A stretch of 45,232 nucleotides of DNA, taken from positions 1-45,232 of the forward strand of contig NZ_JACHES010000016.1 in NCBI RefSeq assembly GCF_014201585.1, in the 5' to 3' direction. Shown one piece after another: positions 1 through 45,232 of the stretch. The first letter of the stretch is position 1, and the number at the start of each line of letters is the position of its first letter. The DNA is from Anoxybacillus tengchongensis (GTDB lineage: Bacteria > Bacillota > Bacilli > Bacillales > Anoxybacillaceae). The notes beneath the pieces are model-generated. The model was not told the DNA's origin. It saw only the letters and a program-made list of their open reading frames with translations, and made no database searches. Made by a program: the position numbers and the translations under genes.

Positions 1-90
<90 letters not shown>

Positions 91-94
91 AAAT

Positions 95-128
95 AAAAAG
101 ACCAAGACTAAATTGTCTTGGTCTTTTT
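95..128 (+). terminator. Intrinsic terminator of the rRNA operon
   Basis: The arm AAAAAGACCAAGAC (95-108) pairs perfectly with GTCTTGGTCTTTTT (115-128) around a 6-base loop, and a T-rich run follows. It sits five bases past the 5S end, so it should end the rrn transcript and isolate ctsR from rRNA transcription. Confidence 0.93.
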
Positions 129-188
129 GTTTTTTGTTTTATTGAATAAACGCAATGGGTAAAATATATGAGAAAAAGAAGGGAATCC

Positions 189-217
189 TTGCATTTTTGA
201 AGAAATCCGTATATATT
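189..217 (+). promoter_or_regulatory. Sigma-A promoter of the ctsR operon
   Basis: TTGCAT (189-194), a 17-base spacer and TATATT (212-217) form a good sigma-A promoter about 50 bases upstream of ctsR. The predicted start point, near 224, falls at the edge of the CtsR operator, as expected for a repressor that blocks initiation. Confidence 0.8.
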
Positions 218-225
218 AAAATTAA

Positions 226-247
226 AGTCAAATATAGTCAAAGTCAA
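226..247 (+). promoter_or_regulatory. CtsR operator (heptad direct repeat plus extra half-site)
   Basis: AGTCAAA (226-232), three bases, then AGTCAAA (236-242) is an exact match to the CtsR direct-repeat consensus, RGTCAAA-N3-RGTCAAA. A further GTCAA follows at once (243-247). The site lies just downstream of the -10 box, so CtsR should repress its own operon and release it on heat or protein stress. Confidence 0.92.
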
Positions 248-266
248 CTGGCAGAGGAGGGGTTAT

Positions 267-728
267 GTGAGGAATATCTCTGATGTCATTGAGCAATATT
301 TAAAGCAAGTATTAAATATGAGCGGAAAAGATATCGTTGAGATTAAACGAAGCGAAATTGCAGATAAGTTTCAGTGTGTTCCTTCTCAAATTAACTATGT
401 CATTAATACACGGTTTACATTAGAAAGAGGGTACATTGTTGAGAGTAAGCGAGGTGGCGGTGGCTATATCCGTATAATGAAAGTAAAAACTCAAAGTGCC
501 CCCCAGCTTATTGACCATTTATTGTCTCTTGTTCAAGACCGGATTAGCCAGACAAATGGAGAACATATTATTCAACGCTTATTAGATGAAAAGGTAATTT
601 CAAAACGAGAAGCGAATATGATGTTAAACATTATTGATCGCACGGTTCTATCTCTTGACCTTCCCCATCGTGATGAACTGCGTGCGCGCATATTAAAAGC
701 GATGCTGACATCGTTAAAGTATATGTAG
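267..728 (+). CDS. ctsR: CtsR, repressor of class III stress genes
   Basis: CtsR is a dimeric winged-helix repressor of clp and other quality-control genes; heat changes its DNA binding, and McsB-ClpC inactivates and removes it. The 153-residue product is one residue shorter than the B. subtilis protein as I recall it. It shows the DNA-binding core with SEIADKFQCVPSQINYVI (helix-turn-helix), the glycine-rich wing ESKRGGGGYIRI that senses temperature, and a C-terminal dimerisation part with KVISKREANMM and DELRARILKAMLTSLK. The start is GTG at 267, six bases after GGAGG. It is first in the operon ctsR-mcsA-mcsB-clpC, below its own operator, which implies autorepression. Identity is near certain. 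Confidence 0.98.
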   Translation: MRNISDVIEQYLKQVLNMSGKDIVEIKRSEIADKFQCVPSQINYVINTRFTLERGYIVESKRGGGGYIRIMKVKTQSAPQLIDHLLSLVQDRISQTNGEHIIQRLLDEKVISKREANMMLNIIDRTVLSLDLPHRDELRARILKAMLTSLKYM

Positions 729-742
729 AGAGGGTGAATGCT

Positions 743-1297
743 TTGATATGTCAAGAGTGTAATCAACGTCCAGCAACGCTTCATTTCACTAAAATTGTTA
801 ATGGGGAAAAAACAGAAATTCATCTTTGTGAGCAATGCGCTCACGAAAAAGGTGAAATGTTTATGTTCCCACATCAAGGCGCTTTTTCAATCAATAATTT
901 AATTGCGGGACTATTAAATATGGATGCATCGCTAAAAGAACCGAAAGCCCCCTCTTTTCACAATGAACATATATTACAATGTGAGCGTTGCAAAATGACA
1001 TATGCTCAATTCGTTAAAGTCGGTCGTTTTGGTTGTGCGAGTTGCTATGAAACATTTCGTAGCTATTTACCACCTATTTTTCGGAAGTTACATGGAGGAC
1101 ATGTAGCACATGAAGGAAAAATCCCGAAGCGAGTGGGGGGTACATTGTACGTTCGTAAGCAAATCGGCCAGTTAAAACAAATGCTACAGGAGCTTATTGC
1201 TAAAGAACAGTTTGAGAAAGCTGCTGAAGTGCGTGATCAAATTCGAGAACTCGAAGCAAAATTAAATACGGAAGGGGGCGCTTCATTACATGAATGA
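743..1297 (+). CDS. mcsA: McsA, zinc-finger activator of the McsB arginine kinase
   Basis: McsA binds and activates McsB and helps control CtsR. The protein (184 residues from this start) has four CxxC pairs: CQEC at the N terminus, CEQC, CERC and CASC, enough for two zinc sites. The C-terminal UVR motif ([16 protein letters not shown]) resembles the ClpC linker and UvrB/UvrC. I chose TTG at 743 because it gives the family N terminus MICQEC and lies about six bases after AGAGGGTGA. An in-frame GTG at 734 would add three residues but sits directly against the ribosome binding site. The 3' end overlaps mcsB by eight bases, suggesting coupled translation. Confidence 0.95.
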
Positions 1298-2354
1298 ACA
1301 TTTGTTTTTCCAACGCGCTCTCAGTCCATGGATGAACGAAGAGGGACCAGATTCTGATATTGTGTTAAGTAGTCGTATTCGTTTAGCGAGAAATATGAAA
1401 CAATATTCGTTTCCGACCGTATTTACAAATGAAGAGGCTATACAAATTGTTCAATTATTTGAACATTTGTTTTCGCAAAAGCGTTTCGGTAATCTTGGTC
1501 CTTTCGTCTTATTAAAAATGAATGAATTACAAACTATTGACAAGCGTGTATTAGTTGAAAAACACTTGATCAGCCCTCACTTAGCTGAGGATTGTACATT
1601 TGGTGCATGCTTATTATCAGAGCAAGAAGAAGCAAGCATTATGATCAACGAGGAAGATCATATTCGTATTCAATGTTTGTTTGCTGGTTTTCAGTTGAGA
1701 GAAGCATTAAAATTGGCAAATGCTTTAGATGATTGGATTGAACAACACATCGATTATGCTTTTGATGAAAAGTACGGTTATTTGACGAGTTGCCCTACAA
1801 ATGTCGGAACAGGACTGCGCGCATCCGTTATGATGCATTTGCCAGGCCTTGTGTTAACGCAGCAAATGAATCAAATTATTCCTGCAATTAATCAGCTCGG
1901 TTTAGTTGTTCGTGGCACGTATGGAGAAGGTAGCGAAGCGTTAGGAAACATTTTTCAAATTTCGAATCAAGTTACATTAGGAAAAAGTGAAGAGGATATT
2001 GTTGAAGACTTAACAGGTGTTGTTCGTCAATTAATTGAACAAGAACGAATGGCACGTGAGGCATTAGTCAAAACTTCTAACATACAATTAGAAGATAGGG
2101 TATATCGTTCTTACGGTGTGTTAACGAACAGTCGGATCATCGGTTCAAAAGAAGCTGCCCAATGTTTATCTGATGTACGGTTAGGCATTGATCTCGGATA
2201 TATTACGAACGTGCCAAAAACAATTTTAACAGAGCTCATGATTTTGACACAGCCCGGCTTTTTACAAAAATATGCTGGTGGCGCATTACGCCCACAAGAA
2301 CGGGATATTCGCCGTGCATCGCTCATTCGTGAACGATTATACCAATGGAAGTGA
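1290..2354 (+). CDS. mcsB: McsB, protein arginine kinase
   Basis: McsB phosphorylates arginine side chains and so marks proteins, including CtsR, for ClpC-ClpP degradation. It is related to phosphagen (creatine/arginine) kinases: the N-terminal [14 protein letters not shown], the catalytic-cysteine segment [13 protein letters not shown] (Cys168, the counterpart of B. subtilis Cys167) and [12 protein letters not shown] are all present. The C-terminal RDIRRA motif (338-343), which binds phosphoarginine allosterically, is intact. At 354 residues it is a few shorter than the B. subtilis protein at the C terminus. The ATG start lies inside the end of mcsA, and the stop lies 20 bases before the clpC start. 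Confidence 0.97.
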
Positions 2355-2374
2355 ATAAAAGGAGGTTGATGAAA

Positions 2375-4807
2375 ATGATGTTCGGACGTTTTACAGAACG
2401 AGCACAAAAGGTGTTAGCATTAGCACAAGAAGAAGCTGTTCGATTAGGACATAACAATATTGGTACAGAGCACATTTTGCTTGGTCTTATTCGAGAGGGG
2501 GAAGGAATTGCAGCAAAAGCGCTTATGGCGCTCGGGTTAGGACCAGATAAAATCCAAAAAGAGGTAGAATCGCTTATTGGGCGTGGAAATGAAGTTGGGC
2601 AAACGATCCACTATACACCACGTGCCAAAAAAGTGATTGAATTGTCAATGGATGAAGCTGGGAAACTTGGACATTCTTACGTTGGTACAGAACATATTTT
2701 GCTTGGTCTTATTCGAGAAGGAGAAGGTGTAGCCGCTCGCGTTTTAAATAATTTAGGAGTAAGCTTAAATAAAGCTCGCCAACAAGTACTTCAATTATTA
2801 GGAAGCAATGAGTCTGCCTCAGGACATCATGGGGGAACAACGCACGCGAATACCCCAACGTTAGACAGTTTAGCCCGCGATTTAACAGCGATCGCACGTG
2901 AAGGAGGTTTAGATCCTGTCATCGGAAGAAGTAAAGAAATCCAACGTGTGATCGAAGTATTAAGCCGTAGAACGAAAAATAACCCTGTTTTAATTGGGGA
3001 ACCAGGGGTAGGAAAAACAGCCATTGCCGAAGGACTAGCTCAACAAATTGTCAATAACGAAGTGCCAGAGACGCTTCGTGATAAGCGTGTAATGACGCTC
3101 GATATGGGCACGGTCGTTGCAGGTACGAAATATCGTGGTGAGTTTGAAGATCGTTTGAAAAAAGTGATGGATGAAATTCGCCAAGCAGGCAACATCATTT
3201 TGTTTATTGACGAATTGCACACCCTCATAGGAGCTGGCGGTGCAGAAGGAGCTATTGATGCATCAAATATTTTAAAACCGTCCCTTGCTCGTGGCGAACT
3301 ACAATGTATTGGGGCAACAACGTTAGATGAATACCGAAAATATATTGAAAAAGATGCTGCGTTAGAAAGACGTTTCCAACCCATTCATGTTGGCGAACCA
3401 ACGGTTGAAGAATCGATCCAAATCTTAAAAGGACTACGCGATCGTTACGAAGCTCATCATCGTGTTTCTATTTCGGATGAGGCAATTGAGCAAGCTGTGA
3501 AGCTTTCAGATCGTTACATCTCGGATCGATTTTTACCAGATAAAGCGATTGATTTAATTGACGAAGCTTGTTCAAAAGTACGTTTACGTTCGTTTACGAC
3601 ACCACCAAATTTAAAAGAGCTCGAACAAAAACTGGAGGAAATTCGCAAAGAAAAAGATGCAGCTGTGCAAAGCCAAGAGTTTGAAAAAGCTGCATCATTA
3701 CGAGATGCGGAACAAAAATTGCGCGAACAACTTGAAGAAACGAAACGGGCTTGGAAAGAGAAACAAGGTCAAGAAAACTCAGAAGTGACTGTTGAGGATA
3801 TTGCAGCCGTCGTATCAAGTTGGACGGGGATCCCAGTCTCTAAATTAGCTCAAACAGAAACCGAACGATTATTAAAGCTAGAAGAAATTCTGCATTCCCG
3901 TGTTATCGGACAAGAAGAAGCTGTCAAAGCAGTTGCAAAAGCAGTGCGTCGCGCCCGTGCAGGATTAAAAGATCCAAAACGCCCAATCGGCTCGTTTATT
4001 TTTCTCGGACCGACGGGTGTAGGGAAAACGGAACTGGCACGTGCGCTTGCGGAAGCGATGTTTGGTGATGAAGATGCGATGATTCGGATCGACATGTCTG
4101 AGTATATGGAGAAACATTCGACATCACGTCTTGTCGGTTCGCCTCCGGGATATGTTGGTTACGAAGAAGGTGGACAATTAACAGAAAAAGTGCGTCGCAA
4201 ACCGTATTCAGTCATTTTATTAGATGAGATTGAAAAAGCGCATCCAGATGTGTTTAACATTTTATTGCAAGTGTTAGAGGATGGACGTCTAACGGATTCG
4301 AAAGGACGGACAGTTGATTTCCGAAATACGATCATTATTATGACATCAAACGTTGGCGCTGACGCCTTGAAGAGAAATAAATATGTTGGTTTTAATGTAC
4401 AAGATGAGAGTCAACAGTATAAAGATATGAAAGGGAAAGTGATGGACGAGTTGAAAAAAGCGTTTCGTCCGGAATTTTTAAACCGAATTGATGAAATCAT
4501 TGTGTTCCATTCCCTTGAGAAGAAACATTTGAAGGAAATTGTATCATTAATGGTTGAGCAATTGAAAAAACGTCTACAAGAACAACAAATTGATTTAGAG
4601 TTAACCGATGCAGCAATTGAGAAATTAGCGGAAGAAGGTTATGACTTAGAATACGGCGCGCGTCCATTGCGTCGAGCGATTCAAAAACATGTTGAAGACC
4701 GTTTATCTGAAGAATTGTTAAAAGGAACGATTAACAGCGGACAAAAAGTTGTCATGGATGTAAAAGACGGTCAGTTTGTTGTGTTAACAAAAGAGACAGT
4801 AAAATAA
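2375..4807 (+). CDS. clpC: ClpC, AAA+ unfoldase of the ClpCP protease
   Basis: ClpC unfolds phosphoarginine-marked or adaptor-delivered proteins and threads them into ClpP. The 810-residue protein has two N-terminal repeats (each with [15 protein letters not shown]), a first AAA+ module with Walker A GEPGVGKT (208-215), a UVR-containing middle domain ([14 protein letters not shown]) that docks McsA/MecA adaptors, and a second AAA+ module with GPTGVGKT (545-552). The loop containing VGFNV should dock on ClpP. I chose ATG at 2375, the second codon of the downstream MKMM run, because it is nine bases from AAGGAGG; ATG at 2369 is too close. It is the last gene before a strong terminator. Confidence 0.98.
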
Positions 4808-4809
4808 CA

Positions 4810-4845
4810 AAAAACAAGGTATGCTTACACGCATACCTTGTTTTT
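4810..4845 (+). terminator. Intrinsic terminator after clpC
   Basis: AAAAACAAGGTATGC (4810-4824) pairs perfectly with GCATACCTTGTTTTT (4831-4845) around a 6-base loop. The A-tract and T-tract flanks make it potentially active from either side. It starts two bases after the clpC stop and separates the heat-shock operon from radA. Confidence 0.93.
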
Positions 4846-4866
4846 CATCATGAAAGGAATGGAATC

Positions 4867-6261
4867 ATGGTTAAACGGAAAACGAAATTCGTTTGTCAAC
4901 ATTGTGGATATGAAACGGCGAAGTGGATGGGAAAATGCCCAGGGTGCCACTCGTGGAATACAATGGTTGAAGAAACGGAGATTGTGAAACCACATAGCCG
5001 AGCACTATTTGTGCATACAGAGGGGATAGTAGCTAAACCTGTATCGATTACGACAGTAGAAACGACGCAGGAACCGAGAATTGACACGAAGTTTACGGAG
5101 TTTAATCGCGTGTTAGGGGGTGGAATTGTTCGTGGTTCCCTCGTTTTGATCGGTGGCGATCCAGGTATTGGGAAATCGACATTGTTGTTACAAATTTGTG
5201 CTCAGCTCGCAAGCGATACCCACCCTGTATTATATATTTCCGGGGAAGAATCGGTAAAACAAACGAAGTTGCGTGCTGAACGGTTACATGTGGCAGCTGA
5301 ACATTTATATGTTTTATCTGAGACAAATTTAGAACATATTATCCAAACGATAGATGAAATGAAGCCATCGTTCGTTGTCATCGACTCGATTCAAACGATA
5401 TATCGCTCAGAAATTACATCGGCCCCAGGGAGTGTTTCACAAGTTCGTGAATGTACAGCAGAGTTGATGCGAGTAGCTAAAACGAAAGGTATTGCGATTT
5501 TTATTGTTGGGCATGTTACGAAAGAAGGGGCGCTGGCAGGGCCACGCATTTTAGAACATATGGTTGATACTGTATTATATTTTGAGGGAGAGCGTCATCA
5601 TACGTATCGCATTTTACGGGCGGTGAAAAATCGATTTGGTTCCACAAATGAAATCGGTATTTTCGAAATGAAAGAAATAGGGCTTACAGAAGTCAAAAAC
5701 CCATCAGAAATTTTTTTGGAAGAGCGTTCGAAAGGTGCTTCAGGGTCAACGGTGGTCGCTTCTATGGAAGGGACGAGACCTGTGTTAGTGGAAATTCAAG
5801 CATTAGTATCGCCGACTAGTTTCGGAACGCCACGTCGAATGGCAACAGGAATAGATCATAATCGTGTATCTTTACTAATGGCGGTGCTTGAAAAGAGGGT
5901 CGGCCTACTTCTTCAAAACCAGGATGCCTATTTAAAAGTGGCTGGTGGAATTAAGTTAGATGAACCTGCGATTGACTTAGCAATTGTGGTAAGCATTGCA
6001 TCTAGTTTTCGTGATCAACCAACAAATCATACGGATGTTGTGATCGGAGAAGTTGGATTGACAGGTGAAGTACGTCGTGTATCCCGCATTGAACAGCGTG
6101 TGCAAGAAGCTGCGAAGCTCGGTTTTCAACGCATCATTATTCCGAAAAGCAACATCGGTGGCTGGAACATTCCAAAAGGTGTTGAAGTCATTGGAGTAAC
6201 TAATGTAGAAGAAGCGCTATATTACGCATTAGGGGAAGGGAAAAATCGCCCAATATTTTAA
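4867..6261 (+). CDS. radA: RadA/Sms, DNA recombination and repair ATPase
   Basis: RadA is a RecA-related hexameric helicase that drives branch migration in homologous recombination and transformation. The 464-residue protein has an N-terminal zinc finger (Cys10, Cys13, Cys24, Cys27), Walker [11 protein letters not shown] (96-105), the RadA-specific KNRFG motif (254-258) and a C-terminal Lon-protease-like domain ([18 protein letters not shown]). The ATG follows AAAGGAA closely. A terminator ends only 21 bases upstream, so transcription must come from read-through or from a promoter inside clpC. In B. subtilis disA follows directly; here it is absent. Confidence 0.97.
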
Positions 6262-6298
6262 CAAAACCATTAAAAAATGATTAAAAATGATGTTCAGA

Positions 6299-6329
6299 TT
6301 GGTTTCAAACATTGGAAACTGTTTATAAT
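6299..6329 (+). promoter_or_regulatory. Possible sigma-A promoter of yacL-ispD-ispF
   Basis: A perfect TATAAT (6324-6329) lies 21 bases before the yacL start. The only -35 candidate, TTGGTT (6299-6304), leaves a long 19-base spacer, so the call rests mainly on the -10 box. The 51 bases upstream, after radA, are AT-rich with a short TTAAAAA/ATGAT repeat and no sign of a gene. Confidence 0.5.
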
Positions 6330-6350
6330 GTAATAGAGGAGGTGAAAAAC

Positions 6351-7439
6351 GTGTTAAAACGAATTGTGCAAGCATCTTTTTTAATTACTGGGGGAATGTT
6401 AGGAATTATTTTCTTTCCTACTTTGTTAAAACTATTGCACCTAAACGATCTTCCTTATGTCGATAGCCCATATGTAGCCGCCCCAGTTGGTGCGATCATC
6501 GTATTCCTTCTCACGTTTTGGTTAGTTGATCATGTGGTTGGACTGATTCATTGGATGGAAGAAACGTTAGTCAAAGCACCTGTAACAGACTTATTATTCG
6601 GGAGTCTCGGTTTAATTTTCGGATTGATTGTAGCCTTTTTAGTCGTTATTCCATTAAACTCTATTCAAATTCCGCTTGTTAATACGATATTGCCGATTTT
6701 TCTTACGCTATTGTTAGGCTACTTAGGATTTCAAGTCGGATTTAAAAAACGCGATGAACTAATGAACCTATTTTCTTTACCGAATCGAAGTGGAAAGAAA
6801 AAAGGTAGCGAGGAAGAAGAAAAAAAGGGGAAATCGCTAAAAATTTTAGATACGAGTGTCATCATTGACGGTCGTATTGCGGATATTTGTCAAACGGGCT
6901 TTTTGGAAGGGACGATTGTCATTCCGCGGTTTGTTCTTGAAGAATTGCAACATATCGCTGACTCTTCTGATGCTTTAAAGAGAAATCGTGGACGGAGAGG
7001 ACTAGATATTTTAAACCGCATTCAAAAAGAACTAGCAATTAACGTGGAAATATATGAGGGCGATTTTGAAGGAATTCAAGAAGTCGACAGCAAGCTTGTA
7101 AAATTGGCTCAATTGACATCAGGCGTTGTTGTGACAAATGACTTTAATTTAAATAAAGTATGCGAGTTGCAAAATGTTCCCGTACTAAATATTAACGACT
7201 TAGCGAACGCAGTAAAACCGATCGTTCTTCCAGGGGAAGAATTAAATGTTCACGTCATTAAAGACGGAAAAGAACAAAATCAAGGTGTTGCTTATTTAGA
7301 TGATGGGACGATGATCGTTGTAGAGGACGGAAAAGACTACATCGGAAAACGAGTCGATGTGCTTGTGACGAGCGTCTTACAAACTTCGGCTGGAAGAATG
7401 ATTTTTGCTAAATTAAAATTACTTGAAAAAGCATTATGA
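6351..7439 (+). CDS. yacL: YacL, membrane protein with PIN and TRAM domains
   Basis: This is the conserved Firmicutes PIN/TRAM membrane protein, a putative membrane-anchored ribonuclease whose substrate I do not know. Four hydrophobic segments fill roughly residues 1-130 (for example [19 protein letters not shown]). A PIN domain follows, with acidic residues in [21 protein letters not shown] and TNDFNLN that suit a metal-dependent nuclease. A C-terminal TRAM domain ([16 protein letters not shown]) probably binds RNA. GTG at 6351 gives the family start MLKRIVQ, 362 residues, with GAGGAGGTGA just upstream. It abuts radA directly, disA being missing, and is closely followed by ispD. Confidence 0.93.
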
Positions 7440-7458
7440 GCTGTTAGGAGATAGGAAA

Positions 7459-8145
7459 ATGAATTATCATGTCGTTATACCGGCAGCTGGCCAAGGAAAA
7501 CGAATGAACGCAGGAATGAACAAACAATTTATTGAGCTTGAAGGAATACCTGTTATTATTCATACGTTACGTGTATTTGAACGAGATGTTTTGTGTCAAG
7601 GCATTGTGTTAGTCATTAACGATCAAGAACGCGAACAGTTTGCTCATATGCTTCATCGCTTTGGAATAAAAAAAGTAAATGTCCTCGTTTCAGGGGGGGA
7701 AGAGCGGCAACAAAGCGTCTACAACGGGTTGAAAGCTTTGAATGATGCTGACATCGTGCTTATTCACGATGGTGCTCGTCCATTTGTGACGGTAAAAAAA
7801 ATTCATGAACTCGTTCAAGTAACAGCAGAAACGGGAGCAGCTGTGCTAGCTGTTCCTGTGAAAGATACGATGAAACAAGTGATCGATGGCCACATTCAAA
7901 AAACGGTCGATCGATCGAGCTTGTGGGCTGTACAAACGCCACAAGCTTTTTCCATGCCATTAATTCTCGACGCTCATGAACGCGCAAAAAAAGAACAGTT
8001 TATTGGAACAGATGATGCAAGTCTTGTTGAGCGGATCGGTCAACGTGTCGCCATTGTAGAAGGCGAGTATACAAACATTAAATTAACAACACCAGAAGAT
8101 TTATTATTTGCAGAGGCTATTTTACGTGCGAGAGGGGATCAATGA
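7459..8145 (+). CDS. ispD: IspD, MEP cytidylyltransferase
   Basis: IspD makes CDP-methylerythritol from CTP and 2-C-methyl-D-erythritol 4-phosphate in the non-mevalonate isoprenoid pathway. The 228-residue protein starts with the CTP-binding loop [12 protein letters not shown] and contains [39 protein letters not shown] and [10 protein letters not shown], all IspD signatures. ATG at 7459 matches the family N terminus and lies eight bases from TTAGGAG; an upstream in-frame ATG at 7423, inside yacL, adds an unrelated tail and is rejected. Its stop overlaps the ispF start, so the two enzymes, two steps apart in the pathway, are probably coupled. Confidence 0.97.
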
Positions 8146-8627
8146 TGTATCGAATTGGACAAGGGTTTGATGTCCATCAGTTTGCTGAAGGACGTCCGCT
8201 TATTATTGGTGGAATCCATATTCCGTATGAGAAAGGACTGCTTGGACATTCTGATGCGGATGTGTTGTTACATGCAATTGCTGATGCTTGTTTAGGAGCC
8301 ATTGGTGAAGGAGACATTGGAAAGCATTTCCCTGATACAGATGAAGCATACAAGGATGCTGATTCTGCGCTTCTTCTACAACGGGTATGGAATCTTGTGC
8401 AGCAACATGGATATACACTTGTTAATGTGGACTGCACAATTATTGCTCAAAAACCAAAAATGGCTCCATATATCCCAAACATGCAAAAACGAATTGCTGA
8501 ATTATTAGAAGGAAACGTTTCACAAGTCAACGTAAAGGCGACGACGACAGAAAAGCTCGGCTTTACAGGGAGAGAAGAAGGAATTGCTGCACAAGCCGTC
8601 GTTTTGTTACAAAAAAATAATGAATGA
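8142..8627 (+). CDS. ispF: IspF, MECDP synthase
   Basis: IspF cyclises CDP-methylerythritol 2-phosphate to 2-C-methyl-D-erythritol 2,4-cyclodiphosphate, releasing CMP. The 161-residue trimer-forming protein shows the zinc-binding GFDVHQF near the N terminus, [13 protein letters not shown], the flexible loop [21 protein letters not shown] and [19 protein letters not shown]. The start ATG at 8142 overlaps the ispD stop; the next codon (8145) is also ATG and would suit the ribosome binding site AGAGGGG slightly better. Lying behind ispD, it completes a two-gene isoprenoid unit within the yacL transcript. Confidence 0.97.
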
Positions 8628-8656
8628 TGGATTTTGTATGGCGTTTACGGTACAAT
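8628..8656 (+). promoter_or_regulatory. Weak candidate promoter of gltX
   Basis: TACAAT (8651-8656) is a good -10 box 35 bases before gltX, but the -35 position at 17 bases holds only TGGATT. The gene may have its own promoter here or be read from the isp genes. Confidence 0.3.
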
Positions 8657-8690
8657 GGGGTACAGAAATTAGGTAGATGGAGGTCATGAC

Positions 8691-10151
8691 ATGTCACAGG
8701 AAGTAAGGGTGCGTTACGCGCCGAGTCCGACGGGTCATTTACATATTGGTGGTGCGCGCACAGCGTTGTTTAACTATTTGTTTGCTCGCCATCATCATGG
8801 GAAATTTATCGTTCGTATTGAAGATACAGATATTGAGCGGAATGTAGAAGGTGGCGAACAGTCACAACTTGAAAATTTAAAATGGCTCGGTATTGAATAT
8901 GACGAATCTGTCGATAAAGATGGAGGATATGGTCCTTATCGTCAAACGGAGCGTCTGCACATATATCGCCAATATACAAACGAATTGTTAGAAAAAGGCT
9001 ATGCTTATAAATGTTTTTGTACACCTGAGGAACTAGAACAAGAGCGTGAGGCGCAAAAAGCGGCAGGTATTGCGGCGCCACAATACAGCGGAAAATGCCG
9101 TCAGTTGACACTAGAACAAGTCAAACAGCTTGAAGCAGAAGGCAAGCCCTATACGATCCGTTTAAAAGTACCGGAAGGAAAAGTATATGAATTTGAAGAC
9201 ATGGTGCGCGGTCGCGTATCGTTTGAATCGAAAGACATTGGCGATTGGGTGATCGTCAAAGCAAACGGTATCCCAACGTATAACTTTGCTGTTGTGATCG
9301 ACGATCATTTAATGAAAATTACACATGTATTTCGCGGTGAAGAGCATTTATCAAACACACCGAAGCAGCTAATGGTGTATGAATATTTTGGTTGGGAGCC
9401 ACCAAAATATGCACATTTAACGTTGATTGTAAATGAAAATCGTAAAAAGTTATCGAAGCGCGATGAGTCAATTATTCAATTCGTTTCTCAATATAAAGAA
9501 CTTGGATATTTACCAGAAGCGATGTTTAACTTTTTTGCACTATTAGGTTGGTCGCCAGAAGGAGAAGAAGAAATTTTCACGAAAGAAGAGCTTATTCGCA
9601 TGTTTGATGTTTCCCGTTTATCAAAATCGCCATCGATGTTTGATAAACAAAAGCTCACATGGATGAACAACCAATATATCAAAAAACTTGATCTGGATCG
9701 GTTAGTTGAACTATCGCTCCCTCATCTAATTCGAGCAGGGCGTTTGCCGGAGCAAATGACCGATCAACAAAAGCAATGGGCGCGTGATCTAATTGCACTA
9801 TATCAAGAGCAAATGAGTTACGGTGCTGAAATTGTTGAGCTATCAGAGTTGTTCTTTAAACAGGAAATCGAGTATGATGAAGAGGCAAAAGCTGTTTTAG
9901 CAGGTGAGCAAGTACCGATTGTGTTAAAAGCATTTTATGAGCAAGTGGAGCAGCTTGCAACGTTTGATAGTGACCACATTAAAATGGCGATTAAAGCGGT
10001 ACAAAAAGAAACGGGACAAAAAGGGAAAAACTTATTTATGCCAATTCGCGTAGCGGTTACAGGGCAAACGCATGGACCAGAACTTCCAGAGGCGATTCGT
10101 TTGCTCGGAAAAGAAACGGTGCTGTCCCGATTAACTCAATTCATTCGTTAA
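8691..10151 (+). CDS. gltX: Glutamyl-tRNA synthetase (GluRS)
   Basis: GltX charges tRNA-Glu. In Bacillaceae the enzyme is normally non-discriminating and also loads Glu onto tRNA-Gln for later amidation, and I infer the same here. The 486-residue class I synthetase has the HIGH-type motif in PTGHLHIGG (residues 14-21), a KLSKR motif (253-257) in place of KMSKS, and a helical anticodon-binding C-terminal domain. ATG at 8691 is seven bases from GGAGG and gives the standard N terminus. It ends inside the promoter of the downstream cys unit, whose -35 box overlaps the gltX stop codon. Confidence 0.97.
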
Positions 10152-10176
10152 CATTTCCTTGTTTATATAATAGAAT
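10148..10176 (+). promoter_or_regulatory. Sigma-A promoter of the cysE-cysS T-box transcript
   Basis: TTAACA (10148-10153), a 17-base spacer and TAGAAT (10171-10176) each differ from consensus by one base. An overlapping TATAAT (10166-10171) lacks a -35 box at a suitable distance. The -35 hexamer includes most of the gltX stop codon. Transcription would begin about 20 bases before T-box stem I. Confidence 0.75.
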
Positions 10177-10199
10177 AGGTGTAAGTCATATCGGTGAAA

Positions 10200-10440
10200 G
10201 CGTTGATGAGGAGAAGTAAAAAGAATCAGCATGTCAGAGAGAACCACCTTGGCTGGAAGTGGTTTATGTTTGATTCTTTTGAAATGCACCTCGGAGTCTC
10301 CTTTCGAACCAGAGACGTTCTGTAGTAGAATGGAGCGGATTCCCTTCCGTTATAAGGGCAAGAGTGAGCCTTAAAGGCTAAACAGAGTGGAACCGCGCAA
10401 CGAAGCGTCTCTGTGTCATTGTACACAGAGACGTTTTTTT
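10200..10440 (+). promoter_or_regulatory. T-box riboswitch sensing uncharged tRNA-Cys
   Basis: The 315 bases between gltX and cysE are filled by a T-box leader. Stem I begins with GAGGAGA (10208-10214) and closes with TCTCC near 10297. Its inner arm GAATCA pairs with TGATTC (10271-10276), and the specifier loop carries TGC (10285-10287), a cysteine codon followed by the usual A. The T-box proper, AGAGTGGAACCGCG (10384-10397), is nearly consensus and precedes the terminator. Uncharged tRNA-Cys should stabilise the antiterminator and switch on cysE-cysS and perhaps the genes behind them. This agrees with the known T-box control of cysES in Bacillus. Confidence 0.93.
10406..10440 (+). terminator. 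T-box-controlled terminator before cysE
   Basis: CGTCTCTGTGT (10406-10416) pairs perfectly with ACACAGAGACG (10423-10433), followed by seven T residues. This is the OFF state of the cysteine T-box. Confidence 0.93.
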
Positions 10441-10466
10441 ATTTGAAAGATAACAAAGGGGGAATG

Positions 10467-11135
10467 ATGGTGTTTAAAACATTAAAAGAGGACATTGAAG
10501 TTATTTTTGAACAAGATCCGGCAGCAAGAAGTTATTTAGAAGTCATTTTAACGTATTCAGGGTTGCACGCCATTTGGGCACATCGCATTGCCCATGCACT
10601 TTATAAGCGGAAATTTTATTTTTTAGCACGCCTCATTTCACAAATTAGTCGCTTTTTTACGGGCATTGAAATTCATCCAGGGGCAAAAATTGGTCGCCGC
10701 TTTTTCATCGATCATGGCATGGGAGTCGTCATCGGGGAAACATGTGAGATCGGTGACAATGTGACGGTGTATCAAGGCGTCACACTCGGTGGAACAGGAA
10801 AAGAGAAGGGGAAGCGCCATCCAACAATTAAAGATAATTGTTTGATTGCTACCGGTGCAAAGGTGCTTGGTTCGATTACGGTTGGGGAAAATAGTAAAAT
10901 TGGGGCAGGATCGGTCGTGTTGAAAGATGTGCCGCCGAACTCAACCGTTGTCGGCATTCCAGGTCGTGTTGTTGTACAAAATGGCGTGCGTGTGAATAAA
11001 GATTTAAATCATTGTGATTTGCCGGATCCGATTGCAGATCGCTTTAAAGAGTTAGAAGCAGAAATCGAGCAACTAAAAGCACAATTAGAAGAACTAAAGA
11101 AAGGAACGGTGAACCATGAGCATTCAAGTGTATAA
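10467..11135 (+). CDS. cysE: Serine O-acetyltransferase
   Basis: CysE transfers acetyl from acetyl-CoA to L-serine, giving O-acetylserine, the carbon skeleton for cysteine. The 222-residue protein is the short Bacillus form. An N-terminal helical part ([19 protein letters not shown]) precedes a left-handed beta helix of hexapeptide repeats holding the active-site region [29 protein letters not shown] and the CoA-binding [12 protein letters not shown]. Three starts are possible: ATG 10464, ATG 10467 and GTG 10470. With AAAGGGGG ending at 10462, the later two have better spacing, and GTG 10470 would match the B. subtilis N terminus. The last 20 bases overlap cysS, so supply of cysteine and its tRNA charging are coupled behind one T-box. 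Confidence 0.96.
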
Positions 11136-12513
11136 TACGTTAACGCGAAAAAAGGAACCATTTGTCCCATTAGAACCAAATAAAGTGAAAATGTATGTAT
11201 GCGGTCCAACAGTATACAACTACATTCACATTGGCAACGCTCGCCCTGCTATTGTGTTTGATACGATTCGACGCTATTTACAATTTCGTGGATATGAAGT
11301 GCAATACGTTTCGAATTTCACAGATGTAGACGATAAACTCATTCGCGCAGCAAAAGAATTAGGAGAAGATGTACCAACCATTGCAGAACGGTTCATCGAA
11401 GCGTACTTTGAAGATATTACAGCGCTTGGTTGCAAAAAAGCAGACGTTCATCCACGAGTGACAGAAAACATGGATACGATCATCCAATTTATTGAACAAC
11501 TCATTGAAAAAGGATATGCCTATGAAGTTGACGGTGATGTATATTATCGAACGCGCCGCTTTTCTGATTATGGTAAATTGTCCCATCAATCGATTGATGA
11601 ACTAAAATTAGGTGCTCGGATTGAGATTGGTGAGAAAAAAGAAGATCCTCTTGACTTTGCGCTATGGAAAGCAGCAAAAGAAGGTGAAATTTACTGGGAT
11701 AGCCCATGGGGGAAAGGACGTCCGGGCTGGCATATTGAATGCTCTGCTATGGTACGTAAATATTTAGGGGATACGATTGATATTCATGCTGGGGGACAAG
11801 ATTTAACGTTCCCGCACCATGAAAATGAAATTGCTCAGTCTGAAGCGCTAACAGGAAAGCCTTTTGCGAAATATTGGTTGCATAACGGCTACATTAATAT
11901 CGATAATGAAAAAATGTCGAAATCGCTCGGGAACTTTATTTTAGTGCACGACATTATTAAGCAAGTTGATCCGCAAGTGTTACGTTTCTTTATGCTTTCA
12001 GTTCACTATCGTCATCCAATCAACTATAGCCAACCGTTACTTGAAAGTGCAAAAAGCGGATTAGAACGCTTAAAAACAGCTTATGCGAACTTAAAACATC
12101 GTTTAGAAAGCAGCACGAATTTAACGACGAATGATGAACAATGGCTAGCGAAAATTGAAGGATTAAGAGGCGAGTTTATTAGCGAAATGGATGATGATTT
12201 TAATACAGCAAACGGGATCGCTGTTCTGTTTGAATTAGCGAAACAAGCCAATGTATACTTAATGGAAAAGCATACATCGAAACAGGTCATTCAAGCATTT
12301 TTACAACAATTTGAACAGATTTTTGATGTGCTTGGCCTTTCTTTACAACACGATGAATTACTTGATGAAGAAATTGAAGCACTTATCCAACAGCGAATTG
12401 AAGCGCGGAAAAATCGCGATTTCGCTTTAGCTGATCGGATTCGTGATGAATTAAAGGCAAAAAACATTATTTTAGAAGATACACCACAAGGAACGAGATG
12501 GAGAAGAGGATAA
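11116..12513 (+). CDS. cysS: Cysteinyl-tRNA synthetase (CysRS)
   Basis: CysS charges tRNA-Cys. The 465-residue class I enzyme has the zinc ligand Cys29 in YVCGPTVYN, the HIGN form of the HIGH motif (38-41), a second zinc cysteine, Cys209, in GWHIECSAM, the [13 protein letters not shown] block that supplies further zinc ligands, and KMSKS (266-270). A helical DALR-type domain precedes the C terminus. The ATG lies about ten bases after AAAGGAA, inside the 3' end of cysE. Because the T-box senses tRNA-Cys charging, this enzyme controls its own leader. mrnC starts four bases past the stop. Confidence 0.97.
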
Positions 12514-12517
12514 GACG

Positions 12518-12943
12518 ATGTTACATTTGTTTAACAAAATTAAGGATTTTGAACAGTTAAACGGTTTAACGTTAGCTTATATTGGTGATGCCGTATACGA
12601 ATTATTCGTACGGCATCACCTCCTTACCTTAGGGAAAGTAAAACCAAACGATTTACACAACTTAGCAAAAACATACGTTTGTGCTAAAGCGCAATCACAA
12701 GTATTGCAATGGTTGCTCAATCATAACCAGCTTTCTGAACAGGAAGTAGCTATTGTTCGAAGAGGTCGTAATGCAAAATCGGGGAGTACACCGAAAAATA
12801 CAGATGTACAAACGTACCGTCAAAGCACAGGATTTGAAGCGTTAGTTGGTTACCATTTTTTAAGCGGAAATGAAGAACGTCTCCATCAATTAATACGTTG
12901 GGCGTTAGATGTACATCGCAACGATGAAGAAAGGGGGATGTGA
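12518..12943 (+). CDS. mrnC: Mini-ribonuclease III (Mini-III)
   Basis: MrnC is a dimeric double-strand RNase that trims 23S rRNA precursors; it has the RNase III catalytic fold but no dsRNA-binding domain. The 141-residue product has the catalytic motif LAYIGDAVYELFVRHHL (Asp24 and Glu28 being likely metal ligands), RRGRNAKSGSTPKNTDVQTYR and STGFEALVGYHFL (second catalytic acid). The start is ATG at 12518, seven bases after AGAGGA. It follows cysS by four bases and overlaps the ribosome binding region of rlmB, another 23S rRNA factor. The catalytic-motif codons themselves form a long RNA hairpin (12584-12620). Confidence 0.96.
   Translation: MLHLFNKIKDFEQLNGLTLAYIGDAVYELFVRHHLLTLGKVKPNDLHNLAKTYVCAKAQSQVLQWLLNHNQLSEQEVAIVRRGRNAKSGSTPKNTDVQTYRQSTGFEALVGYHFLSGNEERLHQLIRWALDVHRNDEERGM
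12584..12620 (+). repeat. Long inverted repeat inside mrnC
   Basis: GGTGATGCCGTA (12584-12595) is perfectly complementary to TACGGCATCACC (12609-12620). Past a two-base TA bulge, CGAA (12598-12601) also pairs with TTCG (12605-12608), leaving a three-base loop. The 16-bp stem lies wholly in codons for the RNase III catalytic motif. Its function is unknown; it could be a target of MrnC itself or a translational pause. Confidence 0.85.
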
Positions 12944-12945
12944 TC

Positions 12946-13683
12946 ATGGATCTCATTATCGGTAAAAATCCCGTGTTAGAAGCGTTAAAATCCGGACGAG
13001 AAATGAATAAAATATGGATTGCTGAAGGCTCGCAACGTGGTCAAATGCAGTCGATCATTCAGCTCGCCAAAGAGATGGGTATTACAGTACAGTATGTCCC
13101 TAAAAAAAAGATGGATCAATTAAGTGACGGCAATCATCAGGGAGTCATTGCACAAGTTGCTGCATATCGATACTATGATATAGACGATTTATTTAAAAAG
13201 GCAGAAGCGCAAGGGGAAGCACCATTTTTTATTATTCTAGATGAACTTGAAGATCCACACAATTTAGGTTCGATTATGCGAACAGCTGATGCGGTAGGTG
13301 CTCATGGCATTATTATCCCGAAACGGCGCTCGGTCGCTTTAACCGCAACGGTGGCAAAAGCGTCAACGGGTGCGATTGAATATGTGCCTGTTGCGCGTGT
13401 AACGAACTTAGCGCGAACGGTAGATGAATTAAAAGAGCGAGGGGTTTGGGTTTTTGGAACAGATGCAAAAGGAAGCCAAGATTATCGTCAACTTGATGGG
13501 GTTATTCCGTTAGCCTTAGTTATCGGTAGTGAAGGGAAAGGAATAAGTCGTTTATTACGAGATAAATGCGATGTGCTCGTTCGCTTGCCGATGATTGGAC
13601 ATGTTACATCGTTAAATGCTTCTGTTGCGGCGAGCTTGTTAATGTATGAGGTGTACCGAAAGCGTCATCCATTAGGTGAGTAA
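12946..13683 (+). CDS. rlmB: RlmB-type 23S rRNA 2'-O-methyltransferase (YacO)
   Basis: This SpoU/TrmH-family SAM-dependent methyltransferase probably makes 2'-O-methylguanosine in the 23S rRNA peptidyl-transferase region, as E. coli RlmB does; the exact target in this organism is inferred. The 245-residue protein has an N-terminal L30e-like substrate-binding domain (GKNPVLEALKSG) and the knotted catalytic domain with NLGSIMRTADAVGAHGI, LVIGSEGKGI and LPMIGHVTSLNASVAASLLMYE. ATG at 12946 is eight bases from AAGGGGG; GTG at 12940 is too close to it. It lies between mrnC and rae1 in a tight run of RNA-processing genes. Confidence 0.95.
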   Translation: MDLIIGKNPVLEALKSGREMNKIWIAEGSQRGQMQSIIQLAKEMGITVQYVPKKKMDQLSDGNHQGVIAQVAAYRYYDIDDLFKKAEAQGEAPFFIILDELEDPHNLGSIMRTADAVGAHGIIIPKRRSVALTATVAKASTGAIEYVPVARVTNLARTVDELKERGVWVFGTDAKGSQDYRQLDGVIPLALVIGSEGKGISRLLRDKCDVLVRLPMIGHVTSLNASVAASLLMYEVYRKRHPLGE

Positions 13684-13684
13684 A

Positions 13685-14194
13685 ATGGACATTTTAATCG
13701 TTGATGGCTACAACATCATCGGTGCCTGGCCAGAACTACGCGAGTTGCGCGATACAGATTTATCGTTAGCTCGTGACCGACTTGTCGAGAAAATGGCGGA
13801 ATATCAAGCATTTACTGGTTGTAAAGTCATTATTGTTTTTGACGCACACCTCGTACAAGGAACAACAAAAAAATATGTCGATCATCAAGTAGAGGTCATT
13901 TTCACGAAGGAAAACGAAACGGCTGATGAACATATCGAGAAATTGGCGAAATCGCTCCAGCAATTTCGGACAAAAGTATATGTTGCTACGTCAGATTATA
14001 CGGAACAATGGGCGATTTTCGGCCAAGGAGCGTTACGTAAATCCGCTCGGGAGCTACTCATTGAAGTGGATGCGGTGCAACGAAATATTTCGACGAACGT
14101 TAAGCACATTCAACAAAAGAAGCCGATATCAAAAATTCCCCTGACAGATGAAGTCGCAAAAATTTTCGAAAAATGGCGCAGAGGGGAAAAATGA
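13685..14194 (+). CDS. rae1: Rae1 (YacP), ribosome-associated endoribonuclease
   Basis: Rae1, formerly YacP, is a NYN/PIN-family endoribonuclease that in B. subtilis cleaves certain mRNAs in the ribosomal A site during translation. The 169-residue product carries the acidic PIN positions in MDILIVDGYNIIGAWPEL, VIIVFDAHLV, KENETADEHIEKLA and VATSDYTEQW, then the conserved GQGALRKSARELL. ATG at 13685 matches the family start and sits five bases after AGGTGA; a GTG at 13676 would add three residues. It starts directly after the rlmB stop and is the last gene before the sigH promoter. Confidence 0.94.
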   Translation: MDILIVDGYNIIGAWPELRELRDTDLSLARDRLVEKMAEYQAFTGCKVIIVFDAHLVQGTTKKYVDHQVEVIFTKENETADEHIEKLAKSLQQFRTKVYVATSDYTEQWAIFGQGALRKSARELLIEVDAVQRNISTNVKHIQQKKPISKIPLTDEVAKIFEKWRRGEK

Positions 14195-14198
14195 ACGA

Positions 14199-14228
14199 TT
14201 GACCCTGTAAAAAAATGTACTGTATAAT
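14199..14228 (+). promoter_or_regulatory. Sigma-A promoter of sigH
   Basis: TTGACC (14199-14204), an 18-base spacer and a perfect TATAAT (14223-14228) lie in the 67-base gap after rae1. In B. subtilis sigH is likewise read from a sigma-A promoter, there repressed by AbrB; I cannot judge AbrB binding from sequence. Confidence 0.85.
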
Positions 14229-14261
14229 ACTTTTATCCATGTGCAGGGCGGGGGGATCGGC

Positions 14262-14912
14262 GTGAGCGCAAATGCAAATGAAAAGCAACAAAGCCGTTAC
14301 GAACAACTAGACGATGAAATGATTGTAGAACTCGTACATCAAGGTGATAGTGAGGCGCTTGATTATTTGATTCATAAGTATAAAAATTTTGTCCGAGCGA
14401 AAGCACGTTCATATTTTTTAGTCGGTGCAGATCGCGAAGATATTGTGCAAGAAGGAATGATTGGGTTATACAAAGCAATCCGAGATTTCAAAGAAGATAA
14501 GCAGTCTTCATTTAAGGCGTTTGCGGAGTTATGTATTACTCGGCAAATGATTACAGCTATTAAAATGGCTACGCGACAAAAACACATTCCACTCAATTGT
14601 TACGTTTCATTGGACAAGCCGATTTACGAAGATGATTCTGCCCGTACATTGATGGACGTTCTTTCGGGAACGAAAATAACAAATCCTGAGGAACTAATTA
14701 TTAATAGGGAAGAGTTCGATCATATTGAAGAGAAGATGACCGAACTACTTAGCGATTTAGAAAGGAAAGTGCTCCTTCTTTATTTAGAAGGTCGATCATA
14801 TCAAGAAATTTCGGAAGAGCTCAATCGTCACGTGAAATCCATTGACAACGCATTGCAACGCGTGAAACGCAAACTAGAAAAGTATGTAGAAATTCAAGGA
14901 ATTCGTTTATAA
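14262..14912 (+). CDS. sigH: Sigma-H, transition-state RNA polymerase sigma factor
   Basis: SigH directs RNA polymerase to early sporulation, competence and stationary-phase genes. The 216-residue protein has region 2 (LIHKYKNFVRAKARSYFL, ADREDIVQEGMIGLYKAI, and ITRQMITAIK for -10 recognition and melting) and a region 4 helix-turn-helix (GRSYQEISEELNRHVKSID) for -35 recognition. I chose GTG at 14262, five bases after the G-rich GCGGGGGGA; GTG at 14241 would add seven residues without a ribosome binding site. Its presence suggests a spore-forming lineage, though no sporulation gene proper is in view. Confidence 0.95.
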   Translation: MSANANEKQQSRYEQLDDEMIVELVHQGDSEALDYLIHKYKNFVRAKARSYFLVGADREDIVQEGMIGLYKAIRDFKEDKQSSFKAFAELCITRQMITAIKMATRQKHIPLNCYVSLDKPIYEDDSARTLMDVLSGTKITNPEELIINREEFDHIEEKMTELLSDLERKVLLLYLEGRSYQEISEELNRHVKSIDNALQRVKRKLEKYVEIQGIRL

Positions 14913-14914
14913 TA

Positions 14915-14944
14915 TTGACATAAAAAAATATTGTATGATACAGT
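14915..14944 (+). promoter_or_regulatory. Sigma-A promoter of rpmGB-secE
   Basis: A perfect TTGACA (14915-14920) is followed after 18 bases by TACAGT (14939-14944), with an upstream TG that makes an extended -10 (TGATACAGT). It lies directly after the sigH stop. Confidence 0.7.
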
Positions 14945-14975
14945 TTTTAAGACGTAGTATGCCGGAGGAAAACGT

Positions 14976-15125
14976 ATGCGCAAAAAAGTGATTTTAGCGT
15001 GTAGCCAATGTTTAAGTCGAAACTATTCAACGATGAAAAATGTTGCTCATCACGATGAGCGGCTAGAGATGAAAAAGTTTTGTAAAACATGCCATACGCA
15101 TACGATTCACCGCGAAACGAAGTAG
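14976..15125 (+). CDS. rpmGB: Ribosomal protein L33, zinc-binding form
   Basis: L33 is a small protein of the 50S E-site region. The 49-residue product begins [12 protein letters not shown] and has two cysteine pairs, Cys9/Cys12 and Cys36/Cys39 (FCKTC), so it is the zinc-ribbon (C+) paralogue. The start is ATG at 14976, seven bases after GGAGG. It stands directly before secE, as in B. subtilis, and behind its own promoter. Other L33 copies, including a zinc-free one, may exist elsewhere in the genome. Confidence 0.95.
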
Positions 15126-15156
15126 TTGATGATCCCGAGATGTTGGAGGGTTTCTT

Positions 15157-15339
15157 ATGCAACGAGTAACGAAATTTTTCCGCGAAGTTGTTCGCGAGAT
15201 GAAAAAAGTCAGCTGGCCGAAACGAAAAGAACTAGTAAACTATACGATCACCGTTTTAGCAACAGTGGCATTTTTTACTGTATTTTTTGCTGTTATTGAT
15301 TTAGGAATTTCAGAGTTAGTTCGTTTTATACTTGAATAG
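15157..15339 (+). CDS. secE: SecE, Sec translocase subunit
   Basis: SecE clamps SecY in the SecYEG protein-conducting channel. The 60-residue short form, typical of Gram-positives, has the amphipathic cytoplasmic helix FFREVVREMKKVSWPKRKEL, including the conserved VSWP turn, followed by one membrane span (about residues 27-51). ATG at 15157 follows TTGGAGGG. The partner secY lies far downstream, in the spc part of this window. The nusG promoter begins within its last codons. Confidence 0.96.
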   Translation: MQRVTKFFREVVREMKKVSWPKRKELVNYTITVLATVAFFTVFFAVIDLGISELVRFILE

Positions 15340-15362
15340 TAATAGTATATCCATGGTATAAT
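15332..15362 (+). promoter_or_regulatory. Sigma-A promoter of nusG
   Basis: A perfect TATAAT (15357-15362) is preceded by TG one base upstream (extended -10, TGGTATAAT). TTGAAT (15332-15337) lies 19 bases away, over the end of secE. The extended -10 probably offsets the long spacer. Confidence 0.7.
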
Positions 15363-15383
15363 GAAAGATAACAAACAAGAAAT

Positions 15384-15405
15384 AAAGCCCGGTAACGGGT
15401 TTTTA
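15384..15405 (+). terminator. Weak terminator-like hairpin in the nusG leader
   Basis: AAAGCCCG pairs with CGGGTTTT (with one G-T pair) around a GTAA loop, and TTTTATTTT follows. The GC core is only four pairs, so this may be a pause or attenuator rather than a full terminator. It sits between the nusG promoter and start codon. Confidence 0.5.
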
Positions 15406-15447
15406 TTTTGCCTAAAAAAAGATTTGTTTAGGGAGGGAAGGACGATA

Positions 15448-15993
15448 TTGTCCCAGCGAATGGAAAAGAATTGGTATGTTATTCATACGTACTCGGGTTA
15501 TGAAAATAAAGTGAAAACGAACTTAGAAAAGCGTGTTGAGTCGATGGGTATGCAAGATAAAATTTTTCGCGTCGTCGTGCCTGAAGAGGAAGAAACAGAC
15601 ACAAAAGGTGGTAAAAAGAAAGTTGTCAAAAAGAAGGTATTCCCAGGTTACGTGCTCGTCGAAATGATTATGACAGATGACTCCTGGTATGTTGTTCGCA
15701 ATACACCAGGAGTAACGGGGTTTGTCGGTTCAGCTGGTGCTGGATCGAAACCGACGCCGCTTCTGGAAGAAGAAGTTTCCGCGATTTTAAAACGAATGGG
15801 CGTTGATTTGATCGAGTTAGACTTTGATTTCGAATTAAATGAAGCCGTTCGGATTAAAGAAGGTCCTTTTGCGAATTTTGTTGGAACGATCCAAGAAATC
15901 GAAATAGATAAACAAAAAGTAACTGTTCTTGTTGACATGTTTGGACGTGAAACACCAGTAGAGCTTGACTTTTCGCAAATTGAAAAAATATAA
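15448..15993 (+). CDS. nusG: NusG transcription elongation factor
   Basis: NusG binds the RNA polymerase clamp, tunes pausing and links polymerase to ribosome or Rho. The NGN domain (KNWYVIHTYSGYENKV, KVFPGYVLVEM, VRNTPGVTGFVG) is followed by a C-terminal KOW domain (EGPFANFVGTIQEI, DMFGRETPVELDF). From ATG at 15460 it would be 177 residues, as in B. subtilis. However, GGAGGGAAGGA lies too far upstream for that codon and suits TTG at 15448, which adds MSQR; I prefer the TTG (181 residues). An S10 partner (NusE) is encoded at 31845. Confidence 0.95.
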   Translation: MSQRMEKNWYVIHTYSGYENKVKTNLEKRVESMGMQDKIFRVVVPEEEETDTKGGKKKVVKKKVFPGYVLVEMIMTDDSWYVVRNTPGVTGFVGSAGAGSKPTPLLEEEVSAILKRMGVDLIELDFDFELNEAVRIKEGPFANFVGTIQEIEIDKQKVTVLVDMFGRETPVELDFSQIEKI

Positions 15994-16004
15994 TAGTAAA
16001 CAAC

Positions 16005-16033
16005 TTGCAAATGGGCAAGAAAAGTGATAATAT
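16005..16033 (+). promoter_or_regulatory. Promoter of the L11-L1 operon
   Basis: TTGCAA (16005-16010), a 17-base spacer and TAATAT (16028-16033) fit sigma-A; an overlapping GATAAT would leave 15 bases. It lies just after the nusG stop. Confidence 0.6.
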
Positions 16034-16047
16034 TTTAAGGTCAGTAT

Positions 16048-16110
16048 GTCTCAATCATTGAGACGAATGCGATGATTGTTTTCATATATGGAGTGGGAGG
16101 GAATATCCCT
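16048..16110 (+). promoter_or_regulatory. Structured leader of rplK-rplA
   Basis: GTCTCA (16048-16053) pairs with TGAGAC (16059-16064). The same stretch, CAATCAT (16052-16058), can instead pair with ATGATTG (16072-16078), so the two folds exclude each other. A third small hairpin, AGGGA/TCCCT (16098-16110), precedes the ribosome binding site. L1 is a known autoregulator of such operons, so a regulatory role is plausible but unproven. Confidence 0.5.
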
Positions 16111-16144
16111 AATACCACATCACGGACTTAAGGAGGTGTGTCTC

Positions 16145-16570
16145 GTGGCTAAAAAAGTAATTAAAGTTGTCAAATTGCAAATTCCTGCAGGGAAAGCGAA
16201 TCCAGCACCACCAGTCGGTCCAGCATTAGGTCAAGCTGGTGTTAACATCATGGGATTCTGTAAAGAATTCAACGCTCGTACAGCTGATCAAGCAGGTTTA
16301 ATTATTCCTGTTGAAATTACGGTATACGAAGACCGTTCATTTACATTTATTACGAAAACTCCACCTGCTGCTGTGTTACTTAAGAAAGCGGCTGGTATCG
16401 AGTCTGGTTCTGGTGAGCCAAACCGTAATAAAGTGGCAACAGTAAAGCGCGACAAAGTGCGCGAGATTGCTGAAACAAAAATGCCAGACTTAAACGCGGC
16501 GAGCATTGAAGCAGCTATGCGCATGATCGAAGGAACAGCGCGCAGCATGGGTATCGTCATCGAAGACTAA
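16145..16570 (+). CDS. rplK: Ribosomal protein L11
   Basis: L11 forms the GTPase-associated region at the base of the stalk and is needed for RelA-type stringent sensing. The 141-residue product has the N-terminal domain [20 protein letters not shown], the site region linked to thiostrepton, and the rRNA-binding C-terminal domain with [19 protein letters not shown] at 16145, seven bases after AAGGAGGTG, gives the exact B. subtilis length. The open frame upstream (from 16076) is an accident of the leader. Confidence 0.97.
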
Positions 16571-16586
16571 TGAAGATCTGGCTGGA

Positions 16587-16626
16587 AAAGGTTGCGGAAG
16601 CGAACTATATAGTTTTCGCAACCTTT
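16587..16626 (+). terminator. Nested hairpin between rplK and rplA
   Basis: AAAGGTTGCG (16587-16596) pairs with CGCAACCTTT (16617-16626), and inside it the palindrome AACTATATAGTT (16603-16614) can form a second stem. Only TTT ends the outer arm, so termination would be partial. It may adjust L11 to L1 output or be an RNA-processing site. Confidence 0.55.
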
Positions 16627-16673
16627 ATTCGTGGGAGGTCTTTCCGTTAAAACCACAAAAGGAGGAAATAAGA

Positions 16674-17375
16674 ATGCCAAAAAGAGGAAAACGTTACTTA
16701 GAGGCAGCGAAGTTAATTGATCGCTCTAAAGCATACGACGTAAAAGAAGCGATCGAATTAGTGAAAAAGACAAACGTTGCAAAATTTGATGCAACAGTAG
16801 AAGTTGCTTTCCGTTTAGGAGTTGATCCGAAGAAAGCAGATCAACAAATTCGCGGTGCGGTTGTATTACCGCATGGAACAGGTAAAGTACGTCGCGTATT
16901 AGTGCTTGCAAAAGGTGAAAAAGCGAAGGAAGCAGAAGCGGCAGGCGCAGATTACGTAGGTGATACAGATTACATCAACAAAATTCAACAAGGTTGGTTT
17001 GAGTTTGATGTTATCGTTGCAACTCCTGATATGATGGGTGAAGTTGGTAAAATCGGTCGTATTTTAGGACCAAAAGGTTTAATGCCAAACCCTAAAACAG
17101 GAACAGTTACATTTGATGTTGCGAAAGCAGTCAATGAAATTAAAGCTGGTAAAGTGGAATACCGCGTTGACAAAGCAGGAAACATCCACGTGCCAATCGG
17201 TAAAGTATCATTTGATACTGAAAAATTAGTAGAAAACTTCGCGACAATTTATGAGACAATCTTAAAAGTAAAACCAGCAGCGGCGAAGGGCACATACGTG
17301 AAAAACGTAACAGTTGCTTCAACGATGGGCCCTGGCGTAAAAGTAGATCCTTCTACTGTTGCTGTTGCTCGATAA
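16674..17375 (+). CDS. rplA: Ribosomal protein L1
   Basis: L1 forms the mobile stalk near the E site and helps release deacylated tRNA; in many bacteria it also represses its own operon. The 233-residue product begins [21 protein letters not shown] and contains [30 protein letters not shown] (the L1 signature region) and the C-terminal rRNA-binding strand [16 protein letters not shown] at 16674 is well placed behind AAAGGAGG. A 103-base gap with a hairpin separates it from rplK. A new promoter follows its stop. Confidence 0.97.
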
Positions 17376-17384
17376 TTATAGATA

Positions 17385-17413
17385 TTGACTTTTTAGAAAC
17401 GCTTTAGTATACT
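17385..17413 (+). promoter_or_regulatory. Sigma-A promoter of rplJ-rplL
   Basis: TTGACT (17385-17390), a 17-base spacer and TATACT (17408-17413) make a strong promoter directly after rplA, driving the L10 leader. Confidence 0.85.
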
Positions 17414-17419
17414 ATCTAT

Positions 17420-17564
17420 TGTTTGAAAAGCGAATATCATTTGTACCGTAGACAGTAGGTGCCTCATATAGGCTTAATTTCCTACCGAGGTGTTGAGACT
17501 CATAAATAAGTGCATCTTGCACTTTTCGGGGGCCTCCATGTCTGCGTTGACATGGAGGTTTTTT
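17420..17564 (+). promoter_or_regulatory. L10 leader (ribosomal protein autoregulatory element)
   Basis: The roughly 200 bases between promoter and rplJ hold a structured leader that ends in an intrinsic terminator. The GTAGGTGCC / CCTACCGAGG pairings (about 17455-17490) and the AAGTGCATCTTGCACTT hairpin (17508-17524) fit the known L10 leader, where excess L10-L12 complex binds and causes termination. Identification rests on position, folding potential and the terminator. Confidence 0.8.
17533..17564 (+). terminator. Attenuator terminator of the L10 leader
   Basis: CCTCCATGTC (17533-17542) pairs perfectly with GACATGGAGG (17549-17558) across a 6-base loop, followed by six T residues. It stands 52 bases before rplJ. 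Confidence 0.92.
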
Positions 17565-17615
17565 ATTGAGCGGTATAAGTGGTGTCGAAACTCAACTTCT
17601 ACAGGAGGTGTTGAC

Positions 17616-18116
17616 ATGAGCAGCGTACTTGAACAAAAGCAGCAGCTAGTAGCGGAGATTGCTGAAAAGCTTCGCGCGAGCAAATCAACGATCATCGTTG
17701 ATTATCGTGGTTTAAATGTCGCACAAGTTACAGAACTTCGTAAGCAACTTCGTGAAGCAGGCATCGAGTTCAAAGTGTATAAAAACACGTTAACTCGTCG
17801 TGCTGTTGCTGAGTTAGGCTTAGAAGGTTTAGACGAAACGTTAACAGGTCCGAATGCGATTGCATTCAGCAATGAAGATGTCGTTGCTCCTGCGAAAATT
17901 TTAAACGAATTCGCGAAAAAGAACGAAGCGTTAAAAATTAAAGCAGGTATCATCGAAGGTAACGTAGCAACGTTCGAAGAAGTAAAGGCGCTTGCAGAGC
18001 TTCCATCTCGCGAAGGCTTGCTCTCTATGTTGCTTAGCGTTCTTCAAGCACCAATTCGCAACTTTGCTCTTGTTACAAAAGCAGTTGCTGAGAAGAAAGA
18101 AGAACAAGGTGCTTAA
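17616..18116 (+). CDS. rplJ: Ribosomal protein L10
   Basis: L10 anchors L7/L12 dimers to the 50S stalk and, with them, represses its own mRNA leader. The 166-residue product equals the B. subtilis length: an rRNA-binding N-terminal domain ([30 protein letters not shown]) and a C-terminal helix ([23 protein letters not shown]) that binds L12 dimers. ATG at 17616 lies behind AGGAGGTG; an in-frame ATG at 17490 inside the leader is not used. rplL follows after 45 bases. Confidence 0.97.
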
Positions 18117-18161
18117 TTTTCAAATTGCCTAAAACTAAAATATTAAGGAGGAAGATCGATC

Positions 18162-18527
18162 ATGACTAAAGAACAAATCATTGAAGCGGTTAAAAATATG
18201 ACTGTTTTAGAACTAAACGACTTAGTAAAAGCAATCGAAGAAGAATTTGGTGTAACTGCTGCTGCTCCTGTAGTAGTTGCTGGTGGTGCCGCTGCTGGTG
18301 CTGCTGCTGAAGAAAAAACTGAATTCGACGTTATCCTTGCAGATGGCGGCGCGCAAAAAATCAAAGTTATCAAAGTTGTACGCGAACTTACTGGTCTTGG
18401 CTTAAAAGAAGCAAAAGACTTAGTAGACAACACTCCAAAGCCAGTTAAAGAAGGCGTTTCTAAAGAAGAAGCTGAAGAAATTAAAGCGAAGCTTGAAGAA
18501 GCTGGCGCGAAAGTTGAAATCAAGTAA
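18162..18527 (+). CDS. rplL: Ribosomal protein L7/L12
   Basis: L7/L12 forms the stalk dimers that recruit and activate EF-G, EF-Tu and other GTPases. The 121-residue acidic protein shows an N-terminal dimerisation helix ([21 protein letters not shown]), an alanine/glycine-rich hinge (residues 33-50) and a C-terminal factor-binding domain ([37 protein letters not shown]). AAGGAGGAAG precedes the ATG. A hairpin terminator follows its stop. Confidence 0.97.
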
Positions 18528-18533
18528 TGATGC

Positions 18534-18570
18534 AAAGAAGCTCGCTCGAAGTGGCGAGCTTCTTTGTGTT
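18534..18570 (+). terminator. Terminator after rplL
   Basis: AAAGAAGCTCGC (18534-18545) pairs perfectly with GCGAGCTTCTTT (18554-18565), then GTGTTTTT. The 12-bp stem should end or greatly reduce transcription. Its 3' arm overlaps the -35 box of the ybxB promoter. Confidence 0.82.
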
Positions 18571-18592
18571 TTTATGTGCGTTCGTTTACAAT
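18564..18592 (+). promoter_or_regulatory. Promoter of ybxB
   Basis: TTGTGT (18564-18569), a 17-base spacer and TACAAT (18587-18592) form a fair sigma-A promoter immediately after the rplL terminator. Confidence 0.65.
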
Positions 18593-18614
18593 GAAGGAAA
18601 GAGAGGTGGGAATG

Positions 18615-19214
18615 ATGGGTGATCACTACTATACGGAGAGACCTACGGTAGAAAGTAGGCCGTTTCAATGGACGTATATGTTGCGAGGTCATCAGTTTTT
18701 ATTTACAGTCGATCAAGGTGTATTTTCGAAAAAAGAAGTCGACTTTGGTTCGCGGTTACTAATTGAAACATTTATGGAGCCAGATGTGCGTGGAAATATT
18801 CTGGATGTTGGTTGTGGATATGGACCAATCGGTTTGGCACTAGCCAAAGATTTTCCGTATCGAACTGTGCATATGATCGATGTAAATGAGCGAGCAATTG
18901 AGTTGGCTGAGAAAAATAAACAGCAAAATGGTATTGAAAATGCCCAAATTTACACAAGTAACTTATTTGACGAAGTAGAAGGGGCGTTTGCTGCGATTGT
19001 TACAAACCCGCCAATTCGTGCAGGGAAAGCAGTCGTCCATTCAATTTTTGAGCAAAGTGCGAACTACTTGCTTCCTGGTGGGCAACTATGGGTTGTCATT
19101 CAAAAAAAACAAGGTGCTCCATCTGCTTTAGAAAAGTTAAAGACAATTTTTGATCAAGTTGATGTCGTTGAAAAGAAAAAAGGTTACTTTATTATTCGGG
19201 CACAAAAAGCTTGA
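18615..19214 (+). CDS. ybxB: YbxB, RsmC-type rRNA guanine-N2 methyltransferase
   Basis: A class I SAM-dependent methyltransferase of the RsmC/RlmG group, which make N2-methylguanosine in rRNA; the specific target is unknown to me. The 199-residue product has SAM motif I ILDVGCGYGPIGLALA, the acidic MIDVNERAIELA, the catalytic TNPPIRAGKAVVH (NPP motif) and a late WVVIQKKQGAPS block. ATG at 18615 is five bases after AGGTGG and gives the B. subtilis-like N terminus; the ATG just before it is too close. It stands between rplL and rpoB, as in B. subtilis. Confidence 0.92.
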   Translation: MGDHYYTERPTVESRPFQWTYMLRGHQFLFTVDQGVFSKKEVDFGSRLLIETFMEPDVRGNILDVGCGYGPIGLALAKDFPYRTVHMIDVNERAIELAEKNKQQNGIENAQIYTSNLFDEVEGAFAAIVTNPPIRAGKAVVHSIFEQSANYLLPGGQLWVVIQKKQGAPSALEKLKTIFDQVDVVEKKKGYFIIRAQKA

Positions 19215-19269
19215 CGCCTAATTTTGTGTATGATACCATTATAAAATGCTAAATGTGTATTTTTTTTAG

Positions 19270-19298
19270 TTTACGTATGCTGTGTATGTATGTATAAT
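19270..19298 (+). promoter_or_regulatory. Promoter of rpoB-rpoC
   Basis: TTTACG (19270-19275), a 17-base spacer with TATG repeats and a perfect TATAAT (19293-19298) lie about 125 bases upstream of rpoB, giving it a leader of roughly 115 bases. Confidence 0.75.
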
Positions 19299-19346
19299 TT
19301 TAGGTTTAAAGGAAAAACTTATAAAATATATAATAGGTCAAACATG

Positions 19347-19378
19347 TGGTTTTCTTATAAGAAACCATTTCTTTTTTG
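19347..19378 (+). terminator. Attenuator-like hairpin in the rpoB leader
   Basis: TGGTTTTCTTATAAG pairs with CTTATAAGAAACCA in one imperfect palindrome (19347-19367) with a single bulged T, followed by TTTCTTTTTT. The stem is AT-rich, so it may be a conditional attenuator rather than a strong stop. Confidence 0.6.
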
Positions 19379-19421
19379 TCTGATGACAAGTTATTAATGT
19401 TTGATTTGAGGGGTGAATCAG

Positions 19422-22400
19422 TTGACAGGTCAACTAGTTCAATACGGACGACACCGCCAACGAAGAAGTTATGCGCGCATTAGTGAAGTGTTGGAACTAC
19501 CAAATTTGATTGAAATTCAAACTTCTTCTTATCAGTGGTTTCTCGACGAAGGATTGCGTGAAATGTTCCAAGATATTTCACCGATCGAAGATTTTACAGG
19601 GAATTTGTCACTAGAATTTATTGATTACAGCTTAGGAGAACCGAAGTACTCTGTCGAAGAGTCAAAAGAACGCGATGTTACATACGCAGCGCCGCTTCGA
19701 GTTAAAGTACGCCTAATCAATAAAGAAACAGGTGAAGTAAAAGAACAAGATGTGTTCATGGGAGACTTTCCATTGATGACAGAAACGGGCACATTCATCA
19801 TTAATGGTGCTGAACGTGTTATCGTTTCTCAGCTTGTTCGTTCACCGAGCGTATATTACAGCGGAAAAGTAGATAAAAACGGAAAACGTGGCTTTACAGC
19901 AACCGTCATTCCAAACCGCGGTGCATGGCTCGAATACGAAACAGACGCAAAAGACGTTGTGTACGTTCGCATTGATCGTACGCGTAAGTTGCCTGTAACC
20001 GTGTTATTGCGGGCGTTAGGTTTTGGCTCAGACCAAGAGATTGTCGATTTACTTGGTGATAACGAGTATATTCGTAATACGTTAGAAAAAGACAATACAG
20101 AAAGTACAGAAAAAGCGTTGCTTGAAATTTATGAACGGTTACGTCCAGGGGAGCCGCCTACCGTTGAAAACGCAAAAAGCTTGCTCATCTCTCGTTTCTT
20201 TGATCCAAAACGATATGATCTCGCAAGTGTTGGTCGTTATAAAATTAACAAAAAGCTCCATATTAAAAACCGTTTATTTGGTCAACGTTTAGCAGAAACA
20301 CTCGTTCATCCGGAAACGGGTGAAGTGATTGCTGAAAAAGGAACAGTTCTCGATCGTAGAACGCTCGACCGCATTTTACCTGAGCTTGAAAAAGGAATCG
20401 GTATACGTAAATACCAACCGCTTGGGGGCGTTGTCGAAGATGAGTTTGCTTTGCAAGCAATCAAAATTTATGCTCCAAACGATCCAGATGGCGAAAAAGT
20501 CATCACGGTCATTAGTAACGGGTATATCCCAGAAACAGTGAAACATATTACACCTGCAGATATTATTGCATCTATTAGCTACTTCTTTAACTTATTGCAT
20601 GGAGTCGGTGATACAGACGATATCGACCATTTAGGAAATCGTCGACTTCGTTCTGTTGGAGAGTTGCTACAAAATCAGTTCCGAATTGGTCTTTCGCGCA
20701 TGGAGCGCGTTGTTCGTGAACGGATGTCCATTCAAGATACAAACACAATTACACCACAGCAACTCATTAACATTCGTCCGGTCATTGCGGCTATTAAAGA
20801 GTTTTTCGGAAGCTCACAATTATCACAATTCATGGACCAAACAAACCCGCTTGCAGAATTGACACATAAACGCCGTCTTTCTGCGCTTGGTCCGGGCGGT
20901 TTAACGCGTGAACGCGCTGGCTTTGAAGTGCGTGACGTTCACTATTCACACTATGGTCGCATGTGTCCGATCGAAACGCCAGAAGGTCCGAACATCGGGT
21001 TAATTAACTCGCTTTCGACATACGCAAAAGTGAATAAATTTGGGTTTATTGAAACGCCTTATCGTCGTGTTGATCCTGAGACAGGAAAAGTAACGAATCA
21101 AATTGACTATTTGACAGCGGATGAAGAAGACAACTACGTTGTTGCCCAAGCAAACGTTCCGATTGCGGAAGATGGAACGTTTTTAGAAGAAAACGTTGTT
21201 GCTCGTTTCCGTGGTGAAAACATTGTCGTTAAACGGGATCGCGTGGACTATGTAGACGTTTCACCAAAACAAGTCGTGTCCGTAGCGACAGCCTGCATTC
21301 CATTCTTAGAAAACGATGACTCAAACCGTGCACTTATGGGTGCGAACATGCAACGTCAAGCTGTTCCACTTATGCAACCGGAAGCCCCAATCGTTGGTAC
21401 AGGAATGGAGTATGTGGCAGCGAAAGATTCTGGTGCTGCAGTTATTTGTAAACATCGTGGAATCGTTGAGCGCGTCGAAGCGAAAGAAATTTGGGTGCGC
21501 CGTTTAATCGAAGTCGACGGAAAAGAAGTAAAAGGTGATTTAGATAAATATCGTTTATTGAAGTTTGTTCGTTCAAACCAAGGAACGTGCTACAATCAAC
21601 GCCCAATCGTTAAAGCGGGTGACGTTGTAGAGAAAGGTGAGATTTTAGCTGACGGTCCATCAATGGAAAAAGGGGAGTTAGCCCTTGGTCGCAACGTGCT
21701 TGTTGCGTTTATGACATGGGATGGATACAACTACGAAGACGCGATTATTATGAGTGAGCGTCTCGTTAAAGACGATGTGTATACATCCATTCATATTGAG
21801 GAATATGAATCCGAAGCGCGTGACACGAAGCTCGGTCCAGAAGAAATTACGCGTGATATTCCAAACGTTGGTGAAGATGCGCTTCGCAATCTAGATGAAC
21901 GCGGTATTGTGCGCATCGGTGCAGAAGTGAAAGACGGGGATCTGCTTGTCGGTAAAGTCACCCCAAAAGGTGTCACTGAGTTAACTGCAGAAGAGCGCCT
22001 ATTGCACGCTATCTTTGGCGAGAAAGCGCGCGAAGTTCGAGATACTTCTTTACGTGTACCGCACGGTGGAGGTGGAATTGTTCTCGATGTCAAAGTGTTT
22101 ACTCGCGAAGATGGTGATGAGTTACCTCCAGGTGTAAACCAACTTGTTCGTGTGTACATTGTACAAAAGCGGAAAATTTCCGAAGGTGACAAAATGGCAG
22201 GACGCCACGGAAACAAAGGGGTTATTTCCCGTATTTTACCTGAGGAAGATATGCCATTTTTACCAGATGGCACCCCGGTTGATATTATGTTAAACCCATT
22301 AGGCGTACCTTCGCGTATGAACATCGGGCAAGTGCTTGAGTTGCATCTTGGAATGGCGGCGAGAAAGCTAGGTCTTCATGTCGCTTCGCCTGTATTTGAC

Positions 22401-22982
22401 GGCGCTCGTGAAGAAGATGTATGGGCGACGTTAGAAGAAGCAGGAATGGCACGCGATGCGAAAACTGTTCTATATGATGGGCGCACTGGAGAGCCATTTG
22501 ATAATCGTGTTTCTGTCGGTATTATGTACATGATTAAGCTCGCGCACATGGTTGATGATAAGTTACATGCTCGTTCGACAGGTCCGTACTCGCTTGTTAC
22601 GCAACAGCCACTTGGCGGGAAAGCGCAGTTTGGTGGTCAACGTTTCGGTGAGATGGAAGTATGGGCGCTTGAAGCATACGGCGCAGCTTATACGTTACAA
22701 GAAATTTTAACTGTCAAATCAGACGATGTGGTTGGTCGTGTAAAAACATATGAGGCGATCGTAAAAGGTGAAAACGTTCCAGAACCAGGTGTTCCTGAGT
22801 CGTTCAAAGTATTAATTAAAGAGCTACAAAGCTTAGGTATGGACGTAACAGTTTTATCAAGTGATGAAAAAGAAATTAGCATGGAAAACTTCGGGGAAGA
22901 TGATGACGTTCAACCAGTTGACATCATCCCACCTACAGATGAGTCAGCCGAAGAAGATGAAGGCGTTGTTGTAAAAGAATAG
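19422..22982 (+). CDS. rpoB: RNA polymerase beta subunit
   Basis: RpoB forms one half of the polymerase active-centre cleft. The 1186-residue protein is collinear with B. subtilis RpoB. I chose TTG at 19422 ([16 protein letters not shown]) with GAGGGGTGA just upstream. This start also puts the rifampicin-site residues Gln469, His482 and Ser487 at their B. subtilis numbers; GTG at 19413 would add three residues. The rifampicin cluster ([24 protein letters not shown]) is wild type. Other marks are [13 protein letters not shown] and the C-terminal clamp block [24 protein letters not shown] (split family motif), ending in an acidic tail. rpoC follows after 49 bases. Confidence 0.98.
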
Positions 22983-23031
22983 TTTGTTGACATAAGGGTA
23001 AAACCTGGATATTAAAAGGGAGGTAGGCCCC

Positions 23032-26000
23032 TTGTTAGATGTGAATAAGTTTGAATATATGAAGATCGGACTCGCTTCACCCGAGAAAATTCGTTCTTGG
23101 TCGTATGGTGAAGTTAAAAAACCAGAAACGATTAACTATCGAACATTAAAACCAGAAAAAGATGGACTGTTTTGCGAACGCATTTTTGGTCCGACAAAAG
23201 ACTGGGAATGTCATTGTGGAAAGTATAAGCGCGTTCGTTATAAAGGTGTCGTTTGTGACCGATGCGGTGTAGAAGTTACACGTGCAAAAGTTCGCCGTGA
23301 GCGCATGGGTCATATTGAACTAGCAGCCCCTGTTTCACATATTTGGTACTTTAAAGGAATTCCTAGCCGCATGGGACTTGTCTTAGACATGTCCCCTCGC
23401 GCGCTAGAGGAAGTCATTTACTTCGCATCTTATGTTGTGACGGATCCAGGCGATACGCCGTTAGAAAAGAAACAATTGCTTTCTGAAAAAGAATATCGTG
23501 CGTATCGCGAGAAGTACGGAAACTCGTTTCAAGCTTCAATGGGTGCGGAAGCGATTAAAAAGTTGTTACAAGACATTGACCTTGAAAAAGAAGTAGAAAC
23601 GTTAAAAGAAGAATTGAAAACAGCACAAGGACAGCGTCGTGCTCGTACAATTAAGCGTCTTGAAGTGCTTGAAGCGTTCCGTAACTCTGGTAACGATCCA
23701 TCTTGGATGGTTTTGGATGTGCTACCTGTTATTCCGCCAGAGTTGCGTCCGATGGTGCAGTTAGACGGTGGACGTTTTGCGACATCTGACTTAAACGATT
23801 TATATCGTCGCGTCATTAATCGAAACAACCGTTTAAAGCGTTTATTAGACCTTGGTGCCCCGAACATTATTGTGCAAAATGAAAAGCGGATGCTTCAAGA
23901 AGCTGTCGATGCGTTAATTGATAACGGTCGTCGTGGTCGTCCTGTTACAGGACCAGGAAATCGTCCGCTGAAGTCGCTTTCCCATATGTTAAAAGGAAAG
24001 CAAGGTCGTTTCCGCCAAAACTTGCTCGGTAAGCGTGTTGACTATTCTGGTCGTTCTGTTATCGTTGTCGGTCCGAATTTGAAAATGTATCAATGCGGCT
24101 TACCAAAAGAAATGGCGCTGGAGTTGTTTAAACCGTTCGTTATGAAAGAATTAGTAGAACGTGGCTTAGCGCACAACATTAAGAGTGCAAAGCGAAAAAT
24201 TGAGCGTGTTCATCCAGAAGTTTGGGATGTTTTAGAATCTGTCATCAAAGAGCATCCGGTGCTATTAAACCGAGCACCGACGCTTCACCGTCTTGGTATT
24301 CAGGCGTTTGAACCGACGCTTGTAGAAGGTCGTGCGATCCGCTTGCATCCACTTGTTTGTACGGCGTACAATGCGGACTTCGACGGTGACCAAATGGCTG
24401 TGCACGTACCGCTTTCAGCAGAAGCGCAAGCAGAAGCACGTCTACTGATGCTTGCTGCACAAAACATTTTGAACCCAAAAGACGGAAAGCCAGTCGTTAC
24501 ACCTTCACAAGACATGGTTTTAGGAAACTACTATTTAACGATGGAACGTGAAGGTGCTGTTGGGGAAGGAATGGTATTTAAAGATACGGACGAGGCGTTG
24601 TTAGCTTACCATAACGGTTATGTTCATTTGCATACACGCATCGCTGTTCATGCCGGTTCGTTGAAAAACGAAACGTTTACAGCAGAGCAAAATAATAAAT
24701 TGCTTATCACAACAGTTGGAAAGTTAATCTTCAATGAGATCTTGCCGAAGTCATTCCCGTATATTAATGAACCGACGCAAGAAAACATTGAAGAACGAAC
24801 ACCAGATAAGTATTTCTTAGATAAAGGTGTGAACGTGAAAGAAGAAATCCGTAAGCGTCCACTCGTTCCACCGTTTAAGAAAAAAATTCTCGGTAATATC
24901 ATTGCCGAGGTATTTAAACGTTTCAAAATTACGGAAACGTCTAAAATGCTTGACCGCATGAAAGATCTCGGCTTTAAGTACTCAACAAAAGCCGGTATTA
25001 CAATTGGTGTAGCGGACATCGTTGTCTTGCCTGAAAAACAAGAAATTTTAGAAGAAGCGCAAGCAAAAGTTGATACGGTATTAAAACAATTTAGACGCGG
25101 TTTAATTACTGATGAAGAGCGTTATGAACGCGTTATTTCGATTTGGAGTGCGGCAAAAGATAAAATTCAAGGTCGCTTAATGGAGTCGCTTGATAAGCGA
25201 AATCCAATTTTCATGATGAGTGACTCTGGAGCCCGCGGTAACGCATCGAACTTTACGCAACTTGCAGGTATGCGTGGATTAATGGCGAACCCAGCTGGAC
25301 GTATTATCGAGCTTCCAATTAAATCTTCGTTCCGTGAGGGTTTAACAGTACTTGAGTACTTCATTTCAACACACGGAGCGCGTAAAGGTCTTGCGGATAC
25401 AGCGTTAAAAACAGCGGACTCTGGTTATTTAACACGTCGTCTTGTTGACGTTGCACAAGACGTCATTATTCGTGAAGATGACTGTGGTACAGATCGTGGT
25501 ACGTTAATCCGTGCGTTAAAAGACGGAACAGAAGTGATCGTGAAGCTTGAAGATCGCCTCATTGGACGTTATGCGCGTAAGACGGTGAAACATCCGGAAA
25601 CAGGCGAAGTGCTTGTACGTGAAAATGAAATGATTACAGAAGACATCGCGAATGCGATTGTCAAAGCTGGTATTGAAGAAGTATGGATTCGTTCGGCATT
25701 TACATGTAACACGCGTCATGGTGTATGTAAAAAATGTTACGGACGTAACTTGGCAACCGGTGCGGAAGTTGAAGTTGGTGAAGCGGTTGGTATTATCGCC
25801 GCTCAATCGATCGGTGAGCCGGGCACACAGCTCACAATGCGTACGTTCCATACAGGTGGGGTAGCAGGAGACGATATCACACAAGGTTTACCGCGCGTAC
25901 AAGAGTTATTTGAAGCGCGTAATCCAAAAGGTCAAGCCGTCATTTCAGAAATTGATGGTGTTGTTGTGGCGATTAACGAAACGCGTGACCGTCAACGTGA

Positions 26001-26631
26001 AATTGTCATCCAAGGCGAAGTCGAGACACGTACGTATACAGCCCCTTACAGTGCGCGCCTGAAAGTGCAAGAAGGGCAGAAAGTTGAGCGTGGTCAAGAG
26101 TTAACAGAAGGTTCAATCGATCCGAAAGAGTTGTTGAGAGTTAAAGATATGAACGCTGTACAAGAATACTTGTTGCGCGAAGTACAAAAAGTATACCGCA
26201 TGCAAGGGGTAGAAATTAGCGATAAACATATCGAAGTTATGGTTCGTCAAATGCTTCGTAAAGTGCGTGTCATTGATGCGGGCGATACAGACTTGTTGCC
26301 TGGTACATTACTTGATATCCATCAATTTACGGATGCAAACGCGAAAGTGTTAATGGAAGGCAAACGACCAGCAACGGCTCGTCCAGTATTACTTGGAATT
26401 ACGAAAGCATCGCTTGAAACAGATTCATTCTTATCTGCAGCATCATTCCAAGAAACGACACGCGTTTTAACGGATGCAGCAATCAAAGGAAAACGTGACG
26501 AATTACTTGGATTAAAAGAAAACGTCATTATCGGTAAACTTGTTCCGGCAGGGACAGGAATGGCTCGCTATCGCAAAGTAAAGCCGGTAATTAAAACAAC
26601 GAAGGACGAAGATGCTGTTACAACGAAATAA
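23032..26631 (+). CDS. rpoC: RNA polymerase beta' subunit
   Basis: RpoC carries the catalytic magnesium of RNA polymerase. The 1199-residue protein has the N-terminal zinc finger (Cys60, Cys62, Cys75, Cys78), the lid/rudder region, NADFDGDQM (Asp449, Asp451 and Asp453 hold the Mg ion), the second zinc site with [17 protein letters not shown], and the trigger-loop region [16 protein letters not shown]. The start is TTG at 23032 behind AAAAGGGAGG, giving [10 protein letters not shown] as in B. subtilis. A perfect 15-bp hairpin follows its stop. Confidence 0.98.
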
Positions 26632-26636
26632 TTCAT

Positions 26637-26673
26637 GAACCTATTGCTAGCACCGTTCGCTAGCAATAGGTTC
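26637..26673 (+). repeat. Perfect 15-bp inverted repeat after rpoC
   Basis: GAACCTATTGCTAGC (26637-26651) is fully complementary to GCTAGCAATAGGTTC (26659-26673) with a 7-base loop. What follows is AAAAATAATA, not a T-run, so it is not a standard intrinsic terminator. A 3'-end stabilising or processing hairpin, or a protein-assisted stop, is possible. Confidence 0.85.
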
Positions 26674-26684
26674 AAAAATAATAG

Positions 26685-26713
26685 TTGACACAGAACTCAG
26701 AAAGTGATAGCAT
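26685..26713 (+). promoter_or_regulatory. Promoter of ybxF and the str operon
   Basis: A perfect TTGACA (26685-26690) is followed after 17 bases by TAGCAT (26708-26713), with an upstream TG giving an extended -10. It lies between the rpoC hairpin and ybxF. Confidence 0.7.
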
Positions 26714-26757
26714 AATAAAGGTGTTCCGAAAACCTGTCACTTTGGAGGATATGTTAC

Positions 26758-27006
26758 ATGTCTTATGAAAAAGTCGCACAGGCAAAACAAATTGTTGTAG
26801 GAACGAAACAAACAGTGCGAGCTCTGAAAGATGGAAAGGTGCATGAGATCGTCATTGCTGAAGATGCGGATGCAACAATTATCGATAAAGTGCTAGAAGT
26901 AGCAAGAGAGGCGAATGTACCTGTTTGTAAAGTGGACTCGATGAAAAAACTCGGGAAAACATGTCAAATCGACGTAGGAGCGGCTGTTGTTGCGATCATT
27001 CGTTAA
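26758..27006 (+). CDS. ybxF: YbxF, L7Ae-family kink-turn RNA-binding protein
   Basis: YbxF (also called RplGB) belongs to the L7Ae/L30e family and binds kink-turn RNA in vitro; its physiological partner is unclear. The 82-residue product shows IVVGTKQTVRALKDGKVHEI (RNA-contact region), VIAEDADATI and ANVPVCKVDSMKKLGKTCQIDVGAA, the family C-terminal fold. ATG at 26758 follows TTTGGAGGATATG. It heads the str operon between rpoC and rpsL, as in B. subtilis. Confidence 0.94.
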   Translation: MSYEKVAQAKQIVVGTKQTVRALKDGKVHEIVIAEDADATIIDKVLEVAREANVPVCKVDSMKKLGKTCQIDVGAAVVAIIR

Positions 27007-27011
27007 AAACT

Positions 27012-27046
27012 GTTTTTGTGGGTTTACTACAAAAACTTTGTTTTTG
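27012..27046 (+). terminator. Terminator-like hairpin before rpsL
   Basis: GTTTTTGT (27012-27019) pairs with ACAAAAAC (27029-27036), then TTTGTTTTTG. The AT-rich stem suggests partial attenuation of rpsL rather than a full stop. Confidence 0.45.
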
Positions 27047-27108
27047 CATAAAAATGAGCCACCTGGATGTGTGGGCTTGAATTTAATTGTGAAGGGAGGA
27101 AATTTACC

Positions 27109-27531
27109 ATGCCTACAATTAACCAGCTTGTACGTAAAGGTCGTACAAAAAAGGTAGTGAAATCTAAATCACCTGCGTTAAATAAAGGGTATAACAGCTT
27201 CAAAAAAGTTCAAACAACTGTTTACTCTCCGCAAAAACGTGGAGTATGTACACGTGTAGGTACAATGACACCAAAGAAGCCAAACTCTGCGCTTCGTAAA
27301 TATGCTCGTGTACGTCTATCTAACGGTATTGAGGTAACTGCTTATATCCCAGGTATCGGTCATAACTTACAAGAACACAGCGTTGTATTAATTCGCGGTG
27401 GACGTGTAAAAGACTTACCAGGGGTACGTTACCACATCGTTCGCGGTGCTTTAGATACAGCAGGTGTAGCAAACCGTATGCAAGGTCGTTCAAAATACGG
27501 TGCGAAAAAACCAAAAGCAGCTAAGAAATAA
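27109..27531 (+). CDS. rpsL: Ribosomal protein S12
   Basis: S12 lies at the decoding centre and controls accuracy. The 140-residue product begins [12 protein letters not shown]. The streptomycin-linked loops TPKKPNS (Lys56) and [13 protein letters not shown] are wild type, so no resistance allele is seen. ATG at 27109 lies behind AAGGGAGGAAA; the open frame from 27067 reflects the leader only. It opens the core str operon rpsL-rpsG-fusA-tuf. Confidence 0.98.
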
Positions 27532-27551
27532 CATTGAACATTTCTCGCTGA

Positions 27552-28046
<495 letters not shown>

Positions 28047-28065
28047 TTTTTTCGTTCAATTAAGA

Positions 28066-28123
28066 ATAGGTGAGAGCGATGCGGTTGAAACTAAAAAAGC
28101 ATGCCCATCGCTCATTCGCCTAT
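28066..28123 (+). promoter_or_regulatory. Intercistronic stem-loop between rpsG and fusA
   Basis: ATAGGTGA then GAGCGATG (28066-28081) pairs with CATCGCTC then TTCGCCTAT (28106-28123): two eight-pair helices (one G-T pair) split by a two-base bulge, with a 24-base apical loop. It lies 57 bases before fusA. Its position suits an S7 or other translational control site, but I have no direct evidence of binding. Confidence 0.6.
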
Positions 28124-28180
28124 ATTCCTATATGCAAATTAAATTACGATACTTCATTTAAGGAAGGAGAAAAAATCCAT

Positions 28181-30259
28181 ATGGCAAGACAGTTCTCCTT
28201 GGAAAACACTCGCAATATTGGAATCATGGCCCATATTGACGCCGGTAAAACAACTACAACAGAGCGTATTCTTTTCTACACAGGACGCGTTCATAAAATC
28301 GGTGAAGTGCATGAGGGCGCAGCAACGATGGACTGGATGGAGCAAGAACAAGAGCGCGGAATTACGATTACATCCGCAGCGACAACTGCTCAATGGAAAA
28401 ATCATCGTATTAACATCATCGATACACCTGGACACGTCGACTTCACAGTAGAGGTTGAGCGTTCATTGCGTGTATTAGACGGTGCAGTAGCTGTATTAGA
28501 CGCGCAGTCAGGTGTAGAACCACAAACAGAAACAGTATGGCGCCAAGCGACTACATACGGTGTTCCACGTATCGTTTTCGTAAACAAAATGGACAAAATT
28601 GGCGCAGACTTCCTATACTCTGTAAAAACGCTTCATGAACGTTTACAAGCGAATGCGCATCCTGTTCAATTACCGATTGGTGCAGAAGATCAATTCACAG
28701 GCATCATTGACCTTGTTGAAATGTGCGCATACCACTATCACGATGAGTTAGGAAAAAACATCGAGCGCATCGAGATTCCTGAAGACTATCGTGATATGGC
28801 AGAAGAATATCGTGGGAAATTAATTGAAGCAGTTGCAGAGCTTGACGAAGAATTAATGATGAAATATTTAGAAGGGGAAGAAATTACGAAAGAAGAATTA
28901 AAAGCTGCAATTCGTAAAGCAACAGTTTCTGTTCAATTCTTCCCAGTATTCTGTGGTTCTGCATTCAAAAACAAAGGTGTTCAATTAATGCTTGACGGAG
29001 TTGTTGACTACTTACCATCACCAGTCGACATTCCTGCGATCAAAGGAACTGTTCCTGATACAGAGGAAGAAACAGTTCGTGAAGCGCGTGACGATGCTCC
29101 TTTTGCAGCGTTAGCGTTTAAAATTATGACAGACCCTTACGTTGGTAAGTTGACGTTCTTCCGCGTATACTCTGGTACATTGAACTCTGGTTCTTACGTG
29201 TTGAATTCAACAAAACGTAAGCGTGAACGTATCGGTCGTATTCTACAAATGCACGCAAACCACCGCGAAGAAATTGCACAAGTTTACGCTGGTGACATTG
29301 CGGCAGCTGTAGGTTTAAAAGATACAACAACTGGTGATACGCTGTGTGATGAAAAAGACCCAGTAATTTTAGAGTCTATGCAATTCCCAGAGCCAGTTAT
29401 TCAAATCGCGATCGAGCCGAAGTCAAAAGCTGACCAAGATAAGATGAGTACAGCATTGCAAAAACTTCAAGAAGAAGACCCAACATTCCGTGCATGGACA
29501 GACCAAGAAACTGGTCAAACAATCATCGCGGGTATGGGTGAGCTTCACCTTGACATTATCGTTGACCGTATGCGTCGCGAGTTTAAGGTAGAAGCAAACG
29601 TTGGTGCTCCACAAGTTGCATACCGTGAAACATTCCGCAAATCTGCACAAGTTGAAGGTAAATTTGTGCGTCAATCTGGTGGTCGCGGTCAATACGGTCA
29701 CGTTTGGATCGAGTTCTCACCAAACGAGGAAGGAAAAGGATTTGAATTCGAAAACGCGATCGTCGGTGGGGTTGTTCCGAGAGAATACATTCCTGCAATT
29801 CAAGCAGGTCTTGAAGATGCAATGCAAAATGGTGTTCTTGCTGGATACCCAGTTGTTGACATCAAAGCGAAGTTATTTGATGGTTCTTACCACGATGTTG
29901 ACTCAAGCGAAATGGCGTTCAAAATTGCTGCTTCTATGGCGTTGAAAAACGCAGCAGCAAAATGTGACCCAGTGTTACTTGAGCCGATCATGAAAGTAGA
30001 AGTTATCGTCCCTGAAGAATATTTAGGTGACATCATGGGTGATATTACTTCTCGTCGTGGTCGCGTCGAAGGTATGGAAGCTCGTGGTAACGCACAAGTT
30101 GTTCGTGCGATGGTTCCACTTTCTGAAATGTTTGGGTACGCAACTTCATTGCGTTCAAATACACAAGGTCGCGGAACATTCACAATGGTATTTGACCATT
30201 ATGAAGAAGTTCCGAAGAGCATTGCTGAGGAAATCATCAAAAAAAATAAAGGTGAATAA
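28181..30259 (+). CDS. fusA: Elongation factor G
   Basis: EF-G is the GTPase that drives translocation and, with RRF, ribosome recycling. The 692-residue protein has the P loop [11 protein letters not shown] (17-27), switch region [21 protein letters not shown] and NKMD, then domains II-V with [22 protein letters not shown] and [18 protein letters not shown] at 28181 follows AAGGAAGGAG and gives the standard N terminus. The frame stays open upstream to about 28070, but that extension is not family-like. Its stop codon overlaps the -35 box of the tuf promoter. Confidence 0.98.
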
Positions 30260-30287
30260 TTGATTTTCTAGCATTGTTCAAGTATAA
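30259..30287 (+). promoter_or_regulatory. Promoter of tuf
   Basis: TTGATT (30259-30264), a 17-base spacer and TATAAA (30282-30287) lie directly after fusA, giving tuf its own transcript with a leader of about 85 bases. Confidence 0.75.
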
Positions 30288-30304
30288 ATACTTATGTAAG
30301 ACTT

Positions 30305-30336
30305 GGAAGTGGACGTGCCTGTGCACTTTCACTTCC
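30305..30336 (+). promoter_or_regulatory. Two-tier hairpin in the tuf leader
   Basis: GGAAGTG (30305-30311) pairs with CACTTCC (30330-30336), and within it GTGC (30315-30318) pairs with GCAC (30323-30326) around a CTGT loop, leaving small GAC/TTT internal loops. No T-run follows. A role in tuf mRNA stability or regulation is possible. Confidence 0.6.
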
Positions 30337-30379
30337 GAGCATTCTATACTTAATAAAAAACACTAAGGAGGATATTATA

Positions 30380-31567
30380 ATGGCTAAAGCGAAATTCGAA
30401 CGCACGAAACCACACGTCAACATTGGTACAATCGGCCACGTTGACCACGGTAAAACAACTTTAACAGCTGCAATCACAACAGTTCTTGCGAAACAAGGTA
30501 AAGCAGAAGCACGCGCATATGATCAAATCGACGCTGCTCCAGAAGAGCGTGAGCGCGGAATTACAATCTCAACTGCACACGTTGAGTACGAAACTGACAA
30601 CCGTCACTATGCACACGTTGACTGCCCAGGTCACGCAGACTACGTGAAAAACATGATCACAGGTGCTGCGCAAATGGACGGCGCGATCCTTGTTGTATCT
30701 GCTGCTGACGGTCCAATGCCACAAACTCGTGAGCACATTCTTCTTTCTCGCCAAGTAGGCGTACCTTACATCGTTGTATTCTTAAACAAATGCGACATGG
30801 TAGACGACGAAGAGCTTTTAGAGCTTGTTGAAATGGAAGTTCGTGACTTATTATCTGAATACGACTTCCCTGGAGACGAAGTTCCTGTTATTAAAGGTTC
30901 TGCGTTAAAAGCGCTTGAAGGAGATCCAGCTTGGGAAGGAAAAATCATCGAACTTATGAACGCTGTTGATGAGTACATCCCAACTCCACAACGTGAAGTT
31001 GACAAACCATTCATGATGCCAGTTGAGGACGTATTCTCAATCACTGGTCGTGGTACAGTTGCTACTGGTCGTGTTGAGCGCGGTATCTTAAAAGTTGGTG
31101 ACCAAGTAGAAATCATCGGTCTTTCTGAAGAGCCAAAAGCAACAACTGTTACAGGTGTTGAAATGTTCCGTAAGCTTCTTGACCAAGCTGAAGCTGGTGA
31201 CAACATCGGTGCACTTCTTCGCGGTGTTTCTCGTGACGAAGTACAACGCGGTCAAGTATTAGCAAAACCAGGAACAATCACTCCACACACAAAATTTAAA
31301 GCGCAAGTTTACGTATTAACAAAAGAAGAAGGTGGACGTCATACTCCATTCTTCTCTAACTACCGTCCACAATTCTACTTCCGTACAACGGACGTAACAG
31401 GTATCATCCAACTTCCAGAAGGTGTTGAGATGGTAATGCCTGGAGACAATATCGAAATGACAGTAGAATTAATCGCGCCAATCGCGATCGAAGAAGGTAC
31501 AAAATTCTCGATCCGCGAAGGTGGACGTACAGTAGGTGCAGGTTCTGTATCTGAAATCATCGAGTAA
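30380..31567 (+). CDS. tuf: Elongation factor Tu
   Basis: EF-Tu delivers aminoacyl-tRNA to the ribosomal A site as a GTP complex. The 395-residue protein has the P loop GHVDHGKT (19-26), switch [23 protein letters not shown] and [16 protein letters not shown], with domain [18 protein letters not shown] and the domain [11 protein letters not shown] region that includes kirromycin contacts. ATG at 30380 lies behind AAGGAGG. It is the last str gene, followed by a strong terminator. Bacilli normally have a single tuf, but I cannot check that here. Confidence 0.99.
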
Positions 31568-31575
31568 TCGATGGG

Positions 31576-31610
31576 AGTGGTCTAGCGGTCAGCTAGACCA
31601 CTTATTTTTT
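31576..31610 (+). terminator. Terminator of the str operon
   Basis: AGTGGTCTAGC (31576-31586) pairs perfectly with GCTAGACCACT (31592-31602) across GGTCA, followed by TATTTTTTTA. It separates tuf from the S10 cluster. Confidence 0.95.
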
Positions 31611-31617
31611 TACTCCA

Positions 31618-31646
31618 TTGAAAATGCATGACGAAATATGTATAAT
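31618..31646 (+). promoter_or_regulatory. S10 operon promoter P1
   Basis: TTGAAA (31618-31623), a 17-base spacer and a perfect TATAAT (31641-31646) lie immediately after the tuf terminator. Confidence 0.85.
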
Positions 31647-31682
31647 AGGAAAGGCAGTTTGCAAAGAAAAGAAATAAAAAAC

Positions 31683-31711
31683 TTGCATTGAATATAAAAA
31701 TTATATATAAT
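31683..31711 (+). promoter_or_regulatory. S10 operon promoter P2
   Basis: TTGCAT (31683-31688), a 17-base spacer and a perfect TATAAT (31706-31711) form a second promoter 65 bases downstream of P1. Tandem promoters suit the demand for this long ribosomal protein operon. Confidence 0.82.
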
Positions 31712-31724
31712 AATAAACGTTGGT

Positions 31725-32153
<429 letters not shown>

Positions 32154-32176
32154 TTGCGATATAGGAGGTGTGAAAG

Positions 32177-32803
32177 ATGAAAGGAATCTTAGGAAGAAAA
32201 ATCGGCATGACTCAAGTGTTCGCTGAAAACGGAGATCTTATTCCTGTAACGGTTATTCAAGCGACTCCAAACGTAGTTCTTCAGAAGAAAACGATTGAAA
32301 ACGACGGTTATGAAGCGATTCAATTAGGTTTTGAAGATTTACGTGAGAAGTTAGCGAACAAGCCTCAAAAAGGTCATGCTGCGAAGGCAAACACCACACC
32401 TAAGCGCTTCATTCGTGAAATTCGTGGTGTGAATCTTGCAGAATATGAAGTAGGTCAAGAAGTAAAAGTGGACATTTTCAACGAAGGTGAAATCGTTGAT
32501 GTAACAGGTACGTCAAAAGGTAAAGGTTTCCAAGGTGTAATTAAACGCCACGGACAATCTCGTGGACCAATGGCTCACGGTTCTCGTTACCATCGTCGTC
32601 CTGGTTCAATGGGTCCGATCGCTCCAAACCGTGTATTTAAATCAAAAGAGCTTCCAGGTCGCATGGGTGGCGAGCGTGTAACAGTACAAAACTTAAAAGT
32701 TGTTAAAGTGGATCCAGAACGCAACTTAATTTTAATTAAAGGAAATGTACCAGGTCCAAACAAAGGACTTGTGATCATTAAAAGCGCGGTTAAAGCGAAA
32801 TAA
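32177..32803 (+). CDS. rplC: Ribosomal protein L3
   Basis: L3 is an early 50S assembly protein whose long loop reaches the peptidyl-transferase centre. The 208-residue product begins [19 protein letters not shown]. The tip of the loop ([16 protein letters not shown]) and the late [16 protein letters not shown] are typical. ATG at 32177 follows ATAGGAGGTGTG. It lies 23 bases after rpsJ and 27 before rplD. Confidence 0.98.
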
Positions 32804-32830
32804 TTTCTTTAAGAAAGGAGGAAACACCCA

Positions 32831-33454
32831 ATGCCAAAAGTAGCATTGTACAACCAAAACGGAGAAAACATCGGTGAAATCGAATTAAACGATGCCGTAT
32901 TTGGTATTGAACCGAACAAACATGTGTTATTTGAAGCGGTAATTATGCAACGTGCTTCCTTGCGTCAAGGAACTCATAAAACAAAAAATCGTGCAGAAGT
33001 GAGCGGCGGTGGCCGTAAACCATGGCGTCAAAAAGGTACTGGACGCGCTCGCCAAGGATCGATCCGTTCTCCACAATGGCGTGGCGGTGGTATTGTATTT
33101 GGTCCAGTTCCACGCAGCTACAGCTACAAACTTCCGAAAAAAGTTCGTCGCTTAGCAATTAAATCAGCTTTATCTTCAAAAGTGCTTGAAAACAGCATTG
33201 TTGTATTAGACAATTTAACGCTTGAAGCACCGAAAACAAAAGAAATGGTTAAAATTTTAAACAATCTTTCTGTTGATCGCAAAGCGTTAATTGTAACGGC
33301 AGATGCAAATGAGAACGTTATTCTTTCAGCTCGCAACATTCCAGGAGTCACAGTTGTGACAGCAAGCGGAATTAACGTTCTTGATGTACTCAATCACGAC
33401 AAGCTTATCATTACGAAAGCTGCTGTGGAAAAAGTAGAGGAGGTGCTTGCATAA
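32831..33454 (+). CDS. rplD: Ribosomal protein L4
   Basis: L4 lines the peptide exit tunnel and, in E. coli, represses its own S10 operon. The 207-residue product carries the tunnel loop [19 protein letters not shown], which bears no change that would suggest macrolide resistance, and a globular remainder. ATG at 32831 follows AAGAAAGGAGG. Its stop TAA shares one base with the rplW ATG, so translation is likely coupled. Confidence 0.98.
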
Positions 33455-33741
33455 TGAAAGATCCTCGCGATATTATTAAGCGCCCCGTCATTACTGAACG
33501 TTCAACAGAGTTAATGACTGAGAAAAAATATACGTTCGAAGTTGATGTGAAAGCGAACAAAACAGAAGTAAAAGACGCGATCGAAGCGATTTTCGGCGTG
33601 AAAGTAGCGAAAGTCAACATTATGAACTATAAAGGAAAGTTCAAACGTGTTGGTCGCTATAGCGGCTTAACAAATCGTCGTCGTAAAGCGATTGTTACGT
33701 TAACGCCAGACAGCAAAGAGATCGAACTATTTGAAGTATAA
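33454..33741 (+). CDS. rplW: Ribosomal protein L23
   Basis: L23 sits at the tunnel exit and is the docking point for trigger factor and SRP. The 95-residue product begins [18 protein letters not shown] and has [22 protein letters not shown], a family block. It starts at ATG 33454 within the TAATG overlap with rplD, with GAGGAGGTG inside the end of rplD as the ribosome binding site. Length matches B. subtilis. Confidence 0.98.
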
Positions 33742-33768
33742 GTTTAAAAGTGAAGGAGGGAAACGGAC

Positions 33769-34599
33769 ATGGCGATTAAAAAATATAAGCCAACGTCTAA
33801 CGGTCGTCGTGGTATGACGGTTTTAGACTTCTCTGAGCTTACAACAGATAAGCCAGAAAAATCGTTGCTTGCGCCTTTAAAGAAAAAGGGCGGTCGTAAC
33901 AACCAAGGTAAATTAACAGTTCGTCACCAAGGTGGCGGTCATAAGCGTCAATATCGTATTATTGACTTTAAGCGCGATAAAGATGGCATTCCAGGACGCG
34001 TTGCTACAATCGAATACGATCCAAACCGTTCTGCGAACATCGCGTTAATTCATTACGCTGATGGTGAAAAACGTTACATCATCGCACCGAAAAACTTAGA
34101 AGTTGGCATGGAAATCATGTCAGGTCCAGATGCGGACATTAAAGTAGGTAACGCATTACCTTTAGCAAATATTCCAGTTGGTACAGTTATTCATAACATC
34201 GAATTAAAACCTGGTAAAGGCGGACAGTTAGTGCGCGCTGCAGGTACATCTGCACAAGTACTTGGTAAAGAAGGTAAGTACGTACTCGTTCGTTTATCTT
34301 CAGGTGAAGTTCGTATGATTTTAGCAACTTGCCGTGCAACAGTCGGTCAAGTTGGTAACGAACAACATGAGCTTGTGAACATCGGTAAAGCTGGACGCGC
34401 TCGTTGGTTAGGCATTCGTCCAACTGTTCGTGGTTCTGTTATGAACCCAGTAGATCACCCACATGGTGGTGGTGAAGGTAAAGCACCAATCGGACGTAAG
34501 TCTCCAATGACTCCATGGGGTAAACCAACGCTTGGATTCAAAACGCGTAAGAAGAAAAACAAATCCGATAAATTTATCGTACGTCGTCGTAAAAAATAA
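33769..34599 (+). CDS. rplB: Ribosomal protein L2
   Basis: L2 is needed for subunit joining and peptidyl-transferase assembly. The 276-residue product begins [17 protein letters not shown] and has the RNA-binding [19 protein letters not shown] region and the signature [12 protein letters not shown]; His230 corresponds to the functionally important His229 of E. coli. The C-terminal tail is strongly basic. ATG at 33769 follows GAAGGAGGG. A 9-bp hairpin lies in the gap before rpsS. Confidence 0.98.
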
Positions 34600-34609
34600 C
34601 GGGGTTGAG

Positions 34610-34631
34610 CTACGGTTCACAAGAACCGTAG
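34610..34631 (+). promoter_or_regulatory. Compact hairpin between rplB and rpsS
   Basis: CTACGGTTC (34610-34618) pairs perfectly with GAACCGTAG (34623-34631) around an ACAA tetraloop. There is no T-run, so it is not a terminator. It ends 26 bases before rpsS and could affect rpsS translation or be an RNase site. Confidence 0.7.
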
Positions 34632-34656
34632 AGCAATCACGAAAGGAGGTTCACTT

Positions 34657-34935
34657 ATGGGTCGCAGCTTGAAAAAAGGTCCTTTTTGTGATGATCATTT
34701 AATGAAAAAAATCGAGAAGTTGAATGAAACTGGGCAAAAACAAGTGATCAAAACATGGTCTCGTCGTTCGACAATTTTTCCACAATTCATTGGTCACACA
34801 ATCGCTGTTTACGATGGTCGTAAACACGTTCCAGTTTACATCACAGAGGACATGGTCGGTCATAAGCTCGGTGAGTTCGCGCCAACGCGCACGTACAAAG
34901 GTCACGCTGCTGATGACAAGAAAACAAAACGTTAA
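34657..34935 (+). CDS. rpsS: Ribosomal protein S19
   Basis: S19 sits in the 30S head next to S13 and contacts the A-site tRNA region. The 92-residue product has [19 protein letters not shown], the signature [26 protein letters not shown] and [19 protein letters not shown] at 34657 follows GAAAGGAGG. Only 20 bases separate its stop from rplV. Confidence 0.98.
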
Positions 34936-34955
34936 TATGAGAGGAGGCTTCATTT

Positions 34956-35297
34956 ATGCAAGCTAAAGCTGTTGCTAGAACGGTTCGAATTGCTCCTCGT
35001 AAAGCTCGTTTAGTGATTGATTTAATTCGAGGAAAGCAAGTGAGTGAAGCAGTTGCGATTCTTCGCCATACGCCAAAAGCTGCTTCTCCAATTATCGAGA
35101 AAGTATTAAAATCTGCAGTGGCAAACGCAGAACATAACTATGACATGGACGTGAATAAACTTGTTGTTACAGAGGCTTATGTGAACGAAGGACCAACATT
35201 GAAACGTTTCCGTCCTCGTGCACAAGGTCGTGCGAGCGCAATTAACAAACGCACAAGCCATATCACGATCGTTGTTTCAGAAAAGAAGGAGGGATAA
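34956..35297 (+). CDS. rplV: Ribosomal protein L22
   Basis: L22 extends a beta hairpin into the exit tunnel. The 113-residue product starts [20 protein letters not shown], and its tunnel hairpin [18 protein letters not shown] is unaltered, with no sign of the deletions or insertions linked to macrolide resistance. ATG at 34956 follows GAGAGGAGG. rpsC begins three bases after the stop. Confidence 0.98.
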
Positions 35298-35300
35298 TCA

Positions 35301-36584
<1,284 letters not shown>

Positions 36585-36609
36585 TTGATATCGAGAGGAG
36601 GTTCGCACA

Positions 36610-36873
36610 ATGAGTGAACGCAACAATCGTAAAGTTCTCGTCGGCCGTGTTGTTTCCGATAAAATGGATAAAACAATTACGGTTCTTGTAGAAACTTATA
36701 AAAAGCATCCTCTTTACGGCAAGCGCGTAAAGTATTCGAAAAAATATAAGGCACATGACGAAAACAATGTAGCAAAAGTGGGCGATATCGTAAAAATTAT
36801 GGAAACACGTCCTCTTTCTGCGACAAAACGTTTCCGTCTTGTTGAAGTAGTCGAGAAAGCTGTTATTGTTTAA
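36610..36873 (+). CDS. rpsQ: Ribosomal protein S17
   Basis: S17 binds helix 11 of 16S rRNA early in 30S assembly. The 87-residue OB-fold protein has [40 protein letters not shown] and the signature [23 protein letters not shown] at 36610 follows GAGAGGAGG, 25 bases past rpmC. Confidence 0.98.
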
Positions 36874-36921
36874 TGAATATGTTCGGAATGATGGATACAA
36901 ATCCGAAAGGAGGTTTCGTCA

Positions 36922-37290
36922 ATGATTCAACAAGAAACTCGTATGAAAGTTGCTGATAACTCTGGTGCACGTGAAGTGCTTGTCATTAAAGTGCTAGGTG
37001 GTTCTGGTCGTCGCTATGCGAACGTTGGCGACATTGTTGTGGCGACAGTTAAAGATGCAACACCAGGTGGCGTTGTTAAAAAAGGTCAAGTTGTTAAAGC
37101 GGTTGTCGTTCGTACGAAACGTGGCGTGCGCCGTACAGACGGTTCTTACATCCGTTTTGATGAAAATGCTTGCGTAATCATTCGTGATGACAAGAGCCCA
37201 CGTGGTACACGTATTTTCGGACCAGTTGCCCGTGAATTACGTGAAAAAGACTTTATGAAAATCGTTTCTTTAGCTCCAGAAGTGATTTAA
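36922..37290 (+). CDS. rplN: Ribosomal protein L14
   Basis: L14 lies at the subunit interface and makes an intersubunit bridge with 16S rRNA; it is also the target of RsfS silencing factor. The 122-residue product begins [19 protein letters not shown] and contains [20 protein letters not shown] and [23 protein letters not shown] at 36922 lies behind GAAAGGAGG. Confidence 0.98.
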
Positions 37291-37326
37291 TGAAAAGGAA
37301 AAGCCTTTTAAGGAGGTGCGATTCAG

Positions 37327-37638
37327 ATGCATGTAAAAAAAGGTGATAAAGTACAAGTAATCTCTGGTAAAGATAAAGGCAAACAAGGCGTTATTCTCGC
37401 TGCGTTTCCGAAGAAAAACCGAGTGCTTGTTGAAGGTGTAAATATCGTGAAAAAACACGTGAAACCTTCCCAAGCAAATCCACAAGGCGGCATCATCAGC
37501 CAAGAGGCGCCAATCCACGTATCAAACGTAATGCCTCTTGATCCAAAAACAGGATTACCAACTCGTGTTGGATACAAAGTAGTTGACGGTAAAAAAGTTC
37601 GCTATGCGAAACGTTCTGGTGAAATTTTAGACAAATAA
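37327..37638 (+). CDS. rplX: Ribosomal protein L24
   Basis: L24 is one of the assembly-initiating 50S proteins and lies near the tunnel exit. The 103-residue product holds a KOW motif ([20 protein letters not shown]) followed by [23 protein letters not shown] at 37327 follows TAAGGAGGTG. The length matches B. subtilis. Confidence 0.98.
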
Positions 37639-37667
37639 TGAAGTGATCGAGGAAGGGAGGTACTCAA

Positions 37668-38207
37668 ATGAACCGCCTTAAAGAAAAGTATGTAAAAGAA
37701 GTTGTTCCTGCTCTGATGAGCAAGTTTAACTATAAATCTGTGATGCAAGTTCCAAAAATCGAGAAAATTGTCATCAACATGGGTGTTGGTGATGCGGTAC
37801 AAAACGCAAAAGCGTTAGATAACGCAGTAGAAGAACTCGCATTAATTTCCGGTCAAAAACCAGTTGTTACACGCGCAAAAAAATCAATCGCTGGTTTCCG
37901 TCTTCGTGAAGGAATGCCAATCGGTGCGAAAGTAACGCTTCGCGGTGAGCGTATGTACGAGTTTTTCGATAAGCTCGTGTCTGTTTCTTTACCGCGTGTT
38001 CGCGACTTCCGTGGTGTTTCTAAAAAATCTTTCGACGGACGCGGCAACTACACATTAGGTGTAAAAGAGCAATTAATTTTCCCTGAAATTGACTACGATA
38101 AAGTAAACAAAGTTCGCGGTATGGACATCGTCATCGTTACAACTGCGAAAACAGATGAGGAAGCTCGTGAATTACTTACGTTGCTCGGTATGCCATTCCA
38201 AAAATAA
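37668..38207 (+). CDS. rplE: Ribosomal protein L5
   Basis: L5 binds 5S rRNA and contacts P-site tRNA. The 179-residue product begins [20 protein letters not shown] and carries the signature [14 protein letters not shown] and [23 protein letters not shown] at 37668 follows GAAGGGAGG. It precedes rpsN by 34 bases. Confidence 0.98.
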
Positions 38208-38223
38208 TCATTCCCATTCGTAA

Positions 38224-38427
<204 letters not shown>

Positions 38428-38460
38428 TAAACCCATGAGTTGGGAAGGAGGTAAAACATA

Positions 38461-38859
38461 ATGGTGATGACAGATCCAATTGCAGATATGCTTACTCGCA
38501 TTCGTAATGCGAACATGGTGCGTCACGAGAAACTTGAAGTTCCTGCTTCAAAAATTAAAAGAGAAATCGCTGAAATTTTAAAGCGTGAAGGTTTCATTCG
38601 TGATGTCGAATACATTGAAGATAACAAACAAGGTATTCTTCGAATTTTCTTAAAGTACGGTCCAAACAACGAGCGCGTAATTACAGGTCTTAAACGTATT
38701 AGCAAACCTGGTTTGCGCGTATATGCAAAAGCTGATGAAGTACCACGCGTATTGAACGGTTTAGGAATCGCAATTCTTTCAACATCTCAAGGTATTTTAA
38801 CTGACAAAGAAGCACGTCAAAAACGTACTGGCGGCGAAGTGTTAGCATACATTTGGTAA
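38461..38859 (+). CDS. rpsH: Ribosomal protein S8
   Basis: S8 binds the central domain of 16S rRNA; in E. coli it represses the spc operon. The 132-residue product begins [18 protein letters not shown] and ends with the signature region [18 protein letters not shown] and [12 protein letters not shown] at 38461 (MVMTDP as in B. subtilis) follows GAAGGAGGTA; the ATG two codons later is an alternative. Confidence 0.98.
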
Positions 38860-38888
38860 TTATTTTGCAACGAATGGAGGTGTAGTAC

Positions 38889-39428
38889 ATGTCACGTGTT
38901 GGTAAAAAACCATTGGAAATTCCAGCTGGTGTTACAGTTACATTAAACGGTAACACAGTTACTGTAAAAGGTCCGAAAGGTGAACTTACTCGTACGTTCC
39001 ATCCAGATATGGTCATTAAATTAGAAGGCAACGTTTTAACAGTTGAGCGTCCAAGCGATGAAAAGCATCATCGTGCGCTTCACGGAACGACTCGCAGCTT
39101 ACTTGCGAACATGGTTGAAGGTGTTTCAAAAGGTTATGAGCGTGCGCTTGAGCTTGTTGGTGTCGGTTATCGTGCGACAAAACAAGGTAAAAAGCTTGTG
39201 TTAAGCGTAGGATACTCTCATCCTGTTGAAATCGAACCAGAAGAAGGCCTTGAAATCGAAGTTCCTTCACAAACAAAAATCATCGTTAAAGGTGCGGACA
39301 AACAACGTGTTGGTGAATTAGCAGCAAACATTCGTGCCGTTCGTTCACCAGAGCCTTATAAAGGAAAAGGTATTCGCTACGAAGGCGAAGTTGTACGTCG
39401 TAAAGAAGGTAAAACAGGTAAGAAATAA
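38889..39428 (+). CDS. rplF: Ribosomal protein L6
   Basis: L6 lies beside the sarcin-ricin loop near the factor-binding site. The 179-residue product has two related domains: [40 protein letters not shown] and the late signature [23 protein letters not shown] at 38889 follows ATGGAGGTG. Its C-terminal tail is lysine-rich, as expected. Confidence 0.98.
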
Positions 39429-39460
39429 TGCTGCTTAGGTAAATGAAAGGAGTGACACGA

Positions 39461-39823
39461 ATGATCACTAAGCTTGATAAAAATGCAGTTCGCAAAAAAA
39501 GACACGCTCGTGTTCGTCGTAAAGTAGTAGGAACTGCGGAACGTCCACGCTTAAATGTGTTCCGTTCAAACAAACACATTTACGCGCAAATTATTGACGA
39601 TATGAAAGCTGTGACGCTCGTTAGCGCGTCAACGTTAGATAAAGAATTCAACTTAGAATCAACAGGTAATGTTGAAGCAGCTCAAAAAGTGGGCGAATTA
39701 ATTGCTAAACGTGCGCTTGAAAAAGGAATTACATCGGTTGTATTTGACCGTGGCGGATATTTATATCATGGACGTGTTAAAGCACTTGCAGACGCTGCTC
39801 GTGAAGCTGGATTACAATTCTAA
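39461..39823 (+). CDS. rplR: Ribosomal protein L18
   Basis: L18 binds 5S rRNA and links it to the 50S subunit. The 120-residue product begins [20 protein letters not shown] and has [20 protein letters not shown] and [23 protein letters not shown] at 39461 lies behind AAAGGAGTGA; an earlier ATG at 39443 has no ribosome binding site at useful distance. Confidence 0.98.
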
Positions 39824-39842
39824 TTAAGAAGGAGGGACAGAG

Positions 39843-40343
39843 ATGCGTCGCATTGATCCAAATAAACTTGAACTAGAAGAACGCGTTGTTGCCGTTAACC
39901 GCGTAGCTAAAGTCGTAAAAGGTGGACGTCGCTTCCGTTTCGCTGCGTTAGTCGTTGTTGGTGACAAAAACGGTCATGTCGGCTTTGGAACAGGAAAAGC
40001 TCAAGAAGTTCCAGATGCTATTCGCAAAGCGATTGAAGACGCGAAGAAAAACTTAATTACTGTACCGATTGTTGGTACAACAATTCCACATGAAGTCATT
40101 GGACATTTCGGTGCAGGTGAAATCATTTTAAAACCAGCATCTGAAGGTACTGGGGTTATCGCTGGAGGTCCTGCGCGTGCGGTATTAGAGTTAGCAGGTG
40201 TTAGCGATATTTTATCGAAGTCAATCGGTTCCAACACGCCAATCAACATGGTACGCGCAACAATCGACGGTTTGAAGCAATTGAAACGTGCTGAAGAGGT
40301 AGCAAAATTGCGCGGTAAAACAGTTGAGGAACTGTTAGGATAA
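39843..40343 (+). CDS. rpsE: Ribosomal protein S5
   Basis: S5 affects decoding accuracy and mRNA entry. The 166-residue product has the N-terminal dsRBD-like domain with the spectinomycin loop [10 protein letters not shown] (wild-type appearance), [20 protein letters not shown] and a C-terminal domain with [20 protein letters not shown] at 39843 follows GAAGGAGGGA. Confidence 0.98.
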
Positions 40344-40357
40344 GGGAGGGAAAAATG

Positions 40358-40546
40358 ATGGCGAAAAAATTAGCAATTACCCTCACTCGCAGCGTAATTG
40401 GTCGTCCGCAAGACCAACGCGTGACGGTTAAAACATTAGGTTTACGAAAATTGCATCAAACAGTTGTTCATAACGACAATCCAGCCATTCGTGGAATGAT
40501 TAATAAAGTTTCTCACCTTGTAACAGTAAAAGAATTAGAAGAATAA
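40358..40546 (+). CDS. rpmD: Ribosomal protein L30
   Basis: L30 is a small 50S protein between 5S rRNA and the subunit body. The 62-residue product is [17 protein letters not shown] then [23 protein letters not shown] at 40358 is eight bases after GGAGG; the ATG immediately before it is only five bases away. It is followed by rplO after 14 bases. Confidence 0.97.
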
Positions 40547-40560
40547 GGAGGTGCCTAGGC

Positions 40561-41000
40561 ATGAAGCTACATGAATTACAACCAGCACCGGGTTCCCGTA
40601 AAGAACGCAACCGTGTTGGTCGTGGTATCGGCTCTGGTAACGGAAAAACTTCTGGTAAAGGACACAAAGGGCAAAATGCTCGCTCTGGTGGCGGTGTACG
40701 CATCGGCTTTGAAGGTGGTCAAACACCTTTATTCCGTCGTTTACCAAAACGCGGCTTTACAAACATCCATCGTAAAGAATATGCGATCGTTAACCTCGAA
40801 GCGTTAAATCGCTTTGAAGACGGTACGGAAGTGACACCAGAATTGTTGCTTGAAACAGGCGTAGTAAGCAAGTTAAAAGCAGGCATCAAAGTTCTTGGAA
40901 ACGGTGAGCTTACGAAAAAGTTAACAGTAAAAGCTCATAAATTCTCTGCTTCTGCAAAAGAAGCGATCGAAGCTGCTGGCGGTACAACTGAGGTGATTTA

Positions 41001-41001
<1 letters not shown>
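40561..41001 (+). CDS. rplO: Ribosomal protein L15
   Basis: L15 is a late-assembly 50S core protein. The 146-residue product has the glycine-rich N-terminal extension [20 protein letters not shown] and a globular C-terminal half with [23 protein letters not shown] at 40561 follows AAGGAGGTG. Its stop TAA shares one base with the secY ATG, so secY is translationally coupled to a ribosomal gene. Confidence 0.98.
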
Positions 41002-43002
<2,001 letters not shown>

Positions 43003-43003
<1 letters not shown>

Positions 43004-43749
43004 TGATCATTTGCAAAACCCCACGCGAAATTGAAATTATGCGTGAAGCTGGCCGAATTGTTGCCTTAACTCATCAAGAATTACAAAAATATATCGAACC
43101 AGGCATAACGACAAGAGAGCTCGATCATATTGCCGAAACGTTCATTCGTAAACATGATGCAATTCCTTCGTTTAAAGGATATAATGGATTCCAAGGGAGC
43201 ATTTGTACGTCCGTAAATGAAGAGCTCGTTCACGGCGTTCCGGGAGACCGTGTGCTTCGCGAAGGAGATATTATTAGCATCGATATTGGCGCAAAATATA
43301 ATGGATATCATGGCGATTCAGCTTGGACATATCCGGTCGGGGTCATCTCCGAAGAGGCAAAAAAACTGTTAGAAGTGACAGAACAGTCATTGTATCGCGG
43401 ATTGGAAGAAGCGAAACCTGGCGCACGGTTAACGAACATTTCCCATGCGATCCAAACATACGTTGAGGCACATAACTTTTCTGTTGTGCGTGAGTATGTT
43501 GGACATGGAATTGGTCAAGACTTACATGAAGATCCGCAAATTCCACATTACGGTCCGCCAAACAAAGGACCGCGGTTAAAGCCAGGCATGGTTCTTTGCA
43601 TTGAACCGATGGTAAATGCAGGAACTCGTTATGTTCGTACGTTAGAAGATAATTGGACGGTCGTCACAGTAGATGGCAAGCTTTGTGCTCATTTTGAGCA
43701 TACGATCGCTATTACTGAGACGGGATATGAAATTTTAACAACACTTTGA
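43003..43749 (+). CDS. map: Methionine aminopeptidase, type I
   Basis: Map removes the initiator methionine from nascent proteins. The 248-residue pita-bread fold enzyme has all five metal ligands: Asp94, Asp105, His168, Glu201 and Glu232, in [40 protein letters not shown] and [12 protein letters not shown]. It starts at ATG 43003 in a TAATG overlap with adk, with GGGGG of the adk end as weak ribosome binding site. In B. subtilis a small KOW-domain gene (ybzG) follows; here there is only a 98-base gap to infA. Confidence 0.98.
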
Positions 43750-43847
43750 ACGCTTTAACCTTCTTTGCGGATGCGCATCGTAAGCTTTAAACTGGTCGTG
43801 TTAGTTGAACATGTTACTCATTTCAAAAAAGAAGGGAGAGCCGTTCA

Positions 43848-44066
43848 ATGGCGAAAGACGATGTAATTGAAGTGGAAGGTACAGTCGTTGAAACGTTACC
43901 TAATGCGATGTTCCGAGTGGAACTTGAAAACGGTCATACTGTTTTAGCTCACGTTTCAGGTAAAATTCGTATGCATTTTATTCGGATTTTACCAGGTGAT
44001 AAAGTGACAGTGGAACTATCACCTTACGATTTAACACGTGGAAGAATTACGTATCGATATAAATAA
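43848..44066 (+). CDS. infA: Translation initiation factor IF-1
   Basis: IF-1 occupies the 30S A site and works with IF-2 and IF-3 in start selection. The 72-residue OB-fold protein, [19 protein letters not shown] then [20 protein letters not shown], matches the B. subtilis length. ATG at 43848 is behind AAGAAGGGAGAG. This ribosome binding site is complementary to a CCTTCTTT stretch 60 bases upstream. Confidence 0.98.
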
Positions 44067-44090
44067 CACTCCGCACGAACAAGGAGGTAA

Positions 44091-44210
<120 letters not shown>

Positions 44211-44217
44211 AACTTGA

Positions 44218-44598
<381 letters not shown>

Positions 44599-44602
44599 TT
44601 AA

Positions 44603-45013
<411 letters not shown>

Positions 45014-45029
45014 TTTCTCTGTATAGAAT

Positions 45030-45058
45030 TTGCGTATGTGTCAATAATGGGATATAGT
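45030..45058 (+). promoter_or_regulatory. Possible promoter of rpoA
   Basis: TTGCGT (45030-45035), a 17-base spacer and TATAGT (45053-45058) lie in the gap after rpsK. The rest of the gap, to 45165, shows no clear terminator. It would let rpoA (and probably rplQ beyond the window) be read apart from the long ribosomal protein transcript. Confidence 0.6.
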
Positions 45059-45181
45059 CATTGTTACAGGGAAATAAAAAACAGTTGTTGTGCACATTCG
45101 GGAACTTATTCATGGGGGAATTTCGATTGAGCTGTCATCGGTTTAATCGGGGTTTCGACGTTTTGAAGGAGGGTTAAAGGA

Positions 45182-45232
45182 ATGCTGGAAATCGAAAAGC
45201 CGAAAATCGAAACGGTTGAAATCAGCGAGGAT
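45182..45232 (+). CDS. rpoA: RNA polymerase alpha subunit, N-terminal fragment (cut by window end)
   Basis: Seventeen codons, MLEIEKPKIETVEISED, match the start of Bacillus RpoA; the remainder is outside the window. RpoA dimerises to nucleate RNA polymerase assembly and contacts UP elements and activators. ATG at 45182 lies eight bases after AAGGAGGG. Position after rpsK agrees with all Bacilli. Confidence 0.95.
   Translation, partial: MLEIEKPKIETVEISED

Follow-up and report, generated by a model that had tools for sequence, protein, structure and literature searches.

Genes and features around the radA–yacL junction

The window, that is, the whole stretch of 45,232 nucleotides of Anoxybacillus tengchongensis DNA that was analysed, corresponds to contig C16; the genome, 2.73 Mb in size, is a draft of 29 contigs with a stated completeness of 100%. 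The genes clpC, radA and yacL lie in it in the same order and orientation as in B. subtilis, where the gene order is clpC–radA–disA–yacL. Unlike the B. subtilis region, the window lacks disA, whose product surveys DNA for damage and synthesises the signal molecule c-di-AMP, and has a terminator-like hairpin in the clpC–radA interval. The features of the region are listed below.

4810–4845, + strand: terminator-like hairpin in the clpC–radA interval, with a 15-pair stem and then UUUUU within the 3′ arm
4867–6261, + strand: radA (sms), open reading frame with a TIGR00416 match, the intact gene upstream of the missing disA
6262–6350, no strand: radA–yacL junction, 89 bases, 27% G+C, the site of disA in DisA-bearing relatives
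6301–6330, + strand: conserved block ahead of yacL that resembles a promoter, with GGTTTC and TATAAT 17 bases apart and a G after TATAAT
6336–6344, + strand: ribosome-binding site of yacL, GAGGAGGTG, 6 bases ahead of the GTG start
6351–7439, + strand: yacL, open reading frame with a GTG start at 6351 and a stop codon ending at 7439

RadA matches the NCBIfam model TIGR00416 with 717.9 bits, well above the cut-off of 403. The product of yacL, which we take to be a PIN/TRAM protein, is 99% identical to YacL of Anoxybacillus mongoliensis over the best segment, and a YacL search gave a match in all 101 relatives; the yacL frame is also open from an upstream TTG at 6312. The hairpin at 4810–4845 has an energy of −20.5 kcal/mol (z = −9.9), which none of 200 shuffles equalled; it would set radA apart from the clpC operon.

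The initial annotation reported disA as missing between radA and yacL, and this is confirmed: the last base of radA is 6261, the start codon of yacL begins at 6351, and the 89 bases between them contain no disA. A tblastn search with a DisA protein gave zero matches in L012, the sequence surrounding the junction. A junction without disA was found in 40 of the 41 genomes of the family, all separate assemblies, and in the remaining one (G033) the contig ends short of radA. The Geobacillus group (genus code g3) has a longer junction of 165–332 bases. In genome G028 (L133), the junction extends to 1190 bases through a transposase-like insertion, read by eye, with an open frame of 256 aa.

c-di-AMP cyclases of the genome and the family

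A whole-genome search for the DAC domain (PF02457) gave a single match, located on contig C15. The protein is CdaA, scoring 339.7 bits against TIGR00159 (cut-off 188.8) and 38 bits against the DisA model NF010009 (cut-off 201). Its gene is preceded by an open reading frame that, judged by eye, presumably encodes an anti-sigma-factor-like protein and is followed by one that we take to be YbbR/cdaR-like. The DisA-linker domain PF10635 has no match in the genome, so that the combination of DAC domain, linker and helix–hairpin–helix that defines DisA is not found; matching positive controls were obtained in B. subtilis for both the DAC and the linker searches. The gene has therefore not been relocated, CdaA is the only cyclase found, and the earlier proposal that c-di-AMP supply would rest on another cyclase such as CdaA is supported as far as gene content goes.

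The same picture emerges across the family. PF10635 is absent from all 41 genomes (nine genera), and a DAC frame of CdaA size is present in each of them. A second DAC, in frames of 207–232 aa (CdaS size), occurs in 8 of the 41 genomes, and the two that were tested are both CdaS. None of these belongs to the genus of the window, where each of the nine genomes has only one DAC and hence no CdaS. In this genus, c-di-AMP is probably made by CdaA alone. CdaA would then be expected to be essential in the lineage, an expectation based on a passage on B. thuringiensis in PMC4568413. Passages of the same paper report a survey of 78 Bacillus strains, every one of which has one or more cyclase genes.

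With one CdaA-type cyclase and no DisA, the genome resembles Listeria monocytogenes and Staphylococcus aureus, which have CdaA (DacA) as their single cyclase. Unlike these two species, the lineage of the window is spore-forming, and DisA has been described as a checkpoint protein in spore-formers. In passages of PMC7857571, L. monocytogenes and S. aureus are set against B. subtilis, which has three cyclases.

Content of the 89-base junction

The initial annotation described the junction as 89 AT-rich bases without a remnant ORF. The base composition (27% G+C, compared with 42% for the window) and the lack of disA stand, but the bases are not empty, since they hold the promoter-like block and the ribosome-binding site of yacL. 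Checked against a sigma-A promoter, the block has the sigma-A-like hexamer TATAAT, but at a distance of 17 bases upstream it has GGTTTC, which is not a sigma-A −35 hexamer (the consensus is TTGACA-like); the block is a putative promoter.

The pattern of GTTT, 14 bases and TGTTTATAATG is present in 42 of 43 family loci, the exception (L135) being one base off in GTTT. The 43 loci represent 40 genomes, with L042, L045 and L059 apparently the same as G007, G029 and G018. Dinucleotide shuffles used as a control for the pattern gave a mean of at most 0.01 matches and a maximum of 1. Among named loci outside the family, a relaxed form of the pattern matches 36 of 55 with DisA and 8 of 22 without it, leaving 19 and 14 loci, respectively, unmatched; Bacillus sp. 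ISL-51 (L080) and B. swezeyi (L095) differ from the window in having no match to the pattern. The promoter-like block is kept widely across the order, with the distance between GGTTTC and TATAAT fixed at 17 bases.

In the family, the deletion appears to have removed disA and spared the predicted promoter region of yacL. The sparing of the block is no rule for other losses of disA, because 14 of the 22 named loci without DisA outside the family lack the pattern.

Distribution and age of the absence

The linker domain was found in 50 of the 101 relatives and, according to lists compared by eye, adjoins yacL in all 50. In a wider sample of 397 genomes of the order, DisA is present in 281 and absent from 116. 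In a comparison of 80 named loci, the junction holds disA in 55 and lacks it in 25; whole-genome searches in 23 of the latter gave a CdaA-size DAC in each and a DisA-size DAC in none, with an additional CdaS-size DAC in three (the genomes of L093, L106 and L107). Both DisA-bearing controls, L047 and L053, have one DisA-size DAC each, in a frame of 358–364 aa. In genome G072 (L188, 2069–3087), the match to disA is split into two parts that lie in different frames, which points either to a decaying gene and possibly an ongoing loss, or to a sequencing error.

A FastTree phylogeny of RadA and YacL was built from 130 of the 157 loci that have both genes (69 rows with DisA and 61 without it). The rows left out were L053, 8 DisA-bearing loci that came from the linker search, 6 loci with short matches and 12 family loci that were near-duplicates. 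The tree requires 13 changes of state, of which 9 are forced by well-supported branches; it is built on two linked genes, and the count is independent of the root and cannot separate loss from gain. The 30 family rows form one well-supported clade in which every row lacks DisA. A 16S sequence was found in 37 of the 101 genomes.

The loss of disA predates Anoxybacillus, because all 41 family genomes, from nine genera, lack DisA and have CdaA. The absence had been regarded as a mark of this lineage, a view that is not borne out: DisA is found in none of the 41 family genomes, and its absence recurs in the order (116 of 397 genomes). What is seen is not a new mechanism but the loss of a gene, old, clean and recurrent. 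DisA is not a general requirement in the order, being absent from every family genome examined and from several lineages around the family.

In passages of PMC11594194 on Geobacillus icigianus, ctsR, mcsA, mcsB, clpC and radA have locus numbers close to one another, and disA is not mentioned. No published report of this absence of DisA was found in the parts of the literature searched, which lay mostly outside subscription journals; one may be in print.

Explanation of the loss

The most probable explanation, with a probability of roughly 0.87, is that disA was cleanly deleted between radA and yacL in an ancestor of the family, before its genera (Anoxybacillus, Geobacillus and relatives) diverged, and that the promoter region of yacL survived the deletion. 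In the genus of the window, c-di-AMP would come from CdaA alone. The checkpoint function of DisA and its role at stalled forks, both known from B. subtilis, may be unnecessary in the lineage or taken over by other proteins, for example RadA, RecA and Sda. The loss was presumably neutral or mildly favoured, since disA has been lost on several occasions in the order.

The draft state of the genome leaves some room for an assembly error in the window, yet the same short junction is repeated in the separate assemblies of the genus and the family, including the single-contig genomes G003, G008 and G009. This repetition in practice excludes such an error at positions 6262–6350, which is the least credible of the explanations and is rejected. 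Hardly more credible is a disA gene that has moved, or diverged past recognition, elsewhere in the genome: in a genome stated to be complete, the whole-genome DAC and linker searches give CdaA only, the linker is likewise absent from all 41 family genomes, and the B. subtilis controls were positive. This candidate, too, is rejected, CdaA being the sole DAC protein and PF10635 being absent. It is also very improbable that the family never had disA and that the DisA-bearing relatives gained it. The direction-neutral count of changes on the tree would fit a gain as well as a loss, but loss is favoured because disA occupies a single shared site in the DisA-bearing relatives (the radA–yacL junction in 50 of 50), and gains that recur at exactly one position are far less probable than recurring deletions. 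DisA was also matched in the controls Thermotoga maritima and Corynebacterium glutamicum, which argues against a gain within the relatives.

A different question is whether the deletion of disA in the family ancestor was an adaptation, with selection against DisA by high temperature or osmotic stress. Most members of the family are thermophiles, and disA is also missing from another thermophile, Bacillus coagulans. Against a heat-driven loss, disA has also been lost in Oceanobacillus, Virgibacillus and Gracilibacillus, which are halophile or mesophile genera, and has been kept in Heyndrickxia sporothermodurans. Selection by heat is favoured by passages of PMC11673879, which describe three loss-of-function disA mutations in lines of B. 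cereus after evolution at a critical high temperature. On balance, an adaptive origin of the loss is possible but doubtful.

DarA, the riboswitch and other parts of the c-di-AMP system

The c-di-AMP receptor DarA (PF06153) has no match in the 29 different family genomes searched, that of the window among them (two overlapping sets of 25 and 17 genomes were used); in the order sample, it is present in 350 of 397 genomes. The lineage differs in this respect from Listeria, which has DarA (PstA). In three genomes, tmk is followed directly by holB (G008, L165 260–1919; G009, L168 17607–19353; G037, L171 17581–19297), whereas in G050, darA and a yaaR-like gene, both missing from the other three, lie between them. 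The names tmk, holB and yaaR-like at these junctions, unlike that of darA, are our presumptive assignments.

A general co-loss of DisA and DarA is rejected outside the family. Among 380 such genomes, DisA is absent from 7 of 30 without DarA and from 92 of 350 with it (Fisher odds ratio 0.85, p = 0.83), in a table compiled by eye where genomes without a match were mostly inferred from their absence in match lists. The family coded f22 has kept DisA and lost DarA, all 15 of its listed DisA-bearing genomes being without DarA; this is the opposite of the other, DisA-less families.

The c-di-AMP riboswitch RF00379 (ydaO/yuaA leader) was not detected in any of the nine genomes of the genus of the window (G000–G008, its own included) with strict filters that may miss weak matches; with the same filters, 15 of 16 genomes from the rest of the family and 10 of 16 outgroups gave a match. 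The riboswitch precedes what we take to be a kimA-like gene in four of the five family loci read and in G009, and a presumably kdpA-like gene in the fifth. In G008, the place of the riboswitch and kimA was not found in six stretches at 150–270 kb. The same genome encodes a phosphodiesterase (L180) that is presumably GdpP-like, its best NCBIfam match, NF011110, lying below the cut-off.

We tentatively suggest that the family runs a stripped c-di-AMP system, with CdaA, no DNA-scanning cyclase and no DarA, and with no riboswitch detected in Anoxybacillus. Heat or osmotic stress may select against DisA, and the loss of DarA might have made the loss of a cyclase safer; this combined scenario is unlikely to hold as a whole. 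Passages of PMC7857571 infer that c-di-AMP-free DarA inhibits growth in B. subtilis. As a general rule, an easing of cyclase loss by DarA loss is opposed by the lack of a link between the two losses outside the family. The main value of the observations lies in the wider pattern of loss and in the missing DarA. Lineages without DisA are natural knock-outs for asking what DisA, DarA and CdaA each contribute and which genes go along with them.

Sporulation checkpoint and RadA

DisA of B. subtilis has been described as a checkpoint sensor that acts during sporulation and spore outgrowth. The initial annotation had suggested that signalling from DNA damage to sporulation is rewired in this lineage, which the data do not show. 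Sda (PF08970) is matched in all 101 genomes, that of the window included, and a comparison of alignment columns between tree rows with and without DisA gives no sign of relaxed constraint on RadA after the loss. Of the 234 RadA columns that are at least 97% conserved in the 69 rows with DisA, 6 pass the drift cut-off (in rows without DisA, conservation under 80% in the 31 from outside the family or under 50% in the 30 from within it), and all 6 change to similar residues. In genome G036, the only Sda match has an internal stop.
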